Shown here: positions 1 to 64,000 of the stretch, one piece after another
How the letters are laid out: each line of letters starts with the position of its first letter
Numbering within the stretch: position 1 is the first letter of the stretch
DNA from: Streptomyces mesophilus
GTDB lineage: Bacteria > Actinomycetota > Actinomycetes > Streptomycetales > Streptomycetaceae
Reading direction: 5' to 3'
Assembly (NCBI RefSeq): GCF_011044995.1
Contig: NZ_JAAKZW010000014.1
Location: 1-64,000, forward strand
Length of the DNA stretch: 64,000 nucleotides
The notes under the pieces: model-generated
What the model was told of the DNA's origin: nothing
The model's database searches: none
Seen by the model: only the letters and a program-made list of their open reading frames with translations
Position numbers and translations under genes: made by a program

Positions 1-372
1 CACCCTCTCCGCGCACCCGCCCTCGCTCTCCTGGGCCGAGGCCCGGGCCTTACTCCGTCCGGCGACGACTACCTCTGCGGTCTTCTCCTGGCGGCCAATG
101 CAGCTTCCGTCACGCCGAGTTGGAAAGCCTCGCTGGCCGACGCCCTCATCGAAGCCCATGAACACACCACCCTCGTCTCCGCCTCCCTCCTCGCCCACGC
201 CGCCACCGGCCACTGCATTCCCCAGGTCCATGACCTGCTGAGCGCCACGGCGGCTTCGGACGAGGTCCCGCCCGGCCCGCTCGCCGCCCTCCTCGCCGTG
301 GGCCACAGCTCGGGCTCGGACCTGCTGCACGGACTGTGCGCGGGGGCGAGGCTGCTGACACGGCCGGACTGA
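1..372 (+). CDS. DUF2877 family protein, 3' part
   Basis: The first 372 bases are open in frame 1 and end at TGA; the start lies before the window. The readable 123 residues contain LGRGPGLTPSGDDYLCG near residues 10-27 and GHSSGSDLLHGL near residues 101-112, the two conserved stretches I associate with DUF2877. That family has no established reaction; relatives are often found with purine or carboxylate catabolism genes. Nothing indicates membrane association. The gene is convergent with the LacI-type regulator, whose stop lies 20 bases further on. Family membership is fairly secure; function is unknown. Confidence 0.75.
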   Translation, partial: HPLRAPALALLGRGPGLTPSGDDYLCGLLLAANAASVTPSWKASLADALIEAHEHTTLVSASLLAHAATGHCIPQVHDLLSATAASDEVPPGPLAALLAVGHSSGSDLLHGLCAGARLLTRPD

Positions 373-391
373 CCGCCGCGCAGCGCCCCGC

Positions 392-1447
392 TCAGGCCGA
401 GTCCCGCACGATCAGCTCCGGATCGAAGACCACCGACGTGGGTTCGTCACGCTTGCCGTGGATGTGCTCCTCGAGCAGCCGGGCCATCTCGGCGGCCATG
501 TCCTCGACCGGCTGGCGCACCGTGGTGAGTTGCGGGCTGCAGGTGACGGCGATGGTGGAGTCGTCGAAGCCGACCACCGCCACGTCCTCGGGAATCCGCC
601 GGCCGTGCTCACGGAGCACCTGGCAGATGCCCTGGGCCATCAAGTCGTTCGCGGCGAACACCCCGTCCAGATCCGGGTGTTCGGCAAGGAGGCCGGCCAT
701 CGCGGCCATGCCGCTGGCCAGCGTGAACCCGCCCTCGGCTATCGGCACGTACGGACGGCCCTGGCGGGCCATCGCGTCCCGGAACCCGTCGAGCCGTTCC
801 TGGCTGGCGCGCACGTCGAGCGGCCCCGCCACCGTGACGATCCTGCGGCAGCCCCGGGCGAGCAGATGGTCGGCCGCCTGACGTCCGCCGTCGCGGTGGT
901 CCAGGTCGACATAGCTCAGGGCGACCGGGCGGGCCGGACGCGCGAAGAGCACCGCGGGCAGCCCCTCGGCGGCGAGTTGCGCGGGCAGCGGATCCTCCGG
1001 GTGCGTGGACACCACGAGCGCGCCGTCCGCGCTGCCTTGGCGCAGATACGACAGGACCTCGGCGCGCGCCTCCGCGCTCTCGGCGAACATCAGGACGGGA
1101 TGCATGCGGCGCGGCCGCAGATGACCGATCACTCCGCTGACCACACGCCCGAAGAAGGGGTCGGCGAAGACCCGCGCGGTGAAGGCGTTCTGGTCCTGCG
1201 CCGAGGCACCGCCCGCCGTGGCGTCACCGGCGCCGGAGACCACAAGGGCGATCGTGCCGCTGCGCCGGGTGACCAGGGATCTTGCGGCACGGTTGGGCGT
1301 GTAGCCGGTGCGTTCGATCGCCCGCCGGACCAGATCCTGGATGCTCGGGTCCACGTTGCGCACGCCGTTGATGACCCGGGACACGGTCGCCCTGGACACT
1401 CCGGCTTCCCTGGCGACATCCTCCAGGGTCGGGGCCTGTCGGTTCAT
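392..1447 (-). CDS. LacI-family transcriptional repressor
   Basis: Predicted 351-residue sugar-responsive DNA-binding protein. The N-terminus reads TLEDVAREAGVSRATVSRVI, the LacI helix-turn-helix and hinge start, followed by a periplasmic-binding-protein-like effector domain with the typical ending DVAVVGFDDS. I start at the ATG giving MNRQAPTLEDV because an upstream in-frame extension is low-complexity Arg/Gly sequence and would cover the operator. The gene follows the GH3 gene on the same strand by about 107 bases. A GAGCGCTC palindrome lies 37-46 bases upstream of the start, and better copies control the DUF1996 and beta-helix genes, which points to autoregulation and control of this glycan module. 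The inducer is probably a glucan-derived oligosaccharide (inference). Confidence 0.9.
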   Translation of the reverse strand: MNRQAPTLEDVAREAGVSRATVSRVINGVRNVDPSIQDLVRRAIERTGYTPNRAARSLVTRRSGTIALVVSGAGDATAGGASAQDQNAFTARVFADPFFGRVVSGVIGHLRPRRMHPVLMFAESAEARAEVLSYLRQGSADGALVVSTHPEDPLPAQLAAEGLPAVLFARPARPVALSYVDLDHRDGGRQAADHLLARGCRRIVTVAGPLDVRASQERLDGFRDAMARQGRPYVPIAEGGFTLASGMAAMAGLLAEHPDLDGVFAANDLMAQGICQVLREHGRRIPEDVAVVGFDDSTIAVTCSPQLTTVRQPVEDMAAEMARLLEEHIHGKRDEPTSVVFDPELIVRDSA

Positions 1448-1482
1448 GCCCCGCACCTTAACCGTGCGGCCGGTCGGCTGAA

Positions 1483-1496
1483 TAGAGCGCTCTCCC
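1483..1496 (-). promoter_or_regulatory. LacI-type operator before the regulator gene
   Basis: Positions 1484-1493 are the perfect palindrome AGAGCGCTCT. Read on the minus strand the site is GGGAGAGCGCTCTA, one full half-site and one degenerate half-site of the 16-bp palindrome at 7065-7080. LacI-family regulators with CG at the dyad centre bind this sort of site. Its position just upstream of the regulator suggests feedback control. Confidence 0.7.
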
Positions 1497-1554
1497 ATGA
1501 TCGTTGGAGGACGAGGCCGCGTACGGGGCCCCAGGTCCGAGGCCCCTCCACCGC

Positions 1555-4005
1555 TCACTCGTCGCCGGCCAGCCGCACCTCCACGGCCAGCCGTGGATCC
1601 CCTGCCGAGCGGCCGACGAGGAAGCGGCAGCGGCCGGGCTCCACACGCCACCCTCGCTCATCCACCGACCAGTACGTCAACAGCCGGGCCGGTACGCGTA
1701 CTTCGGCCGTCACCGCCTGCCCCGGTCCGGCGCGCACCCCGGCATAGCCCACGAGGCGGCGCTCCGGGTACTCCACCGCCGCACCCGGCCGGGTCAGATA
1801 CACCTGGACGACTTCGCGGCCTTCCCTGGGACCGGTGTTGCGGATGCGTACCGCCACCGTGACGTCCTCGCCGGGACGGACGACGGGCGGCCCGGCGGCC
1901 TCCTCGTACGCCCAGGTCGTGTATCCGAGACCGTGCCCGAACCAGTACGCGGGTGCCCGCCTGCCGCGTCGCGCCCAGGCCCGGTAACCGATGTGCAGAC
2001 CTTCCGCGTAGTGCAGCCGGCCCGCGGCCGGCCGCGTCCGCGTGACCGGGGCGTCGGCCAGACGCACGGGCCACGTGGTGGGCAGTCTGCCGCCCGGCTC
2101 CACGCGCCCGAAGAGCACGTCGGCGAGCGCACCGCCCGCTTCCTGTCCGGGGAACCAGGACAGGAGCAGCGCGCCGACTTCGTCGCGCCAGGGCAGTTCG
2201 ACCGGGCCGCCGCTGTTGACGACGGCGACGGTCCGCGGGTTGGCCGCCGCGACCGCCCGTACCAGCGCGTCCTGTTCCTGCCCGAGGGCGAGCGAGGTGC
2301 GGTCGCTGCCTTCGCACTCGGTGTGCTCGGTGGTGCCCACGGCCACGATGACCGCATCGGCGCCATGGGCCGCGGCGGCCGCCTGGCGCAGTGTGGTGTC
2401 GAGGTCCTCGGACGGGGGCGCCGCGCTCAGGACCGTCGCGCGGCCGGTGTCCGGCGCGAGCTGCCGGGTGGCCACGACCAGCACCTCGCATCCCGCGGTC
2501 AGCTCCACCTCCGCCTCCGCGGCGGGCGGGTTCACGTGCACGACCGCGGGATCGTCCGTCGCGCGGGGGAAGTCCCCGTCGAGGACGAGGAGTTCGTCCA
2601 CGGTGATCCGCATCCGCCCGAACCCCGCGAGGCCCAGCCGCCAAGTCCCGGACACACGTGGCTGCAGCCGGGCCCTGAGCTCGACCGTGTGCGCTCCGGG
2701 GGCCACGGGCGGCTCCAACTGCCGCCCGGACCGGCGGTGTCCGGAGTACAGCGGGCGGCCGTTCGCGTCGAGGACGCGGAGCCGCAGTCCCGGCTGCCCG
2801 GTCACCGGGTCGGTGCACAGGTCGGGGTCCAGCGGCGGCGCGGGACACCGCGGTGCGGGGCCCGGCACGTGCACGACACGGGCGCGACCGCGCAGTGCGG
2901 CCCGGATACCGGCCAGGAACGGCATCTCCGCGTGCGGGAAGACACCCGCGCTGCCGCCGCCCTGGGTGCGGGTGCGCGCGGCCGGTGCGCCGATGACGGC
3001 CACCGTCTTCAGTGCATGCGGGTCCAGCGGCAGCACCCCCCGATTGGTGAGCAGCACCATCCCCGACACGGCTGCGCGCCGCACCAGCCGCCGGCTCGCG
3101 GTGGAACGCGGCGACGCGGCCAGGTGCCCTGCGGCCCGTACGGCAGAGTGCTCACCGCGCTGCAGCCAAGCGGCCAGCCGCAACAGCCGACGCACCTTTT
3201 CGTCCACGGCCTCCTGGGGCACCTCGCCGTTCTCGACGGCGCGCAACAAGGCCTCGCCCCACGGCCCTTCGGGCCCGGGCATGACCAGATCGAGGCCGGC
3301 GGCCGCGGTGTCGGCGGTGGTGCGTACGGCACCCCAGTCCGACACCACGACCCCGTCGAAGCCCCACTCGCTCTTGAGCGGATCCGTCAGGAGCGCGTTG
3401 GCGCTCATCGTGGCGCCGTTGACGCTGTTGTAGCCCGCCATGACGAGGCGTACTCCGGCGCCCACGGCCGCTTCGAAAGGCGCCAGGTACACCTCGCGCA
3501 GCACCCGCTCGGCGACGCGGACGTCGACGGTGAGCCGGTCGGTCTCCGCGTCGTTGGCCACGTAGTGCTTGGCCGCGGCGGCGACGCCCTGCGCCTGGAT
3601 CCCGCGGACCAGTGCCGCCCCGGTTCGCCCGGTGAGTTCGGGGTCCTCGGAGAAGCACTCGAAGTGCCGTCCGCCGAGCGGGCTGCGGTGCAGATTGAGG
3701 TTGGGCGCGAGCACCACGTCCACCCCCTTGCGCCGGGCTTCGGCGGCGAGCAGCCCGCCGAGGGACTCGACCAGCTCGTCGTCCCAGGCCGCCGCGAGCG
3801 CCGAGGCCGAGGGCAGCAGCACCGAGGTGCTCCGTTCGTCCCAGGTCTGGCCGCGGACGCCCGCGGGACCGTCGGAGAGCACCGACTCCCGCAGCTGCAC
3901 GGCAGGTTCGGCGTGCGTGCGCCAGGTGGTGGCCCCGGTGAGCAGCCGGACCCTGGCGGCCGGGGTCAGTTTCTCGAGCAGCCGGTCGAGTTCCTCGTCG
4001 TTCAC
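1555..4005 (-). CDS. Glycoside hydrolase family 3 beta-glucosidase-like enzyme
   Basis: Predicted 816-residue exo-acting beta-glycosidase. Family 3 landmarks include LLTGATTWRT and LSDGPAGVRG in the first 50 residues, KHYVAND near 146-152 and VVVSDWGAV near 219-227, where Asp223 is the expected nucleophile. A PA14-like insert lies roughly at 420-540 and a fibronectin-III-like domain ends the protein. There is no signal peptide, so it should act in the cytoplasm on imported oligosaccharides. I chose the GTG at 4005 because GGGAGG sits just upstream. It follows the secreted glycosidase gene by 43 bases and precedes the LacI-type gene, implying co-transcription. Exact sugar specificity cannot be read from the sequence. 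Confidence 0.9.
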   Translation of the reverse strand: MNDEELDRLLEKLTPAARVRLLTGATTWRTHAEPAVQLRESVLSDGPAGVRGQTWDERSTSVLLPSASALAAAWDDELVESLGGLLAAEARRKGVDVVLAPNLNLHRSPLGGRHFECFSEDPELTGRTGAALVRGIQAQGVAAAAKHYVANDAETDRLTVDVRVAERVLREVYLAPFEAAVGAGVRLVMAGYNSVNGATMSANALLTDPLKSEWGFDGVVVSDWGAVRTTADTAAAGLDLVMPGPEGPWGEALLRAVENGEVPQEAVDEKVRRLLRLAAWLQRGEHSAVRAAGHLAASPRSTASRRLVRRAAVSGMVLLTNRGVLPLDPHALKTVAVIGAPAARTRTQGGGSAGVFPHAEMPFLAGIRAALRGRARVVHVPGPAPRCPAPPLDPDLCTDPVTGQPGLRLRVLDANGRPLYSGHRRSGRQLEPPVAPGAHTVELRARLQPRVSGTWRLGLAGFGRMRITVDELLVLDGDFPRATDDPAVVHVNPPAAEAEVELTAGCEVLVVATRQLAPDTGRATVLSAAPPSEDLDTTLRQAAAAAHGADAVIVAVGTTEHTECEGSDRTSLALGQEQDALVRAVAAANPRTVAVVNSGGPVELPWRDEVGALLLSWFPGQEAGGALADVLFGRVEPGGRLPTTWPVRLADAPVTRTRPAAGRLHYAEGLHIGYRAWARRGRRAPAYWFGHGLGYTTWAYEEAAGPPVVRPGEDVTVAVRIRNTGPREGREVVQVYLTRPGAAVEYPERRLVGYAGVRAGPGQAVTAEVRVPARLLTYWSVDERGWRVEPGRCRFLVGRSAGDPRLAVEVRLAGDE

Positions 4006-4048
4006 TCGGACCTCCCTTCGTGAGGTGTACCGGTCGGCGGTGTACGGA

Positions 4049-5797
4049 TCAGCTGTAGACGCCGAACTCGTACAGCGAGTAGCCCCAGCCGGTCCCGCGG
4101 GCGGTGCCGTGCACGCGGACATGGCGGGCGGTCCCGGAGATGTCGAAGGAGTCGACGCCGCCGTTGCCGTCGGTCACCTCGCGCACGGTCTGCCAGTTCT
4201 GCCCGTCGTCCGAGGTCTGGATCGTGTACGCCTTCGCGTACGAGGCCTCCCAGACGAGCTGGACGTGCCGGAACGTCGTGCGCGAACCGAGGTCGACGCT
4301 CAGCCACTGCGGGTCGGCCCAGTCGCTGGCCCAGCGGCTCGTCGCACCTCCGTCGACGGCGTTCGAGGCCGGGCACGGGCAGTCGCCGTAGCTCTGCTGG
4401 AAGGAGGACGCGGTGGCCGGCTTGCCGAGCGCCACATTGGTGCCGCCCGGGGTGGGCGGCACGACCTTGACCGACCGTGTCTCGACGCCCACGTTGCCCC
4501 TGCCGTCCTTGACCTTGACGTACACCTTCCAGACGCCGGGCTTGTCGGGTGCGGTGACCTTGAGGCGTCCGCCGCCGAGGTCGGTGTGGGGCACGGTCGT
4601 GAGGTACTTGTTCTGGTCGATGTAGTTGCTGCCGACCTGCACCTCGTGCGTCAGCGCGTCGCCGTCGGGGTCGGTGACCTGCGTGGCGAGGGTGAGATCG
4701 CGCCCGGCCCCGACCTTCGTGGCATCTCCTTCGACGTCGAACCGGCCGATGACGGGCGGGGTGTTGTCGCCCGAGGTGTCGCCTCCGTACGCGCGCTTCA
4801 GTGCGTAGTACGAGAGCCGCTTCTCGCCGGCGGGCAGCAGGTTGAACCAGATGCCGCCGAAGTCGTACTCGAGGCCGTAGTGGAAGAGCGTGGCGCCGAG
4901 CGCGACGCCCTGATGGTCCTTGATGCAGTTCCAGGCACGTGTGTAGCCCTCGGCCTTGGCGCGGTCGGTGGGCTCCTCGGGCACGCCGTTGATGTCGTCG
5001 GGCACCTCCCACTCGCCCGCGGGTCCGCCCTCGGTGACGATGTACGGCTTGCTGTACCCGCCCTGCTCCCAGGCGGACTTGACGTCGCATACGGCGTCGT
5101 AGGAGTTCACCGCGTACAGGTCCAGGTCGGGTGCGTTGCGCTTGTAGTAGGGCCAGGCGCCGACCCAGGCGTCGGTGGAGGTCACGGGGTGGTTCGGGTC
5201 CACGGCGTGGATCTTCTTGGTGACGTCGTTGACGAAGGCCGTGTAAGCGTTGCGCTGGGCTTCCAGTTCGTCGCCGCTGTAGCAGTTCTGCAGGCCGAGC
5301 ACCGACTCGTTCCCGACGTTCCACATCAGGACGCCCGGGTGGTCCTTGTACTCCTGGACCCACTTGGGGAATTCGTCGAGCATCTGGTTCTTGTACGCGG
5401 TGTCCGTCAGGTAGTTGACGCAGCCTCCGCTGCCCGGCCCGCCGCCGGGCTGGAGCCAGAAGCCGGCGATCACCTTGATGCCGTGGGCGGCCGCCGAGTC
5501 GAACAGGGGCTTGCTGGAGGCGTCGGTGCCCCAGGTGCGGACGGTATTGACGCCCATCGATCTGAGGTCGGGCATATAGCGGTCGGCGTCGGCGACCGAG
5601 GGCCCCCAGGTGAGGCCCTTCACCTGGTACGGACTGCCGTCGACGGTCAGCTGCCAGTTGCCCTGGCCGCCGGTCACCTTCACCACGCTCGGGGCGGCCT
5701 GGGCGCTCTGGGCGGGCAGGACGAGTGCGCCGGCGGCGAGCACGCCGGCGATCAGCGGCGCCGCTGCACGGCGCGCGCGGGTTCGGGGTCGGATCAT
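4049..5797 (-). CDS. Secreted glycosidase (GH2/GH5-like barrel) with C-terminal F5/8 type C domain
   Basis: Predicted 582-residue exported enzyme. An Arg-rich N-terminus and hydrophobic segment end in AQSAQA, giving cleavage near residue 35. A TIM barrel follows: MWNVGNES places the acid/base at Glu164 and YIVTEGGP a nucleophile at Glu256, the pattern of clan GH-A enzymes. A beta-sandwich spans about 345-440, and NVALGKPATASS begins a discoidin/CBM32-like domain from about 445 to the end, probably for glycan binding. It lies between DUF1996 and GH3 genes on the same strand. It may work outside the cell on a beta-glucan whose products are finished by the GH3 enzyme (inference). The exact GH family is uncertain. 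Confidence 0.75.
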   Translation of the reverse strand: MIRPRTRARRAAAPLIAGVLAAGALVLPAQSAQAAPSVVKVTGGQGNWQLTVDGSPYQVKGLTWGPSVADADRYMPDLRSMGVNTVRTWGTDASSKPLFDSAAAHGIKVIAGFWLQPGGGPGSGGCVNYLTDTAYKNQMLDEFPKWVQEYKDHPGVLMWNVGNESVLGLQNCYSGDELEAQRNAYTAFVNDVTKKIHAVDPNHPVTSTDAWVGAWPYYKRNAPDLDLYAVNSYDAVCDVKSAWEQGGYSKPYIVTEGGPAGEWEVPDDINGVPEEPTDRAKAEGYTRAWNCIKDHQGVALGATLFHYGLEYDFGGIWFNLLPAGEKRLSYYALKRAYGGDTSGDNTPPVIGRFDVEGDATKVGAGRDLTLATQVTDPDGDALTHEVQVGSNYIDQNKYLTTVPHTDLGGGRLKVTAPDKPGVWKVYVKVKDGRGNVGVETRSVKVVPPTPGGTNVALGKPATASSFQQSYGDCPCPASNAVDGGATSRWASDWADPQWLSVDLGSRTTFRHVQLVWEASYAKAYTIQTSDDGQNWQTVREVTDGNGGVDSFDISGTARHVRVHGTARGTGWGYSLYEFGVYS

Positions 5798-5842
5798 CGT
5801 TGCCTCTCCGGTACGGATGCGGGTGCTGGGGGTGCCGCGGGA

Positions 5843-5883
5843 GCCGGCCCGGGCTCAGCGGGGGGCGTGGTGCCCGGGCCGGC
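5843..5883 (-). terminator. GC-rich hairpin after the DUF1996 gene
   Basis: Arms GCCGGCCCGGGC (5843-5854) and GCCCGGGCCGGC (5872-5883) pair perfectly over 12 bp with a 17-base loop. The hairpin begins 6 bases after the DUF1996 stop and lies before the glycosidase gene. It could be a full or partial terminator that lowers expression of the downstream genes relative to DUF1996. No clear U tract follows. Confidence 0.6.
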
Positions 5884-5888
5884 CCGGT

Positions 5889-6992
5889 TCAGGGCAACTC
5901 GTAGTTCTCGTTCAGGGCGGCCCCGGCTTCGGGGTGGTTCTGGTCGTAGCCGCGTGCGTCGCACTGCAGCGCGCCGACGACGCAGTGGTCGACGAGGGCC
6001 TCGAGGGTGCGGTCGTCCCAGGCGTTGAAGAAGTCGTAGTGGAACGACCAGGCCTCACCGGACGAGAGCCGCACGTTCGACAGATCGCCGTTCACGGGGA
6101 AGGCCATCTTGAACTCGATCATCGGCAGCGCGACCGGATGCGAGGCGGGGCAGATGTTGTTGTTCGTCCCGGGGTTCACCACCGGATACGCCATGTGGCT
6201 CTGGTGGTTCGGGGTGTCGAGGTACTTGCCGTCCCAGCAACTGGGCGCCTGGAAGCGGATGTTGACCTGGACGTCCTCGCGTTCGGGGCAGTTGGTCGGG
6301 AAGTCGGTGTTGAAGAAGCTGTCACCGCACTCCCAGCCCTCCACGAACCCCTTGTGGGCGCGGAACTCCTCCCGGCTCTGCAGCGGGCTGCCCACGACGT
6401 AGCGCAGCCCCTTGGGGAAGGGCCGCACGCTGGTGTAGTCGGTGACGCCCGCCTTGTAGTAGATGACCTGCGGTCCGATCGGCAGGACCGGCCGGTCGCC
6501 GTCGAGCAGCGTGGGCATCCAGTACGCCGACTTGTCGCCGGGCGCCCGGCACTTGGTGCCGGCCGCGGAGAGCGAGGCCGTGGTGCTGGCCGCGTCGGTC
6601 GTGGTGTTGCCCATGAACGTGTGGTCGTGGGACTTGCCGGGCTGCTGCGGATAGACGATCGGGTCGTCCGGACGGGTGTGGCTGACCGAGCAGTTGGCCT
6701 GGAACTCGTGGAAGTAACGGTGCGGCGGCTCCTTGGTTGACGGCTCGACGCCGGTGACCGGCGGTTCGGCCGGTATGTAGCCGTCGCCGTCGGGGTCGTC
6801 CGCCGCGGCGCGCGTCGAGGCGGCCATCTGGTGACCGGCGTGGGCGGCCTGCGCCATGGGGGCGGCGGCCGGCGCCGCACCGCTCGTGGGCGGGCCGTCG
6901 ACGCTGGAGGCGACACCGCCTATCCCGAGCGTGGTGAGCAGCAGGGCGCCGGCGATCAGACTCCCTGAGAGGACTTTCGATCTCCGTGGCAT
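5889..6992 (-). CDS. Secreted DUF1996 domain protein
   Basis: Predicted 367-residue exported protein. The N-terminus has a basic stretch and a hydrophobic core (SGSLIAGALLLTTLGIGGVA), then an Ala/Pro-rich linker to about residue 75. The mature part carries DUF1996 features: FQANCSVSHTRPDDPIVYP, KSHDHTFMGN, several paired cysteines and HQSHMAYP. The many His and Asp residues suggest a metal- or carbohydrate-binding surface, but no activity is established. DUF1996 proteins commonly occur beside secreted polysaccharide-degrading enzymes in actinomycetes and fungi. The start is supported by AGGAGG. It is first in the minus-strand unit and its promoter carries the best copy of the LacI-type operator. 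Confidence 0.85.
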   Translation of the reverse strand: MPRRSKVLSGSLIAGALLLTTLGIGGVASSVDGPPTSGAAPAAAPMAQAAHAGHQMAASTRAAADDPDGDGYIPAEPPVTGVEPSTKEPPHRYFHEFQANCSVSHTRPDDPIVYPQQPGKSHDHTFMGNTTTDAASTTASLSAAGTKCRAPGDKSAYWMPTLLDGDRPVLPIGPQVIYYKAGVTDYTSVRPFPKGLRYVVGSPLQSREEFRAHKGFVEGWECGDSFFNTDFPTNCPEREDVQVNIRFQAPSCWDGKYLDTPNHQSHMAYPVVNPGTNNNICPASHPVALPMIEFKMAFPVNGDLSNVRLSSGEAWSFHYDFFNAWDDRTLEALVDHCVVGALQCDARGYDQNHPEAGAALNENYELP

Positions 6993-7064
6993 GGAGACCT
7001 CCTGGTCGATGGAAGGACGGTGGGGGTCGGGCTCTCACCCGGATTGCGCCTTCACGGGGAAAGC

Positions 7065-7118
7065 GGGAGAGCGCTCTCCCACTGCGGGAGTGTTGAGGTG
7101 GCCGCGTAGGACTGTCAA
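7065..7118 (-). promoter_or_regulatory. Promoter and LacI-type operator of the DUF1996 transcription unit
   Basis: The perfect 16-bp palindrome GGGAGAGCGCTCTCCC occupies 7065-7080. Upstream on the minus strand a TTGACA box (7113-7118) is followed after 18 bases by AACACT (7089-7094), a weak -10. The operator would therefore sit around the transcription start, a position where a LacI-type protein blocks initiation. Confidence 0.75.
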
Positions 7119-7217
7119 GAGTTCGAACGGAAGGATCAGCGGGGACCGCAACTGCCTTCATTCCCTGATGTGTTGAGGAGGAGGCTGCTGTGGCTCCGGA
7201 ACATGGTGCGACACCTC

Positions 7218-7268
7218 TTGACGCGGGCTCACCGCACCTGAAGCATGCACGTTCGGAGAGCGCTCCCC
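7218..7268 (+). promoter_or_regulatory. Promoter and LacI-type operator of the beta-helix glycosidase gene
   Basis: TTGACG (7218-7223) and AAGCAT (7241-7246), 17 bases apart, resemble -35 and -10 boxes. GGAGAGCGCTCCCC at 7255-7268 is a near-palindromic copy of the 7065-7080 site with one half-site imperfect. The arrangement mirrors the divergent promoter, so both transcripts are probably repressed by the same LacI-type protein. Confidence 0.65.
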
Positions 7269-7308
7269 CACCCCTGCCCGTTCATTACATGAACCAGGAG
7301 AGCCGCCC

Positions 7309-9138
<1,830 letters not shown>

Positions 9139-9159
9139 TGGTCCGCCGGGCGTCCCTCA

Positions 9160-9191
9160 CGTGCGTGCCGTACCGCCGTACGGCACGCACG
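9160..9191. terminator. Bidirectional terminator between convergent genes
   Basis: CGTGCGTGCCGTAC (9160-9173) and GTACGGCACGCACG (9178-9191) form a perfect 14-bp stem with a CGCC loop. It separates the beta-helix gene from the convergent ricin-domain gene, ending 28 bases before that gene's stop codon. Confidence 0.8.
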
Positions 9192-9219
9192 CGAGGCAAT
9201 GCGACCTATGCGACTCGGC

Positions 9220-11049
9220 TCAGCTGTCGGGCGTGAGCGTGAGCGTCTGCTCGTCGGCGGTGCGTCCGCCGCCGACCGGGTTGCCCGTGGTGTCGGTCCA
9301 CGCGCGGGTCGGCGTCGTCTCCACGAGACGGTCCCCGTCCGCCGACATGCCGATGACCAGGCCGCTGTAGCGGTTGACCAGGCGGTACGTGTCGGTGGGC
9401 GCGCCGTCCGTCGTGGTGGTGCGGATGACGAACCACTGCTGGCCGACGCTGGGACCGCCCTTGGGCGCCGCCGTCACGGTCGGGTCGGCGCCCCAGGCGC
9501 GGCCCGCGTTCCGGCTCGAATCGACGCCGAGGAGCTGCTTGGTGGCGGCGTTGGCGATGCGGTACGAGCCGTCACCGTTGGACGTGAAGGTCCACTTGCT
9601 GCGGGCGGAGCCGGCGGCGGACAGGGAGGTGGTGCCGGAGCCGCGGGCTGCCTGGGCCAGGGCGCGCCCGCCTTCGCTTGCGATGGTGTACGTCCCGCCC
9701 GACTGGACCGGTGCGGCGGGCGAGTCCGTCTCGATCGCGGTGTTGTAGTACTCGCCGCTGCCGCCGCCGGAGCACTGCCAGGAGCAGTAGTTGCGGAAGT
9801 TCTTGCCGACGATGGTGGAGCCGGTCTTGTTCACCGAGTCCAGCATCCAGCGGTACCAGGACCCCGACTTGTAGGCGCCGGTGTCGCCGATCAGCTTCCA
9901 CTTCTGCGTGGACAGGTCGTCGGTCGCGTAGAAGCGCTGGGACTTGCTGCTGTCCTGGACGATCGCTTCGGGTGTGCCGATGTACAGGCCGAGGTACGCG
10001 TTGTAGGCGATGTTCATCGTCAACAGGTCGGACTTGGCGGGGAGTTCACCGGCCGCGACCTGCTCGGCGACGTTCCCGTCGTTCGCCGGGTCGTAGTCGT
10101 GCTCGACGGGCGTGTAGCCGTTGGGGTTGTCGGCGTCGACCGGCTCCATGTTGCTTTCCTTGCCGCCGACTCCGGGCTGCGACCAGGCGCCGTCGTACCA
10201 CTTCTGCCAGGACCCCGGCGCCATCTTCGCGGACATCGGGGCGCGCGCCACATGGCCGCGGCTGCCGTCGGTCCAGCCGCCGGAGACGCCGCCCTTCGGG
10301 ATGGCGCGGGAGTTGTAGTAGACGTAGAAGTAGCCGGACGCGGTGTCGACGAACAGCCGCGCGTCACCGTTGCCGTAGTGGTACAGGTCGTGCGGGAAGG
10401 CCTCGTTGTCCCCGCGCTTCGTGCTGTACGGCGAGGTCAGGACGTGGTCCTTGATGTCCCAGGTCTTGCCCTGGTCCTTGGAGACGGCGTAGTCGAGCGC
10501 GTCGTAGTGCAGTCCGTCGTCGAAGGGGCTCGGCGTGAACTCGTTGTGCACCAGGCCGTACCAGTCACCGGTGTCCGGGTCGACCCACACGCCCATGAGG
10601 TCGCAGTAGTTCTTCTGCGCGTAGTGCGAGGTGTCGGGCGCGTATGTGGACTCGCGGCCGGTGGGGCTGTTGTTGCAGCGCCAGGTCGTGTCGTCGTTGC
10701 GGTCACGTGCGTCGGCCGGGTTGACCGCGCTGCTGAGCTTGGTGTCCAGCTTCGCCGAGTCGAAGTCGCCGCCCGTGTAGAACGACCACTTGCGCGGGTC
10801 GTTCGCCGCGTACAGCGCGTGCGCGGACTGGTAGTGGAACGTGCCGTCCTTGTCGATGTACGTGCCGGCGGGGGTGTCGTCGGGGTTGGTCCACGTGCCG
10901 ATCTGCCCGACGTTCACCGAGTACGACGGGGCGTCTTCGGCGGCGGCTGCCGTCGGCGACGACAGCGCCGCACCTGCCACCAGGGCGGCCGCCGCGGCGA
11001 ACGCGCCGGCCGTCCGTGCTCTCGTACGAGCGGACATACGAGTTGACAC
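9220..11049 (-). CDS. Secreted ricin-type (beta-trefoil) lectin-domain protein
   Basis: Predicted 609-residue exported protein. The GTG start at 11049 is preceded by GAGGAG; an Arg-rich N-terminus and AGAFAAAAALVAGAALSSP form a signal peptide ending near PTAAAAE. The middle (roughly 50-430) is rich in Trp, Tyr and Asp-Gly turns, with SKDQGKTWD resembling an Asp-box of sialidase-like propellers, so a catalytic five- or six-bladed propeller is possible. The last 150 residues read like a RICIN domain (TYTIASEGGRALAQA, SKWTFTSNGDGSYRI, GQQWFVI). It lies 14 bases after the unknown TIM-barrel-like gene and is probably co-transcribed with it. Substrate unknown. Confidence 0.65.
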   Translation of the reverse strand: MSTRMSARTRARTAGAFAAAAALVAGAALSSPTAAAAEDAPSYSVNVGQIGTWTNPDDTPAGTYIDKDGTFHYQSAHALYAANDPRKWSFYTGGDFDSAKLDTKLSSAVNPADARDRNDDTTWRCNNSPTGRESTYAPDTSHYAQKNYCDLMGVWVDPDTGDWYGLVHNEFTPSPFDDGLHYDALDYAVSKDQGKTWDIKDHVLTSPYSTKRGDNEAFPHDLYHYGNGDARLFVDTASGYFYVYYNSRAIPKGGVSGGWTDGSRGHVARAPMSAKMAPGSWQKWYDGAWSQPGVGGKESNMEPVDADNPNGYTPVEHDYDPANDGNVAEQVAAGELPAKSDLLTMNIAYNAYLGLYIGTPEAIVQDSSKSQRFYATDDLSTQKWKLIGDTGAYKSGSWYRWMLDSVNKTGSTIVGKNFRNYCSWQCSGGGSGEYYNTAIETDSPAAPVQSGGTYTIASEGGRALAQAARGSGTTSLSAAGSARSKWTFTSNGDGSYRIANAATKQLLGVDSSRNAGRAWGADPTVTAAPKGGPSVGQQWFVIRTTTTDGAPTDTYRLVNRYSGLVIGMSADGDRLVETTPTRAWTDTTGNPVGGGRTADEQTLTLTPDS

Positions 11050-11063
11050 AGGTACTCCTCGAT

Positions 11064-13133
11064 TCAGGAGAGGGGGGAGGGGGATCGAACCGGCGACCAC
11101 CCGAGGGCGGTACGCCACTCGAGGACCAGCCAGCCGCGGTGCGGCAGAGCGGGCTCGAGGTGCAGAGGGCCGGCCGCCGACGTCATGGCGGCCGGGGCCG
11201 GGTCGGCCAGCGGCGCGAGCAAGGTGGCGCGCACCGTGTCCGGAGCGGGAGCGTGGGGCAGGTCGATGCGCGGATGGGCGGGGTCGGCGCTGCCGTTGGC
11301 GATCGCGAGCCGGAGCGTGTCGCCCGACCGCGACAGCCGCGGGATGAGATGGGGAGCGCCGTCGATCAGCGGAAGCCGGGGGTGAGCGCCCTCCAGGAAC
11401 CGCACCGACGTGTGGAGCAGGCGCTGTCCCCGGTCGCTGCGGGCCAGTCGGTCGGGCGCCGTCGCGGCGAGGACCGCGACGCGTCCGCCGAGAGCGTTCA
11501 CGTAGTGGCAGCGGCCTGCGCCCCACTGGCTGTCGTCCGGCGTCAGGATCTCGGTGATCACCTGGGCGCCGGGGGCCGGTTCGAGCAGGGCGAGCGCCGG
11601 CTGGACGTCGACGCTCACGTACGCGCCCTCGTCCGCGCCGGCGAGTGCCGTGATCCGCTCGGCAGCGTAAGGGCCGGGCTGTGCCGGTTCCTCCCGGGCG
11701 TACAGCCGTCCGGCGCGCACCCCGAGCAGGTCGGCGAAGCCGCGCTCGGTGAGCAGCTGCGCGGCCACCCCGTCCAAGAGCAGCCCGCCGCTCAGCATCG
11801 CGCGCAGCTCGTCGTCGCCGAAGGCGTCGACGGCCCGGCCGAACAGCGCCTGGACGGGGGCCGGTTCGGCGGTGACGGGAACCCCGTAGCCGAGCAGGAA
11901 GTCCGCGGTCCGCGCGGGACCGGCCTCCAGTTCCTGCCAACTCCCACCGGTGGTCCGCAGGTGAGTGGCGGTGTCCGGCTTCCACGGCAGTCCGATGCCG
12001 AGGGAGGCGGACTGTTCGGGGTGCAGCCGGGCGGCCCAGTCGAGGGCGGGCCGTGCGCGGCTCAGGAGCCGGTCGATGCGCGGGAACTGTTCGGCCCGCT
12101 CGGCCGAGCTGGGGTGCACGTTCAACAGGAGTGCGTCGGCGCCCGAAAGCTGCGCGGTCACCATCTCGGACCAGGTCTGCGTGTCCGACTTCGACCAGGC
12201 GGTGTGCGGCCAGTTCTCGATCTCGGGCTCGCAGGCCACATAGGGCGGACGCAGCGCGCGTTGCGCCTCGAGGGACCACACGGCCGAGGTCAGACTCCGG
12301 CCCGGAGTGTCGGAGTAGGGGGCGAAGTGCGGCCGCTGGGTGGCCTGTTGCCCGATCGACAGCGCGGTGAACAGGGCGTCCCAGTCGCGTCCCTCGACGG
12401 AGTGCATGGCCGGCAGTGAGCTCATCAGGCCCAGCCGGCTGCGGCCGGCTGAGTTCTCCCGTACGGACTGCGCGAGCCCTTCCGCGACTTCGAGCTGCGC
12501 GGTGCGCCAGACCTGCTGGAGCAGGGCGCGCCAGGGATGCGGGCGTCCGGGTGCGGTGACGGCGGCGACCACTTCCTCGCGTGTGACCTCCTCCCCCACG
12601 AGCCGGGACAGGCGCTCCATCATGAGCGGCTCGAAGCCGCCGCCCCAGTCGAGCGGTGCGTGGTTGTGGAAGCGGAAGTCGTCCTCGACCCACAGCACCC
12701 GGAAGCCGAGCTGAGCGAAGCGCCCGTAGTGCGCGTACAGCCAGGTGCGCCATGCCGGGCAGGCGAACGACGCCTGGGCGGCGGCCACTTGTCCGCTCGG
12801 CGAGACCATGGGGGCGAAGCCGAGCCGGTCCCTGCGGCCGCGGTCCGCGTGCCCGACCGTCACCCACGGGTTGAGGCTGACCTCCACGCCCGCGCCCGTC
12901 AGGACGTCGCGCGCCTGGGCCGCCGCCGCGAACCAGGTGTCCTCCTCCGCTCCGGCCAGATGACCGGTGTACGCCTCTTCGGCGCCGAGCAGCAGGACGA
13001 CTTCCGCGACCTCGTTCTCCTGGCACACCTTGGCCAGGTGCCCGGCCCGCTCGGCCAGGTCACCGCCGGGCCGCAGCTGGTAGCGCAGGTGGTAGCGGGC
13101 CCTCGGGCCGCGGGGCGTCAACGGCACCTTCAT
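11064..13133 (-). CDS. Large TIM-barrel-like protein, possible glycoside hydrolase of unknown family
   Basis: Predicted 689-residue soluble protein without a signal peptide. I do not recognise a named family with certainty. LGFRVLWVEDDFRFHNHAPLD near residues 140-160 resembles the acidic D-D-x-R-x-x-NH stretch seen in some GH42-like barrels, and EIENWPHTAWSKSD and DALLLNVHP are compatible with later barrel strands. A beta-rich C-terminal half from about 480 could be accessory sandwich domains. It is the promoter-proximal gene of a two-gene unit with the exported ricin-domain protein and is divergent from a ROK regulator, so a role in intracellular breakdown of a glycan is plausible but inferred. 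Confidence 0.55.
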   Translation of the reverse strand: MKVPLTPRGPRARYHLRYQLRPGGDLAERAGHLAKVCQENEVAEVVLLLGAEEAYTGHLAGAEEDTWFAAAAQARDVLTGAGVEVSLNPWVTVGHADRGRRDRLGFAPMVSPSGQVAAAQASFACPAWRTWLYAHYGRFAQLGFRVLWVEDDFRFHNHAPLDWGGGFEPLMMERLSRLVGEEVTREEVVAAVTAPGRPHPWRALLQQVWRTAQLEVAEGLAQSVRENSAGRSRLGLMSSLPAMHSVEGRDWDALFTALSIGQQATQRPHFAPYSDTPGRSLTSAVWSLEAQRALRPPYVACEPEIENWPHTAWSKSDTQTWSEMVTAQLSGADALLLNVHPSSAERAEQFPRIDRLLSRARPALDWAARLHPEQSASLGIGLPWKPDTATHLRTTGGSWQELEAGPARTADFLLGYGVPVTAEPAPVQALFGRAVDAFGDDELRAMLSGGLLLDGVAAQLLTERGFADLLGVRAGRLYAREEPAQPGPYAAERITALAGADEGAYVSVDVQPALALLEPAPGAQVITEILTPDDSQWGAGRCHYVNALGGRVAVLAATAPDRLARSDRGQRLLHTSVRFLEGAHPRLPLIDGAPHLIPRLSRSGDTLRLAIANGSADPAHPRIDLPHAPAPDTVRATLLAPLADPAPAAMTSAAGPLHLEPALPHRGWLVLEWRTALGWSPVRSPSPLS

Positions 13134-13160
13134 CCATCGTCTCCATCGCCGAGCTCGATT

Positions 13161-13200
13161 AGTTCGACTAGAATCTGAAATTAATACTTCCTAGTCAACA
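13161..13200 (-). promoter_or_regulatory. AT-rich promoter/operator region between the hydrolase-like gene and the ROK regulator
   Basis: This stretch is far less GC-rich than its surroundings. GACTAG (13166-13171) and CTAGTC (13191-13196) form an inverted repeat 19 bases apart, and TAGTTCGACTA overlaps the first arm. TTGACT read on the minus strand (13193-13198) could be the -35 box of the hydrolase-like unit. The divergent ROK protein is the natural candidate to bind here. Confidence 0.5.
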
Positions 13201-13305
13201 GGCCGGAACCGGAAAGTTTCTGACAGTGATCAAGGGCCTCTCGCCGAGGACCGACCGTTCGCGTACGTTGACCGGGAGTACGGCGAGCGCGCGAAGAGGG
13301 GCCAA

Positions 13306-14580
13306 GTGAACGTAGATCCACCCAGATCAGGCGTACGGAACGTGGGCGGGGATGGATCGTCCAAGGCACGCGACCGTGCGTCGCTGCGCCGCACCAATCT
13401 CGCTCTGGTGCTGCGTCTGTTGCGGGACGCGGGACCACGGCCGCGCACGCAGATCGCGACGGAGACCGGCCTGCCCAAGGCCACGATCACCAACCTGGTC
13501 GCGGAGCTGGTGGAGCGCGGTCTCGTACGCGAAGGGGACTCCGCGCGCGACGGCGCCGTCGGCCGCCCGAGCCGCACCCTCGCGATCGACGGCCGTTCCG
13601 TGTGCGGTATCGGCCTGGAGATCAGCGCCGACTACGTCCATCTGATCGCCCTCGACCTGCGCGGCGAGGTCGCCGCCGAACACCGCCTGCCGCTCGACGC
13701 GCGGGCCGCCGGTCCGGACGCGGTCCTCGACCGGGCGGCGGAGGCGATCCGCGCCACCCGCCGGACGCTGCAGGGCCGGAAAGCGCAGGCGGTCGCGGTG
13801 ACCGTGGCCGCGCCGGGCGTGATCCAGCGCGACAGCGGAGTCGTCTCCTACGCACCGAACATCGGCTGGCGTGATGTCGATGTGGTCGGCGGCCTACGGG
13901 AGCGGCTCGGCCGCGGCTGCCCGCCGGTCCGGCTGGAGAACGACGCCAAACTCGGCGCCGTGGCCGAGTACTTGGTCGCCGCGCAGGCCGGTATCCACGA
14001 CCTGATCTATGTGACCGGCGAGACCGGCGTCGGCGGCGGCATCATCTCCGACGGACGATTGCTGCGCGGATCGGCCGGATTCGCCGGCGAGATCGGCCAT
14101 ATGCGCCTGGCCCCCGACGGAAAGCCGTGCGCCTGCGGCCGGCAGGGCTGCTGGGAGACCATGGTCGGCCTCAACGCCCTGCTCGAGCACGCGGCCGCAC
14201 CCGACGACCCCGTACGCGACCCGAGCGTGGACCTGGAGCAGCGCCTCGCGGAACTCAGACGCCGGGCCGACGCGGGCGAGCCCGCCACCCGGGCCGCGCT
14301 CGACAAGATCGCCGACGGACTCGGCCTGGGACTGACCGTACTGGCCGATGTGCTCAACCCGCGGGCCATCGTCCTGGGCGGCTACTTCGCCTACTTCGGC
14401 GACCACTTCATCGCGCAGGTGGAGAACGAGCTCACCGCACGCGTCGTGGCCCCCGACGCCGGCGGCTGCACCGTCCTGGCCTCCACCCTCGGGTTCACCG
14501 CGGCGGCGCGCGGCGGCGCCCACGCCTCGCTGGACTTCGTGTACCAGGATCCGGGCGGGACGATGGCAGCACCCGGGTGA
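13306..14580 (+). CDS. ROK-family transcriptional regulator
   Basis: Predicted 424-residue sugar-responsive repressor. An N-terminal winged helix (TQIATETGLPKATITNLVAELVERG is split over residues 47-71) precedes a ROK kinase-like fold. The ROK signature appears as FAGEIGHMRL, followed by the zinc site CACGRQGCWE (Cys-x-Cys-x4-Cys), and TGVGGGIISDG matches the sugar/ATP loop. The start is a GTG with a weak purine-rich site. It is divergent from the hydrolase-like unit and followed by a terminator. ROK regulators of this layout bind intergenic operators and release on glucose, xylose or N-acetylglucosamine-type ligands; the ligand here is unknown. Confidence 0.9.
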   Translation: MNVDPPRSGVRNVGGDGSSKARDRASLRRTNLALVLRLLRDAGPRPRTQIATETGLPKATITNLVAELVERGLVREGDSARDGAVGRPSRTLAIDGRSVCGIGLEISADYVHLIALDLRGEVAAEHRLPLDARAAGPDAVLDRAAEAIRATRRTLQGRKAQAVAVTVAAPGVIQRDSGVVSYAPNIGWRDVDVVGGLRERLGRGCPPVRLENDAKLGAVAEYLVAAQAGIHDLIYVTGETGVGGGIISDGRLLRGSAGFAGEIGHMRLAPDGKPCACGRQGCWETMVGLNALLEHAAAPDDPVRDPSVDLEQRLAELRRRADAGEPATRAALDKIADGLGLGLTVLADVLNPRAIVLGGYFAYFGDHFIAQVENELTARVVAPDAGGCTVLASTLGFTAAARGGAHASLDFVYQDPGGTMAAPG

Positions 14581-14604
14581 TACAAGGCACCCGGGTGCTA
14601 CAAG
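14569..14604 (+). repeat. 18-bp tandem duplication across the ROK stop codon
   Basis: GCACCCGGGTGATACAAG (14569-14586) is followed directly by GCACCCGGGTGCTACAAG (14587-14604), one mismatch. The first copy contains the TGA stop of the ROK gene; in the second the same codon is TGC. Confidence 0.8.
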
Positions 14605-14630
14605 GATCGCAACCCCCGCTTGATACGCGA

Positions 14631-14668
14631 GGGTTGGCCGGTCAGCCCGAAGGCCGACCGGCCAACCC
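14631..14668. terminator. Bidirectional terminator between ROK and aldolase genes
   Basis: GGGTTGGCCGGTC (14631-14643) pairs with GACCGGCCAACCC (14656-14668), a perfect 13-bp stem with a 12-base loop. It lies between a plus-strand gene ending at 14580 and a minus-strand gene ending at 14681. Confidence 0.8.
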
Positions 14669-14680
14669 CAGAGCGACCGC

Positions 14681-15559
14681 TCAGAAGCTCACCCTTCGGC
14701 AGTGCCCGCCCGCACCGGCCCCCCCGATCGTCCGGGCCACCGCCGCGGCCATCGCCTCTCGCCCGGCCGCCAGATACTTGCGGGGGTCGACCACCGCGGC
14801 GTGTTCGGCGAGGTGGTCGCGTATCGCCCGGGTCATGGCGACGTTCAGCGCGGTCCCCACGTTCACCTTGGCGATGCCGCCCGTCACGGCCAGGGCGAGT
14901 TCGCCGGCCGGGACGCCCGACGAACCGTGCAGGACGAGCGGCACCTTGACCGCCTCGCGCAGCGCGGCGAGCAGCGCATGGTCGAGCGTCGCCGTGGCCT
15001 CGGTCATCGCGTGCGAGCTGCCGATGGCGACGGCCAGCGCGTCGACTCCGGTCTCGGCGACGAACTCCCGTGCCTCGCCGGGCTCGGTGCGCGCGCCGGG
15101 TGCGTGCGGGTCCAGCGGCGGCCGGCCGTCCTTGCCGCCGACCTCGCCCAACTCGGCCTCGATCCACAGGCCTTGGGAGTGCGCCCAGTCCGCGGCGGCC
15201 CGCGTGGCGGCGACGTTCCGCTCGTACGGCAGATGGGCCGCGTCGTACATGACCGAGCTGAACCCGGCAGCCGCGGCCTGCCGCAACAGGTCGTCGCGCT
15301 TGACGTGGTCGAGGTGCAGGGACACCGGCACGGAGGCGCACTCCGCGGCGGCGACGGCGGCCCGGGCCAATGGCAGCAACTGCCCCTGCCGGAAGGCGAC
15401 CGCGTTCTCGCTGACCTGAAGGATCACGGGCGATCCGGCGGCCTCCGCACCCGCGATGACCGCTTCGACGTGCTCAAGGGTGATGACATTGAAAGCGGCG
15501 ACGGCCTGCTGCTTGGCCGCGGCCTCGGCGACGAGTGCGCCGGTGGTGGCGAGTGGCAT
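14681..15559 (-). CDS. Class II fructose/tagatose-bisphosphate aldolase family enzyme
   Basis: Predicted 292-residue zinc aldolase of the GatY/KbaY/FbaA class, cleaving a ketose bisphosphate into two triose phosphates. The N-terminus has VAAFNVITLEHVEAV; SLHLDHV supplies Asp84 and His85; VAIGSSHA and LVLHGSSGV supply His183 and His211, the expected metal ligands. Length is usual. It sits 21 bases downstream of the SIS-domain gene on the same strand, with GGAAGGGGG before its ATG. The pairing of AgaS-like SIS protein and KbaY-like aldolase is familiar from N-acetylgalactosamine or tagatose pathways, so a 6-phosphate ketose intermediate is likely. Confidence 0.85.
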   Translation of the reverse strand: MPLATTGALVAEAAAKQQAVAAFNVITLEHVEAVIAGAEAAGSPVILQVSENAVAFRQGQLLPLARAAVAAAECASVPVSLHLDHVKRDDLLRQAAAAGFSSVMYDAAHLPYERNVAATRAAADWAHSQGLWIEAELGEVGGKDGRPPLDPHAPGARTEPGEAREFVAETGVDALAVAIGSSHAMTEATATLDHALLAALREAVKVPLVLHGSSGVPAGELALAVTGGIAKVNVGTALNVAMTRAIRDHLAEHAAVVDPRKYLAAGREAMAAAVARTIGGAGAGGHCRRVSF

Positions 15560-15580
15560 CGAAGTCCCCCTTCCGGCCGG

Positions 15581-16465
15581 TCAGGCGGAGGCGAGCACGA
15601 CGGACCGGGTCAGATGCCGCGGCCGGTCCGGGTCGAGACCGCGCGCCGCCGCCACCGCGACGGCCAGCCGCTGGGCCCGCACCAGCTCGGCCAGCGGGTC
15701 GAGCGTCCCCTCGATCCACAGGGCCCCGGTCGCACGGACCTGCTCGGCGAGACCCTCCGGCGCCGCACCGAACATCCAGGTGGCCGTGCCGGTGGTGGAG
15801 ATGGAGATCGGTCCGTGCCGGTACTCCATCGCCGGGTACGCCTCGGTCCAGGACAGTGACGCCTCGCGCATCTTCAGGGCGGCCTCCTGGGCGAGGCCGT
15901 TGGTCCAGCCCTGGCCCAGGAAGCTGAACTGGGTGCTCTCCACGAGCCCTTCGGGCAGCGGCTCGGCCAGCGCCACGCGCGCGTCGGCCACGGCCTGAGG
16001 GGTGTGCAGGCCCAGATGCGCCCGCAGCAGGGTGAACGCGGTGGTGGCGAACCGGGTCTGCACCACCGACTCCTCGTCGGCGAAGTCGAGCACCACCACG
16101 TCATCGGCGGCCGTCATCACCGGCGTATGCGGGTCGGCGGTGATCGCGGTCGTCCGGGTGCTCCCGCGCAGCCGCGCGAGCAGCTCGAGCACCTCGGTGG
16201 TGGTGCCGGACCGGGTCAGGGCGATCACCCGGTCGTACGTGCGGCCCACCGGGTATTCGGATGCGGCGTAGGCGTCCGTCTCGCCCAGGCCCGCGCTCTC
16301 ACGCAGCGCGGCCACGGACTGCGCCATGAAGTACGAGGTCCCGCAGCCCACGAGAGCGACCCGCTCCCCCGGTGCGCCGAGCGCCTGCCCGTGCCCGGCC
16401 GCCGCCTCGGCGGCCCGCTCCCAGCAGTCGGGCTGGCTGTTCAGTTCCGCCTCTATGTGGCTCAT
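15581..16465 (-). CDS. SIS-domain sugar isomerase/deaminase (AgaS/GlmS-like)
   Basis: Predicted 294-residue protein with two sugar-isomerase (SIS) domains. The first starts with VALVGCGTSYFMAQSVAALR and contains IALTRSGTTTEVLELL; the second contains FLGQGWTNGLAQEAALKMRE and AMEYRHGP, all close to the isomerase half of GlmS and to AgaS. It probably isomerises or deaminates a hexosamine-6-phosphate. I prefer the ATG giving MSHIEAELNSQPD; another ATG 5 codons upstream is possible. It is the first gene of a two-gene unit with the class II aldolase and is divergent from a DeoR regulator across an AT-rich operator region, which suggests control by that regulator. Confidence 0.85.
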   Translation of the reverse strand: MSHIEAELNSQPDCWERAAEAAAGHGQALGAPGERVALVGCGTSYFMAQSVAALRESAGLGETDAYAASEYPVGRTYDRVIALTRSGTTTEVLELLARLRGSTRTTAITADPHTPVMTAADDVVVLDFADEESVVQTRFATTAFTLLRAHLGLHTPQAVADARVALAEPLPEGLVESTQFSFLGQGWTNGLAQEAALKMREASLSWTEAYPAMEYRHGPISISTTGTATWMFGAAPEGLAEQVRATGALWIEGTLDPLAELVRAQRLAVAVAAARGLDPDRPRHLTRSVVLASA

Positions 16466-16489
16466 GCCCACTCCGCTCATCAGAATGAT

Positions 16490-16530
16490 TGTTCCTGCAA
16501 GATAAAGCCTTGTTTCAAACATAATCAAGC
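16490..16530. promoter_or_regulatory. Divergent promoter/operator for the SIS-aldolase unit and deoR-type gene
   Basis: TGTTTCAAACA at 16511-16521 is a perfect inverted repeat (5-bp arms) in a short AT-rich island. DeoR/GlpR-type regulators bind A/T-rich repeats of this sort. The island lies between the starts of the SIS gene and the DeoR-type gene, so one protein could regulate both directions. Confidence 0.6.
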
Positions 16531-16601
16531 ATTGAGGTGTGCGTTAAGGTCGTCCCGGACGGTGCGTGTCACGCACCGACGGACCGACAGGGAGGCTGTG
16601 G

Positions 16602-17381
16602 ATGTCACGCGAGGCGCGCTGGCAGGCACTCCTGGAACTACTCGTGGAGCGCGGCCGCCTGGACGTCGAGGGCGCGGCGAAGGAGCTCGACGTGTCCGCC
16701 GCGACCATCCGCCGCGACTTCGACCAGCTCGCCGAGCAGCAGATGCTGGTACGCACCCGCGGCGGCGCCCTCGTCCACGGCGTCTCGTACGAGCTGCCGC
16801 TGCGCTACAAGACGGCGCGGAAGGTCTCGGAGAAGGAACGCATCGCCAAGGCGGTGGCGGGCCTCATCACGCCGGGCGAGGTCGTCGGCCTGACCGGCGG
16901 CACCACCACGACCGAAGTGGCCCGCGCCCTGACCCTGCGGCCCGACCTCGCGGACGGCGCACCGGCGTTGACCGTCGTCACCAACGCGCTCAACATCGCG
17001 AGCGAACTGGCCGTCCGGCCCCAGTTCAAGATCGTGGTGACCGGCGGCGTGGCCCGCCCCCAGTCCTACGAGCTGGTCGGCCCGCTCGCCGACGGCGTCC
17101 TCGACCAGATCGCGCTCGACATCGCGGTGGTCGGCGTGGGCGCCTTCCACGTGAAGCACGGCGCCAGCGCCCACGACGAGGGCGAGGCCGGCATCAACCG
17201 CCTGCTGTGCGAACACGCCGCGCGCGTCGTCGTGGCCGCCGACTCCACCAAGCTGGGCGAGCGCGCCTTCGCCCGCATCTGCACGACCCAGCAGGTGGAC
17301 GTCCTGGTGACCGATACGGGCCTGTCCCCGGAAGCTGCCGCCCAGTTCTCCGACGCGGGCGTGGAAGTCCTCACCGTCTGA
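16602..17381 (+). CDS. DeoR/GlpR-family transcriptional regulator
   Basis: Predicted 259-residue repressor. The N-terminal helix-turn-helix reads RWQALLELLVERG and VSAATIRRDFDQL, the DeoR signature, followed by an ISOCOT/DeoRC ligand domain with GLTGGTTTTEVARAL, VVTNALNIASEL and VVAADSTKLG. Such proteins sense phosphorylated sugars. The start at 16602 has GGGAGG upstream and fits the usual MSREARWQ opening; a start 12 codons earlier is possible. It is divergent from the SIS/aldolase unit and presumably represses it until the phosphorylated substrate builds up. It converges with the Gfo/Idh/MocA gene. Confidence 0.9.
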   Translation: MSREARWQALLELLVERGRLDVEGAAKELDVSAATIRRDFDQLAEQQMLVRTRGGALVHGVSYELPLRYKTARKVSEKERIAKAVAGLITPGEVVGLTGGTTTTEVARALTLRPDLADGAPALTVVTNALNIASELAVRPQFKIVVTGGVARPQSYELVGPLADGVLDQIALDIAVVGVGAFHVKHGASAHDEGEAGINRLLCEHAARVVVAADSTKLGERAFARICTTQQVDVLVTDTGLSPEAAAQFSDAGVEVLTV

Positions 17382-17467
17382 CGGCTGCCGCAAGGCGTGC
17401 CACGACCTGCCGGCCGCCGCGAGGTGCCCGGCCCGGGAGGAGTCACGCTCCCAGGCCGCGCCGGCGC

Positions 17468-18646
17468 TCAAGCCCTCGTCTGACCGGCGTCGAAGTACCG
17501 GACGAGGTCCGCGTCCAAGGCCGGGACGTCGTACGGCGTGCCGCCGTCGCGCAGCGAACGGGTCGCGAGTTCGCCCGCGGCCACGCTCATCCGGGCCGCG
17601 ACCGGAGAGGTGTCGGTGACGCCCCCCTCGCGGACGAAGCGGCAGAACTCCTCGATGATCCGGCCGTCCGCGCCGCCGTGCGAGCCGTCGGCCGCCGGGA
17701 CGCGGTGCACCGCGTCGGCGTCCGACCGGTAGGCACTCGGCCCGGTGTTCCAGACGCGGATCTCGTCGCCGGGCCGGTCACCGAAGTTCTCCAGACGGCC
17801 CTCGGTCCCGATGACCGTGTAGTTGCGGAAGTAGTCGGGACTGAAGTGGCACTGCTGGTACGCGGCGATGACCCCGTTGTCGAGGCGCATGTTCATCACC
17901 GACACGTCCTCGACGTCGACGACATGGTGCAGGTCCTTGCGCGCCGTCGGCGGCCAGTCGAACTCCTTCAGCCAGCCGTCCGGACGCGGGGTGTCCGGGG
18001 CGCGGCGGGGCAGGTCTCCGTAGACCATCAGGTCGCCGAGTGCGTTGACCCGGCTGGTGTAGCCGCCGGCGAGCCAGTGCACCACGTCGATGTCATGGGC
18101 GGCCTTCTGAAGCAGCAGTCCGGTGGTGCGGCGACGGTCGGCGTGCCAGTCCTTGAAGTAGTAGTCGCCGCCGTACGACACGAAGTGCCGTACCCAGACC
18201 GTCTTCGGCTCCCCGATGTCACCGCGCGCGATCAGCTCGCGCATGGTGCGCACGACACCCATGTGCCGCATGTTGTGGCCGACGTAGAGCCGGGTACCGG
18301 TCTTGTACGCGGTGCGCAGGATCTCGTCGCACTGCTCGGTGGTGATGCCGAGCGGCTTCTCCACGAAGGCCGCCTTGCCGGCGCTCAACGCGTCGCAGGC
18401 GATGGCCTCATGGGTGTCGTCGGGGGTGGCCACGATGACGGCGTCCAGCGTCGGGTCGTCGAGGAGGCGGTGGTAATCGTCGAAGGCTGTCGCGCCTTCG
18501 TACCGGTCCGGGACTCCCGCGCGTACGGCCGGATCGGTGTCCGCGACCGCGGCCACCACGGAGCCGCGACCGGGCCGGTGGGCGGCGTCGGCGATGCTGG
18601 CGCGCAGGCCGAGGCCTATGACGCCGATACGGAGATCGTCTGTCAT
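17468..18646 (-). CDS. Gfo/Idh/MocA-family oxidoreductase
   Basis: Predicted 392-residue NAD(P)-dependent sugar or inositol dehydrogenase. The N-terminal Rossmann fold begins LRIGVIGLGLRASIADAA, with AVIVATPDDTHE and FVEKPLG, where Lys is the usual catalytic residue; AAHDIDVVHWL supplies the His motif. The C-terminal alpha/beta domain includes SVMNMRLDNG. Its start codon overlaps the stop of the binding-protein gene by one base (TGATG), which implies translational coupling, and it ends the four-gene ABC operon. It probably oxidises the imported sugar or its derivative; the exact substrate is not readable. Confidence 0.85.
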   Translation of the reverse strand: MTDDLRIGVIGLGLRASIADAAHRPGRGSVVAAVADTDPAVRAGVPDRYEGATAFDDYHRLLDDPTLDAVIVATPDDTHEAIACDALSAGKAAFVEKPLGITTEQCDEILRTAYKTGTRLYVGHNMRHMGVVRTMRELIARGDIGEPKTVWVRHFVSYGGDYYFKDWHADRRRTTGLLLQKAAHDIDVVHWLAGGYTSRVNALGDLMVYGDLPRRAPDTPRPDGWLKEFDWPPTARKDLHHVVDVEDVSVMNMRLDNGVIAAYQQCHFSPDYFRNYTVIGTEGRLENFGDRPGDEIRVWNTGPSAYRSDADAVHRVPAADGSHGGADGRIIEEFCRFVREGGVTDTSPVAARMSVAAGELATRSLRDGGTPYDVPALDADLVRYFDAGQTRA

Positions 18647-20295
18647 CACTTGTTCCCCTTCGCGATGGCGTCCTCGAACTCGCCGCGGATGGCGTCGCCG
18701 CCGTCGCGCAGCCACTTCTTCAGCGATTCCTTGTAGGTGGACAGCGGCTTGCGCCCGGCGACGATGTCCTTGATGTCGTCCTCGAGCTCCGAGCGCAGGG
18801 ACTGCCACTTCGCGGCGTACGTGTCGGAGTAGAAGCCGATGGTCGGGTCGGCCTGGGCGATCTTCAGGAGTTCGGTCTGCGTCTCGTGGATCGAGCGCGT
18901 GACGTCCGGCTTGCCCGGGGTGTAGAGGGTCTCCGGGGTGTTGCCGAGGAACTGCAGCGGGTCGAAGGTGGTCAGCGCCTCGCCCTCGCCCTTGGGCGTG
19001 AGCGCGACGTCGCCGTCCTTGGTCCGGGTGTGGTGGGTGCCCTCGATGCCGTTGCCGAGGAACAGCCGCTCCTCGCTGCCGAAGGGGGCGTTGAGGTAGT
19101 CCATGACGGCGAGCAGCGTCTTGACGCGGCTCTTGTCGGCCTTCTTGCTGATGCCGACGAACCCGACGGAGCCGATGCCGAGGTTGTACTTGGGGCTCGC
19201 GCCGCTCTCGGCGGCGAAGGGCACGATGATCTCCATCGGCCAGTCGTACATCTTGGTGTCGCTGAGCAGGCCGGGGAAGGACTGGACGTGCGCGCCGAGG
19301 TACCCGCCGCCCATCTTCTCGAGCGTGGTGCGCAGGTTCGGGTCGGGCCAGAACAGCTGCGCCTGCCGGCACTTGAGGGCGAACTCGATCGCCGCGAGGT
19401 ACTCCTCGGTCTCGTAGCGGGCGGTCAGCTTGCCGTCCTTCAGGGACCACCAGTTGGGAGCGCCGTACCACTGGCTGAACATGTGCACGTGGTTCACATA
19501 GGCCGGTTCGAGCACGTACTTCCTGCGCTTGATGTCGAGCAGGTCCTTGCCCTTGGCCAGGAAGTCCTCGGCGTCGTCGAAGCGCACTCCGCCGACGGGC
19601 TTCCAGAAGTCCGAGTTGGCGACATAGACCTGGCCGAAGCGGCCGTACGGCACGGCCGTGCCCCAGATCTTGCCGTTGATGACGGCGGTCTTCCAGGCGA
19701 AGTCGGGGATGTTGGCGAGGTTCGGGAACTCCTTGACCGCATCGCCGGAGAGATACGACGTGAGGTCGTGGAAGCGGGCCTCCAGGAGCTGCGGCACGTT
19801 CTTCAGACCCTGGTTCGGCGGGAACCACACGAGGTCCGGCAGATCGTCGCTCGCGGTGAGGGCGTTGAGCTTGGTGCGGTAGACGTCCTCGTCGCCGAGG
19901 CCGTTGACGACGGTCATCCTGAACTCGGAGCCCAGCTGCTTGTTGAGCTCCTGCCAGTACGCGTTGCGGCCCATGGCCGGCGGCGCGGTCGTGAACGTCT
20001 CGGTGAGCGCCGTGATCGGCTTGCCGTCGCCGGGGGTCTTCGCGACGGACTTCACCAGCTTCTTCGGGTAGCGCAGATACGCCGGGTCGAGGCCGTCGGC
20101 GTTGCCCGCGAGATCCGGTGCGGCCACGTTCGCCGCGATGTACGTGGGCAGCTTGACCTTGGCCGACTTGGCGGCGCCGCCCTTGCCGGACGCGGCGCCT
20201 GAGCCGCAGGCCGTGAGCAGGGAGCCGCCGGCGACCGTGAGGCCCGCGAGACCGGCGGCGCCGAGGAAGCCGCGGCGGTTGAGGGAGGAGGACAT
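18646..20295 (-). CDS. Extracellular solute-binding lipoprotein of a carbohydrate ABC importer
   Basis: Predicted 549-residue binding protein. LNRRGFLGAAGLAGLTVAGG is a twin-arginine signal and LLTACGSG the lipobox, so the mature protein should be anchored on the outer face of the membrane by its Cys. Length and features such as VWFPPNQGLKNVPQLLEARF and WGTAVPYGRFGQVY fit the large LplA/YtcQ-type binding proteins. It lies 72 bases downstream of the second permease gene and overlaps the next gene. These systems usually import oligosaccharides or glycosides. No ATPase gene is nearby; in Streptomyces a shared MsiK-type ATPase commonly serves such importers (established for other systems). Confidence 0.9.
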   Translation of the reverse strand: MSSSLNRRGFLGAAGLAGLTVAGGSLLTACGSGAASGKGGAAKSAKVKLPTYIAANVAAPDLAGNADGLDPAYLRYPKKLVKSVAKTPGDGKPITALTETFTTAPPAMGRNAYWQELNKQLGSEFRMTVVNGLGDEDVYRTKLNALTASDDLPDLVWFPPNQGLKNVPQLLEARFHDLTSYLSGDAVKEFPNLANIPDFAWKTAVINGKIWGTAVPYGRFGQVYVANSDFWKPVGGVRFDDAEDFLAKGKDLLDIKRRKYVLEPAYVNHVHMFSQWYGAPNWWSLKDGKLTARYETEEYLAAIEFALKCRQAQLFWPDPNLRTTLEKMGGGYLGAHVQSFPGLLSDTKMYDWPMEIIVPFAAESGASPKYNLGIGSVGFVGISKKADKSRVKTLLAVMDYLNAPFGSEERLFLGNGIEGTHHTRTKDGDVALTPKGEGEALTTFDPLQFLGNTPETLYTPGKPDVTRSIHETQTELLKIAQADPTIGFYSDTYAAKWQSLRSELEDDIKDIVAGRKPLSTYKESLKKWLRDGGDAIRGEFEDAIAKGNK

Positions 20296-20367
20296 GGGTG
20301 GGGAACTCCTTGTGAGGTGCGGGGAGATCTTGCAGGAAGGCGAGAGGGCCTCGGTGAGGAGCGGGGC

Positions 20368-21309
20368 TCAGCCCTTGACCGCGCCGGTGAGGACGCCCTT
20401 GGTGAAGTGCCGCTGCAGGAAGGGGTAGACGGCGATGATCGGCACGATGGCGAGGAGCAGCACGGCCATCTGCGTGGCGCTGGACGGCGGCAGGCTGGAG
20501 ACGCCCATGGCCGACTCGTTGATGGTGTCGCCCTGCAGCACATAGGAGCGGAGCACCATTTGGAGCGGGAGCTTCGCGCCGTCGTTGATGTAGAGCATCG
20601 CGTTGAAGAAGTTGTTCCAGTACGACACCGCGTAGAACATGCCGACCACCGCGAGCACGGCCTTGGACAGGGGCAGCACGATCCGCCACAGGATGGTGAT
20701 CTCACCGGCCCCGTCCAGGCGGGCCGCCTCGTGGAGTTCGTCGGGGATGCCCTGGAAGAAGGCGCGGACGATCACGATATTGAAGGCGTTGAGCATGATC
20801 GGCACGATCAGCGAGGCATAGCTGTCGATCATGCCGAGCTGGTCCACCACCAGGTAGACGGGGATGATGCCGGGCGTGAACAGGAACGTGCCGAGGACGA
20901 GGAAGAGGATCGGCTTGCCGGCCACCGTCCCGGGCCGGGACAGGCCGTAGGCGAGCGCGATCGTGCACAGCAGGCTCAGCGCGGTGCCGACCAGGGTGAC
21001 GCCGATGCTGACGAGGGCGGCCCGGGTGACCACTCCCCCGGACAGGACCGCTTCGTACGCCTGGAGCGTCGGCTCCGTCGGGAACATGACGTACCCGCCG
21101 TTGGCCGCGATCTCCTCCTTGCCCGCGAGGCTGGTGCCGAGGGCGATGAGGAAGGGGTAGCCGACGGCCACCACGATCGCGCCGAGCACGAGGACCTTGA
21201 GGCCCTGCCCGTACCAGGTGGGGCGCTCCATCCAGGGCGGTCGCCCGTCGGTGCGGCCCTTGAACGTGTCGGTGCGGCGCTTGAACAGGCTGATGGCGGG
21301 CGTGGTCAT
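20368..21309 (-). CDS. Carbohydrate ABC transporter permease (LplC-like)
   Basis: Predicted 313-residue membrane protein with about six membrane spans. The EAA loop reads ELHEAARLDGAGEITILWRIVLPLSK, split across residues about 205-230, where the ATPase docks. The C-terminus LQRHFTKGVLTGAVKG is typical of MalG/LplC-type permeases. Its ATG overlaps the stop of the preceding permease as ATGA, a strong sign of translational coupling and equal stoichiometry. It should form the channel with the upstream permease and receive substrate from the downstream lipoprotein. Confidence 0.9.
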   Translation of the reverse strand: MTTPAISLFKRRTDTFKGRTDGRPPWMERPTWYGQGLKVLVLGAIVVAVGYPFLIALGTSLAGKEEIAANGGYVMFPTEPTLQAYEAVLSGGVVTRAALVSIGVTLVGTALSLLCTIALAYGLSRPGTVAGKPILFLVLGTFLFTPGIIPVYLVVDQLGMIDSYASLIVPIMLNAFNIVIVRAFFQGIPDELHEAARLDGAGEITILWRIVLPLSKAVLAVVGMFYAVSYWNNFFNAMLYINDGAKLPLQMVLRSYVLQGDTINESAMGVSSLPPSSATQMAVLLLAIVPIIAVYPFLQRHFTKGVLTGAVKG

Positions 21310-22337
21310 CGGTAGACCCCCTGCTCTCCGAGGCGGTGGGCCACCTTGTTGGCGACGACGATCAGGACGAAGCCGATGACGCCCTTCATCAGGCCGGCGG
21401 CGGTGGACATGCCCCAGTCGCCGTCGACGACGCCGTGGTAGTAGACGTACGTATCGAGGACTTCGGCGGCGTCGGGGCCGACCGCCTCGCGCTGCAGCAG
21501 GATCTGCTCGAAGCCGACGGAGAGGATCTCGCCGAGCCGCAGGATGAGCATCAGGACGATCGTGGGGCGGATGCCCGGCAGCGTGACGTGCCACATCCGG
21601 CGGGCCCAGCCGGCCCCGTCCATCGCGGCCGATTCGTACAGGCCGTTGTCGATGGAGGCCATCGCCGCGAGGAAGATGATCGCGCCGTAGCCGGCGTCCT
21701 TCCAGATCATCTGCGAGGTGAGCAGGAACGTGAAGGTGTCCGGGTTGGTCATCAGGTTGCCGGCCCCGATGCCGTGCTCGGCGAGGTAGCCGCTGATGGT
21801 GCCCGCGCCGCCGAAGACCTGCTGGAACATGGCGACGACCACGACCCAGGACAGGAAGTGCGGCAGGTACACGATGGTCTGCATGAACCGCCGGGTGCGG
21901 TTGCTGATCAGGGAGTTGAGCAGCAGCGCGAGCGCGATCGGTGCCGGGAAGAACAGCAGCAGCTGTACGGCGGTGATCTCCAGGGTGTTCCAGACGGAGG
22001 ACCAGAACTCGGGCTGCTCCAGGAGCGCCGTGAAGTTCGTCCAGCCGACGAACGGGCTCTCCTTGAACCCGAGATACGGCTGGTAGTCCTGGAAGGCGAT
22101 CGTGTTGCCGGCCAGCGGCAGATAGAAGAAGACGGCGAAGTACACAACGCCGGGGATGCACAGGAGCAGCAGGGCGCGGTCCCGCTTGAGCCGCGCACGC
22201 AGCGGCTTGCGGACGGTCGGCGCCCGCTTCCCGCCGCGGGCGGGTGGTGCCGGCTTGCGCGCCGAGTGCCCCGTCGGGGGCGGAACTTGAGGGGTTGACG
22301 TGTCCGAGCGGGTCGAAGCGGACGCAGCTGTCGGCAC
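21306..22337 (-). CDS. Carbohydrate ABC transporter permease (LplB-like)
   Basis: Predicted 343-residue membrane protein. After a 50-residue Pro/Arg-rich cytoplasmic leader the first span reads ALLLLCIPGVVYFAVFFYLP, and NTIAFQDYQPYLG is characteristic of LplB-type permeases. The docking loop has ESAAMDGAGWARRMWHVTLP. The GTG start at 22337 is supported by GGAGGTG at ideal spacing; an in-frame start 13 codons earlier lacks one. It is the first gene of the operon permease-permease-binding protein-oxidoreductase and overlaps the second permease by 4 bases. Confidence 0.9.
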   Translation of the reverse strand: MPTAASASTRSDTSTPQVPPPTGHSARKPAPPARGGKRAPTVRKPLRARLKRDRALLLLCIPGVVYFAVFFYLPLAGNTIAFQDYQPYLGFKESPFVGWTNFTALLEQPEFWSSVWNTLEITAVQLLLFFPAPIALALLLNSLISNRTRRFMQTIVYLPHFLSWVVVVAMFQQVFGGAGTISGYLAEHGIGAGNLMTNPDTFTFLLTSQMIWKDAGYGAIIFLAAMASIDNGLYESAAMDGAGWARRMWHVTLPGIRPTIVLMLILRLGEILSVGFEQILLQREAVGPDAAEVLDTYVYYHGVVDGDWGMSTAAGLMKGVIGFVLIVVANKVAHRLGEQGVYR

Positions 22338-22439
22338 ATTCACCTCCTGCGTCGAGTGGGAGTGCGGTGGGGGCATGGGGTGACGCTCGGGCCACTGCGA
22401 CGCCGGGGTCTCCGGGCTGCGCGACCATGGGAATCTTGC

Positions 22440-22500
22440 AGCCTGAAAACACTCGATGACAAGAGATGCTCGAAGGATCTTTCTTTTTTACATTTTCGCG
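22440..22500 (-). promoter_or_regulatory. Probable promoter region of the ABC importer operon
   Basis: An AT-rich patch with a pyrimidine run (CTTTCTTTTTTAC, 22480-22492) lies about 100-160 bases before the first permease gene, in otherwise GC-rich DNA. No convincing -35/-10 pair or palindrome could be fixed by eye; the call rests on composition and position. Confidence 0.35.
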
Positions 22501-22524
22501 CACAGTCCGCGCAGGTGATGAGGG

Positions 22525-22568
22525 CTGCCCGGCTCGCGTAGCGGTATTCCGTTACGCGAGCCGGGCAG
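22525..22568 (-). terminator. Strong terminator of the EF-Tu gene
   Basis: CTGCCCGGCTCGCGTAGCGG (22525-22544) pairs with CCGTTACGCGAGCCGGGCAG (22549-22568) over 20 bp with one G-U pair and a TATT loop. It starts 27 bases after the stop of the EF-Tu gene, whose transcript it should end before the ABC operon promoter. Confidence 0.85.
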
Positions 22569-22595
22569 GGCAGAGCAGGGCAGGCAACCCAGCGG

Positions 22596-23768
22596 CTACC
22601 CGAGGACCTCCATCACGGTCCCCGCGCCGACCGTGCGTCCGCCCTCGCGGATCGCGAAGCCGAGGCCGGACTCCAGCGGTACGTCACGCCCCAGCTCGAC
22701 CGTCATGGTGACGGTGTCCCCCGGCCGCGCGACCGCCGCGTCCCCGAGGTCGATGTCGCCGACCACGTCCGCGGTGCGGATGTAGAACTGCGGCCGGTAC
22801 CCGGTCGTGAGCGGCGTCGTACGACCGCCCTCACGGCCGGAAAGCACGTACACCTGCGCCCGGAACCGGCGCGCGGGCTCCACACTGCCGGGCGCCGCGA
22901 CCACATGCCCGCGTCGCACCGCGTCACGCGGCACACCGCGAAGCAGCAGCGCCACGTTGTCGCCGGCCTGCGCCTCGTCCATCGGCTTGCCGAAGGTCTC
23001 CAGACCGGTGACCACCGACTCGACCTCCGCACCGAGCACCTGCACCCGGTCGCCGACGTGGACGGTGCCGCGCTCGACAGCACCTGTGACAACTGTGCCG
23101 CGACCAGTGATCGTCAACGTATTCTCGATGGGCAGCAGGAACGGCGCGTCGACGTAGCGCTCCGGCATCGGGACGTACGTGTCCACCGCGTCGAGCAGCG
23201 CCTCGATCGACGCCGTCCAACGCGGTTCGCCCTCAAGGGCTTTGAGGCCGGACACCGGGATGACCGGCACCGCGTCCCCGTCGTACCCGTTCTGCGCGAG
23301 CAGGTCGCGGACCTCGAGCTCCACGAGCTCGATCAGCTCCTCGTCGCCGGCGTCGGCCTTGTTGAGCGCGACCACGATGTGGTCCACCCCGACCTGCCGC
23401 GCGAGCAGCACGTGCTCGGCGGTCTGCGGCATGATCCCGTCGGCCGCGGAGACGACGAGGATGGCCCCGTCGAGCTGGGCGGCGCCGGTGACCATGTTCT
23501 TGATGTAGTCGGCGTGGCCGGGCATGTCGACATGCGCGTAGTGCCTGGTGTCGGTCTCGTACTCGACGTGCGCGATGTTGATGGTGATCCCGCGCGCGGC
23601 CTCCTCCGGGGCCTTGTCGATCCGGTCGAACGGAACGAACGTGCCGGTCCCCCGCTCGGCGAGCACCTTGGTGATCGCGGCGGTGAGGGTGGTCTTGCCG
23701 TGGTCGACGTGGCCCATGGTGCCGATGTTGAGGTGCGGCTTGGTGCGCACGTATGCCGTCTTGGGCAT
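22596..23768 (-). CDS. tuf3: Divergent elongation factor Tu (tuf3-type)
   Basis: Predicted 390-residue GTPase delivering aminoacyl-tRNA to the ribosome. [10 protein letters not shown] (19-28) is the P-loop, [12 protein letters not shown] the switch I region, DMPGH (81-85) the G3 box, NKAD the G4 box, and the three-domain length is complete, ending [18 protein letters not shown]. It differs from housekeeping EF-Tu in many positions, notably Met82 where bacterial EF-Tu usually has Cys, and I find no cysteine anywhere. It is not next to fusA or ribosomal genes but stands alone with its own terminator. Streptomyces tuf3 products are known as minor EF-Tu forms expressed under special conditions, one reported resistant to EF-Tu antibiotics; whether that holds here is untested. 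Confidence 0.9.
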
Positions 23769-24155
23769 GGCTGCTTGTCCTTCTGGAACTCCCCTGAGGA
23801 CAGGGGACGTTGAGGGCCTTCCGCACCGGTTGTCAGTCGGCTTGCCTCATACGGCGGCGGAAGACGGGGACCCCTCGGTTCGGACCGACCCTCCCCCTCT
23901 GGGGTCCGCCGGAGAATGTCCGGGGAGGGTCAGCGTCGGACGCCGTCGAAGGCGTCGGCCAGAAGACCGGCAGCCAGGCCCGCGGCTGCGACGGCCGCCT
24001 CGAGTGCAGCGGCCCGGAAACCGGCAGCCCGAGCAGCGCCCGCGACTGCGGGCGTAGCTGCGAAGGTGGCGTGCCGGAACATGCTGTGATCTTCTACCGT
24101 CGGCGCACGCGCGTCCAACGATTTATCGTCAGCCGTGTTCTCAGGGGGAGTTGGC
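23769..24155. other. Intergenic region between EF-Tu and VOC genes
   Basis: About 390 bases without a convincing gene. It must contain the promoter and leader of the EF-Tu gene (GAAGGA lies just before its ATG) and the promoter of the VOC gene. A minus-strand reading frame across 23930-24157 is Ala-rich and low in complexity and I do not support it. The stretch 23880-23935 has repeated CTCCCC/GGGGAG-type blocks that could fold, but no clear terminator. Confidence 0.4.
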
Positions 24156-24509
24156 ATGCCGAACCGCTGGGTCGGAGTGACCGTCGACTGTCTGGACGTG
24201 GAGCGCGTGGCGGCGTTCTGGAGCGTCCTGCTCGACCGCCCGAAGGGCCCGTCGATGCCCGGCTGGATCTACCTCGGCCATGTGGACGACCCGCAGCCGC
24301 GGCTCGTCTTCCAGCCGGTGGCCGAGCCGCAGCAGGGCAAGGTACGGCTCCATCTGGACGTGCTGGTGGACGATATCGACGAAGGGGTGGCCCAAGTCCT
24401 CGCTCTCGGCGGCACGTTCACCGGGGAGCGGCACGACTACGACGAGGGCGTGGTCCTGGTCATGGCCGATCCCGAGGGCCATGAGTTCTGCCTGTCGCAG
24501 TTCTACTGA
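24156..24509 (+). CDS. VOC (glyoxalase/bleomycin-resistance fold) protein
   Basis: Predicted 117-residue protein starting MPNRWVGVTVDCLDVERVAA, with GGGGAG upstream. The paired beta-alpha-beta-beta-beta pattern and the closing VLVMADPEGHEFCLSQF are typical of the VOC superfamily, in which His and Glu residues may bind a metal. Members range from antibiotic-binding to lyase functions; nothing specific can be assigned. It stands between the divergent EF-Tu gene and the convergent DNA-repair gene. A second VOC gene of similar type is at 59638. Confidence 0.85.
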   Translation: MPNRWVGVTVDCLDVERVAAFWSVLLDRPKGPSMPGWIYLGHVDDPQPRLVFQPVAEPQQGKVRLHLDVLVDDIDEGVAQVLALGGTFTGERHDYDEGVVLVMADPEGHEFCLSQFY

Positions 24510-24527
24510 GCCGTTACCGATCCACTG

Positions 24528-25268
24528 TTACCGGCGCCCGATGTTCTTGAGGGCCTCCCGCACGGACAGCGGCGCGAGACGTCGCTCATGCTCGGTCACG
24601 AAGTCCCGTACGGCCTGCGCATCCGTCTTCGCGTACTCCCGCAGACACCAGCCGATCGCCTTGCGGATGAAGAAGTCCGGGTGCCCGCTCTGCCGCAGGC
24701 AGTACCCGAAGAGGCGGTCGATGTCGGTCGCGTCCTTGTAGCGCAGCTGGTGCAGCAGAGCGGTACGCGCGATCCAGAGGTCGTCGTCCTCGATCCACTC
24801 GTCCATGTCGCCCTTGAGCCGCGCGTCCGCCGCGACGAGCCCGCCGACAACATGGGAGGCCAGCGCGTCGACCGTGTCCCACCACGGGACGGTGGAGACC
24901 AGATGCCGGGCGACCGGCAGGAAGCCGGACGAGCAGGACTTCACGTACCGGCGCAGATAGTCGACGGCGAAATAGTGGTACTCCCGCTCGGGAAGCCGCC
25001 AGGCCCGCAGCGCGACGGCCGTGCAGTCCGTCTCGTCCGGCCGCGGCAGCCCTTCGAGCACGGTCCTGGAGAGCGCCTTGCGCTCGGGGGACGGAATCCC
25101 GAGAAAGGGGGTGACCCCTTTCATATACGCGGCCATCCGCTCACCGCTCTGCGTATCCGCGCTCTTCCCGTACGCCGGAACCAGTCGTTCCAGTACGAGA
25201 TCGGCCAGGTCACTGGCCGGAATCGGAAGTGAACCGGACGCGAAGGCCGCGGCACGCCGAGCACCCAT
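24528..25268 (-). CDS. DNA alkylation repair protein (AlkD-like)
   Basis: Predicted 246-residue HEAT-like repeat protein. The family pattern is clear: YMKGVTPFLGIPSPERKAL, AVDYLRRYVKSC, VPWWDTVDALASHVVGGL, DDLWIARTALLHQLRYK and FFIRKAIGWCLREYAKTD. In AlkD-type glycosylases Trp, Asp and Arg in the last three stretches line the DNA groove and excise N3- and N7-alkylated purines without base flipping. No signal or membrane segment. It is convergent with the VOC gene and divergent from the TVP38-type gene; no partner is apparent. Confidence 0.9.
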   Translation of the reverse strand: MGARRAAAFASGSLPIPASDLADLVLERLVPAYGKSADTQSGERMAAYMKGVTPFLGIPSPERKALSRTVLEGLPRPDETDCTAVALRAWRLPEREYHYFAVDYLRRYVKSCSSGFLPVARHLVSTVPWWDTVDALASHVVGGLVAADARLKGDMDEWIEDDDLWIARTALLHQLRYKDATDIDRLFGYCLRQSGHPDFFIRKAIGWCLREYAKTDAQAVRDFVTEHERRLAPLSVREALKNIGRR

Positions 25269-25372
25269 GACACGTACCCCATGAAGTGAGGAGACAGAGA
25301 CAGCACAGTCTTGAGACAGGGATGAGACGCAGACTACGGCGATCAGTGCGGTTTGTCGGTTAGTCTCCCCGG

Positions 25373-26113
25373 ATGTTGGACTCCGTCACGCGACCTGCGG
25401 CGAGCTCCCCGCTCGCGGCGCCTGCCCCCGGCGATGCGGCGTTTGCCGTCCGCTGCGGCAGAGCGCTGCTCTCGCCGTGGTCACGGCTCGGGCTGCTCGG
25501 GCTGCTGCTCGCGGCCGCGGGTGCCGGCGTCCTGGTCCTCGAACCCCAGCGGCTGCTCGCCGAGGGCTGGCCGCCGCAGGTAGGCGGCGCGGCCGCGGTG
25601 GTGCTCTTCGCCGTCGCGTACGGCGTGTGCACGGCGGCCTTCGTTCCCCGGCCGCTCCTCAATCTCGCCGCCGGTGCGCTCTTCGGCGCACAGGCGGGAC
25701 TCGTGGGCGCGATCGCCGGAACGGTGCTCGGTGCGGGCATCGCCTTCGGCCTGGGCCGCCTCCTGGGGCAGGACGCCCTGCGCCCACTGCTGCGCGGCCG
25801 CATCGTCCACGCCGTCGACGGACAGCTCAGCCGGCACGGCTTCCGCTCGATGCTCGCGGCCCGTCTCTTCCCCGGCGTCCCCTTCTGGGCGGCGAACTAC
25901 TGCGCGGCCATCTCCCGTATGCGCTGGACCCCGTTCCTCCTGGCCACCGGGCTCGGCTCGATCCCCAACACCGCCGCCTACGTCATCGCCGGCAGCCAGG
26001 CGTCGACGCCCACCTCGCCCGCGTTTCTCATCGCGATGGGCTTCATCACCGTGACGGCCCTTGCCGGGGCGATCGTCGCCTGGTGCAAGCGCCACCGGCT
26101 GCGCGGCCACTGA
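25373..26113 (+). CDS. TVP38/TMEM64-family membrane protein
   Basis: Predicted 246-residue integral membrane protein of the VTT/DedA superfamily. It has about five or six hydrophobic segments, the conserved FVPRPLLNLAAGALFG and AGTVLGAGIAFGLGRLLG, and LAARLFPGVPFWAANYCAAI, the re-entrant loop pattern. VTT-domain proteins are linked to lipid scrambling and membrane homeostasis. TAGTCT, a good -10 box, lies only about 7-12 bases before the ATG, so the transcript may be leaderless. The downstream gene is UppP, which also concerns envelope lipids, but they are separated by 254 bases. Confidence 0.85.
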   Translation: MLDSVTRPAASSPLAAPAPGDAAFAVRCGRALLSPWSRLGLLGLLLAAAGAGVLVLEPQRLLAEGWPPQVGGAAAVVLFAVAYGVCTAAFVPRPLLNLAAGALFGAQAGLVGAIAGTVLGAGIAFGLGRLLGQDALRPLLRGRIVHAVDGQLSRHGFRSMLAARLFPGVPFWAANYCAAISRMRWTPFLLATGLGSIPNTAAYVIAGSQASTPTSPAFLIAMGFITVTALAGAIVAWCKRHRLRGH

Positions 26114-26118
26114 CCGGA

Positions 26119-26209
26119 CCGGGTGCGGGTGGAGCGCGGGCCGGGTGCGCGCTGAGTCCGAGTCGGGGTACGCACTGAGTCCGGGCCGGGGTGCGCACGG
26201 AGCGCCCGC
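26119..26209 (+). repeat. Imperfect 22-23 bp tandem repeats
   Basis: Four degenerate units with the core CCGGGTGCGCGCTGAGTCCG begin at about 26119, 26141, 26164 and 26187. They directly follow the TVP38-type gene. The units are too GC-rich to be promoters and too short for a gene; I see no function other than possible secondary structure. Confidence 0.6.
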
Positions 26210-26367
26210 CCGATGACGCTACGCTGCACGGGGCAACCGCATGATCACCCGAGAACCCTCACGTTCGCTGTACGGGGATCATCGGCCGCCCAGGACCACA
26301 GCCCCCGCAGCGCCTGGCCCGCACCTATGCCGGTCGGCTCGAGACCAGTACTTGGACGGCGTAGTAC

Positions 26368-27243
26368 ATGTCTTGGTTCGAATCCCTGATCCTCGGACTC
26401 GTCCAGGGACTCACGGAGTTCCTCCCGATCTCCTCCAGCGCCCATCTGCGCCTGACCGCCGCGTTCGCCGGCTGGCACGACCCAGGTGCGGCGTTCACGG
26501 CGATCACGCAGATCGGCACCGAGACCGCCGTCCTGATCTACTTCCGCAAGGACATCGCGCGCATCGTCTCGGCCTGGTTCCGCTCGCTCACGAACAAGGA
26601 GCTGCGCGGCGACCATGACGCCCAGATGGGCTGGTTCGTGATTGTCGGTTCGATCCCGATCGGCGTCCTCGGCGTCACGTTCAAGGACCAGATCGAGGGC
26701 CCCTTCCGCGATCTGCGGCTGATCGCCACGACCCTGATCGTCATGGGCATCGTCCTCGGCATCGCCGACCGCCTCGCGGCCCGCGACGAGACCGGTGGCC
26801 GCCACCGCGCGGTCAAGGTGCGCAAGACGCTCAACGACCTGGGCGTCAAGGACGGCCTCATCTACGGCTTCTGCCAGGCCATGGCCCTGATCCCGGGCGT
26901 CTCCCGCTCGGGCGCCACCATCAGCGGCGGCCTCCTCATGGGCTACACCCGCGAGGCGGCCGCCCGCTACTCATTCCTCCTCGCGATCCCCGCGGTCCTG
27001 GCCTCGGGCCTCTTCGAACTCAAGGACGCGGGCGAGGGCGGCCACGTCTCCTGGGGCCCGACGATTTTCGCGACGATCGTCGCTTTTGTCGTGGGTTACG
27101 CCGTCATCGCATGGTTCATGAAGTTCATCACCACCAAGTCCTTCATGCCCTTCGTCTACTACCGCGTCGCCCTCGGCATCCTGCTGTTCGTCCTGGTGGG
27201 CATGGGCGTGCTGAGCCCGCACGCGGGGGAATCGGCGGGGTGA
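26368..27243 (+). CDS. uppP: Undecaprenyl-diphosphatase UppP (BacA)
   Basis: Predicted 291-residue integral membrane enzyme that removes one phosphate from undecaprenyl pyrophosphate, recycling the lipid carrier for cell-wall synthesis and giving some bacitracin tolerance. The signature LVQGLTEFLPISSSAHL (12-27, Glu17) and LIPGVSRSGATISGGLLMG (around Arg180) are intact, with about seven or eight spans and a usual length. The region 27-46 also has the conserved WHDPGAAFTA. It appears monocistronic. The ribosome-binding site is weak, so leaderless translation is possible. Confidence 0.95.
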   Translation: MSWFESLILGLVQGLTEFLPISSSAHLRLTAAFAGWHDPGAAFTAITQIGTETAVLIYFRKDIARIVSAWFRSLTNKELRGDHDAQMGWFVIVGSIPIGVLGVTFKDQIEGPFRDLRLIATTLIVMGIVLGIADRLAARDETGGRHRAVKVRKTLNDLGVKDGLIYGFCQAMALIPGVSRSGATISGGLLMGYTREAAARYSFLLAIPAVLASGLFELKDAGEGGHVSWGPTIFATIVAFVVGYAVIAWFMKFITTKSFMPFVYYRVALGILLFVLVGMGVLSPHAGESAG

Positions 27244-27265
27244 CGGGGCGCTTCGGCGACCTCCC

Positions 27266-27514
27266 TCAGCGAGGAAACGAGAAACCGCCCCCGTCGAGGT
27301 GGGCGTCGGCGAAGGTGATGCGGCGCGAAGTCGAACTCTCGCTGGTGGCGTTCACCTCGATGTCCCGCTGCGCGACCTCGGTTGACCGTGGTCTCGTACT
27401 GCTGCGGGGAGCCAGCCCGAAGACCTTCCGGAGCGTGGCCCAGTTGACGTCGACGAGGACTCCGGCCTCAGTGCGCGCGATGCGGTGATTGCCGAATCCG
27501 GTAGCTGCGCCCGA
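27266..27514 (-). pseudogene. Possible decayed gene fragment
   Basis: One minus-strand frame stays open from an upstream TAG (27515-27517) to TGA at 27266 and encodes about 82 residues of ordinary composition, including RTEAGVLVDVNWATLRKVFGL and FADAHLDGGGF, but no start codon or ribosome-binding site precedes it. It may be the tail of a lost gene. The family is not recognised and chance cannot be excluded. Confidence 0.25.
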
Positions 27515-27547
27515 CTACGGTGCGGGCATGTCACCGAAGGAGATCGC

Positions 27548-27787
27548 ATGAGCGAGGACGTCGACCCCTACGAGCTTCGGGCGCGACAGCTCCGCATCCT
27601 GGCCGGCCTGCACCGGAAGAGGGCGGCCGAGCTGGAGATGGCAGCGCAAGCGGGACTCGCAGCCCGATCCATGCGCAAACTCACGGAGTTGCTGACCGAG
27701 GCGGAGGTGCGCGAGATCGCTGAGCACCCGGATTTGGCGGAGCTGAACGTACAGCTGGACGGGTTCTACGAGGACCCGGAGGGCTAA
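27548..27787 (+). CDS. Small hypothetical protein
   Basis: Predicted 79-residue hydrophilic protein beginning MSEDVDPYELRARQL, preceded by GAAGGAG at good spacing. It is strongly helical, with charged heptad-like stretches (RKRAAELEMAAQAG, MRKLTELLTEAEVREIAEHP), so a small coiled-coil or helix-hairpin protein is likely. A terminator-like hairpin follows the stop. No family recognised; a phage or plasmid accessory origin is possible given the decayed surroundings. Confidence 0.6.
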   Translation: MSEDVDPYELRARQLRILAGLHRKRAAELEMAAQAGLAARSMRKLTELLTEAEVREIAEHPDLAELNVQLDGFYEDPEG

Positions 27788-27797
27788 CCCACCGCAT

Positions 27798-27839
27798 GAC
27801 AACGGCCCTGCCCCGGAACCTGGGAGCGGGGCCGTCGTC
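27798..27839 (+). terminator. Terminator after the small helical protein gene
   Basis: GACAACGGCCCTGC (27798-27811) pairs with GCGGGGCCGTCGTC (27826-27839) over 14 bp with one mismatch and one G-U pair, 11 bases after the stop at 27787. Confidence 0.65.
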
Positions 27840-27855
27840 GTAATGTCAGAGCGCG

Positions 27856-27936
27856 CTACAGGCTCTCTCCCAGCTTGCCCTTGTCGAACTCGCCGTCCTC
27901 ATCCGTCCAGCCGAGGCCGTTGATCGCCTTGTCCAC
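27856..27936 (-). CDS. Possible 26-residue peptide or gene remnant
   Basis: A minus-strand GTG at 27936 opens a frame reading MDKAINGLGWTDEDGEF and ending KGKLGESL, with a TAG stop. The composition is protein-like and acidic, but there is no clear ribosome-binding site and it is only 26 residues. It may be the C-terminus of a lost gene. Low confidence. Confidence 0.2.
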   Translation of the reverse strand: MDKAINGLGWTDEDGEFDKGKLGESL

Positions 27937-27964
27937 GGCGCCGGCTAAGGGGTGCGCAGCGCCC

Positions 27965-28204
27965 CTACCCCTGGTCACATTCGAAGAGCCCCAACTGCCC
28001 CGCCGTCCGGGACGCGCCCCCGCCACCCACGTCGAGAACCGTCTGTCCCGGCAGTGGAGGCGCGACCGGTGCCTTCAGGCTCCCCGGGCACGAGGTGAGT
28101 CCGTGCCGGAGCGTGGTCGGAGGGTCGTGGCGGGCGAGCACGCCACCGACGACGGCGATCGAGCGGGCGCAATGCGGGCACGGACGGCGCGGGCTACGAC
28201 TCAT
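27965..28204 (-). CDS. Small zinc-finger-like hypothetical protein
   Basis: Predicted 79-residue protein opening [19 protein letters not shown], with a CPHC knuckle, then LARHDPP and SCPGS, and a hydrophobic C-terminal patch GQLGLFECD. Small proteins with this CxxC...H...C layout are frequent in Streptomyces and often lie near integrated plasmids or phages; they probably bind a zinc ion. No ribosome-binding site stands out. Function unknown. Confidence 0.5.
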   Translation of the reverse strand: MSRSPRRPCPHCARSIAVVGGVLARHDPPTTLRHGLTSCPGSLKAPVAPPLPGQTVLDVGGGGASRTAGQLGLFECDQG

Positions 28205-28297
28205 GGTCCGTAGCCTCTCAGGCCGGCGTCAGGTGCGCAGAGCAGGCCACTCCGCACTCACCCCCACGTCAGGTGCTCAGAGGAGGCCGCTCCGTAC

Positions 28298-29008
28298 TCA
28301 CCCCCGCCCGACTCCCGTCACCTCCACCACCAACTCCACCGCCCGGTCGAGCACCCCGACCTCACGGCTCGTCAGGTTCGGGTCGGCAGCCCTGCGCAGT
28401 CGGGCCTGTGCCAGGAAGCCGGTGCCTGCGTCGCCCAGATCGACCGTACGGTCGCGTCGCTCGAGCATCGCGGTCAGGCCCGCCCGCGCGACGGAGGCCT
28501 CCACGCCGGGGGTCACGGCCACCTGGGCCAGAATCAGGGCCGACATGGCCCAGTCGAGACCGGGCGGCCCCTCCTCGACATTGCCCCAGTCGATCACCAT
28601 CGGCCCGCCGGGCGTGAGCATCACGTTGTCCGGGTGCAGATCGAGGTGGAGCACCCGTTGGTCCACGTCGCCCGAGAGCCGGGCCGGGATCGCATGGAGC
28701 CGCCGCAGCAGTGCCGCCAGCATCACGCCGGCCGCTTTGCCGGTGATCCCCCCTTGCCACAGCGCCTCGCGCATCGAAGGTCCGGACAGGCGCTCCATCA
28801 CCAGATCACTGCGCGTCGAGGCGAGGTCTCCGGCGGCGCTGAGCGGGCGAAGTTTCGGCACCGGATACCCGTGCTCGGCGAGATACGCCATCACGACCGC
28901 TTCCGCCGCCGCGTCACCACCGCCCCGGTACCGGCGCAGTACCCAGGCGTCATCCAGTGCGTACACATCGGCCGAGCGGCCGACGCCCAGCAACTCCTCC
29001 GCATCCAT
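28298..29008 (-). CDS. Aminoglycoside phosphotransferase-fold kinase
   Basis: Predicted 236-residue small-molecule kinase. VLHLDLHPDNVMLTPG is the catalytic loop (His-x-Asp-x4-Asn) and MVIDWGNVEEG the Mg-binding DxG-like motif, both near residues 140-170. The N-terminal lobe carries VLRRY, a plausible ATP-binding strand. The family includes aminoglycoside, choline and homoserine kinases; no resistance role can be inferred. There is no close operon partner. Confidence 0.85.
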   Translation of the reverse strand: MDAEELLGVGRSADVYALDDAWVLRRYRGGGDAAAEAVVMAYLAEHGYPVPKLRPLSAAGDLASTRSDLVMERLSGPSMREALWQGGITGKAAGVMLAALLRRLHAIPARLSGDVDQRVLHLDLHPDNVMLTPGGPMVIDWGNVEEGPPGLDWAMSALILAQVAVTPGVEASVARAGLTAMLERRDRTVDLGDAGTGFLAQARLRRAADPNLTSREVGVLDRAVELVVEVTGVGRG

Positions 29009-29082
29009 GCCACAAAGCGTACTGATGACGCACCCCCGCCCGAGACGCTCCTGACGACATCCCGGCTCCGACTCGCCACCCC

Positions 29083-29445
29083 TCAGCGGGGACGCGTGTC
29101 CTGCGGTGTCAGCAACGTCTCGTAATGCGCGGACCGTTCGTCGAAGCGGGCCAGGACCGCTCGCGCCTGGGCCGGCACGTGGGCGACTTCGTAGTCGTCG
29201 CCGACGAACTGCCGTACGGCGTCCAGTGAGTCGAAGTACATGATCGTGGAGAACTCGACCTCGACCTCGACCTCGGTCTGGCCCTCACCCTCGCCCCCGG
29301 CGAGCGGGCGCCGCAGCAGATAGGCGCCGTGGTAGCCGGGGAGCTCGCGTTCGGCGATCGCCGGCAGGACCTGTGTGCTGACGATGGACTCGTACGCGTC
29401 GGCGTTGTCGGGAGTCGTCCACCCCCGCCAGATTCGAACGATCAT
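29083..29445 (-). CDS. ABM-like (dimeric alpha/beta barrel) protein
   Basis: Predicted 120-residue protein starting MIVRIWRGWTTPDNADAY. The pattern of a beta strand with Trp/Arg, then helix, then STIMYFDSLDAVRQFVGD fits a small ferredoxin-like alpha/beta barrel such as antibiotic biosynthesis monooxygenase or stress-responsive A/B barrel proteins. An odd acidic run (EGEGQTEVEVEVEF) sits in mid-protein and may be a loop expansion. No catalytic residue can be assigned. It may be separate from both neighbours. Confidence 0.7.
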   Translation of the reverse strand: MIVRIWRGWTTPDNADAYESIVSTQVLPAIAERELPGYHGAYLLRRPLAGGEGEGQTEVEVEVEFSTIMYFDSLDAVRQFVGDDYEVAHVPAQARAVLARFDERSAHYETLLTPQDTRPR

Positions 29446-29609
29446 GAGCTCAGGATATCGGCAGGCAACAGCAGAGGGCACACAACTCCCTTACGTTTCC
29501 GTGGCGTTGGCGCGCCGCCGCACCTCCCCACCCGCACCGCTTGCCATCGAGCGCACTCCAACTCCTAGACTCACGGCCCCACCCGCCCCGGCCCCGACGG
29601 AGTCCCACC

Positions 29610-30662
29610 ATGCGCTACCGCGTGCTCGGCAAGACCGGTATCGAGGTCAGCACCCACTGCCTCGGCACCATGATGTTCGGTGCGGTCGGCAATCCCGACC
29701 ACGAGGACAGCGCACGGATCATCCACGCCGCGCTCGACGCCGGGATCAACTTCGTGGACACCGCCGACATGTACTCGGCCGGCGAGAGCAAGGAGATCGT
29801 CGGCAAGGCGCTCAAGGGGCGGCGCGACGATGTGGTGCTCGCGACGAAGGTGCACTTTCCGCTCGGGGAAGGACGCAACCGGAGCGGGAATTCGCGGCGT
29901 TGGATCGTCAGGGCCGTCGAGGACAGCCTGCGGCGCCTGGACACCGACTGGATCGACGTCTATCAGGTGCACCGGCCCGACCACAGCACCGACGTCGAGG
30001 AGACGCTGTCCGTCCTGAGCGACCTGGTGCGGGCGGGCAAGATCCGTACGTTCGGGTGCTCCACCTTCCCGGCCGAGGAGCTCGTCGAGGCGCACCACGT
30101 CGCCGAACGGCGTGGTCTGATGCGTCTGCGCACCGAGCAGCCGCCCTACTCCCTGCTCGCGCGCGGGATCGAACGGGCCGTGCTGCCCACCGCACAGCGT
30201 CTCGGCATGGGCGTGCTGACCTGGTCGCCGCTCGCGTCCGGGTTCCTCTCGGGTGCGCAGCGCGCGGGCCGGCCCGTGGACCTCACCACCGGCCGCGCCA
30301 AGCTCACTCCGCACCGCTTCGACCCGGCCGTCCCGGGCAACGCGGCGAAGTTCGCGGCCGTCGAGCAACTCGTCGCGCTCGCCGAGGACATCGGCTGCAC
30401 CCTGCCCGAACTCGCCGTCGCGTTCCCGCTCGTCCACCCCGCCGTCACATCGGTCATCATCGGCCCGCGCACGATGGACCAGCTCACTTCGCTGCTCGAG
30501 GGAGCCGAGCTGCTGCTCGACGACGCCGCGCTCGACCGTATCGACGAGATCGTGGCGCCCGGAACCGATCTCTACCGGGCCGACGGCGTCTGGCAGCCGC
30601 CGGCCCTCACCGACCCCGCCCTGCGCCGCCGCCCGACCGGTGAACGGGCCGCTACGGGCTGA
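29610..30662 (+). CDS. Aldo/keto reductase
   Basis: Predicted 350-residue NADPH-dependent oxidoreductase of a TIM-barrel fold. The tetrad is visible: Asp and Tyr in NFVDTADMYSAGESKEIVG, Lys in VLATKVHF and His in DVYQVHRPDHST. The C-terminal coenzyme loop appears as TSVIIGPRTMDQL. It begins MRYRVLGKTGIEVS, the usual opening, so I use the ATG at 29610 over an upstream in-frame start. A hairpin directly follows the stop. Substrate unknown. Confidence 0.92.
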   Translation: MRYRVLGKTGIEVSTHCLGTMMFGAVGNPDHEDSARIIHAALDAGINFVDTADMYSAGESKEIVGKALKGRRDDVVLATKVHFPLGEGRNRSGNSRRWIVRAVEDSLRRLDTDWIDVYQVHRPDHSTDVEETLSVLSDLVRAGKIRTFGCSTFPAEELVEAHHVAERRGLMRLRTEQPPYSLLARGIERAVLPTAQRLGMGVLTWSPLASGFLSGAQRAGRPVDLTTGRAKLTPHRFDPAVPGNAAKFAAVEQLVALAEDIGCTLPELAVAFPLVHPAVTSVIIGPRTMDQLTSLLEGAELLLDDAALDRIDEIVAPGTDLYRADGVWQPPALTDPALRRRPTGERAATG

Positions 30663-30724
30663 TCGTTCACCCGGCCGGGGCGAGGTGAACGGGTGGCCGG
30701 CGGCTCATCGTTCACCCGGCCGGG
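30663..30724 (+). repeat. Hairpin and 17-bp direct repeat after the aldo/keto reductase gene
   Basis: CGTTCACC (30664-30671) pairs with GGTGAACG (30684-30691), immediately after the stop, and could end transcription. TCGTTCACCCGGCCGGG at 30663-30679 is repeated exactly at 30708-30724. Confidence 0.6.
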
Positions 30725-30846
30725 CCGAGCAATTCCCCCTGGCCGCGCCGACCCCCTGCGCAACGACACCGCCGCCCCCGACGTACCCAACACCTGATCC
30801 CTGCACGCCTCTTGGCTACGGCACCGGCGCCCCCGAGACTGACCCG

Positions 30847-31320
30847 ATGACGCAGCGCGTGGATCTCTCGAATCTGCTGGACCGCTTGGCCATCGACTCA
30901 CTGATCACCGATTACGCCAACATCGTCGACGACGGCGACTGGGCCGCGTATCCCGAGATCTTCACTCAGGACGGCCGGGCCGACTACACCTCCTCCGGCG
31001 GCGAGGAGGGCACGGCGCAGGAGATGGCCGCCTGGCTGGAGCAGACGCTGCAGCTGTTCGCGATGCGGCAGCACCTGATCGTCAACCGGAAGATCCGTTT
31101 CGAGGCGCTCGACGGCAACGCCGGTGACACGGCCACCGCCCAGGCCGACATGTACAACCCGATGCGGATGGGCGACGACGGCGGCCCGCCGGACCTCGAA
31201 TGCGGCGCCCGTTACGCCTTCACCTTGCGGCGTACGCACGTGGGCTGGCGCATCTCGAAACTTGTCGTCCACGAGAAGTGGCGCCGCATGAAGCCGCCCA
31301 CCAGGGAAGGCCTCGACTAG
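30847..31320 (+). CDS. SnoaL/NTF2-like nuclear transport factor 2 family protein
   Basis: Predicted 157-residue cone-shaped alpha+beta barrel protein. The opening NLLDRLAIDSLITDYANIVDDGDWAA and YPEIFTQDGRADYT are typical, as is the ending VGWRISKLVVHEKWRRM. Relatives include ring-hydroxylating dioxygenase small subunits, steroid isomerases and polyketide cyclases; the Asp and His positions fit but do not specify a reaction. It may follow the aldo/keto reductase loosely (184-base gap) and converges with the MarR gene. Confidence 0.85.
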   Translation: MTQRVDLSNLLDRLAIDSLITDYANIVDDGDWAAYPEIFTQDGRADYTSSGGEEGTAQEMAAWLEQTLQLFAMRQHLIVNRKIRFEALDGNAGDTATAQADMYNPMRMGDDGGPPDLECGARYAFTLRRTHVGWRISKLVVHEKWRRMKPPTREGLD

Positions 31321-31348
31321 GCGGTGCCCTGCGCCACGGGAGCCGCCG

Positions 31349-31804
31349 TCAACGGTCTCCGGCGGTCGAGGGCAGGCCCGCCTGCAGCGAGTCGAGAAGC
31401 CGGCTCAGGTCGGCCAGCTGTTCGCCGCCCATCGCCCCGAACGCTTCGCGCAGTGCCCGCTCCCCTGCCGCGGTGCCCGCGGCCAGCGCCTTGACGCCTG
31501 CCGGGGTCAGGCGCACCAGCTTGGAGCGGGCGTCGCCGGGGTCCGCCGCCCGCTCGACCAGCCCTTCGCGTTCCAGCGCTTCGACGGACTGGGTGACCGA
31601 CCGGGCGGCCTGTCCCAGTTCCTGGGCCAGCGCCGTCTGCTTGATCACCCCTCGGCGCTCGACCACCTGCAAGACCTTGGTGCGTGCCAGGGACAGCCCG
31701 CCGGCCGCCATGCTGTCGTCGACCGCCTTGCGCAGGCGGTACCCCAGCGAGAGGTAGCGCAGTCCGACGTCGACGGCGGTGACCTCGCGGTCGCTGATGG
31801 CCAT
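31349..31804 (-). CDS. MarR-family transcriptional regulator
   Basis: Predicted 151-residue winged-helix dimer. The DNA-binding domain includes VIKQTALAQELGQAARSVTQ and VERAADPGDARSKLVRLTPAG, the MarR wing. I start at MAISDREV, preceded by GGAGGG; the longer frame would cross the operator. It is divergent from an SDR gene, and two identical palindromes lie between them, so it most likely represses itself and the SDR. Ligand unknown. Confidence 0.9.
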   Translation of the reverse strand: MAISDREVTAVDVGLRYLSLGYRLRKAVDDSMAAGGLSLARTKVLQVVERRGVIKQTALAQELGQAARSVTQSVEALEREGLVERAADPGDARSKLVRLTPAGVKALAAGTAAGERALREAFGAMGGEQLADLSRLLDSLQAGLPSTAGDR

Positions 31805-31835
31805 GATCCCTCCGGGGGCTCTCCATAGACACTTC

Positions 31836-31876
31836 GTGAGGTACCTCACCAACTGCTACATTGATGAGGTACCTCA
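31836..31876. promoter_or_regulatory. Twin MarR operators TGAGGTACCTCA
   Basis: TGAGGTACCTCA occurs at 31837-31848 and again at 31865-31876, both perfect 12-bp palindromes, 28 bp centre to centre. The first is extended to 14 bp (GTGAGGTACCTCAC). They fill the space between the divergent MarR and SDR genes; the second lies 26 bases before the SDR start. Confidence 0.85.
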
Positions 31877-31901
31877 ACGTTACCTTGAGCAGGGAGCCCC
31901 C

Positions 31902-32768
31902 ATGAGCGCGCAGCCCGTCATCGTCATGACCGGAGCGACGAACGGCATGGGCCGGCTAGCCGCACTGGACCTGGCCCGCAAGGGTGCCCGCCTCGGCGTG
32001 ATCGCCCGCAGCGAGCCGAAAGCCGAGGCGCTGCGCCAGGAGATCGAGCGGACCGCGCCGGGAACCCCTGTCGATGTCTTCCTCGCCGACCTGTCCCTGC
32101 TCGCCGAGACGCGACGGGCGGGTGAGGAGATCGCCGCGCGCTATCCGCGGATCGACGTGCTGGTCAACAACGCGGGTCTGCACGCCTTTTCCCAGCGGGT
32201 CACCGCCGAGGGCTATGCCGAGATGACCGCCGTGAACTACCTCGCACCCTGGGTACTCACCGAGACCCTGCGCGACCGGCTCATCGCCTCCGCCCCCGCA
32301 CGGATCGTCACGGTCGCCTCGCGGGCTTCGAAGCGCCCCGACACCGTCGACCCGCGCGGCGATCTCACCGACATCGCGGACTTCACCCGCCGCGGATCGA
32401 GCCCGCTGTACGGCCGCACCAAGCTGATGGACATCATGTTCACCCAGGAACTCGGCCGTCAGCTCGACGGCACGGGCGTCGCGGTCACCTGCTGCTGCCC
32501 GGGCTTCAACGCCACCGGCCTGGGGCGTGAACTCCCGCTCGCCGGAGCCCTGGAGAAGGTCCTCACCGCGCTGCGGATCGGCGATCCCCAGCAGGGAGCC
32601 GACATCATCGTGAAGCTCGCGACCGCACCCGAGTTTGCCGACAGCTCCGGTGGCTACTTCGCTGCCAGGACCGCCCAGCCCTTGGAGTGCCCCGAGCCCG
32701 GGCGAAGCGAAGAAGTCCAGCGCGCTCTATGGGAGGCGACGTACGAACTCGTCCACAGCTTCCGGTAA
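31902..32768 (+). CDS. Short-chain dehydrogenase/reductase, MarR-controlled
   Basis: Predicted 288-residue NAD(P)-dependent SDR. The cofactor loop is MTGATNGMGRLAAL, DVLVNNAGLHA the NNAG motif, IVTVASRAS supplies Ser and YGRTKLMDI the Tyr-x3-Lys pair. Its length and style resemble retinol-dehydrogenase or WW-oxidoreductase-like SDRs. The operator pair just upstream indicates substrate-inducible control by the MarR protein, possibly for detoxifying a carbonyl compound (inference). The lnt gene starts 128 bases later. Confidence 0.92.
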   Translation: MSAQPVIVMTGATNGMGRLAALDLARKGARLGVIARSEPKAEALRQEIERTAPGTPVDVFLADLSLLAETRRAGEEIAARYPRIDVLVNNAGLHAFSQRVTAEGYAEMTAVNYLAPWVLTETLRDRLIASAPARIVTVASRASKRPDTVDPRGDLTDIADFTRRGSSPLYGRTKLMDIMFTQELGRQLDGTGVAVTCCCPGFNATGLGRELPLAGALEKVLTALRIGDPQQGADIIVKLATAPEFADSSGGYFAARTAQPLECPEPGRSEEVQRALWEATYELVHSFR

Positions 32769-32896
32769 GCACGGCAAGGCGGCGGGGTGATCTGCCGGAT
32801 GCCGGACAGACCAGGCCTCACGCACTCTGTCCGAGATCGTCCCGAACACGCACACTGGACCCATCGACCGGCGTCCGGGGGCGAGGGAGGCGCGGT

Positions 32897-34486
32897 ATGG
32901 CCGGCTCTGCGGGTGCGCGGGAGGGCTTCGCGCGGCGGCTTCGCTCCCCTTGGTGGCGCGCTCTCGCCGCCGTGGCGGCGGGGGCGCTGCCCGCGCTCGC
33001 GTTCCCCGAGCCGAACTGGTGGTGGTTCGCCTGGGTCGCGCTCGTACCGTGGATGCTCCTGGTCCGCTCCGCGCCGAGCGGCCGGCGGGCCGGTCTCGAC
33101 GGCTGGCTGGGCGGGACCGGGTTCATGCTCGCGATGCATCACTGGCTCGCCCCGAACCTCCATGTGTTCACCGTGGTCATCGCCGCGCTGCTCGGGTTGC
33201 TGTGGCTGCCCTGGGGCCGGCTCGTACGGCACCTGCTCGGCGGCGCACCGTCCCGCAGAAGGTCCGCGGCCGCGCTCGCCGTGCTCCCTTCGGCCTGGCT
33301 GGTCGTCGAACTCGTCCGGTCCTGGGAGGGGTTGGGCGGCCCTTGGGGGCTGCTCGGATCCAGCCAGTGGCAGCTCGAACCGGCCCTGCGGCTCGCTTCC
33401 GTGGGCGGCGTCTGGCTGGTCACGCTGGCGATCGTCGCCGTGAACACGGGAGTGGTGCTCCTGCTCGCCCACCCGCCCGCGCGTGTCCCGGCGATCACCG
33501 GCATCGCGCTCGTCGCCGTCGTCACGACCGCCGCCTGGACCTGGGCGCCGCGCCCCCAGGAGGCCGGCCGCATACGGGTCGCCCTCGTCCAGCCCGGCAT
33601 CGTGAACGGACTGGGCGCGAGCGGTAACCGGTTCGACCGCGAGGAGGCACTGACCCGCACCCTCGTGGGCCGTGATGTGGACCTGGTCGTCTGGGGTGAG
33701 AGCAGCGTCGGCCATGACCTCGCCACCCGAGCGGACCTCGCCGACCGGCTCGCGCGCCTGTCCCGCGAGCTCGGCGCCGAGATCCTCGTGAACGTGGACG
33801 CACGCCGCTCCGACAAGCCCGGCATCTTCAAGTCCTCGGTCCTGATCGGGCCGGACGGACCGACCGGCGACCGCTACGACAAGATGCGCCTCGTACCGTT
33901 CGGTGAGTACGTGCCGGCCCGGTCCCTGCTCGGCTGGGCCACCTCGGTCGGCGAGGCCGCCGGGGAGGACCGCAGGCGCGGCACCGCGCCCGTGGTGATG
34001 CCGATCGGCGAAGGCTGGACGGTCGGCCCGCTGGTCTGCTTCGAGTCCGCGTTCCCCGACATGAGCCGCCAACTGACCCGCCGCGGTGCCCAGTTGCTGC
34101 TCGCCCAGTCGGCCACGTCGACGTTCCAGGCCAGCTGGGCACCCGGACAGCACGCCTCGCTCGCGGCGATGCGCGCCGCCGAGAACGGCCGCCCCATGGT
34201 GCACGCCACTTTGACCGGCGTCTCCTCGGTGTACGCCGCCGACGGTTCCCGTATCGGCGAAGCACTCGGCACCGACGAACGCGCCGCCGGGGTGTACGAC
34301 ATCAGGCTGACCTCGGGCACGACCCCGTTCGTACGCCTCGGGGACTGGGCCGTGTACGCGGCCCTGACCGTCCTCGCGCTCCTGCTCGCCTTCGAAGGCG
34401 CCCGGGCCTTCAGGCAGCCTGTTCCGACACGCTCCGCACGATCCGCTCGCACAGCTCATGAGTCGCCAGCGCATCCCGGGCGCTGA
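32897..34486 (+). CDS. lnt: Apolipoprotein N-acyltransferase
   Basis: Predicted 529-residue integral membrane enzyme that N-acylates the modified Cys of lipoproteins. Six or so N-terminal spans (including VAAGALPALAFPEPNWWWFAW) are followed by a nitrilase-like domain with Glu268 (VVWGESS), Lys329 (RYDKMRLVPFGEYVP) and Cys381 (GPLVCFESAFPD), the complete Lnt triad. The ATG at 32897 has GGGAGG upstream. The last 26 codons overlap the 3' end of the convergent Gfo/Idh/MocA gene by 77 bases. Streptomyces genomes usually carry two Lnt homologues; this is one of them. Confidence 0.93.
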   Translation: MAGSAGAREGFARRLRSPWWRALAAVAAGALPALAFPEPNWWWFAWVALVPWMLLVRSAPSGRRAGLDGWLGGTGFMLAMHHWLAPNLHVFTVVIAALLGLLWLPWGRLVRHLLGGAPSRRRSAAALAVLPSAWLVVELVRSWEGLGGPWGLLGSSQWQLEPALRLASVGGVWLVTLAIVAVNTGVVLLLAHPPARVPAITGIALVAVVTTAAWTWAPRPQEAGRIRVALVQPGIVNGLGASGNRFDREEALTRTLVGRDVDLVVWGESSVGHDLATRADLADRLARLSRELGAEILVNVDARRSDKPGIFKSSVLIGPDGPTGDRYDKMRLVPFGEYVPARSLLGWATSVGEAAGEDRRRGTAPVVMPIGEGWTVGPLVCFESAFPDMSRQLTRRGAQLLLAQSATSTFQASWAPGQHASLAAMRAAENGRPMVHATLTGVSSVYAADGSRIGEALGTDERAAGVYDIRLTSGTTPFVRLGDWAVYAALTVLALLLAFEGARAFRQPVPTRSARSARTAHESPAHPGR

Positions 34487-35315
34487 GCGGCTTGCCGGCG
34501 CGGACCGCGTCGACGAACGCGAGCACCACCTGCTCGATACCGCGCTGGCGCGCCACCGGCACCCAGTCGCCGCGCCGCCGCACGCTCGGCTGCCCCTTGT
34601 GGTCGATGACCTCGGCCAGGTTGCGGACCTCGCGCTTGGTGTCCTGTCCGGAGACCTCGAGGATCTCCTCGGTCGAACCGCTCAGGCGGTTCATGATGCC
34701 GAGCGCGGTGAAGCCGTCGCCCGCCAGCTGGAGCACCACATGGTGCATCAGACCGTCCTCGACACGGGCGCGCACCGTGACGTCGTCGACCGGCCCGGGG
34801 ACCAGGAAGCGCAGGGTGTCGACCACGTGGATGAAGTCGTCGAGCACCATGGTGCGGATGTCCTCGGGCAGCCCGACCCGGTTCTTCTGCAGCACGATCA
34901 GCTCGCGCGGGTGCTCGGCGCACTGCGCGTAGCCAGGTGCGTAGCGCCGGTTGAACCCGACCGCGAGCGAGACACCGCGCTCCTCGGCGAGCTCCACGAG
35001 CCGCTCGGAGTCGGCCAGTTCATAGGCGAGCGGCTTGTCGACATACGTGGCCACGCCCGCTTCGAGGAGCCGCGTCACGATCTCGGGATGCACGGCGGTC
35101 GGCGCGTGCACGAAGGCCGCGTCCAGACCCACCGCGAGCAGCGAGTCGAGGTCGGCGTGCAGCTGCTCGGAGGGGATGCGGTGGGTGGCTCCGACCCGCT
35201 CAAGGGTCTGGGGGCTGCGGGTCTGCAGGTGCAGCTCGGTGTCGGGCAGGGTGGTCAGCACCGGCAGATAGGCCTTCTGGGCAATGTCTCCCAGACCGAT
35301 GCAACCGACCTTCAC
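34410..35315 (-). CDS. Gfo/Idh/MocA-family oxidoreductase, short form
   Basis: Predicted 301-residue NAD(P)-binding oxidoreductase. KVGCIGLGDIAQKAYLPVL opens the Rossmann fold and ATYVDKPLAYEL carries the Lys of the EKP-type motif (here DKP). The C-terminal domain is shorter than in most family members. The GTG at 35315 has GGGAGAG upstream. Its 3' end overlaps lnt on the opposite strand. The substrate is unknown and no transporter or sugar gene is adjacent. Confidence 0.85.
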   Translation of the reverse strand: MKVGCIGLGDIAQKAYLPVLTTLPDTELHLQTRSPQTLERVGATHRIPSEQLHADLDSLLAVGLDAAFVHAPTAVHPEIVTRLLEAGVATYVDKPLAYELADSERLVELAEERGVSLAVGFNRRYAPGYAQCAEHPRELIVLQKNRVGLPEDIRTMVLDDFIHVVDTLRFLVPGPVDDVTVRARVEDGLMHHVVLQLAGDGFTALGIMNRLSGSTEEILEVSGQDTKREVRNLAEVIDHKGQPSVRRRGDWVPVARQRGIEQVVLAFVDAVRAGKPLSARDALATHELCERIVRSVSEQAA

Positions 35316-35360
35316 GATGACTCTCCCTGCCTCGACCTGCATTGATGGCCTACCTCTACC

Positions 35361-35380
35361 TGCACTGACCTGCACTGACC
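35361..35380 (+). repeat. Short 10-bp tandem repeat
   Basis: TGCACTGACC occurs twice in a row at 35361-35380, followed by a third degenerate copy, between the Gfo/Idh/MocA and flavoprotein genes. No role is evident. Confidence 0.6.
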
Positions 35381-35398
35381 CGCACGACGCCGGCCTGC

Positions 35399-36583
35399 TC
35401 AGCGACTTTTTGCAGCATACGTGGCCTGCGGCGGCTGCCAGTCCGCGATGGACTCGAAGCTCTTGAGCATCAGGTTCGGGCCGAGCCGCGAGGCCGTGGC
35501 GATCAGCGCGTTGCGGGCCGCGACGAGCGGGACGCTGCTGACCATTTCCAGCCGCGCGGTCCTGGCCGCCTGTCGCAGGATCCCCATGGTGCGCGGCAGC
35601 CTGTCGCGTGTGTACGCGTCCAGGTCCAGCTTCGGGTCCTGTGCGTCGCCCGCATGGTGGGCCAGCACGATGGCGTCCTCGATGGCCTGGTTGCCGCCCT
35701 GCCCGAGCATGGGCACCATCGCGTGCGCGGCGTCGCCCAGGAGTGCGACCCGGCCCCGGTGGTAGGCCGGCAGGGCCGTGGCCATGTGGTGGACGTCGTG
35801 GCGCAGCACCTGGCCGGGCTCGGCAGCCGCGAGGATCGCCGGGACCGGGTGGTGCCAGCCCGCGAACAGGCGGTGGAGTGCGGCCAGTTCACCGTCGGGA
35901 GCGCGTTCGCCTTCGGGTGCGCGGGCGGCGGCGTAGGCGTAGGTGCGGTCGCCCTTGAGCGGCTGGGTGCCCCAGATCCGTCCCCTGCCCCAGGTCTCGT
36001 GCGGCGCGAACGCCTCCTGCGGGGTGGGGACCACCACCCGCCAGGTCGTGTATCCCGAGTAGACGGGTCCGGGGTGCTCGGGGAAGAGCACACCCCGCAC
36101 GCCCGAACGCACTCCGTCGGCGCCGACGACCAGCTCCGCCTCGTACTCGCCGTGCTCGGTGGTGACGACCGCCGGCCGGCCCGGGCCTCCCATGGCGCTC
36201 AGGCGGGCCGCGCTCGCGGTGCGCAGCACCCCTTCCGGCAGCGCGGAAGCGAGCACGTCGACCAGATCGGCGCGGTGCACGGCGACCAGCGATCCGTCGA
36301 ACTTGTCCGCCATCTCCGCGACATCGGTACGCGCCAGCCAGCGCCCGCTCGGCGACCGCATTCCGCCCTGTCCGCCCTGCCAGGCGCCCAGGTCACGGAC
36401 CTGGTCGCCGAGGCCGATGACGTCCAGGGCCCGCTGCGAGTTGGGGGAGAGCCCGATACCGGCGCCCACCGGTTCGAGCGATGCGGCGCGCTCCAGGACC
36501 GTGACGGTCCAGCCGCGCTGATGCAGGGCGATCGCGGCGGTCAGGCCGCCGATGCCGCCACCGATGACAAGGGCACGGGACAT
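35399..36583 (-). CDS. FAD-dependent aromatic-ring monooxygenase family protein
   Basis: Predicted 394-residue flavoprotein of the UbiH/salicylate-hydroxylase class. ALVIGGGIGGLTAAIAL is the FAD dinucleotide loop, VVGADGVRSGVRGVLF the second FAD/NADPH motif and LLGDAAHAMVPMLGQGG the third. It should hydroxylate or epoxidise a small aromatic or related substrate with NAD(P)H and oxygen. The ATG at 36583 has GAGGAG. It is divergent from a TetR gene, and two matching palindromes lie between them, indicating inducible expression. Confidence 0.9.
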   Translation of the reverse strand: MSRALVIGGGIGGLTAAIALHQRGWTVTVLERAASLEPVGAGIGLSPNSQRALDVIGLGDQVRDLGAWQGGQGGMRSPSGRWLARTDVAEMADKFDGSLVAVHRADLVDVLASALPEGVLRTASAARLSAMGGPGRPAVVTTEHGEYEAELVVGADGVRSGVRGVLFPEHPGPVYSGYTTWRVVVPTPQEAFAPHETWGRGRIWGTQPLKGDRTYAYAAARAPEGERAPDGELAALHRLFAGWHHPVPAILAAAEPGQVLRHDVHHMATALPAYHRGRVALLGDAAHAMVPMLGQGGNQAIEDAIVLAHHAGDAQDPKLDLDAYTRDRLPRTMGILRQAARTARLEMVSSVPLVAARNALIATASRLGPNLMLKSFESIADWQPPQATYAAKSR

Positions 36584-36633
36584 GGGAACTCCTCGGGTCC
36601 GCCGGAGCCGGTGGGCAGGACGCACCTCCCGGC

Positions 36634-36678
36634 ACTACAGCTGTAGTCCGTACACCATGACCGTACTACACATGTAGT
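36634..36678. promoter_or_regulatory. Twin TetR operators ACTACANNTGTAGT
   Basis: ACTACAGCTGTAGT (36634-36647) and ACTACACATGTAGT (36665-36678) share the consensus ACTACANNTGTAGT, 31 bp centre to centre. The region spans the divergent starts of the flavoprotein (36583) and TetR (36701) genes. The second copy is 22 bases before the TetR start. Confidence 0.85.
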
Positions 36679-36700
36679 GGAAACGGGTAGGGTGGCCGTC

Positions 36701-37288
36701 ATGGCAGCACCAAAGACCGGCGCCCCGCGCGCCGCACTCATCGCCGACACCGCACTTGACCTGCTCGCCGAGCGGGGGATGCGCGGGCTGACGCACCGGG
36801 CCGTCGACGAGGCGGCCGGCCTGCCGCAGGGGTCGACCTCGAACCATGCGCGCACCCGGCTCGCCCTGCTCGAAGCGGCGGTACAGCGGCTCGCCGAGCG
36901 CGAGGCGCAGGTGCTCACGCCGGAGGAGATGCCGGCACCGGGCACGGACGTGGTCGCCGCCGGGCTCGCTCTGGCCCTGCACCGCTATCTGACCCGGCAG
37001 CCGCAGCTGATGGTCGCCCGCTACGAGTTGGCGCTCGAGGCGACGCGGCGCCCCGAGCTGCGGGCCTTCTACGACGAGGCGGGCCGGCGCTTCCGTGAGC
37101 CGATCACGGCACTGTTGCGCGCGGCGGGCTCGGCCGATCCCGAGCGTCACACCCTCTCGCTCGTCGCCTGGTGCGAGGGCGTCATGTTCTCCTGCGCCGC
37201 GGGCTCGTTCCACGCCTCGGCGCCCACGCACGAGGAGCTCACGCTCGGCATGAACGAATTGCTGGCCGGAATGCTCGACCACCGCTGA
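36701..37288 (+). CDS. TetR-family transcriptional regulator
   Basis: Predicted 195-residue repressor. The N-terminal domain reads ALIADTALDLLAERGMRGLTHRAV, then EAAGLPQGSTSNHARTR, the recognition helix of YcdC-like TetR proteins. The C-terminal effector domain is helical and contains a TetR_C-type stretch YELALEATRRPELRAFYDE. I take the ATG at 36701 (MAAPKTG). The twin palindromes upstream and the divergent monooxygenase suggest that it represses both genes and is released by the flavoprotein's substrate or product. Confidence 0.92.
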   Translation: MAAPKTGAPRAALIADTALDLLAERGMRGLTHRAVDEAAGLPQGSTSNHARTRLALLEAAVQRLAEREAQVLTPEEMPAPGTDVVAAGLALALHRYLTRQPQLMVARYELALEATRRPELRAFYDEAGRRFREPITALLRAAGSADPERHTLSLVAWCEGVMFSCAAGSFHASAPTHEELTLGMNELLAGMLDHR

Positions 37289-37362
37289 GCGCCCTCACCC
37301 ATGTGGGGCAACCTGCGCTCGTCAGCTCCCCAAAAGTGCACGGAACCAGCAGAGTTGCGCGC

Positions 37363-37836
37363 GTGCATCGAACCACCCGAGCCGCGCTGCTCGTCTCCCT
37401 CACGGTCACGGCCGTCTCCGGCTGCGTCGCCGTCCGGTCGCCCGCCGCACCGACCGCCACCCCACCGGGCCCGGCTTCGGCGCCCGCGGCGAAGGACGGC
37501 GCCGAGCACCGGATCGTGCAGGCCCCGGCCCACGAGGCGCTCCAGCGCATCCACGCCGAGGAGCAGCGGCAGCAGCGCCCCGGGACCGTACGGACTCCGG
37601 CCGTGCGGCCCGATGCCGTACGCGAATCGACGCGTGCTGCCGTACGGGGATCAGGGACGGATGCCGTACGAGCACCGGGTGCCGAGCCCCGTAAGGACAC
37701 CGGCTCCGTACGGCCGCAGGCACAGGAACCTCCGGCGCAGCCGTCGGTGGATGTATGCGCGCTCGGCGAGCAGTACGGCGGCTGGCCGTCCGACAGCCCG
37801 CAGGCGCAGATCTGCCGGAACACCTACGGAGGTTGA
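37363..37836 (+). CDS. Small lipoprotein with AVR repeats
   Basis: Predicted 157-residue lipoprotein. The start RTTRAALLVSLTVTAVSGC ends in the lipobox VSGC near residue 21. The rest is Pro/Ala/Arg-rich and probably unstructured, with AVR or SVR recurring every few residues (AVRPDAVRES, AAVRGS, DAVRAPG, GSVRPQ). A more ordered C-terminal segment has two cysteines (VDVCALGEQYGGWP and QICRNTYGG). I chose the GTG at 37363; an in-frame GTG 9 codons upstream also exists. It may be a cell-surface spacer or sensor; no family recognised. Confidence 0.65.
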   Translation: MHRTTRAALLVSLTVTAVSGCVAVRSPAAPTATPPGPASAPAAKDGAEHRIVQAPAHEALQRIHAEEQRQQRPGTVRTPAVRPDAVRESTRAAVRGSGTDAVRAPGAEPRKDTGSVRPQAQEPPAQPSVDVCALGEQYGGWPSDSPQAQICRNTYGG

Positions 37837-37855
37837 GCCGACGCCGCGAGGAGCT

Positions 37856-38329
37856 CTAGAGCCCCAGCTCATCTCCCAGCCGTCGCACCGCCGCCCGGAT
37901 CCCGTCCCCGTACGGGTCGTCGCCGAGGGCGCCCAGTGACTTCTGGGCCGAGAGCAGATGCCCGCGGGCCTCGTCGTCACGGCCGAGCTTCTGGTAGTCC
38001 GCGGCCAGGTTGAGGTGGAGCGAGGGATAGAAGCCGCGGACGGCCAGGCCCGCGTGGTGGTTGTCCACCCGCTCGTCCGTGAGGCTGTCCGCGGCGGTCA
38101 ACGCCCGCAGGTCCCAGGCCAGCTCGTCGGCCGGATCGTCCTGGGTGTCCGCCATGTAGTGCGCGATGGTGCAGCGGTGCAGCGCGTCGCCGTCCTCACC
38201 GACCTCGAGCCACAGGTCGAGGAGGCGCTTGCGGGCCTCCTCGCGGTCACCGCCGTGGTGCAGCATGACGGCCTGGCCGGCGCGTGCCATGACCGGGTCG
38301 GCCGTCGTTTGCTCCTGGTGGTCGGCCAC
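37856..38329 (-). CDS. TPR-like hypothetical protein
   Basis: Predicted 157-residue cytoplasmic protein with GTG start preceded by GGAGGA. Helical pairs such as AMHHGGD-like HHGGDREEARKRLLDLW and SLHLNLAADYQKLGRDDEAR fit two or three tetratricopeptide-like repeats, a scaffold for protein binding. No catalytic motif is visible. It is convergent with the small lipoprotein and lies upstream of ung on the opposite side; no operon partner. Confidence 0.75.
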   Translation of the reverse strand: MADHQEQTTADPVMARAGQAVMLHHGGDREEARKRLLDLWLEVGEDGDALHRCTIAHYMADTQDDPADELAWDLRALTAADSLTDERVDNHHAGLAVRGFYPSLHLNLAADYQKLGRDDEARGHLLSAQKSLGALGDDPYGDGIRAAVRRLGDELGL

Positions 38330-38485
38330 GTGGTCCTCCGTGCTCGTACGACAACGCTCGTATGACGATCAATTGCCGATGACGCTATCCGCCGCCACTG
38401 ACAATCCAGGTCTCACGAGGGCGCGGCTCGCCGGAAGCCTTCGCGAGCGGTGGCGGCGCAGGGCCACCGCCACCGCCGCCGCGCT

Positions 38486-39178
38486 TCAGCCCAGGCTGGG
38501 GATCGTCCAGTCGATCGCCGTATGGCCCTGGGCCGCGATCGCCTCGTTGATCTGCGTGAACGGCTGCGAGCCGAAGAACTTCTTCGCCGAAAGCGGCGAG
38601 GGGTGCGCGCCCTTGACGACGATATGGCGCGACTCGTCGATCAGCGGCAGCTTCTTCTGCGCATAGTTGCCCCACAGCACGAAGACCGCCGGGTCGGGCC
38701 GCGCGTCCACGGCTCGGATCACCGCGTCCGTGAACTTCTCCCAGCCCTTGCCCTTGTGCGAGTTCGCCTCGCCGGAGCGCACCGTCAGCACCGCGTTGAG
38801 CAGCAGTACGCCCTGCTCGGCCCACGGCATCAGATAGCCGTTGTCCGGGATCGGGGTGCCGAGCTCGGCCTGCATCTCCTTGTAGATGTTGCGCAGCGAC
38901 GGCGGGGTCCTCACCCCGGGACGCACCGAGAAGCACAGGCCGTGCCCCTGGCCCTCGCCGTGGTACGGGTCCTGACCGAGGACCAGCACCTTGACCTGGT
39001 CGTACGGCGTCGCGTCCAGCGCCGCGAAGACCTGCTCGCGCGGCGGGTACACCGGCCCCTTCGCGCGCTCGTCCTCCACGAACTCGACGAGCTCCTTGAA
39101 GTAGGGCTGCTCGAGCTCCTCACCGAGCACGCCCTGCCAGGATTCGGGGAGCATGGCGGCGTAGGCCTGGTCCGTCAC
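38486..39178 (-). CDS. ung: Uracil-DNA glycosylase, family 1
   Basis: Predicted 230-residue DNA-repair enzyme that removes uracil from DNA. VLGQDPYHGEGQ places the catalytic Asp at residue 70, FSV..PPSL gives the pro-rich loop, LLLNAVLTV the uracil-binding strand and GAHPSPLSA the His192 loop. The length is usual for family 1. The GTG start at 39178 has CGGAGG upstream. It stands alone between a TPR protein and an oligopeptide-binding lipoprotein. The call is firm. Confidence 0.96.
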   Translation of the reverse strand: MTDQAYAAMLPESWQGVLGEELEQPYFKELVEFVEDERAKGPVYPPREQVFAALDATPYDQVKVLVLGQDPYHGEGQGHGLCFSVRPGVRTPPSLRNIYKEMQAELGTPIPDNGYLMPWAEQGVLLLNAVLTVRSGEANSHKGKGWEKFTDAVIRAVDARPDPAVFVLWGNYAQKKLPLIDESRHIVVKGAHPSPLSAKKFFGSQPFTQINEAIAAQGHTAIDWTIPSLG

Positions 39179-39272
39179 GTCAACAACCTCCGGTGTGCGG
39201 TCACTTGCGTAGACCCAAGAACCTACCGGCGGCCACTGACAACGCCTGCGCCGCCCACCCCCATCAGAGCTT

Positions 39273-40886
39273 CTACCAGCTCGTCTTCCGCTCCAGCGCC
39301 CACATCATCATGATCGTCGAAGGGTCGAGCGCCTGCTCGCCGCCCGCGATCTCCTCGCTGGCCGCGATGTACTGCTTGCCCTGCCACAGCGGAAGCAGCC
39401 GGGCGTCGTCGACGAGGATGTCCTGGGCGCGCTCGAACGCGTCGTCCACCGCGCCACGGTCGCTCTCGCGCCGCGACTCGGGCAGCAGCTTGTCGGTGAT
39501 CTCCGGGGAGGGATACGGCGTGCCGAGCGCGTTCTTCGGGCCGACGAACGGCGCGATGAAGTTGTCCGGGTCCGGGAAGTCGGGGAACCAGCCGCGTCCG
39601 AAGACTGGGTACTCGCCCTTGCGGTAGCCCGCTTCGTACGTCACCCAGGGCCTGCTCTTGAGGGTCACCTTGAACAGGCCCGGCTTCTCCAACTGCCGCT
39701 TGATCTCGTCGAACTCCGGCTTCGTGCCCGATCCGTACCGGTCGGTGGTGTACCAGAGCGTGAGCGGTACGGGCTCGAAGATCCCCGCCTCGGTGAGCAG
39801 AGCCTTCGCCTTCGTGGCGTCCGGCTTGCCGAACGAGTTGAAGAAGCCCGCGTTGTGGCCCGTGACGCCCTTCGGCACCATCGAGTACAGCGGCTCGACC
39901 GTGCCCTCGTACACCTCATGGCTGATCGCGGCCCGGTCGATCAGCTGCGCGACGGCCTTGCGGACAGCGGGGTTACGGGTCCACTTGTCCTTCTGCGTGA
40001 AGACGAGGTAGCGGATCTCCATGCCCGCGCCCTCCACCAACTGCAGCCCGTTCGCGGCCTGCTGCGCGTCCAGATCGACGATGTCGGTGGGGGCGAGACC
40101 GCGGAAGGTCACGTCGATCTTCTTGGCCTTGAGCGCGCCCACCATGGCCGCCGAGTCCTGGTAGTACCGGATGGTGACCGCGCTGTTCTTGCGCTCCGCC
40201 GGGCCCTCGTAGTGCGGGTTCTCGGCCAGCACGGCCTCCACCGGCCGCCCCTTGGCGGCGACCTTGTACGACTGGATCAGATACGGTCCTGAGCCGGTGA
40301 TCGTCCGTGCGTCGCGCAGCTTGTCGGCCGGGTAGTCGTCCGGGTCGACGATCGACATGGCGGGGGTGGCGAGCACGAACGGGAAGGTGGCGTCGGACTT
40401 CTTGAGGTGGAAGATCACCTCTTTGTCGCCGCGGGTCTCCACCCGGTCGAGGCTGTCGAGCAGGGGTTCGGGTCCGCCCTTGACCGCGATCGTGCGGATG
40501 CGGTCGATGGAGTGCTTCACGGACGCGGCGTCCATCGCGTCGCCGTCGGAGAACTTCATGCCGTCCCGCAGTTCACAGCGGTACGTCTTGTTCTCGCTGT
40601 CCGTGAAACGGCAGGTTTCGGCCGCGTCCGGTTCGGGGGCCGCGCTGCCGCTGGGGAAGCTGACCAGGGTCTGGTAGACGTTCCGGAACAGCTCCCACGA
40701 GCCGTCCCAGGCTGCCGCCGGGTCCAGCGTGGACGGCGCGCTCGTCGTACCCACGACGATCGCCTTCTTCTCCTCGGACTCCCCCGAGGAAACCAGTCCG
40801 CACCCCGCCACCAGGGATATGGACGCCATGGCCGCGGCCGTACGCAGGCTCGTAAGCCGTCTTGGGGCCCGGTTGAACACGTGCAC
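39273..40886 (-). CDS. ABC-type peptide/nickel substrate-binding lipoprotein
   Basis: Predicted 537-residue SBP_bac_5 family lipoprotein. The N-terminus (RTAAAMASISLVAGCGL) has lipobox VAGC. The mature protein opens AIVVGTTSAPSTLDPAAAWD and contains LRDGMKFSDGDAMDAASVKHS and TGSGPYLIQSY, characteristic of DppA/OppA proteins for oligopeptides, nickel or similar solutes. The GTG at 40886 has GAGGAG. No permease or ATPase is encoded nearby, so it is an orphan binding protein or serves a system elsewhere. Confidence 0.9.
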   Translation of the reverse strand: MHVFNRAPRRLTSLRTAAAMASISLVAGCGLVSSGESEEKKAIVVGTTSAPSTLDPAAAWDGSWELFRNVYQTLVSFPSGSAAPEPDAAETCRFTDSENKTYRCELRDGMKFSDGDAMDAASVKHSIDRIRTIAVKGGPEPLLDSLDRVETRGDKEVIFHLKKSDATFPFVLATPAMSIVDPDDYPADKLRDARTITGSGPYLIQSYKVAAKGRPVEAVLAENPHYEGPAERKNSAVTIRYYQDSAAMVGALKAKKIDVTFRGLAPTDIVDLDAQQAANGLQLVEGAGMEIRYLVFTQKDKWTRNPAVRKAVAQLIDRAAISHEVYEGTVEPLYSMVPKGVTGHNAGFFNSFGKPDATKAKALLTEAGIFEPVPLTLWYTTDRYGSGTKPEFDEIKRQLEKPGLFKVTLKSRPWVTYEAGYRKGEYPVFGRGWFPDFPDPDNFIAPFVGPKNALGTPYPSPEITDKLLPESRRESDRGAVDDAFERAQDILVDDARLLPLWQGKQYIAASEEIAGGEQALDPSTIMMMWALERKTSW

Positions 40887-41023
40887 GCTCCTCGCTCGGA
40901 CATGCCAGAGTCGGGCGACCATATCGCAGTGCCCCGCCGTTCCAACCCGCAGGAACGACAGGGCACTTGAGCACGATTCCGGTTATCCGCGTACGTCACT
41001 TACGCGGCCTCGCGACGGGTTCG

Positions 41024-41779
41024 TCAGCCGACGCCCGCATTGAGGAAGATTCCGCCATCGACCACGAGCGTCTGACCGGTGACCCAGTCCGACTGGTCGG
41101 AGGTCAGGAACGCGGCCGCGCCGCCGATGTCCGAGGGCACTCCGAGCCGGCCCAGCGGGTACGCCGCCGCGGCCTCCTCCTCGCGCCCCTCGTAGAGGGC
41201 CTCGGCGAACTTGGTCTTGATGACCGCGGGCGCGATCGCGTTGACCCGCACCTTCGGCGAGAACTCGTGCGCGAGCTGCACCGTCAGATTGATCATGGCG
41301 GCCTTGCTCATGCCGTACGCGCCGATGAACGGCGAAGGCGCGACACCCGCGACGGAGGCGATGTTGACGATCGCGCCGCCGTGCTCGGACTGCCAGGCCT
41401 TCCAGGTCTGCTGGGCGAAGCCGAGCGCCGAGATGACGTTGGTCTCGTACACCTTGCGCGCGACATTGAGGTCGAGGTCGGCCATCGGGCCGAACACCGG
41501 GTTCGTACCGGCGTTGTTGACCAGGAAGTCGACCCGCCCGTACGCCTCCATGACCCGCTCGACGGCGACGGCCTGGTGGGCCTCGTCGTGCGCCTTGCCC
41601 GCGACGTACATGGCACGGTCCGCGCCGAGCTTGTCGACGGCTTCCTTGAGGGCATCCTCGTTGCGGCCGGTGATGCACACCCGGTCGCCGCGGGCGATGA
41701 GCGCCTCGGCGACGCCGTAACCGATACCGCGGCTCCCGCCCGTGACGAGCGCGGCCTTTCCGCTGTCCTGCACTGTCAT
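41024..41779 (-). CDS. SDR-family oxidoreductase (FabG-like), second of pair
   Basis: Predicted 251-residue SDR. AALVTGGSRGIGYGVAEAL is the NADPH loop, VDFLVNNAGTNP the NNAG motif, IVNIASVAGVAPS gives Ser and YGMSKAAMI the Tyr-x3-Lys pair; TLVVDGGIFLN ends it. It lies 17 bases after the FabG-like gene and is probably co-transcribed. It may reduce a 3-oxoacyl or related keto group together with its neighbour. Confidence 0.9.
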   Translation of the reverse strand: MTVQDSGKAALVTGGSRGIGYGVAEALIARGDRVCITGRNEDALKEAVDKLGADRAMYVAGKAHDEAHQAVAVERVMEAYGRVDFLVNNAGTNPVFGPMADLDLNVARKVYETNVISALGFAQQTWKAWQSEHGGAIVNIASVAGVAPSPFIGAYGMSKAAMINLTVQLAHEFSPKVRVNAIAPAVIKTKFAEALYEGREEEAAAAYPLGRLGVPSDIGGAAAFLTSDQSDWVTGQTLVVDGGIFLNAGVG

Positions 41780-41796
41780 GTCTCTCTTCCTCAGCG

Positions 41797-42558
41797 CTAG
41801 TCGAGCGGTCCGCCGGCCACGTACAGGACCTGGCCCGAGACAAATCCGGCCGCCTCGCCGGTGAAGAAGGCGATGGTGTTGGCGATGTCGTCGGGGTTGC
41901 CGACGCGCTGCACCGGGATCATCGTGGCGGCCGCGTTCTGGAAGTCCTCGAAGCCCATGCCGACGCGGTCGGCGGTGGACTTGGTCATCTCGGTGACGAT
42001 GAAGCCGGGGGCCACGGCGTTGGCGGTGATGCCGAACTTGCCGAGCTCCTTGGCGAGCGTCTTGGTGAAGCCCTGCAGACCGGCCTTGGCGGCCGAGTAG
42101 TTGGCCTGGCCGCGGTTGCCGAGCGCGGAGGAGCTCGACAGGTTCACGACGCGGCCGAAGCCCGCGTCGACCATGTGCTTCTGGCAGGCCTTGGTCATCA
42201 GGAAGGCACCGCGCAGGTGCACGTTCATGACGGTGTCCCAGTCGAGCGCGCTCATCTTGAAGAGCAGGTTGTCGCGCAGGACGCCGGCGTTGTTGACGAG
42301 GATCGTCGGCGCGCCCAGCTCGTCGGCGATCCGCGCGACGGCGGCCTCGACCTGCGCCTCGTCGGCGACGTCGCAGCCGACCGCGATGGCCTTGCCGCCT
42401 GCCGAGGTGATGGCCTCGACGGTGTCCTTGCAGGCCGCCTCGTCGAGGTCGATCACGGCCACAGCGCGGCCCTCGGCCGCCAGGCGTACGGCGGTCGCCG
42501 CGCCAATGCCTCGTGCGGCGCCGGTGACTACGGCGACGCGCTGCTCGGTGCTGGACAT
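41797..42558 (-). CDS. 3-oxoacyl-ACP reductase-like SDR (FabG family)
   Basis: Predicted 253-residue SDR. VAVVTGAARGIGAATAVRL is the cofactor loop, TILVNNAGVLRDN, NLSSSSALGN and YSAAKAGLQGF complete the catalytic Asn-Ser-Tyr-Lys set, and GEAAGFVSGQVLYVAGGP is the usual C-terminus. The ATG at 42558 has GAGGAG. It is the first gene of a two-SDR unit. Sequence LRDNLLFKMSALDWDTVMNVH is typical of FabG paralogues beside beta-oxidation or acyl-CoA genes rather than of the essential FabG. Confidence 0.9.
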   Translation of the reverse strand: MSSTEQRVAVVTGAARGIGAATAVRLAAEGRAVAVIDLDEAACKDTVEAITSAGGKAIAVGCDVADEAQVEAAVARIADELGAPTILVNNAGVLRDNLLFKMSALDWDTVMNVHLRGAFLMTKACQKHMVDAGFGRVVNLSSSSALGNRGQANYSAAKAGLQGFTKTLAKELGKFGITANAVAPGFIVTEMTKSTADRVGMGFEDFQNAAATMIPVQRVGNPDDIANTIAFFTGEAAGFVSGQVLYVAGGPLD

Positions 42559-42620
42559 GCTGGGTTCTCCTCGCCCTCGGGGGTGCGGCTCCTGCGGTTG
42601 CCGTGGACCGCGCGGTTGAA

Positions 42621-42634
42621 TGAGCGACCGCTTA
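42621..42634 (-). promoter_or_regulatory. Possible TetR-type operator before the FabG-like unit
   Basis: Read on the minus strand the site is TAAGCGGTCGCTCA, an inverted repeat TAAGCG-GT-CGCTCA with one mismatch, 63 bases before the FabG-like start. Such AAGCG-type repeats occur at acyl-CoA metabolism operators of TetR-family regulators in actinomycetes (from memory). Confidence 0.4.
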
Positions 42635-42661
42635 GTACCTTCAGCAGACGTGACGCTAGAA

Positions 42662-42702
42662 GCCCTGGCACCCGGTGTCAACGGCCCATCGGGTGCCAGG
42701 GC
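42662..42702 (-). terminator. Terminator after the DUF3037 gene
   Basis: GCCCTGGCACCCG (42662-42674) and CGGGTGCCAGGGC (42690-42702) make a perfect 13-bp stem with a 15-base loop, about 50 bases after the stop of the minus-strand DUF3037 gene. Confidence 0.8.
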
Positions 42703-42752
42703 TTCACATCACATCTGCTCGCGGCGGTTCAGCACGCCGTTCGACGCACCGC

Positions 42753-43127
42753 TCAGCGCACCAAAAGGTCGAGCAATCGCTCCACCTCGGCCTCGGGATC
42801 AGCGGTCAGACCGGTGTGCACGGGTCCCGGCTGCACCACCGTCGAGCGGGGTGCGATCAGCCAGCGGAAGCGCTGTCCGGGGTTGTCCCCGGCGGCCTGA
42901 CCTGCGGCGTCGCAGACCCCTTCGACCGCCCGCAGCGCGGCCCGTACGCCCTCGACATCGGCCGCGGGGTCCAGGGTCCGCAGCTTGTGCTCGTCGAGGT
43001 GGGTGCGCGCCGCCACGTAGGACTTGGCGCGGCAGTAGACCACGACCCCGGCATTGATCAGCTCGCCGCGCTCGACCCGCGGCACCACGCGCACCAGCGC
43101 GTATTCGAAGACGTCCCGCTCGCTCAC
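42753..43127 (-). CDS. DUF3037 domain protein, partner of a HipA-like kinase
   Basis: Predicted 124-residue protein. It begins with a GTG (SERDVFEYALVRVVPRVERG), and VFEYALVRVVPR followed by ELINAGVVVYCRAKSYV is the DUF3037 pattern. The GTG overlaps the TGA of the HipA-like gene as GTGA, and GGAGGGA precedes it. No catalytic residues or DNA-binding helix are visible, so it is not an obvious HipB-type repressor. The tight overlap suggests equal production of both proteins and perhaps a complex. Function unknown. Confidence 0.85.
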   Translation of the reverse strand: MSERDVFEYALVRVVPRVERGELINAGVVVYCRAKSYVAARTHLDEHKLRTLDPAADVEGVRAALRAVEGVCDAAGQAAGDNPGQRFRWLIAPRSTVVQPGPVHTGLTADPEAEVERLLDLLVR

Positions 43128-43990
43128 CGCGACTCCCTCCACCCGGCCGGCGCGGACTGTCCCGCCCGTCCGCTCGACTTCGACGGCTCGGCCTGCGCTG
43201 CCGACCGGTCGGCCGGCGCTTTCGGCAGGTCGGCCGGCGTACCGAGTGTGATGCGCTGCTCGAGCCCCTGCGCGCGGGTGAGCAGCGTGGTCGCGTACGC
43301 GCGTCGCACCTCGTCCGGGTCGGCGAAGCCGGGCTCGTCGGCCAGCCACACATCCGGTACGTCGGCGGCGCACTCGAGCAGCAGCTCCTCGCTGACCTGG
43401 GGCGCGAGCGCCGAAGCCGCGCCCGCCACGTCCGGTCCGAAGACAGCGAGCGCGTGGTCCGAGGCGTCGTACGGCTTGGCGGCCGAGGTCGCCGCGCCGC
43501 GCCAGTTGTGGTGCCAGATCATCGAGGCTCCGTGGTCGATCACCCACAGGTCGCCCTGCCACAGGAGCATGTTGGGGTTGCGCCAGGAGCGGTCGACATT
43601 GTTGATCAGGGCGTCGAACCACACCACGCGCCCGGCCTCCTCGGCCGACACCTCGTGGGCGAGCGGGTCGAATCCGATGGCGCCGGACAGGAACTCCATG
43701 CCCAGGTTGAGGCCACCGCTCGACTTGAGCAGCCCCTGGACCTCCGGATCGGGCTCCCCCAGACCGATCACCGGGTCGAGCCGGATCTGCGCGAGACCCG
43801 GAATCCGCAGGCCGAGCCGGTCCGCGAGCCGGCCGCAGATCACCTCGGCGACGAGCGTCTTGCGGCCCTGTCCCGCGCCGGTGAACTTCATGACGTAGAG
43901 GCCGAGATCGTCGGCCTCGACAAGTCCGGGGAGCGATCCGCCTTCACGCAGCGGGGTGACGTAGCGGGTCGCTGAGACTTCCGTGAGCAT
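43124..43990 (-). CDS. HipA-family kinase-like protein
   Basis: Predicted 288-residue protein with a shortened HipA-like kinase fold. LYVMKFTGAGQGRKTLVAEV carries a likely ATP-anchoring Lys35. WFDALINNVDRSWRNPNML gives Asp133 and Asn138 in the catalytic-loop arrangement, and LWVIDHGASM gives Asp152 in a DxG-like site. It lacks the N-terminal HipA domain of E. coli HipA and has a Pro/Ala/Ser-rich tail from about 255. It overlaps the DUF3037 gene by 4 bases, and no HipB repressor is present. It may phosphorylate a protein or RNA-related target; toxin activity is unproven. Confidence 0.8.
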   Translation of the reverse strand: MLTEVSATRYVTPLREGGSLPGLVEADDLGLYVMKFTGAGQGRKTLVAEVICGRLADRLGLRIPGLAQIRLDPVIGLGEPDPEVQGLLKSSGGLNLGMEFLSGAIGFDPLAHEVSAEEAGRVVWFDALINNVDRSWRNPNMLLWQGDLWVIDHGASMIWHHNWRGAATSAAKPYDASDHALAVFGPDVAGAASALAPQVSEELLLECAADVPDVWLADEPGFADPDEVRRAYATTLLTRAQGLEQRITLGTPADLPKAPADRSAAQAEPSKSSGRAGQSAPAGWRESR

Positions 43991-44097
43991 GCGCCCAAGC
44001 TATCCGGCGTTCGGACCGGGCGATCACAGGCGTGCCCCACGGCCTGCGGTCGACGGCGGCGGGGCGTTCCGGGCGCATCGCGGGGTACCCGGCGCGG

Positions 44098-44346
44098 ATG
44101 ACCGACGAAAACAGGAAGAAAACGGACGAACCCGAGGCCGAACAGCATGGCCGGCCCAACGTTCCCCGCGGTGACTCGGCCGTCGACCAGGCCCTGATCG
44201 AACTCGAGGAGGCAGAGACGGGCTCCCCCTCGGGCGGCCGGCGCAAGTGGGGCCGCGAAGGCGAGGCCGGCGACACTCTCACGCCGAATCAGCGCGCGCA
44301 GCAACAGGCCCAGGAATCCGGCGAGGACTCGCAGGACGGCTCCTGA
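44098..44346 (+). CDS. Small disordered hydrophilic protein
   Basis: Predicted 82-residue protein MTDENRKKTDEPEAEQHG, rich in Glu, Asp, Gln, Lys and Gly with hardly any hydrophobic residues except VDQALIELEEAE near the middle. It is likely disordered. No ribosome-binding site is strong, although GGCGCGG lies nearby. It is divergent from the HipA-like gene and precedes the HAD gene by 82 bases. No family recognised. Confidence 0.5.
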   Translation: MTDENRKKTDEPEAEQHGRPNVPRGDSAVDQALIELEEAETGSPSGGRRKWGREGEAGDTLTPNQRAQQQAQESGEDSQDGS

Positions 44347-44428
44347 TCCGCACGCCCCGACCGGCACCTGGGACGGCCGGCCGCAGGCTTCCGAGACCCC
44401 TGCGCAGCCAGTGAGAAACGAGCACACC

Positions 44429-45490
44429 ATGAAGCGAGCCGCACTCTTCGACGTGGACGGCACCCTCGTCGACACCAACTATCTGCACACGACGGCGTGG
44501 GCGGAGGCGCTGCGTCAGTGCGGCCATCACATCCCGATGGCGGCCGTCCACCGGGCGATCGGCCTGCCCTCGGTCGATCTGATCGAGCACCTCACGGGCA
44601 AGACGCCCGACGACGAAACGAAGACGCAGCTCAGCGCCGCGCACAAGGCGCTCTACGCTCCGTACTTCGAGCGCCTGCACGCCTTCCATGACGCGGCTCG
44701 GTTGCTGCGCACCCTCGCGGGAAAGGGTTGGGTGATCGTCCTGGTCACCTCGGCCTCGGGTGAGGAGCTCGAGGCGCTGCGGCGCGCGATCGACGCCGAC
44801 GACGTGATCGCGCAGACCGCGTCCGCGGACGACGTGGACGAGGGCAAACCCGCGCCCGACCCGGTGCACAAGGCGCTGGGGCTGGTCGGTGCCCCGGCGG
44901 AAGGATCCGTGTTCGTCGGCGACTCCGTCTGGGACGTCCGGGCCGCCGGGCAGGCGGGTATCCCGTGCGTGGCCCTGCTCTCGGGGGGCATCCCGCGTGC
45001 TGAACTGGAAGAGGCGGGCGCGGCGGTCGTGTACCAGGACACGGCGGACCTGCTGGACCGGCTGGACGAGAGCCCTTTGCGCGTACGAGAAGACCAGCTG
45101 AACGAAAGCCCCTCGGGCGCACGAGAGGAGAGCACGGTGAGCGGACAGGACGAGACGGTGGGCGAGCAGGACGAAACCCCCGAGGCCGTACCGGACGACA
45201 ACCTGGAAACGGGCCTCGGCCAGGGAGGGGACGACACCGACGGACCCGAACACCCGGTCCCCGGCGGCGAGTTGCCGCAGGGACCCGGCGAGCGAGCCGA
45301 GGCCGTGCCGCGTGACCTGCCCGACCAGCAGGCACGCGAGGGCGACCCCTGGGACCTTCACGAGCCGGGCACGTCCTCCGAGGACGACGCGGCACCCGGC
45401 CCCGGTGACTCTGGCACGGACTCGGGCGAGGAAGCCGGCCCGGAGGGCGCCCAGTCCGAGCAGCCGAAGCCCGACGAGCCCTCCGCCTGA
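44429..45490 (+). CDS. HAD-family phosphatase with acidic disordered C-terminal tail
   Basis: Predicted 353-residue protein. Residues 1-212 form an HAD hydrolase of the beta-phosphoglucomutase/phosphoglycolate-phosphatase type: FDVDGTLVDTN (Asp8, Asp10), VLVTSAS, EGKPAPDP (Lys140) and VFVGDSVWD (Asp165, Asp169). Residues 213-353 are Glu/Asp/Gly/Pro-rich and should be disordered. HAD enzymes normally end near residue 215-220, so the tail is an addition; an internal GTG at about 45137 could alternatively start a separate small protein. Substrate unknown. Confidence 0.85.
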   Translation: MKRAALFDVDGTLVDTNYLHTTAWAEALRQCGHHIPMAAVHRAIGLPSVDLIEHLTGKTPDDETKTQLSAAHKALYAPYFERLHAFHDAARLLRTLAGKGWVIVLVTSASGEELEALRRAIDADDVIAQTASADDVDEGKPAPDPVHKALGLVGAPAEGSVFVGDSVWDVRAAGQAGIPCVALLSGGIPRAELEEAGAAVVYQDTADLLDRLDESPLRVREDQLNESPSGAREESTVSGQDETVGEQDETPEAVPDDNLETGLGQGGDDTDGPEHPVPGGELPQGPGERAEAVPRDLPDQQAREGDPWDLHEPGTSSEDDAAPGPGDSGTDSGEEAGPEGAQSEQPKPDEPSA

Positions 45491-45656
45491 GCGCCTGCGG
45501 GGCCGCCTCCAGTAGGCACCCGGCCGGGCGAAGATTTCGGTGCGGTTTGAACAACTTCCCGACTGCGGCCGTACGAGAGGACAGGATTCCGATACGGGCC
45601 GAGCTCCGGCCCATGCGCCGACGACCGGCGCAGGACCGCCAAGGGGAGTCATCAGG

Positions 45657-46175
45657 ATGACCGTTACGCAGCAGCCCCAGCACCCCGTCGAGTCGGCGGA
45701 GCCGGAGGCGGGGACGCAGTGGTGCGGGTGCCCGTCACGGCGCACCGTCGTCTCGGCGGTGGGTGTCGCGGGCCTTGCCGTTGCGCTCACCGCCTGCGGA
45801 GGTTCCGATGACGGCGGCGGTTCGGACGAGGCACAGGAGCCGGCGGGCGAGGCCTCCGACCAGCCGACCGAGGGCGGCGGGGGCGGCGGCGAGGAGCTCG
45901 CCAAGACCGCGGACATCCCGGAGGGCGGCGGCACGGTCTTCAAGGACCAGGGCGTGGTCGTCGTGCAGCCGTCGGCCGGCGACTTCAAGGCGTACTCCTC
46001 GAAGTGCACACACGCCGGCTGCGGGGTCAAGGACGTCTCGGGCGGCACCATCAACTGTGTGTGCCACGGCTCCAAGTTCAGCATCGAGGACGGCAGCGTG
46101 AAGGGCGGACCGGCCCCGAAGCCGCTGCCCGCCGCGCAGATCACGGTGGACGGCGACTCGATCAAGCTCGGCTGA
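45657..46175 (+). CDS. Tat-exported Rieske iron-sulfur lipoprotein
   Basis: Predicted 172-residue protein. CPSRRTVVSAVGVAGLAVALTACGG is a twin-arginine lipoprotein signal (split over residues 25-49) with lipobox LTAC and Cys47 as anchor; a Gly/Glu linker follows. The Rieske domain has CTHAGC (Cys117, His119, Cys122) and CVCHGSKF (Cys134, Cys136, His137), a complete 2Fe-2S site with the usual disulfide pair. It probably carries electrons on the outer face of the membrane. A signal of this kind lets the folded cluster protein cross via Tat. Electron partner not found nearby. Confidence 0.92.
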   Translation: MTVTQQPQHPVESAEPEAGTQWCGCPSRRTVVSAVGVAGLAVALTACGGSDDGGGSDEAQEPAGEASDQPTEGGGGGGEELAKTADIPEGGGTVFKDQGVVVVQPSAGDFKAYSSKCTHAGCGVKDVSGGTINCVCHGSKFSIEDGSVKGGPAPKPLPAAQITVDGDSIKLG

Positions 46176-46226
46176 GCAACGTTCCGGGGCCTCGAAGCGA
46201 CCCCGGGCCACGCCGCCCGCCGCCGG

Positions 46227-46646
46227 TCAGCCGATCGGCGGCGGGAGAGCGACCTGGGCGGCGAGGAACTTCGGGGCCATCCCGCAGTAGCTGTCGGTGA
46301 TCAGTTCGGTGAGCTCGGTCCAGTCGGTGTGCTCACCGAGGACGGCGGCGACCACGTTGTGGCCCCAGCCGGCGCGGAGGAACGGGAATCCGTCGATGGT
46401 CAGGCCGAGCAGATCGTCGGCGGGCACCCGGAAGGTCACCACGACGAGTTCCTGGTCCGCGGTCGCATACGGGGCGTAGACGGGGTGGCGATCCGGATCC
46501 GGCGCGTAGAGGTGGGCGAACGTCCGCGTACGGATCCGCCAGCGCATGCCGATCCAGGCCGGCTCCTCGTACGACTCGGGCAGGTGCCGGCAGATCGACC
46601 GCAGCCGATCCAGGATCTCCGGCGGCACGTCTCCGGGACTGGACAT
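46227..46646 (-). CDS. MmcQ/YjbR-family protein
   Basis: Predicted 139-residue alpha/beta protein. The pattern LDRLRSICRHLPESYEEPAW and LTIDGFPFLRAGWGHN with a C-terminal helix ELTELITDSYCGMAPKFLAAQ fits the MmcQ/YjbR fold, a double-wing DNA-binding-like domain of unknown function. A possible role in nucleic-acid binding is only inferred from the fold. It converges with the Rieske gene. Confidence 0.8.
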   Translation of the reverse strand: MSSPGDVPPEILDRLRSICRHLPESYEEPAWIGMRWRIRTRTFAHLYAPDPDRHPVYAPYATADQELVVVTFRVPADDLLGLTIDGFPFLRAGWGHNVVAAVLGEHTDWTELTELITDSYCGMAPKFLAAQVALPPPIG

Positions 46647-46699
46647 GGTTCGACCCTAGCGACTCCGCACGGCCGGCGGCCACCGGCCCACGAGTGGTG

Positions 46700-47326
46700 C
46701 TAGCCCTTCCAAGCGGCGAGGATCTCGTCGGTCGTGGTGACCGACGAGATCAGCGCGAGGGTGTTACGGATCATCAGCGGGGTGTAGTCGGCGGGCACGC
46801 CCGCGATGGCGTCCGCGGGCACCACCACGCGATAGCCCAGGTTGACGGCGTCGAACACGGTGTTGGGGATGGCGACATTGGCCGACACCCCTGTGACGAT
46901 CAGCGTGCGGCAGCCGAGGTTGCGCAGCAGCGCGTCCACGTCCGTGCCGGCCATCGGCGACAGACCGTGCAGTCGGCGGACGACCAGATCCTCTTCGGCG
47001 ACCTCGATCGGCGGGGCGATCCGGACCGCTTTGGTGCCGGATATCTGCAGCACGGGAAGGCGCGAAACGGCGTGGAAGAGCCGGGCGTTGTGGTTGGAGC
47101 CGCGTCCGTCGGGGCGGCGTTCGGCCACCGCGTGCAGGACCTGGACCGAGGCGTAATGGGCCGCGGCGACGAGGCGGGCGATGTTGGTGAGCGCGCCCGA
47201 GGAGCGGGCCTGTTCGGCCAGTTCGGGCAGGGCGCTCTCCTCGCCCACGACGCCCTGCTGGCACTCGCTGGTGAGCAGTACGGTGGTGGCGGGATCGAGC
47301 AGCTCGGCGAGCGTTTCCCTGGCCAT
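46700..47326 (-). CDS. Isochorismatase-family hydrolase lacking the usual Cys
   Basis: Predicted 208-residue protein with GGAGGG before the ATG. The fold is recognisable: ATTVLLTSECQQGVVG near the start, SPMAGTDVDALLRNLGCRTLIVTG and VSANVAIPNTVFDAVNLGY. In cysteine hydrolases the stretch reads G-V-x-T/S-x-x-C; here the nucleophile position is Ala (SANVA), and the first acidic residue sits as Glu in TSECQQ. It may have isochorismatase-like chemistry, as some family members lack Cys, or may be inactive. It is divergent from an FDOR gene across 172 bases. Confidence 0.8.
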   Translation of the reverse strand: MARETLAELLDPATTVLLTSECQQGVVGEESALPELAEQARSSGALTNIARLVAAAHYASVQVLHAVAERRPDGRGSNHNARLFHAVSRLPVLQISGTKAVRIAPPIEVAEEDLVVRRLHGLSPMAGTDVDALLRNLGCRTLIVTGVSANVAIPNTVFDAVNLGYRVVVPADAIAGVPADYTPLMIRNTLALISSVTTTDEILAAWKG

Positions 47327-47498
47327 CTGGCCCTCCTGACGCAGCGTCGGCCGGCACACGGCGCGCGGACCGTGTGAAGTCGGCGCGAGGGTAACCCCCA
47401 TTGCGTACCGGCGGAAGAGACCCCATGATTTTCTGACGCAGAGTCAGGAATGCCTCTGTGCACGGACCATGGAGCCGAAGGCACGGAGGGGAACACGG

Positions 47499-47969
47499 AT
47501 GAGCGTGACACAACGCAGGGGCCGGCGGATCATGATGACGCGGGAGGAACTGGACGCCTTCCTCGCCGAACAGCGCACCTGCCGGGTGGCCACCGTCTCC
47601 GCGGACGGCGCACCGCACGCCAGCACCCTCTGGTTCGCCTGGGACGGTGGCTCGCTGTGGCTGTACTCGATCACCCGCAGCAAGCGCTGGGCAGATCTGC
47701 GCGCGGACCGGCGCATCGCGGTCGTGGTGGACGCCGGCGAGGACTACGGCGAGTTGCGCGGAGTGGAGCTGGCCGGTTCGGTGGAGTTCGTCGGTGAGGA
47801 GCCGCGGGTCGGGGAGCCGTGTCCCGAACTCGACGAGATCGAGAAGCAGTTCGCCCGCAAGAACTTCGGCATGGACCAGATGCCGCACGACGGACGGCAT
47901 GCGTGGGTGCGGCTCACACCGGACACCATCGCCTCGTGGGACTTCCGGAAGCTGACGGAACTGCACTGA
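47499..47969 (+). CDS. Pyridoxamine 5'-phosphate oxidase-fold / F420-dependent oxidoreductase (FDOR)
   Basis: Predicted 156-residue split-barrel protein. After an Arg-rich leader, LDAFLAEQRTCRVATVSADGAPHASTLWFAWDGG is split over the first half and is typical for FDOR-B/PPOX proteins that bind F420, FMN or related cofactors. IAVVVDAGEDYGELRGVELAGSVEF forms the barrel. GGAGGGG precedes the start. These enzymes perform reductions or bind biliverdin or F420; the exact one cannot be chosen. It is divergent from the isochorismatase-like gene. Confidence 0.85.
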   Translation: MSVTQRRGRRIMMTREELDAFLAEQRTCRVATVSADGAPHASTLWFAWDGGSLWLYSITRSKRWADLRADRRIAVVVDAGEDYGELRGVELAGSVEFVGEEPRVGEPCPELDEIEKQFARKNFGMDQMPHDGRHAWVRLTPDTIASWDFRKLTELH

Positions 47970-48002
47970 GGCCCACGCTCACGGCACCAGGCGGCCGAGG
48001 CT

Positions 48003-48908
48003 TCACGCCTCCGCCACCTCCCCCGCCTCCCGCAGCGCGTCGACCGCCGCCCTGATCGAGGGTCGGCGGTCGGCGTCCGTGCGCCACACCGCGTACACAT
48101 GGCGGGCGATCTTCTGACGCAACGGCACCACGCGCACGCCGTCCGGCGCCTGGCCGCGCCCCAGGCGCGGGGTGACGCACACCCCCAACCCCGCTCCCAC
48201 CAGGGCCAGTTGGGTCGAGTGCTCCTCGGCCTGGTGCCCGATGCGCGGCTCCACGCCCTTGGAACGCAGGGTGTAGAGCAGCCAGTCCTGGCAGAACGCG
48301 CCTTCGGGCCAGCAGATCCACTCGTCGTCGGCGAGCTCTTCGAGGGACAGCTCGGCGCGGTCGGCGTACCGGTGGCCCGCCGGCAGCACCACATCGGCCC
48401 GGTCGTCGAGCAGGGAGGCCTTGGCCAGGCCCTCGGGCATGGGGAGGGGCTTGTTGTACCAGTCGAGGACGACGGCCACATCGAGATCGCCGCGTACCAC
48501 CGCCCGTACGCCGAAGGCCGGTTCGAGCTCCTGCGAGCGCACCACCAGGCCGGGGTGCGCCTTGCGCAGCGCGAGGAAGGTGAGCGGGAACAGGCCGCGG
48601 GCCGCGGTCGGGAAGGCTCCGATACGCAGCTCGCCGACCACCTGGCCGCGGTGCGCCTCCAGGTCCGACTGCGCGTACTCGACCTGCGAGATGATCCGCG
48701 CCGCGTGCTCGGCGAGCAGCACACCGGCGTCGGTGAGGCGCACACCGCGCCCGTTCTTGGCGATGAGCTGCTGGCCGATCTCGCGCTCCAGCTTGGTCAG
48801 TTGCTGCGACACGGCGGAGGTCGTGACATGCAGCCCCGCGGCCGCCCCGCTCACCGAGCCGTGCCGGGCGAGGGCGTCGAGGGTGCGCAGACGCTCGAGG
48901 TTCAGCAT
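48003..48908 (-). CDS. LysR-family transcriptional regulator
   Basis: Predicted 301-residue regulator. MLNLERLRTLDALARHGSV and AAAGLHVTTSAVSQQLTKLER give the LysR helix-turn-helix; the C-terminal periplasmic-binding-like domain runs from about 92 with VGELRIGAFPTAARGL. It is divergent from the EamA transporter gene with an inverted repeat between them, the usual LysR target layout, so it likely controls that exporter in response to its substrate. Confidence 0.92.
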   Translation of the reverse strand: MLNLERLRTLDALARHGSVSGAAAGLHVTTSAVSQQLTKLEREIGQQLIAKNGRGVRLTDAGVLLAEHAARIISQVEYAQSDLEAHRGQVVGELRIGAFPTAARGLFPLTFLALRKAHPGLVVRSQELEPAFGVRAVVRGDLDVAVVLDWYNKPLPMPEGLAKASLLDDRADVVLPAGHRYADRAELSLEELADDEWICWPEGAFCQDWLLYTLRSKGVEPRIGHQAEEHSTQLALVGAGLGVCVTPRLGRGQAPDGVRVVPLRQKIARHVYAVWRTDADRRPSIRAAVDALREAGEVAEA

Positions 48909-48958
48909 GTCCGCTCCATTGGCTCGCCCGTCAACATGTAAGCGATGCTAATCCATCC

Positions 48959-48987
48959 CTCGTAACAAATCTCGCTTGTGCTACGAG
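48959..48987. promoter_or_regulatory. Inverted repeat between LysR and EamA genes
   Basis: CTCGTA (48959-48964) and TACGAG (48982-48987) form an outer repeat, with an inner ACAA...TTGT pair (48965-48968/48976-48979). It lies 51 bases before the LysR start and 25 bases before the transporter ATG, a plausible LysR operator. Confidence 0.55.
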
Positions 48988-49011
48988 ATCGCGGGGACGA
49001 TCGTAGAGGTC

Positions 49012-49959
49012 ATGGCCACTGCCTCCGCCTCCCGCACCCGTATCCGCACCTCCACCACCGCGCCCGCGTCCACGCCTCGGCGCACGCTCGACTGGCGGCT
49101 CCGCTTCGCGGTGCTCTCCTTGATCTGGGGCTTCAGCTTTCTGCTCATCAAGGTGGGTACGCATGGCTACGCACCCTTCCAAGTGACCTTCGGACGGCTC
49201 CTGTTCGGCACCCTGGTCCTCGCCGCGGCGATGCTGGTGCGGCGCGAGGGGCTGCCGCGCGGGTGGCGCACCTGGGGACATCTGACGGTGGCGGCGTTCT
49301 TCCTCAACGCCCTGCCGTTCTCGCTCTTCGCCTACTCGGAACTCACGATCCCGTCGACGCTCGCCGGCATCTGCAACGCGACCTCGCCGCTGTGGGGCAT
49401 GGCCCTGTCGATGGTCGCGCTCTCCGAGGACCGGCCGACCCGCCGGCGCGTGGCGGGCCTGGGTCTCGGCTTCCTCGGCGTCCTGACGGTGCTTGGCGCC
49501 TGGCAGGGCTTCCAGGGCATCGACGCGGCGGGCACGGCCATGGCGCTCGCCGCTTCCCTGAGCTATCCGATCGGCTGGATCTACGTGCGGCGCACACTCG
49601 CGGGCAGCACCGAGTCGCATCTGTCCCTCATGGGTGCACAGCTGTTGCTCGCCACCGCGCAACTGGCCTTCGTCACCCCGCTGTTCACCTCCATGCCGAC
49701 CGGCTTCCCGGTCCTGCCACTGCTCGCCGTCATCGCGCTCGGCGCCCTCGGAACCGGCCTCGCGGTGCTTCTCCAGTACGGCCTCGTGGCGGAGATCGGC
49801 CCCACGACCGCGCAGATGGTCACGTACTTCATCCCGGTCATCGCCACCGCCGCGGGCGTGGCCCTGCTCGGCGAATCCCTGTCGTGGTCGACACCGGTGG
49901 GTGCGGCGATCGTCCTGGCGGGCGCGGCTCTGACCCAGTCGCGGGCCAAGGCGGCCTAG
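49012..49959 (+). CDS. EamA-family (DMT) transporter
   Basis: Predicted 315-residue membrane protein with ten membrane spans and two EamA domains, beginning after a Thr/Arg-rich leader with FAVLSLIWGFSFLLIKVGTHG and ending GVALLGESLSWSTPVGAAIVLAGAAL. DMT exporters move amino acids, metabolites or drugs. The ATG at 49012 is near AGAGGT; the ATG/GTG options upstream overlap the operator. It is divergent from the LysR gene, likely its regulator. Confidence 0.9.
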   Translation: MATASASRTRIRTSTTAPASTPRRTLDWRLRFAVLSLIWGFSFLLIKVGTHGYAPFQVTFGRLLFGTLVLAAAMLVRREGLPRGWRTWGHLTVAAFFLNALPFSLFAYSELTIPSTLAGICNATSPLWGMALSMVALSEDRPTRRRVAGLGLGFLGVLTVLGAWQGFQGIDAAGTAMALAASLSYPIGWIYVRRTLAGSTESHLSLMGAQLLLATAQLAFVTPLFTSMPTGFPVLPLLAVIALGALGTGLAVLLQYGLVAEIGPTTAQMVTYFIPVIATAAGVALLGESLSWSTPVGAAIVLAGAALTQSRAKAA

Positions 49960-50049
49960 CCGCCTCAGGGGCATCGGCGCAGACCATTAAGATGGCCGCG
50001 CTTTCGAGGGTCGAGAGGCGAGCAGCGCGCAACGGGGCAAGGGGGCAGC

Positions 50050-50097
50050 ATGTTCGACGTCGACGGGTTCCCGGCAGTACCGAGTGCGGGCCGATGA
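50050..50097 (+). CDS. 15-codon upstream ORF or frameshifted N-terminus of the SUKH gene
   Basis: ATG at 50050, preceded by AAGGGGGCAGC, opens MFDVDGFPAVPSAGR and stops at TGA overlapping the next ATG as ATGA (50094-50097). It has a better ribosome-binding site than the SUKH-like gene. It could be a coupled leader peptide, or the true N-terminus separated by a frameshift. Confidence 0.45.
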   Translation: MFDVDGFPAVPSAGR

Positions 50098-50705
50098 GAG
50101 GCTTCCGACGCAGCCGGGCCTCCCGGAGCCTGCCTTCCGGGCCGCCCCCGCTGACCACGGCGGAGGTTGCCGAAGCCGAGGCCGAGCTCGATGTCCGCTT
50201 CCCTGCCGCGTACCGCCGCTACTTGCTGCAGGTGAGCGCCGGCGGTGCAGTGTGCGAGCTCCGGAAGTCGGCGGACGGCTGGTGGTGGGCGGGCGACCAC
50301 AGGTGGCCGCGACGTGACCTGTTGCGAGTGCCCTTCCCACATCCGGACGACTACGCGGCGGCTGATGACGCGCTCGACCGGTGCGAACCCCGAGCCGAGG
50401 AGTATGCCGACGCGGCGGCGTTCGACCGGGCGTGGAGAGCCTGGGACGCCGAGTGCGAGGAGTTCGAGGACCGCAAGACGGCCGGAGCGGTGATCGCGCA
50501 GGAGCACGGCTGTGGCTTCGCGACTCTCCTGGCGATCACCGGCCCTCTCGCCGGCACGATGTGGTGGGACGGCCGGGCCACCTGCGACCTGATCCTCCCG
50601 CTCTCCCTCGACCACGCCGGCGGCGCACGGCCCGTGACCTTCGACGAGTGGCTGCCCCGCGACTCATGGGACTTGCTGCCGCCGGGCTGGGGACGACCGG
50701 TCTAG
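50094..50705 (+). CDS. SMI1/KNR4 (SUKH)-family protein
   Basis: Predicted 203-residue protein. PPLTTAEVAEAEAELDVRFPAAYRRYLLQ, spread over residues 18-46, and the later WDLLPPGW ending match SMI1/KNR4 proteins, which in bacteria are often immunity proteins against polymorphic toxins. The N-terminal 17 residues are Arg/Ser-rich and unusual. Its start overlaps a 15-codon ORF (ATGA). No toxin gene is adjacent. It converges with the MocR-type gene; both stop codons lie within a 12-bp repeat. Confidence 0.75.
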   Translation: MRGFRRSRASRSLPSGPPPLTTAEVAEAEAELDVRFPAAYRRYLLQVSAGGAVCELRKSADGWWWAGDHRWPRRDLLRVPFPHPDDYAAADDALDRCEPRAEEYADAAAFDRAWRAWDAECEEFEDRKTAGAVIAQEHGCGFATLLAITGPLAGTMWWDGRATCDLILPLSLDHAGGARPVTFDEWLPRDSWDLLPPGWGRPV

Positions 50706-50731
50706 GTCACCGGAGACAGCCGGTCTAGGTC
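50697..50731 (+). repeat. 12-bp direct repeat carrying both convergent stop codons
   Basis: CCGGTCTAGGTC at 50697-50708 contains the TAG of the SUKH-type gene; the identical sequence at 50720-50731 contains the stop of the convergent MocR-type gene. Probably a small duplication. Confidence 0.7.
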
Positions 50732-52074
50732 GCCAGGGTCCGGCCCGCTCCGCCCCGCCCGCCCAGCACGGCATACGCGACGGCGTCGGCCAGCGGCTCG
50801 ATGTCGGACTCGGCCAGCGGCGACACCGTGATCCGCATCCCGGGCGCCGCCCCGATCCGGAACCTCGCCCCGGGCGCCACCGCCCACCCGGCGTGCAACA
50901 GCCGGGACACCGCGCCGGTTTCGTCCGGGACCGGCACCCATACGTTCAGGCCGCTGCGCCCCGTCGCCGCGACACCCCGCCGCCCCAGCGCGGCGATCAG
51001 GGCGTCGCGGCGACGCGCATAGGTACGCGCCACGTCCACGGGCACCACCGCACCGGAAGCCCACAGTTCGACGACCGCGCGCTGCACGATCCGGCTCACC
51101 CAGCCCGGTCCGAGCCGCTGCCGGCCCTGCACCCGGTCCACGGTGACCGCGTCGCCGGTCAGGACGGCGAGCCGCAGATCGGGCCCGTACGCCTTGGCCA
51201 CCGAGCGCACCAGCGCCCAACTCCCCTTGCCGGTGGCCAGAGGATGCAACGGCAGGTCGACGATGCCGTGCCCGTGGTCGTCCTCGATCAGCAGCACCGA
51301 TGGGTGCTTCCTGAGGACCGCCCGCAGCGCCCGCGCACGCGAGGCGGTGACCGCGGCGCCCGTGGGGTTCTGCGCCCGGTCCGTGACGATCACGGCACGG
51401 GCACCTTCGCTCAACGCCCGGTCGACCGCGGCCGGCTCGGGCCCTTCGTCGTCCACGGCGATGGCGACGGCGCGCAGCCCGAGCGCCGGGATCAGATCGA
51501 GCAGCGCACCCCAGCCCGGATCCTCCACCGCGACCGCGTCACCCGGCCGCAGGTGCGCGGCCAGGATCCGCTCGATGGCGTCGAGCGAGCCCGACGTGAC
51601 GGCGACAGGCCCGCCCGGAATCCCGTCGGCGTCGAACGCGGCCCGGGCGAGCGCGCCCAGGTCCGGGTCCACCGCGGCCTCGGCGTACATGACCGGCTGC
51701 CGGTCGCTGCGCGCGGCCGCCGCGGCGAACGCCCCGGTGAGGGAAGGCAGCAGCGCGGGATCGGGATTGCCGAGCGAGACATCCCGTACGCCTTCGGGCG
51801 CTTCGACCCGGATCGCGTCGCGCGCGGTGCTCGCGGGCCGCGAACGGACCCGGCTGCCGCGCCTGCCCGCCGTCTCGATCACTCCCCGCTCACGCAGGGT
51901 GCGATACGCCGACGCGACCGTATTCGGATTGACCCCCAGCTCCAGGGCCAACTCCCGCATGGGCGGCAGCACTTGCCCGGGCTCCAGGTCTCCCCTGCCC
52001 ACCGCGCCCTCGACGCTGGCCGCAATCTCTGCTGCGCGTCGGCCTTCGATCCGATATCCTCCTAGCACAAACAT
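50725..52074 (-). CDS. MocR-type GntR/aminotransferase regulator (PdxR-like)
   Basis: Predicted 449-residue fusion of a GntR winged helix (residues about 10-80: LPPMRELALELGVNPNTVASAYRTLRERG) and a class I aminotransferase-like domain with LGNPDPALLP, VTSGSLDAIERIL, TDRAQNPTGAAVT and a PLP-lysine in SVAKAYGPDLRL. MocR proteins sense pyridoxal phosphate and often activate or repress vitamin B6 genes. It is divergent from a PLP-oxidase-fold gene only 29 bases away, suggesting direct control of that gene. Confidence 0.9.
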   Translation of the reverse strand: MFVLGGYRIEGRRAAEIAASVEGAVGRGDLEPGQVLPPMRELALELGVNPNTVASAYRTLRERGVIETAGRRGSRVRSRPASTARDAIRVEAPEGVRDVSLGNPDPALLPSLTGAFAAAAARSDRQPVMYAEAAVDPDLGALARAAFDADGIPGGPVAVTSGSLDAIERILAAHLRPGDAVAVEDPGWGALLDLIPALGLRAVAIAVDDEGPEPAAVDRALSEGARAVIVTDRAQNPTGAAVTASRARALRAVLRKHPSVLLIEDDHGHGIVDLPLHPLATGKGSWALVRSVAKAYGPDLRLAVLTGDAVTVDRVQGRQRLGPGWVSRIVQRAVVELWASGAVVPVDVARTYARRRDALIAALGRRGVAATGRSGLNVWVPVPDETGAVSRLLHAGWAVAPGARFRIGAAPGMRITVSPLAESDIEPLADAVAYAVLGGRGGAGRTLAT

Positions 52075-52103
52075 GAGTATGCACTAATGCAATGGAGATC
52101 GCA

Positions 52104-52796
52104 ATGAGCGTTGCGCCGGACACCACGGAGCCGACCACCACCCCGGACTCGTATGCACCGACGGAGCGCACCGTCCCCACCCGCTCCAAGGAGCGCGCGC
52201 ACTACGACCGGGAATTGGTGCATTCGATACTCGACGAGACCTACCTCTGCCACATGGGCTTCGTCCGCGACGGCGCCCCGGTGGTGCTGCCGACGCTGTA
52301 CGCGCGGGTCGGCGAGCGGCTCTACGTGCACGGGTCGACCGGCTCGCGCCCGCTGCGGATGGCGGGCCAGGCCGACCCGGGCCTGTCCGTCTGTCTGACG
52401 GTGACGCATGTGGACGGCCTCGTGCTCGCCCGCTCGGCGTTCCACCACTCGATCAACTACCGCTCCGTCGTGGTGCACGGCACCGCCCACCAGGTCACCG
52501 ATCCGCAGGAGAAGCGACTGGCCCTGGACGCCATCGTCGACCAGGTCGTGGCCGGCCGGGCCGCGGACTCCCGCCCGGCCGACGCCAAGGAGCTGGCCGC
52601 CACCGCGGTGCTCCGCGTCGACCTGGCCGAGGTCTCCGCGAAGATCCGCACCGGCGGCCCCAACGACGAGCCCAAGGACATGGAGCTCCCCCACTGGGCG
52701 GGCGTGGTGCCGGTGGCCCGCACGTACGGCGCGCCGATTCCGTCCGATGACCTGGAGCCGGGGGTCGAACTGCCGGAGTATCTGCGCGGTTTGTGA
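52104..52796 (+). CDS. Pyridoxamine 5'-phosphate oxidase-family protein
   Basis: Predicted 230-residue flavin-binding split-barrel protein. HSILDETYLCHMGFVRDGAP and VVLPTLYARVGERLYVHG match the FMN-binding PPOX type with a conserved His; RSVVVHGTAHQVTDPQEK and the helical part follow. It may oxidise pyridoxamine phosphate or act as a flavin reductase-like protein. The ATG at 52104 follows GGAG at proper spacing; an in-frame ATG lies 4 codons earlier. A strong terminator follows. The divergent MocR-type gene suggests B6-linked regulation. Confidence 0.88.
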   Translation: MSVAPDTTEPTTTPDSYAPTERTVPTRSKERAHYDRELVHSILDETYLCHMGFVRDGAPVVLPTLYARVGERLYVHGSTGSRPLRMAGQADPGLSVCLTVTHVDGLVLARSAFHHSINYRSVVVHGTAHQVTDPQEKRLALDAIVDQVVAGRAADSRPADAKELAATAVLRVDLAEVSAKIRTGGPNDEPKDMELPHWAGVVPVARTYGAPIPSDDLEPGVELPEYLRGL

Positions 52797-52822
52797 GCGG
52801 ACGCATCACCCGAACGTGAAGC

Positions 52823-52854
52823 AAGGGCCGCCCTCTCGTCGAGGGCGGCCCTTT
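52823..52854. terminator. Terminator after the PPOX gene (bidirectional)
   Basis: AAGGGCCGCCCTC (52823-52835) pairs with GAGGGCGGCCCTT (52841-52853) over 13 bp with loop TCGTC, followed by T's. It also follows the convergent EamA gene at 52882. Confidence 0.85.
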
Positions 52855-52888
52855 CGCTATGTATCGAGGGCGGCCGTTTCGCTATGTA
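52839..52888 (+). repeat. 25-bp tandem duplication at the terminator and EamA stop
   Basis: TCGAGGGCGGCCC... spans 52839-52863 and is repeated at 52864-52888 with one mismatch (C to G). The first copy holds the right arm of the terminator and the second contains the TAG stop of the minus-strand EamA gene, so the last codons of that gene are part of the duplicated unit. Confidence 0.8.
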
Positions 52889-53868
52889 CGGACAGCGCTC
52901 AGTGATGTACGAGCAGCGGTCCGCGTCTCCGCCACCGCGAGCCCCGCCAGCGCGAGCAGCATCAGCAAGGTGCCCACCACCGTCGCCGCGGTCAGATGCT
53001 CACCGAACGCGAGCACCGCGAGGATGGCCGCACTGACCGGTTCGAGCAGCATGATCACGGAGACGGTGGCCGAGCGGACCGCGGCCGCCCCCGCGAAGTA
53101 CAGGGCGTAGGCCAGCGCGGTCGGCACGGCCGCGACGTACAGCATCAGGCCGAGGATCCGGCCGAGTTGATCGGTGTGGGGCAGCAGCCCTTCGACCGCC
53201 GCGAACGGCAGCAGGCACAGTGCGGCGATCGCGAAGGTCCACACGGTCGTGGTGTGGGTGTCGGCGCCCGAACCGTCCCTGCCCCACCAGCGGGTGAGCA
53301 GAGTCATCACGGCGTACCCGGCAGCGGACCCGATCGCGAGCAGGACGCCGGCCGGATCGACCTCGCCCGGACCGCCGCCACCCTCGCCGAAGACGAGCAC
53401 GACCAGGCCCGCGAGTGCACCGGCGACGGCCAGTACGCCGCCGATTCCGAGGCGTTCACCGAGCAGCAGCCTGGCCCCCAGCGCGATCAGGACGGGGCCC
53501 GCACCGAGCGTGACCACCGTGCCGACGGCCAGACCGGTGGCCGATACGGCGGCGAAGTACGCGGTCTGGAAGACGGCGAGGGCGACACCGAGCGCGATCA
53601 TCCGCCCCGGCCGCACCTTGGCACGCGCCCGACCGCCGCGGCGCCGCAGCAGCCCGGCCACGAGCAGCAGCACGAGGCCGCCGGCGCAGCGCCAGAACGA
53701 CAGGGCGATGGGCCGCAGTTCGCTGGACTGGAACACCAGGAGCGCGGCGGCTCCCGCGGTACCCCAGGCGACACCGGCGACGATCAGATAGAGCAGGCCG
53801 CGTCCGACGGACAGGGCGGGGGAACCAGGGGCGACGACGGCACCCTGGGTGGAAACAGCATTCGACAC
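52882..53868 (-). CDS. EamA-family (DMT) transporter, downstream copy
   Basis: Predicted 328-residue ten-span membrane protein. [22 protein letters not shown] opens the first EamA domain and [21 protein letters not shown] closes the second. The GTG start at 53868 follows GGAGAG. The 158 bases upstream contain a 13-codon ORF and two hairpins, suggesting that expression is controlled by translation of that leader. It probably exports an amino acid or related metabolite; the leader composition (Leu, Pro, Ala) may hint at the effector. It is the second of two EamA genes in the same direction. Confidence 0.88.
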
Positions 53869-53886
53869 GAGGCTCTCCGCAAAGGA

Positions 53887-53943
53887 CAGACGAAAGGGAC
53901 TGTCGTCTGCGGGCAGCCGTCACCGGCCCGGGAACTCCCGGGC
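53887..53943 (-). promoter_or_regulatory. Leader hairpins before the EamA gene (putative attenuator)
   Basis: GCCCGGGA-AC-TCCCGGGC at 53926-53943 forms an 8-bp stem with a 2-base loop, a shape likely to stop or pause RNA polymerase or the ribosome. CAGACGA (53887-53893) and TCGTCTG (53903-53909) form a second hairpin just before the GGAGAG of the EamA gene. The GC run CCGCA...TGCGG flanks it and could extend the stem. Confidence 0.6.
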
Positions 53944-53974
53944 AGATTTCGGTGGTTGACTCCGACCGCCCGCG

Positions 53975-54016
53975 CTAGGCGGCAGGAGGCGGAAGGACAA
54001 GCGCTCGTGCGTGCAT
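53975..54016 (-). CDS. Leader peptide MHARALVLPPPAA
   Basis: A complete 14-codon ORF (13 residues plus TAG) on the minus strand. AGGGTGG lies 7-10 bases before the ATG. The ATG is 10 bases after the stop of the upstream EamA gene, so ribosomes could re-initiate. Three consecutive prolines near the end form a motif known to stall ribosomes unless EF-P assists. Hairpins follow before the downstream EamA gene. I infer a regulatory leader, similar in layout to amino-acid attenuators. Confidence 0.55.
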   Translation of the reverse strand: MHARALVLPPPAA

Positions 54017-54026
54017 GATCGCCACC

Positions 54027-55031
54027 CTACGCTTCGGCCCGGCTCACGGACAATGCCGTTTCGTCCTGTGGACCGCCGCTCGCGACGGGCTCGGGCGCCG
54101 CCTTCACAGGAGTGGCGGACTGGGCGATGAACGCGCCGATCAGAACGACCGCACCGCCGATGATCTGGGGCGCGGACAGATGCTCGCCGAGCAGGAACCA
54201 GGCCAGTACGGTCGCGACGACCGCCTCGAGGTAGGCGACGACTCCGGCCACCTGCGGCGAGAGCCTGCGTACGGAGAGCAGACCCGTGCCGTACGCGAGC
54301 ACCGTGGCGATCAGCACCACCCAGCCGAGCAGCAACCACCCCGACACCGCGGTGCCGTCCATGTCCGCAGTGCCCGAGAGCACCGACCAGTCCATCTCCC
54401 ATGGGCGGGCGATCACCGTCAGGATCAGAGCGCCGATCAGCATGCCGTACGCGATGACGCCCAGCGGATCCGGAGCCTGTTCGCCCGAGTCGCTGCCGTG
54501 GTCGCCGAGGATGAAGTAGCCGGCCTGGCACACCGCGGCGCCAAGACCGAGGAGCACGCCGATCGCGTCGAAGCTCAGACCTGCCCAGACCTCGACCACA
54601 CAGGCGAGCCCGCCGACCGCGAGCACCACACCGACCGCCGCGGCCCGCGTGACGTGCCGGCGCTGGACGAAACGGATCCAGACGAGCACGAGCGCCGGCC
54701 CCAGGTACTCGATGAGCAGGGCCACGCCTACGGGGATACGGGAGATCGCCGCGAAGTAGCAGGCCTGGACGCCCGCGACGGCGAACAGGCCGAAACCGGC
54801 GAGCAACGCGGGCCTGCGCACCAGCAGTTCGCGATGGCGCCAGGCCACCGGCAGCAGCACAAGCGCCGCACCCGCCACCCGCAGCCAGACCACATGCAGC
54901 GGGTCGAGCCCTGCCGTGATGAGCGGCTTCGCCGCCACGCCGGAGCCGCCGAACGCCAGCGCCGACACCAGAGCCAGCGTCAGTCCGACGCTGCGGCCCC
55001 GGTCCCCTTGAATCCCCTTGAACGTAGACAC
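54027..55031 (-). CDS. EamA-family (DMT) transporter, upstream copy
   Basis: Predicted 334-residue ten-span membrane protein starting at GTG (MSTFKGIQGD). The two EamA repeats are visible (GLTLALVSALAFGGSGVAAKPL and GWLLLGWVVLIATVLAYGTGLL). It resembles threonine/homoserine-type RhtA exporters as well as drug exporters; specificity cannot be set. Its stop lies 10 bases before the leader ORF of the next EamA gene, so the two are probably co-transcribed, with the leader regulating only the second. Confidence 0.88.
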   Translation of the reverse strand: MSTFKGIQGDRGRSVGLTLALVSALAFGGSGVAAKPLITAGLDPLHVVWLRVAGAALVLLPVAWRHRELLVRRPALLAGFGLFAVAGVQACYFAAISRIPVGVALLIEYLGPALVLVWIRFVQRRHVTRAAAVGVVLAVGGLACVVEVWAGLSFDAIGVLLGLGAAVCQAGYFILGDHGSDSGEQAPDPLGVIAYGMLIGALILTVIARPWEMDWSVLSGTADMDGTAVSGWLLLGWVVLIATVLAYGTGLLSVRRLSPQVAGVVAYLEAVVATVLAWFLLGEHLSAPQIIGGAVVLIGAFIAQSATPVKAAPEPVASGGPQDETALSVSRAEA

Positions 55032-55166
55032 GCGGCCATGATGACAGGCGACGTCATGAGCGTCACCCCCGATACCCCTGACATCTCGGAAAGCGAGACG
55101 GCGCCCGGGCGCGGTCCACGCGACGACCGGGCACAGTTCGCCCGACGTCCACCCACTGCGCCCCCG

Positions 55167-55736
55167 TCAGCCCGTCAAGGGCTCACCGAACCCCGCGTCG
55201 ATGCGCTCCACCAGCGCCCGCGGATCCACACCGGAGCGACGCAGGATCTGCACCGCGCGGCTTTCGGCATCCAGAGCGAGGGCCGCGAGCACATCGATCC
55301 CGTCGGCGGACCTCCGGCCGCCCTCCCGGGCGCGCGCCTGCGCCAGCTCCATCGCACTCAGCGCGGAGGGCGACCAGCCGGCCGGTTCCCGCGCCCCTCG
55401 TTCCCGTACGACCGGAACGGCGCCCGAATCCTCGACCGTGCCCTGCCAGCGCAGCCCGTACCCGATGGAACGCTGCACCAGGAGGCCGAGCAGCCGGGCC
55501 ACGCGCGCGCCGTCTCCGAATACCGCGCGCACCGCGGGGTCGGACTCGAGCAGGGAGTGCAGCAGATGGGCGGTATCCAGCTGGCCGTCGCCGCCGCGCA
55601 GGGCCCGTCGGCGGGCGCCCGCGATCACCGACTGCAGCTCGGCGTCGAGCTCGCCGTCGGGTTCGGTCCGTGGCAGGCGCGGGTGCGGAAGTCCTTGATC
55701 CGCATCCGGCCAGGTGGGGCTGTGCACACCTGCCAC
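55167..55736 (-). CDS. Clp N-terminal (Clp_N) domain protein
   Basis: Predicted 189-residue protein. ELQSVIAGARRRALRGGDGQLDTAHLLHSLLES and LAQARAREGGRRSADGIDVLAALALDAES, each split over the two halves, are two Clp_N-type repeats. It lacks the AAA+ domains and any signal. Stand-alone Clp_N proteins in actinobacteria, such as ClpC-like adaptor or stress proteins, are thought to bind substrates or modulate Clp proteases. No Clp gene is nearby. Confidence 0.85.
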   Translation of the reverse strand: MAGVHSPTWPDADQGLPHPRLPRTEPDGELDAELQSVIAGARRRALRGGDGQLDTAHLLHSLLESDPAVRAVFGDGARVARLLGLLVQRSIGYGLRWQGTVEDSGAVPVVRERGAREPAGWSPSALSAMELAQARAREGGRRSADGIDVLAALALDAESRAVQILRRSGVDPRALVERIDAGFGEPLTG

Positions 55737-56050
55737 CCCATCAGCCCGGGACGCTCCGGGGCATCCCCGCCGGGAAGCATCTTCACGTCCGACACAAGGT
55801 GGGGATGCGTGTACGGGTTCTCCTCCTTACGGATGAGATCTCCCTTCACGGGGACCCGTTCCCTTCCGATGCATGTCCGACGAATGGCCGGCGAGTGGCC
55901 AAGGATCGGGACCCGGGGGCGCGCACGCTTCCGGCGCACTCCCCCAGCGCAACCACGGGCCGCACAGTGCTCGTCCCTCAGGGCACCCGAGCAACATCCG
56001 AGCACCGTGGTCCAGTTGACCGTCCCGCACGTCCGCGGAAAGGAGTCGCC
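55737..56050. other. Intergenic region without a supported gene
   Basis: About 314 bases. It must hold the promoter of the Clp_N gene and that of the small protein at 56051. Reading frames here are Arg/Pro-rich and lack good ribosome-binding sites. I see no terminator, repeat or RNA gene. Confidence 0.5.
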
Positions 56051-56287
56051 ATGCCCCGAGCCGTACGCCCCGCGCGCCTGCGCGGCGCCCCGCCCGAGGA
56101 GTGCGGCTGCTGGCTGGTGGCACTGCCGGCGATCGACGGCAAGCAGTACGTGTACCGGGTCTACGCCCCCGAGGACGCTCTGCCCGCGGACCTGTTCTGG
56201 GAGGCGTGGCACTGCCATGATGAGGGCCCGCACCCGCGCGCACTGGATCTCTTCGACGCCGCGGTGATCCGCAGAATCGGCCGCTGA
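56051..56287 (+). CDS. Small hypothetical protein
   Basis: Predicted 78-residue protein, ATG preceded by AAAGGAG. It starts MPRAVRPARLRGAPPEECG and contains WLVALPAIDGKQYVYRVY and WEAWHCHDEGPHP, an unusual Trp/His/Cys cluster that may bind a metal. No family recognised. No clear partner is adjacent; the SRPBCC gene follows after a palindrome. Confidence 0.6.
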   Translation: MPRAVRPARLRGAPPEECGCWLVALPAIDGKQYVYRVYAPEDALPADLFWEAWHCHDEGPHPRALDLFDAAVIRRIGR

Positions 56288-56318
56288 CGCGCACCTCGAT
56301 GCACGAGCTCCACAATTT

Positions 56319-56333
56319 CTGACGAGTCGTCAG
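56319..56333. promoter_or_regulatory. Palindrome CTGACGAGTCGTCAG before the SRPBCC gene
   Basis: A perfect inverted repeat CTGACGA-G-TCGTCAG of 15 bp, about 87 bases upstream of the SRPBCC start and 32 bases after the stop of the small hypothetical gene. TetR-type sites in acyl-CoA/cyclase genes of actinomycetes often look like this; the binding protein is not in the window. Confidence 0.6.
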
Positions 56334-56419
56334 TCTTGTAACTTCCCGACTACGAGGCTACGTTCCGCGACACCGCCGCTGCGCTACCACCGCAGCGCTT
56401 GACGAGAAGGGGTGGTCGC

Positions 56420-56848
56420 ATGGCCGAAGTCAGCGCGGAAGCACGCATCGACGCTCCCGCCGAGAAGGTCTGGGAGAAGCTCACTGACTTCTCCGTATTC
56501 GGCGAGTGGAGCGTGACGCACACCGGGTTCCCCAAGGGGGCGCCGGAATCGCTCAAGCAGGGCGACACGTTCGAGGAGAGCATGAAGCTCATGGGCTTCC
56601 CCGCCGATGCGGTGTGGACGGTGGAGTCCCTCGAGGACGGCCGTTCGTTCACCATCCGCGGCAAGGGCCCGATGGGGGTGAACCTCAAGCAGGCCTACAC
56701 CCTGACGCCCGACGGCAACGCCACGGTGATGCGCATCGACGGCGAGTTCACGGGTGCGGCCGTGACGCTGATGGCGGGCAAGCTCAAGGATTCGGCGACG
56801 GCGGCTCTCCACGAGTCGCTGCGCAAGCTGAACGCGCTCATCGTCTGA
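56420..56848 (+). CDS. SRPBCC (polyketide cyclase/dehydrase-like) protein
   Basis: Predicted 142-residue START-like lipid/polyketide-binding fold. AEVSAEARIDAPAEKVWEKLTDF is the usual opening, with a hydrophobic C-terminal helix LMAGKLKDSATAALHESLRKL. The pocket could bind a hydrophobic metabolite. A palindrome lies upstream and a strong terminator downstream, so it is probably monocistronic. No catalytic residues can be assigned. Confidence 0.88.
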   Translation: MAEVSAEARIDAPAEKVWEKLTDFSVFGEWSVTHTGFPKGAPESLKQGDTFEESMKLMGFPADAVWTVESLEDGRSFTIRGKGPMGVNLKQAYTLTPDGNATVMRIDGEFTGAAVTLMAGKLKDSATAALHESLRKLNALIV

Positions 56849-56858
56849 GCCAGGGCCC

Positions 56859-56904
56859 AAACGGCAGGCGCCCCACGCGCGTTCGCGTGGGGCGCCTGCC
56901 GTTT
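56859..56904. terminator. Bidirectional terminator between SRPBCC and PadR genes
   Basis: A perfect 21-bp stem: arms 56859-56879 and 56884-56904, core ACGGCAGGCGCC / GGCGCCTGCCGT, with a 4-base loop CGTT. A's before and T's after allow termination in both directions. Confidence 0.92.
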
Positions 56905-56921
56905 TCACCAGTCGGCGGGAC

Positions 56922-57620
56922 TCAGTCCTCGTCGGCGAGGATCAGATAGAGCTTCTTACGGGCGTCGTTGACGACGGCGAGCGCCTTCTCGCGCTGCTCC
57001 GCCGAGCCGGTCTTCCAGACCTGGCCGAAGGCCTCCATCAGACCGAAGCCGGCCTGCCGGATCTCGTTGACCGTGTCCCAGTCGACGCCGCGGCCGGCAT
57101 CCTCCCAGGGGGCATCCGGGCCCTCGTCGGCGGCCGTACGGCCGGCCTCGGTGAGCGAGAACAGCTTCTTGCCGCCCTCGGACTCACTGGTGATCAGGCC
57201 CTCGTCCTCGAGCAGCTGCAGGGTCGGGTACACCGACCCCGGGCTGGGCTTCCACGCCCCGCCGCTGCGCTCGGCGATCTCCTGGATCATCTCGTAACCG
57301 TGCATCGGCCGGTCCTTCAGCAGGGCCAGGATCGAGGCGCGCACATCACCGCGCCGCGCCCGTCCACGGCCACCGCCGCGTCCGCGCCCGCCCCAGGGGC
57401 CGGGCCCGCCGAAGCCGCGGGGGTCGAAGCCGCCGGGGCCGAAGGGCCCGAAGGCACGCCGGCCCTCGCCGCCCCGCGGACCCTCGAAGCCGCCGCCTCC
57501 GCGCGGCCCACCGGGCCCGCCGAAACCGGGGCCGGGCCCGCGCCGGCCGAAGCCGCCGTGGTGCTGACGGCCGTGCTCGTGCTCATGTCCATTCTCGTGT
57601 CCATGTACATGGGGTCGCAT
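56922..57620 (-). CDS. PadR-family regulator with His/Gly-rich N-terminal extension
   Basis: Predicted 232-residue regulator (or 238 from an ATG 6 codons upstream). Residues 1-25 are His-rich (HVHGHENGHEHEHGRQHH) and 26-90 Gly/Arg/Phe-rich and probably disordered. The winged helix follows: ASILALLKDRPMHGYEMIQEI and GAWKPSPGSVYPTLQLLEDEG, then KKLFSLTEAGRTAA and a C-terminal helix for dimerisation. The extension could bind Ni, Zn or Cu and tune DNA binding, or be a condensation-prone tail. A CGATATATCG palindrome lies upstream. Confidence 0.85.
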   Translation of the reverse strand: MRPHVHGHENGHEHEHGRQHHGGFGRRGPGPGFGGPGGPRGGGGFEGPRGGEGRRAFGPFGPGGFDPRGFGGPGPWGGRGRGGGRGRARRGDVRASILALLKDRPMHGYEMIQEIAERSGGAWKPSPGSVYPTLQLLEDEGLITSESEGGKKLFSLTEAGRTAADEGPDAPWEDAGRGVDWDTVNEIRQAGFGLMEAFGQVWKTGSAEQREKALAVVNDARKKLYLILADED

Positions 57621-57746
57621 ATCAATCACTTCTCTCATGTGTCGTTCAGCGTGGGATCCGCTCCTCGAATAGGCGCCGTATGCCGTATCTCGGGATGCGC
57701 TGTAAGGAGCGCTCGCGATCTTTCATGAACCATCGCGATGCCTCAA

Positions 57747-57756
57747 CGATATATCG
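57747..57756. promoter_or_regulatory. Palindrome CGATATATCG upstream of the PadR gene
   Basis: A perfect 10-bp AT-centred palindrome, about 130 bases before the PadR start, in a weakly AT-rich patch. A possible PadR operator controlling itself and the degenerate oxidoreductase gene next to it. Confidence 0.55.
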
Positions 57757-57789
57757 CTACCGATCGGATGGCAAGCCCTCTTCTGGAGG

Positions 57790-58217
57790 CTCCTGTGTCC
57801 TTGACATCGAAGCCGGTCCGGCGGAGGTCGCCGACCTGCGCCGGACCAACAGGTTCCCGGCGCCGGGACGGCACCGATCTGCCGCACGGCGCCCAGGCCT
57901 ACCGCCCCTTCGGCACGGCCGCCCAGCTCGCCCGCAGGGCCGGCGCCACCGTGCTCGCCACCGTCCGCCGCACCGCGGACCTCGACCACATCGCCCCGGC
58001 CGTCGTCTCCCACGCCGTCGCGTTGGCCGCCGGCGCCCCCGCCACGGCCATCCGCGCCCACGCGCCGCGGGGCGTCGACCGCATCATCGCGGTCGCCCTG
58101 TCCGACAACGCCGACCTCCACAACGCCGTCGTCGCCAACGAGGCCGTCATCGCCGCCCACGATCACGTCGATGTCGGCGGTGGCCGCAGCCGCATCCTGG
58201 TCACCATCCCCCGGTAG
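57790..58217 (+). pseudogene. Remnant of a zinc-type/quinone oxidoreductase (MDR) gene
   Basis: Residues in one frame, GTAAQLARRAGATVLATVRR, DLDHIAPAVVSHAVAL and RGVDRIIAVALSDNADL, read as the cofactor-domain portion of NADPH:quinone oxidoreductases. The N-terminal half and the Gly-rich NADPH loop are missing (sequence jumps from AYRPFG to TAAQLAR), and after VIAAHD the sequence is unrelated. An ATG opens the same frame at 57738, but the product would be non-functional. A disrupted gene of a MDR enzyme beside a PadR regulator is the likely history. Confidence 0.7.
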
Positions 58218-58306
58218 CGCAGACTTGGGCGATCTCTGCCTGATCTACGCCGCCATGCGCCGGACTTCTTCATACGCTCGCTGCGCAGATGGCTCGGCTC
58301 CGCACG

Positions 58307-59431
58307 TCACTGGGGGAACCGTTCCGGGCGGAAGTCCGCAAGCATCTCGTCCCGCTTCCCGCTGAGGATCTCCGTAGCAAGCAGCCGGCCGATGACCGGC
58401 CCGAGTGTGATGCCGCTGTGGGAGACAGCCTCGTAGTAGCCCGGCACAGAAGGCACCGCACCCACCGAGGGGAATCCGTCGGCTGGGATCGGCCGGTAAG
58501 CGATCCGTGTCTGCGCGACGCGGGCGTTTCCGAGTTCAGGAACGACGTGCTTCGCCGCTTCGTGGAGCTGCCGTGCGAGTTCCACTGGATCTTCACCCGT
58601 GTCGATGACTGCGTCGATCTCGCGGCTGTGGAGGACCACCGACGCATCTCCGTCAGGACGGATCTCGATGTGGGGCGCGTGCATGGCCCGGTGAACCGGG
58701 ACCTGAGCACAGCCGAGCCGGGTGACGACGCCGGGTTCCCGGCGCATCGGCAAGTGCCGAGCGATGAGCCCGGCGACCTGGGAAGCGCTGGGTCCTGCCG
58801 CGTTCACGACGACGTCGACGTCGAGACAGCTCCCATCCGACAGGGTCACTGTCCGGACGCTCCCATCGGGGCCGATACCGATGTTGCGGGCCGCGGTGCC
58901 AAACCGATGTTCAGCGCCGGACTCAACAGCTCGGCCGACCAGGCGGCCGACGAGATGCCGTCCGTGCACCCATGCTTCGTCGGGGTAGAACAGGACCGGA
59001 GTCTTGGCCGGCACCCTGAGAGCAGGTTCGAGGCGCCGGCGCACCTCTGCACCCGTGCACACCTCGACCCTGTAGTCCCAGCCGGCCAGCAGCTCGGCTG
59101 TTTCCAGGAGCTTCGCCTCCGCTGCGGTGTCGCCGGCCCAGCGCAGGTGGCCGCTGGGATGCCACCATGAGTCCGGCCCGATGGTCTCTGCAAGCTCGCG
59201 GTACGCCGCCATACCTGCCACGTTCAGGTCGAAGTAGGACCTGCGCCCGGTCTTGTTGCTGGCGTTGACCCACGAGAAGGACCAGTTGGTGACCCCTTCC
59301 CCTGGCCGGCCCGCGTCGATGAAGACCACCTCGGCCCCCTGCCGCGACAGGTTGCACCCCACGCTGGCTCCGAGAATGCCCACTCCGATGACAGCAACAC
59401 GTTCAGACCGCCCCACATGTCCGCCGCTCAC
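58307..59431 (-). CDS. FAD-dependent amine/amino-acid oxidase-like protein (DAO family)
   Basis: Predicted 374-residue flavoprotein. RVAVIGVGILGASVGCNLSR is the FAD loop, with VVVNAAGPSASQVAGL in the middle and the ending YEAVSHSGITLGPVIGRLLA, the glycine-oxidase/sarcosine-oxidase pattern. The GTG at 59431 has GGAAGG; a longer in-frame extension is Arg/Gly-rich. It probably oxidises an amino or imino acid with oxygen. No operon partner is adjacent, and a VOC gene lies divergently about 200 bases away. Confidence 0.88.
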   Translation of the reverse strand: MSGGHVGRSERVAVIGVGILGASVGCNLSRQGAEVVFIDAGRPGEGVTNWSFSWVNASNKTGRRSYFDLNVAGMAAYRELAETIGPDSWWHPSGHLRWAGDTAAEAKLLETAELLAGWDYRVEVCTGAEVRRRLEPALRVPAKTPVLFYPDEAWVHGRHLVGRLVGRAVESGAEHRFGTAARNIGIGPDGSVRTVTLSDGSCLDVDVVVNAAGPSASQVAGLIARHLPMRREPGVVTRLGCAQVPVHRAMHAPHIEIRPDGDASVVLHSREIDAVIDTGEDPVELARQLHEAAKHVVPELGNARVAQTRIAYRPIPADGFPSVGAVPSVPGYYEAVSHSGITLGPVIGRLLATEILSGKRDEMLADFRPERFPQ

Positions 59432-59637
59432 AAGCCGCCTTCCAGGGTCGTGGGCCAACTCGCCAACTCCCGCTTCCAGCATGCCATCGCCCCGTTCGGC
59501 GACAAGCGTCAATGTCGGCTCGGTCCCACAGACGCAACCCCAGCCGAGCAGTTTCACGTTGGAGCGGCATCGGCGATCACGGCGCGGCGACACGCTGCGG
59601 ACTCCGCCTCTTCACCGCGACGCGAGAGAATCAGGTC

Positions 59638-60027
59638 ATGTCGCACTCACCGCTGCGGATCAATGCCCTCATCGTCGACGCCGCGGACCCCGAGCGGCTC
59701 GCCGCGTTCTGGTCCGAGCTGCTCGGCAGGCCCATCGCGGGCCGCACGGGACCTTACGTATGGCTGCAACGCGAGAACGGTCTCGGTCTGGGCTTCCAGC
59801 AAGTCGGCGAGGCCAAGTCGGGCAAGAACCGCATGCACTTCGACATCAGCTCACCGAACCCGCCCGACGAGCAGCACCGTGTCGAGTCACTCGGCGGGCG
59901 CCGGCTGGAGGAGTACGCCGAGGGCGGGTTCCTGGTGATGGCCGACCCGGAGGGGAACGAGTTCTGCATCATCCCCGACGGACCGTTCTCACTCGACGAC
60001 GAGGGCCACGCGGACTACCTCGACTGA
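59638..60027 (+). CDS. VOC (glyoxalase-like) protein, second copy
   Basis: Predicted 129-residue protein opening SPLRINALIVDAADPERLAA and ending FLVMADPEGNEFCIIPDGP, the same fold signature as the protein at 24156. HFDIS provides a His typical of the metal site. Upstream AGAGAATCAGGTC is a weak ribosome-binding site. Three 23-bp tandem repeats follow the stop. Function not assignable. Confidence 0.85.
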   Translation: MSHSPLRINALIVDAADPERLAAFWSELLGRPIAGRTGPYVWLQRENGLGLGFQQVGEAKSGKNRMHFDISSPNPPDEQHRVESLGGRRLEEYAEGGFLVMADPEGNEFCIIPDGPFSLDDEGHADYLD

Positions 60028-60044
60028 GCGGACCACCACGACCG

Positions 60045-60113
60045 GCCTGCGTCCTCTCCACCTCGCAGCCTGCGTCCTCTCCACCTCGCAGCCTGCGTCC
60101 TCTCCACCTCGCA
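60045..60113 (+). repeat. Three perfect 23-bp tandem repeats
   Basis: GCCTGCGTCCTCTCCACCTCGCA-type units occupy 60045-60067, 60068-60090 and 60091-60113, without differences. They lie between the VOC and PhzF-type genes; copy number may vary between strains. Confidence 0.9.
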
Positions 60114-60218
60114 GCGATGCCAGGACGCGGCTTCAGGGATCCCCAAGGCCCCAGCACCAGGCCACCAGCCGCCGATTGGCCTTGGCCCGACGCTCGACGC
60201 GCGCCCCACCGTCGCCCT

Positions 60219-61028
60219 ATGCGCATTCAGATCGTCGACGCCTTCACCGACCGTCCCTTCGCCGGCAACCCCGCGGGCGTCCTGCTCCTCGACTCCTTCC
60301 CCGAGGACAGCTGGCTGCAGAACGTCGCGCTCGAGGTCAACCACGCGGAGACCGCATTCGCCCACCAGCTGCCCGAAGGCGGCGCGGCCGACTGGGCGCT
60401 GCGCTGGTTCACTCCGGCCGCCGAGGTCCGGATGTGCGGCCATGCCACGCTCGCCGCCGCCCACGTGCTGCACAGCACCGGGCGCGCCCACGGCACCATC
60501 CGCTTCTCGACCCTGAGCGGCGTCCTCACCGCCACGGCACACCCCGACGGCGCCCTCACGCTCGACTTCCCGACCGCCCCGCTCACCGCGGTCGACATCC
60601 CCGACGGTGTCGAGGAGGCGCTCGGCGCCAAAGCCCTCTCCACGTACGACACCGGCGAGAACACCGGCGACCTCCTTGTGGAGCTCGCCGACGAGCAGAC
60701 GGTCCGGGGACTGCGCCCCGATATCCGGGCGCTCGCCCGCTACTCGGAGCGCGGCATCATCGCCACCGCCGCGGCCCAAGACCCCACCCGGGGCTACGAC
60801 TTCGTCTCGCGCGGCTTCTTCCCGAACGTGGGCATCGACGAGGATCCGGTGACCGGCAGCGCCCACACCGCCCTCGCCCCGTTCTGGTGCGCGCGTCTGG
60901 GCCGCACCGAACTCACCGGCCTGCAGGCCTCACACCGCTCCGGCCAGGTGCGCGTGACGCTCCAGGGCGAACGCACCCTTCTGACCGGCCGCGCCGTCAC
61001 CGTCATCGAGGGCGAGCTGCACGCCTGA
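60219..61028 (+). CDS. PhzF-family isomerase/epimerase
   Basis: Predicted 269-residue protein of the diaminopimelate-epimerase-like fold. IQIVDAFTDRPFAGNPAGV and NHAETAF (Glu44, the catalytic Glu of PhzF) and GIDEDPVTGSAHTALAPFW are the two signature stretches. PhzF members isomerise dihydro-hydroxyanthranilate in phenazine synthesis, but no other phenazine genes lie here, so another small-molecule isomerase is likelier. It has no clear operon partner. Confidence 0.9.
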   Translation: MRIQIVDAFTDRPFAGNPAGVLLLDSFPEDSWLQNVALEVNHAETAFAHQLPEGGAADWALRWFTPAAEVRMCGHATLAAAHVLHSTGRAHGTIRFSTLSGVLTATAHPDGALTLDFPTAPLTAVDIPDGVEEALGAKALSTYDTGENTGDLLVELADEQTVRGLRPDIRALARYSERGIIATAAAQDPTRGYDFVSRGFFPNVGIDEDPVTGSAHTALAPFWCARLGRTELTGLQASHRSGQVRVTLQGERTLLTGRAVTVIEGELHA

Positions 61029-61067
61029 GGCGGCATACGATCCGCGGAGATCTGCACGCCTGAGGCG
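61017..61067 (+). repeat. 16-bp direct repeat after the PhzF gene
   Basis: CTGCACGCCTGAGGCG at 61017-61032 contains the PhzF stop; an identical copy lies at 61052-61067. Probably a short duplication with no clear role. Confidence 0.75.
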
Positions 61068-61131
61068 ACACCCGCTCCACGGCGAGGCCGCCCGCCCGAC
61101 CCGCCGCCACCGCGCCCGGCTGCCCTCCGCA

Positions 61132-61932
61132 TCATCCGGTGGGCAGCCAGCCCACCTTCCCGGCCAGCAGCGCATACCCCACGAACGCTCCGACATCGAG
61201 CAGCGTATGGGCCACGACCAGCGGACCCACCCGCCCCCACCGCCGGTAGAGCAGGACGAAGACGACGCCCATCACCATGTTGCCGATGAACCCGCCGATG
61301 CCCTGATACAGGTGGTACGAGCCGCGCAGCACCGAACTCGCCGCGAGCGACCCCATCGGCGAGAACCCCAACTGGTCGAGTCTGCGCAGCAGATACCCGA
61401 CCACGATCACTTCCTCGAGAATCGAGTTCTGCGCCGCCGACAGGATCAGCACGGGGAACTTCCACCACACGTCCGGCAACGCCTCCGGAACCACCGTGAG
61501 GTTGAAGCCCAGCGCCCGCGCGAGGAGATAGAAGGCGATACCGGTCGAACCGATCCCCGCCGCGATCACCGCACCGCGGGACAGATCGAAGCCGGGCCGC
61601 CTGAGGTCGAAGCCGATCGAGCGGACTCCGGCCCCTTCCCGTACCAGCAGATGAATGACCAGCGCGACCGGCACCAGAGCCGTACAGATGCCGAAAAGCT
61701 GCCAGGCGAGATCAAGCCAGGGACGCCCGGGCGCCGCCGACGCGTTGAGCGTGGCCGCCTGGTCCTTGAGACCACCCGGCTTGGTCACCGACCCGATGAA
61801 ACTGATCAGCGCGGAGACTCCGCTGGCACCGAGCGACAGCGCGAGGACAAGAAGCGTCTCGTCCCGGAGAATTCTCCGCGAAATCCGCTCATGGGGAAAA
61901 GATCCGGCCACCAGCCCTGCCTCCACGTGCAC
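61132..61932 (-). CDS. CPBP-family intramembrane metalloprotease (Abi-type)
   Basis: Predicted 266-residue membrane protein with about seven or eight spans. Motif 1 is SILEEVIVVGYLLRRL (Glu pair), then LRGSYHLYQG (His) and VAHTLLDVGAF (His), the CPBP/Rce1-like active site. The usual Arg of EExxxR is displaced. I chose GTG at 61932, preceded by AAGGCAGGT. CPBP proteins process or protect peptides, including bacteriocin immunity in other bacteria. It is divergent from the VWA fusion gene. Confidence 0.85.
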   Translation of the reverse strand: MHVEAGLVAGSFPHERISRRILRDETLLVLALSLGASGVSALISFIGSVTKPGGLKDQAATLNASAAPGRPWLDLAWQLFGICTALVPVALVIHLLVREGAGVRSIGFDLRRPGFDLSRGAVIAAGIGSTGIAFYLLARALGFNLTVVPEALPDVWWKFPVLILSAAQNSILEEVIVVGYLLRRLDQLGFSPMGSLAASSVLRGSYHLYQGIGGFIGNMVMGVVFVLLYRRWGRVGPLVVAHTLLDVGAFVGYALLAGKVGWLPTG

Positions 61933-62108
61933 ACCTGCCTTAGTTGACCAATCACGCCCCGCACACATGCTCGCCCCACTAGGGTCTCGAATGCAGGTAC
62001 GAAGACCGTGCGCGACAGGCCAGGGGGACGGTACGCCACGCACCTGTGTCGACCGTATGTACCCCCGCGCGTCGTGCATCCAGACGTACGAAGAGGGGCA
62101 CCAGCGTC

Positions 62109-63899
62109 ATGGGACGTCACAACATGCCGGACCGCAGATCGAGGACGACTGCGGCGGATCCGCAGCGCCCGGGCCCGCGCCGCCGCATGGTCGTCATCGC
62201 GACGGTCCTGGTCCTGGGTGTCGCAGGTTCGGCCGCCTATGCGGTGGGCGGCGACTGGCTGCCTTTCGCGAACAGGTGCGCGGACGACGCCGTACGCATC
62301 GATGTGGTCGCCTCCCCCGACATGGCCCCGGCCCTGCGCGACACCGCCGCCTACGCACGCGACAAGGACATCACCTCCGACGGCCGCTGCATGGACGTCC
62401 GGGTCACCGCGCGCGACTCCTCCAAGTTCGCCGACTCTCTGCGTACGGAAGGAAAGCCCGGTTCGTACGAGGTGTGGGTGCCGGACTCGGACATGTGGGT
62501 GGAGCGGGTGCAACTGCAGGGCGACGAGAGCCTGTTGACGCCCACCGGCAATATCGCCTCGACCCCCGTGACCATGGGCATGGTGCCGGCCGCCGCCAAG
62601 AAGCTGGGCTGGCCGAAGAAGACGTACTCCTGGGCCGAGTTGGCAGGCGCCGCAACCCAGGGCGACCAGCTGCGGCTCGGCGCCGCGGATCCGGCGCGCA
62701 GCGCATCGGGCCTGCTCGCGCTGGCCAAGATGAGCGCGTCGGCGGAGCAGGCGGGCGGCGCGGAGGCGGAGGCCCAGATCGCGGCCACGGCGAAGATCCT
62801 GGCGCAGCGCACCTCGGACAGCGACGCCCAGGCCCTCGACACCCTGGCCCGCGACAACTCCGGTACGGAGCAGGGCAATCCGCGCCGCAACCAGGCCCTG
62901 ATCGTCTCCGAGCAGGCGGCCTTCAAGCACAATGCCTCGGCCCAGGACGCGGGCAAGCTGGAGCTCTTCTACCCGAAGGACGGCGCGCCCGAGCTCGACT
63001 ACCCGTACGCACTGCTCGACGAGCCGGGACAGACCACCGACGAGAGCCGGGCCGCCCTGCGTTTCATGACGCTGCTCGGCGAGCAGGAGGGCGAGCGCAT
63101 CCTCGCCTCGCACGGCTTCCGTACCGACCGCGGAGCGCCGTCGGACGGCCTGGTCGAGGGGGCCGGCGGCAGCGCGACCCAGCCGGTGGCCAACGCATCG
63201 AGCGAAGAGCTCAGCAGCAAGCAGCTCCAGGAGACCCTGGGCGTCTGGACGATCACCGTGCAGAGCGCGCGGATCTCCGTCGTCGTCGACGTCTCCGGCT
63301 CGATGGCCGAGCTGGTGCCGGGCCGGGGCGCACCGCGTATGGATGTCACCAAGGCCGCGCTGACCGCCGCGCTGACCCAGTTCACCAACGAGGACCACTT
63401 CGGCCTCTGGGAGTTCTCCACCCTCCTGGACGGCAAGCGCGACTACCGCGAACTGGTGCCCACGGACCGCCTCGGCAAGCAGACGGGCAAGGGCGGCACC
63501 ACACAGCGCGAGCGTCTGACGGCGGCGTTCGGCAAGCTGCAGCCGGTGCCCAATGGTGCGACCGGTCTGTACGACACGACGCTCGCCGCGTTCAAGCAGG
63601 CCCAGAAGACCCATGTGCCCGACATGTTCAACGCCGTGGTGATTGTGACCGACGGCGAGAACCAGGACCCGAACTCGATCACCCGCAGTGCCCTGATCTC
63701 CCAGCTGGAGACCTTGTCCGACGCGGACCGTCCGGTGCCGCTGATCGCGGTCGCGGTCGGACCGGGCGGCGACCAGGACGAACTCGACCAGGTGGCCAAG
63801 GCGACCGGCGGCTCGGGCCACCAGGTCGACGATCCGGCGCAGGTGCCGGAAGTGATCCTCAAGGCCATCACGGCGGCGGCCCAGGCGAGCGCGGGCTGA
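62109..63899 (+). CDS. Membrane-anchored substrate-binding/VWA-domain fusion protein
   Basis: Predicted 596-residue exported protein. After an Arg-rich leader a single span (MVVIATVLVLGVAGSAAYAV) anchors it outside. Residues about 60-340 resemble a solute-binding protein (VRIDVVASPDMAPALRDTA and WVPDSDMWVE). Residues 385-590 form a von Willebrand A domain with the MIDAS motif DVSGSMAEL (Asp394) and VIVTDGENQDP. VWA domains coordinate a metal and bind proteins. It may sense a ligand and relay it to a surface complex. A terminator follows. Confidence 0.85.
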   Translation: MGRHNMPDRRSRTTAADPQRPGPRRRMVVIATVLVLGVAGSAAYAVGGDWLPFANRCADDAVRIDVVASPDMAPALRDTAAYARDKDITSDGRCMDVRVTARDSSKFADSLRTEGKPGSYEVWVPDSDMWVERVQLQGDESLLTPTGNIASTPVTMGMVPAAAKKLGWPKKTYSWAELAGAATQGDQLRLGAADPARSASGLLALAKMSASAEQAGGAEAEAQIAATAKILAQRTSDSDAQALDTLARDNSGTEQGNPRRNQALIVSEQAAFKHNASAQDAGKLELFYPKDGAPELDYPYALLDEPGQTTDESRAALRFMTLLGEQEGERILASHGFRTDRGAPSDGLVEGAGGSATQPVANASSEELSSKQLQETLGVWTITVQSARISVVVDVSGSMAELVPGRGAPRMDVTKAALTAALTQFTNEDHFGLWEFSTLLDGKRDYRELVPTDRLGKQTGKGGTTQRERLTAAFGKLQPVPNGATGLYDTTLAAFKQAQKTHVPDMFNAVVIVTDGENQDPNSITRSALISQLETLSDADRPVPLIAVAVGPGGDQDELDQVAKATGGSGHQVDDPAQVPEVILKAITAAAQASAG

Positions 63900-63905
63900 G
63901 CCGAG

Positions 63906-63933
63906 GGCGGGCCGGGTCCGCCCCCGGCCCGCC
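63906..63933 (+). terminator. Terminator of the VWA fusion gene
   Basis: GGCGGGCCGGG (63906-63916) pairs with CCCGGCCCGCC (63923-63933) over 11 bp with a 6-base loop, 7 bases after the stop. Nothing is seen in the remaining bases to the window end except a direct repeat of GGAGCCACC. Confidence 0.75.
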
Positions 63934-64000
63934 GCGCTCCCCGGCCCACTGGGCTCGTCCGGGAGCCACCGCAGGGCTCACCCAGGAGCCACCACAGGGA

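Follow-up and report, generated by a model that had tools for sequence, protein, structure and literature searches.

The spacer between two adjacent exporter genes of Streptomyces mesophilus raises a question: Why does an open reading frame (ORF) of only 42 nt, ending in a run of prolines, stand directly before the second exporter, and could its translation decide whether that exporter is made? The original prediction held that translation of this leader controls the downstream gene, perhaps by sensing the supply of proline or branched-chain amino acids, the status of EF-P or an antibiotic. The answer we favour, with a probability of about 0.7, is that a polyproline leader peptide operates a translational attenuator. 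Computed support for it comes from conservation, selection at the amino-acid level, promoter-like elements, co-variation between the leader and the exporter start, and folding that depends on position.

Layout of the locus

In the window, by which we mean the whole stretch of 64,000 nt that was analysed, the leader ORF encodes MHARALVLPPPAA and a stop codon (53975..54016, minus strand). It begins, as had been predicted, 10 bases 3' of the EamA-1 stop codon (54027-54029), running from 54016 to 53975 on the minus strand. The claim that two EamA exporters flank it is likewise borne out, since both match PF00892: EamA-1 lies upstream (54027..55031, minus strand; E=1.6e-32) and holds the leader promoter in its 3' end, while EamA-2, the presumed regulated exporter of 328 aa, lies downstream (52882..53868, minus strand; E=1.2e-28). 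NCBIfam models match EamA-2 only below threshold (TIGR00950 with 111.4 bits, the cut-off being 230.2), and a search by sequence found no solved structure for it. The translation start region of EamA-2, TGCGGAGAGCCTCGTGTCGAATGCT (53857..53881, minus strand), contains the Shine-Dalgarno (SD) sequence GGAG at 53875-53878 and the GTG start codon at 53866-53868.

Folding of the minus strand also recovers the two hairpins that had been placed between the leader and EamA-2. The middle hairpin, GCCCGGGAGTTCCCGGGC (53926..53943, minus strand), has in many loci a counterpart in a G+C-rich stem of variable sequence at the same position, as judged by eye; the second hairpin, longer and 3' of the first, includes the EamA-2 SD in the window. 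Two further elements of the same strand are designated here segment 1, GCGGGC, which directly follows the leader stop (53968..53973) and can pair with the last codons of the leader or with segment 2, and segment 2, GCTGCCCGC followed by AGA (53909..53917), which can pair with segment 1 or with the flank of the SD. No Rfam covariance model matched positions 52700-55300 at E up to 1, and no terminator-like site with a U run, such as forms the alternative hairpin in transcription attenuators of amino-acid operons, was found in 53600-54300, other loci being checked by eye.

A third EamA gene occurs nearby on the plus strand (window 49108-49935), without such a leader. The exporter pair is also adjoined by a divergent pair, consisting of a MocR-like regulator (50725-52074, minus strand), for which the best NCBIfam match is PtsJ, below cut-off, and a pyridoxamine-phosphate-oxidase-like protein (52092-52796, plus strand); this arrangement possibly indicates a link with vitamin B6.

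Distribution of the leader and selection on its peptide

A set of 246 Streptomyces genomes yielded 194 matches in a DNA search, and the leader was present in all 49 other loci first taken (L005-L053), which were chosen by DNA similarity. A less biased sample came from a search with the EamA-2 protein, which matched 240 of the 246 genomes at E up to 0.001; among the matches listed, 40 orthologues were picked blind to the presence of a leader, half of them near the weak end of the list. The leader ORF is in place in all 40 (L203 and L205 having been scored by eye), with PPP in 32 and with SPP or APP in eight. The original prediction had made conservation of the ORF and of its PPP in relatives a decisive check: the ORF and Pro-Pro are conserved throughout (40/40), whereas PPP is not strictly invariant (8/40 SPP or APP), so that what stays constant is the Pro-Pro that closes the triplet. 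Beyond the genus, EamA-2 was matched in 39 of 40 genomes from 16 other genera of the family, and every one of the 30 loci taken from them has the leader (28 PPP, two SPP).

Outside the family, 33 of 40 genomes of the class were matched and 30 loci taken. The best seven of these 30 (L278-L284, 39 to 53% identity) all carry a leader with PPP; the remaining 23 comprise seven with a short ORF ending in Pro-Pro (by eye), one that is chance-like and 15 with none. The remoter matches are probably members of other EamA families. Upstream of some of these remoter EamA genes (L287, L288, L290, L291, L295, L297 and L298) stand short ORFs, among them MIHQTRLFVTPPPRS, MAYWTAQLGPPRS and MNYYWHKVLPPLHA; Pro-Pro leaders of EamA genes may form a wider class. 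Within the genome of the window, 18 other EamA genes were examined (30 loci being taken of 39 matches), and only EamA-2 has this leader. A short ORF at locus L317, ending in VSPPR and a stop and lacking the promoter form, is probably due to chance.

In the short ORF before EamA-2, a further one to three codons separate Pro-Pro from the stop, most often giving VLPPPAA, and a DNA pattern for this leader end gave at least 118 matches in public genomes. Of these, 112 lie within 700 nt upstream of EamA-2; three others are near the edge of their locus, two are chance matches (by eye) and in one the exporter was not found. Could the ORF then be a chance product of a G+C-rich spacer, in which Pro, Ala and Arg codons are common? 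The DNA pattern for VLPPPAA and its stop did match two genomes outside the family, and its reversed control matched about ten genomes. Neither of the two outside matches is leader-like by eye, however, 25 of the 27 matched genomes (among 394 of the class scanned) are Streptomyces, and the ORF recurs in 40/40 and 30/30 orthologous loci. We regard a chance origin as having next to no probability, and conservation in unselected orthologues rules it out.

Codon usage was examined in 126 leaders, representing 78 distinct peptides of 10-16 aa the lengths of which differ by whole codons. The 118 pattern matches were kept out of these statistics because the pattern itself fixes some leader bases. The collecting script required PP, so that the constancy of PP rests on the 40 unselected orthologues and not on this set; one of 126 loci (L045, LPPPTAG) was left out. 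Of the 126 leaders, 115 have PPP and 11 have Ser or Ala in place of the first Pro; CCT, CCG and CCC all serve as codons for the second and third. Upstream of the triplet, position -2 is Val in 114 leaders (GTT 46, GTG 28, GTC 27, GTA 13), and Val or Ile in 123; position -1 is Leu in 113 (CTT 72, CTG 21, CTC 18, TTG 2), with Ser in five, Thr in four and Val in four. Variation thus falls mainly on the third positions of codons, which argues that selection acts on amino acids, and from these sequences the leader peptide seems to be under selection.

A few loci depart from this regularity. The script found no leader in six of 168 loci (L072, L092, L097, L101, L105 and L115). In Streptomyces viridochromogenes DSM 40736 (L072) the leader MSSNALVLPPPAA is kept, EamA-2 was not found within 700 nt downstream, a TAGGGT-like hexamer is missing and segment 2 is altered; it looks like a leader in decay after loss of the exporter, the changes in promoter and segment 2 being what a leader without its gene would show. 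In Streptomyces calvus T3018 (L092) and Streptomyces atratus JCM 3386 (L115), which are two of the 112 pattern matches upstream of EamA-2, the ATG is lost while VLPPPAA with its stop and EamA-2 are kept. These may be natural losses of the start codon or sequencing errors, and they speak against a strict need for translation in those two loci. Separately, in several genomes (G001, G014, G049, G187, G201 and others) a single TGA falls within the match to EamA-2, which could reflect overrun of the alignment or broken genes.

Leader transcript, RNA pairing and ribosome position

In the mechanism proposed, a promoter within the end of EamA-1 would make an mRNA beginning at or near the leader ATG. 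With the leader read without a pause, or left unread, its RNA would pair with the SD, the start codon and the first codons of EamA-2; in an alternative off state, segment 2 would pair with the flank of the SD, and in either case the exporter would not be translated. A ribosome that stalls while its P site is occupied by the second conserved Pro and its A site by the third would cover most of the leader, including exactly the codons that would otherwise pair with segment 1. GCGGGC of segment 1 would then be free for GCCCGC of segment 2, and the exporter start would open more easily.

The first step concerns the promoter. A -35 element, TTGTCC (54048..54053, minus strand), lies within the 3' end of EamA-1, and the motif recurs before other leaders; 18 nt from it follows a -10 element, TAGGGT (54024..54029, minus strand), the first bases of which are the TAG stop of EamA-1 and which leaves 7 nt to the leader ATG. 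No promoter was called in this stretch of the window by a scan for the strict sigma-70 consensus. The form TTGNNN-16..19-TANNNT is present upstream of 108 of 125 leaders, mostly with a spacer of 18 nt, and GATC immediately precedes the ATG in 88 of 125. TAGGGT agrees with TAnnnT, the -10 consensus of S. lividans, a species for which 17% of transcripts are reported to be leaderless, several attenuator peptides among them (PMC8079986). On account of the spacing from -10 to ATG, of this form of the -10 box and of these leaderless precedents, the mRNA is probably leaderless, starting at or very near the leader ATG. The AGGGTGG proposed in the original prediction as the ribosome-binding site of the leader does not hold up as such, for it overlaps the -10 box TAGGGT, 7 nt before the ATG.

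The leader ORF also has, in its first 30 nt or so, complementarity to the start region of EamA-2; in the window, TGCACGCACGAGCGCTTGTCCTTCCGC of the leader faces GCGGAGAGCCTCGTGTCGAATGC of the start region. Across 125 loci, the mean energy of the duplex between leader and start is -21.70 kcal/mol for native partners, -19.65 for swapped and -12.50 for shuffled leaders, with none of 5000 permutations as low; the native leader lies below its own shuffles in 121 of these loci. The SD caller used for this set preferred CGGAG, and the 125 loci were kept from 162 (28 had no SD found, seven were duplicates and two had no downstream gene). In the 45 loci not picked by the pattern the values were -21.90 and, when swapped, -20.15 kcal/mol (0/5000). 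The test was repeated with a caller lacking that preference, 15 of 77 loci being dropped for want of an SD or a match. It gave -18.58 native, -15.74 swapped and -11.45 shuffled in 29 further Streptomyces loci (0/5000), and -16.65, -14.76 and -11.77, respectively, in 27 loci of other genera (0/5000); in six loci of other families, co-variation of leader and start was not significant (638/5000). These permutations ignore kinship between loci. At the level of single bases, CCA as the first Pro codon accompanies an SD flank of GTGGGAG in L241, L243 and L249, all of one genus, and CCG accompanies GCGGGAG in their relatives L239, L248, L251, L255 and L260; in other CCG leaders, GG(G)AG follows different flanks, among them TCT, GTT and GGT. 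In silico, then, the SD and start of EamA-2 are sequestered in the uninterrupted RNA, with co-variation between the partners, as in a translational attenuator.

GCGGGC after the stop and GCTGCCCGC downstream hardly vary in 49 diverse loci, each column of segment 2 being 90-100% identical in the 49 aligned loci, which come from several genera, and GCGGGC:GCCCGC is the only consensus helix returned by RNAalifold. A nine-pair version of the helix between segments 1 and 2 pairs in 91% of cells, against 32 to 65% when slid. No pair has changed on both sides, and shuffling attains its covariation score in 160 of 500 cases, so that this helix rests on complementarity and invariance. The competing helix between the 3' part of segment 2 and the SD flank is paired in 88% of cells over 122 loci (31-46% when slid) and shows exchanges of A-U and G-C, three of its seven pairs involving the SD core or the preceding base. 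GCTG of segment 2 is invariant although segment 1 does not pair there.

Such constancy, together with the strong complementarity of leader and start, could be taken to mean that the ORF is no sensor at all, and that it is a cis-antisense RNA or a riboswitch-like element, kept for its pairing with the start and perhaps bound by a protein or ligand at GCTGCCCGC, a segment that includes bases often unpaired with segment 1. The two leaders that have lost their ATG and kept the rest would suit this explanation as well. Yet substitutions in the core fall mainly on third positions, the stop is kept and lengths differ by whole codons; moreover, the spacing from -10 to ATG suits leaderless translation, and other families show weak pairing with the start and still retain PPP. 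We consider this explanation improbable, and prefer a translated leader peptide.

The effect of a ribosome on that leader was mimicked by folding the RNA from successive first free bases after the leader stop. By the toeprint rule, in which some 16 nt separate the start of the P-site codon from the leading edge of the ribosome, +4 means that the P site is occupied by the second Pro and the A site by the third; +13 corresponds to the stop codon in the A site. In 118 loci (seven of the 125 being dropped, three without segment 2 and four too long), the segment 1:2 helix forms with a probability of 0.10 when the whole RNA is folded and of 0.36, 0.60 and 0.07 at stop+1, +4 and +7, respectively; at +10 and +13 the probability is 0. 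Among 126 less biased loci, 114 of which have segment 2, the values are 0.09 (full), 0.56 (+1), 0.59 (+4), 0.12 (+7) and 0 (+10); at +4 the helix reaches 0.70 in Streptomyces, 0.31 in other genera (30 loci) and 0.25 in other families (seven loci). Segment 1 pairs downstream at +4 with a probability of 0.79, compared with 0.53 when the downstream sequence is shuffled, and exceeds its own shuffles in 108 of 126 loci. Stall sites described for PPP are PP/P and PPP/K (PMC4176338): a PP/P stall is +4, where the folding switches, whereas PPP/K would be +7, where the model has no switch.

In the window, the segment 1:2 helix attains only 0.48 at +4, and pairing of segment 2 with the SD still stands at 0.70. 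The energy needed to open the start region nevertheless falls there from 17.7 kcal/mol in the full RNA to 7.8 at +4, with 12.2 at +7, 13.5 at +10 and 12.4 at +13. The means over 121 loci are 12.96 (full), 10.11 (+4), 10.37 (+10) and 10.21 kcal/mol (+13), and whereas +4 lies more than 0.5 below +10 in 43 loci, it lies above in 33. The mean unpairedness of the SD is nearly unchanged (0.216 in the full RNA, 0.275 at +4). Because the opening energy falls at +10 and +13 too, taking away the leader accounts for most of the effect, rather than the segment 1:2 helix. In general, the model suggests that occupancy of the leader is the main effect, to which the segment 1:2 helix adds a sharp one in the window and little on average. 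Control of the exporter by leader translation, as originally predicted, stands in part: the leader is conserved and alternative RNA structures depend in silico on the position of the ribosome. The main lock seems, in the modelled structures, to lie beyond the hairpins alone in the pairing of the leader ORF with the exporter start, a pairing that the original prediction had not noticed.

The folding also switches when the ribosome is modelled as paused over either of the first two Pro codons (positions -2 and +1), with segment 1:2 probabilities of 0.55 and 0.56 in the 126 less biased loci and 0.34 and 0.36 in the 118 loci. This would be expected of an attenuator of the amino-acid type, in which low prolyl-tRNA would stall the ribosome at the Pro codons and open the exporter start. 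The second Pro codon is CCT in 66 of 126 leaders, a codon reported to make up 3% of Pro codons in S. venezuelae (PMC8129111), and this too could speak for sensing of the tRNA, even if pairing with the start region can also account for rare third bases. On the other hand, the first Pro is Ser or Ala in 11 of 126 leaders, and the near-constant Val/Ile (123/126) and Leu (113/126) would be needless for a tRNA sensor. Transcription attenuators of amino-acid operons regulate genes for the synthesis, uptake or tRNA loading of the amino acid that their codon run specifies, and the gene here is for an EamA transporter. An exporter would be an odd response to shortage of proline. An attenuator of this kind is therefore unlikely in our judgement, if a little less so than the untranslated element considered above, and stalling at Pro-Pro within the nascent peptide remains the preferred reading.

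The candidate signal and comparison with known systems

What, then, would the stalled ribosome respond to? Stalling at Pro-Pro, the consequent increase in EamA-2 and the identity of the signal are what we infer from the foregoing. In NlpD of E. coli, LPPP, SPPP and TPPP are reported to stall ribosomes weakly (PMC4176338), and Leu, Ser or Thr precedes the triplet in 122 of 126 leaders. Because the residues before the triplet match these weak-stalling contexts, we think that the Pro-Pro stall is conditional, and selected as such; by the same analogy, weak stalling in E. coli with Leu before PPP could instead mean that there is no useful stall. The stall may be strengthened by a compound in the tunnel or the peptidyl-transferase centre, by limited EF-P or by limited prolyl-tRNA. 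Of the candidate signals, we rank a ribosome-targeting compound or a general stress on translation as the likeliest, shortage of EF-P second and shortage of prolyl-tRNA third. The supply of branched-chain amino acids, also raised in the original prediction, is an unlikely signal, for the leader lacks a run of codons for Leu, Ile or Val, and only Val/Ile and usually Leu adjoin the stall site.

Streptomycetes produce many ribosome-targeting compounds, and retention of the leader across the family on one exporter points to a signal that streptomycetes routinely meet. More tentatively, we propose a class of actinomycete leaders ending in (V/I)(L/S/T)-Pro-Pro-Pro, in which a weak stall would be the sensor, for example of a natural ribosome-targeting compound, and would open an EamA exporter, the leader ORF doubling as antisense RNA. 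The inducer of the leader, once found, would hint at the substrate exported by EamA-2, and the leader would offer a simple system for studying Pro-Pro stalling, EF-P and small molecules on the actinobacterial ribosome.

In the drug-inducible translational attenuators of the erm/cat type, a short leader with a stall near its end governs mutually exclusive helices and the release of the SD. They differ from the EamA-2 leader in that their resistance target and drug are known, while the core here is Pro-Pro. The mgtP and mgtL leaders of the Salmonella Mg2+ transporters belong to a different phylum and transporter family. Like the EamA-2 leader, they are proline-rich ORFs before a transporter, mgtP having three consecutive Pro codons through which EF-P is reported to act; they are described as controlling transcription elongation (PMC6460261), whereas the EamA-2 leader pairs with the SD and start, and the window stretch has no terminator-like site. 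Within the same genus, leuL, trpL1 and ilvL of S. lividans are short leader ORFs with hairpins, several of them leaderless, which differ in having codons of the regulated amino acid and in preceding genes for biosynthesis, uptake or tRNA ligases, as reported in a paper the main text of which does not contain the term EamA (PMC8079986). A search of the openly licensed PMC literature for LVLPPPAA or LPPPAA returned unrelated papers only, and the combination of a Pro-Pro stall, a leaderless leader, a leader acting as antisense and an EamA exporter was not found described among the papers listed there.

The nearest parallel is toiL, the upstream ORF of topAI-yjhQ in Escherichia coli, a short ORF that pairs with the downstream ribosome-binding site, which ribosomes stalled on the ORF open in a primarily translational control; it is reported to respond to at least five classes of antibiotics (PMC12121999). 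It differs in host and target, which are E. coli and a toxin-antitoxin system rather than Streptomyces and an exporter, and the EamA-2 leader has in addition the constant Pro-Pro core and a second alternative helix, that of segments 1 and 2. Since toiL and mgtP, as so described, are already known, we judge the leader to be related to known systems rather than of a wholly new kind: by analogy, its mechanism would be nearly that of toiL, and the combination of its parts may be new.
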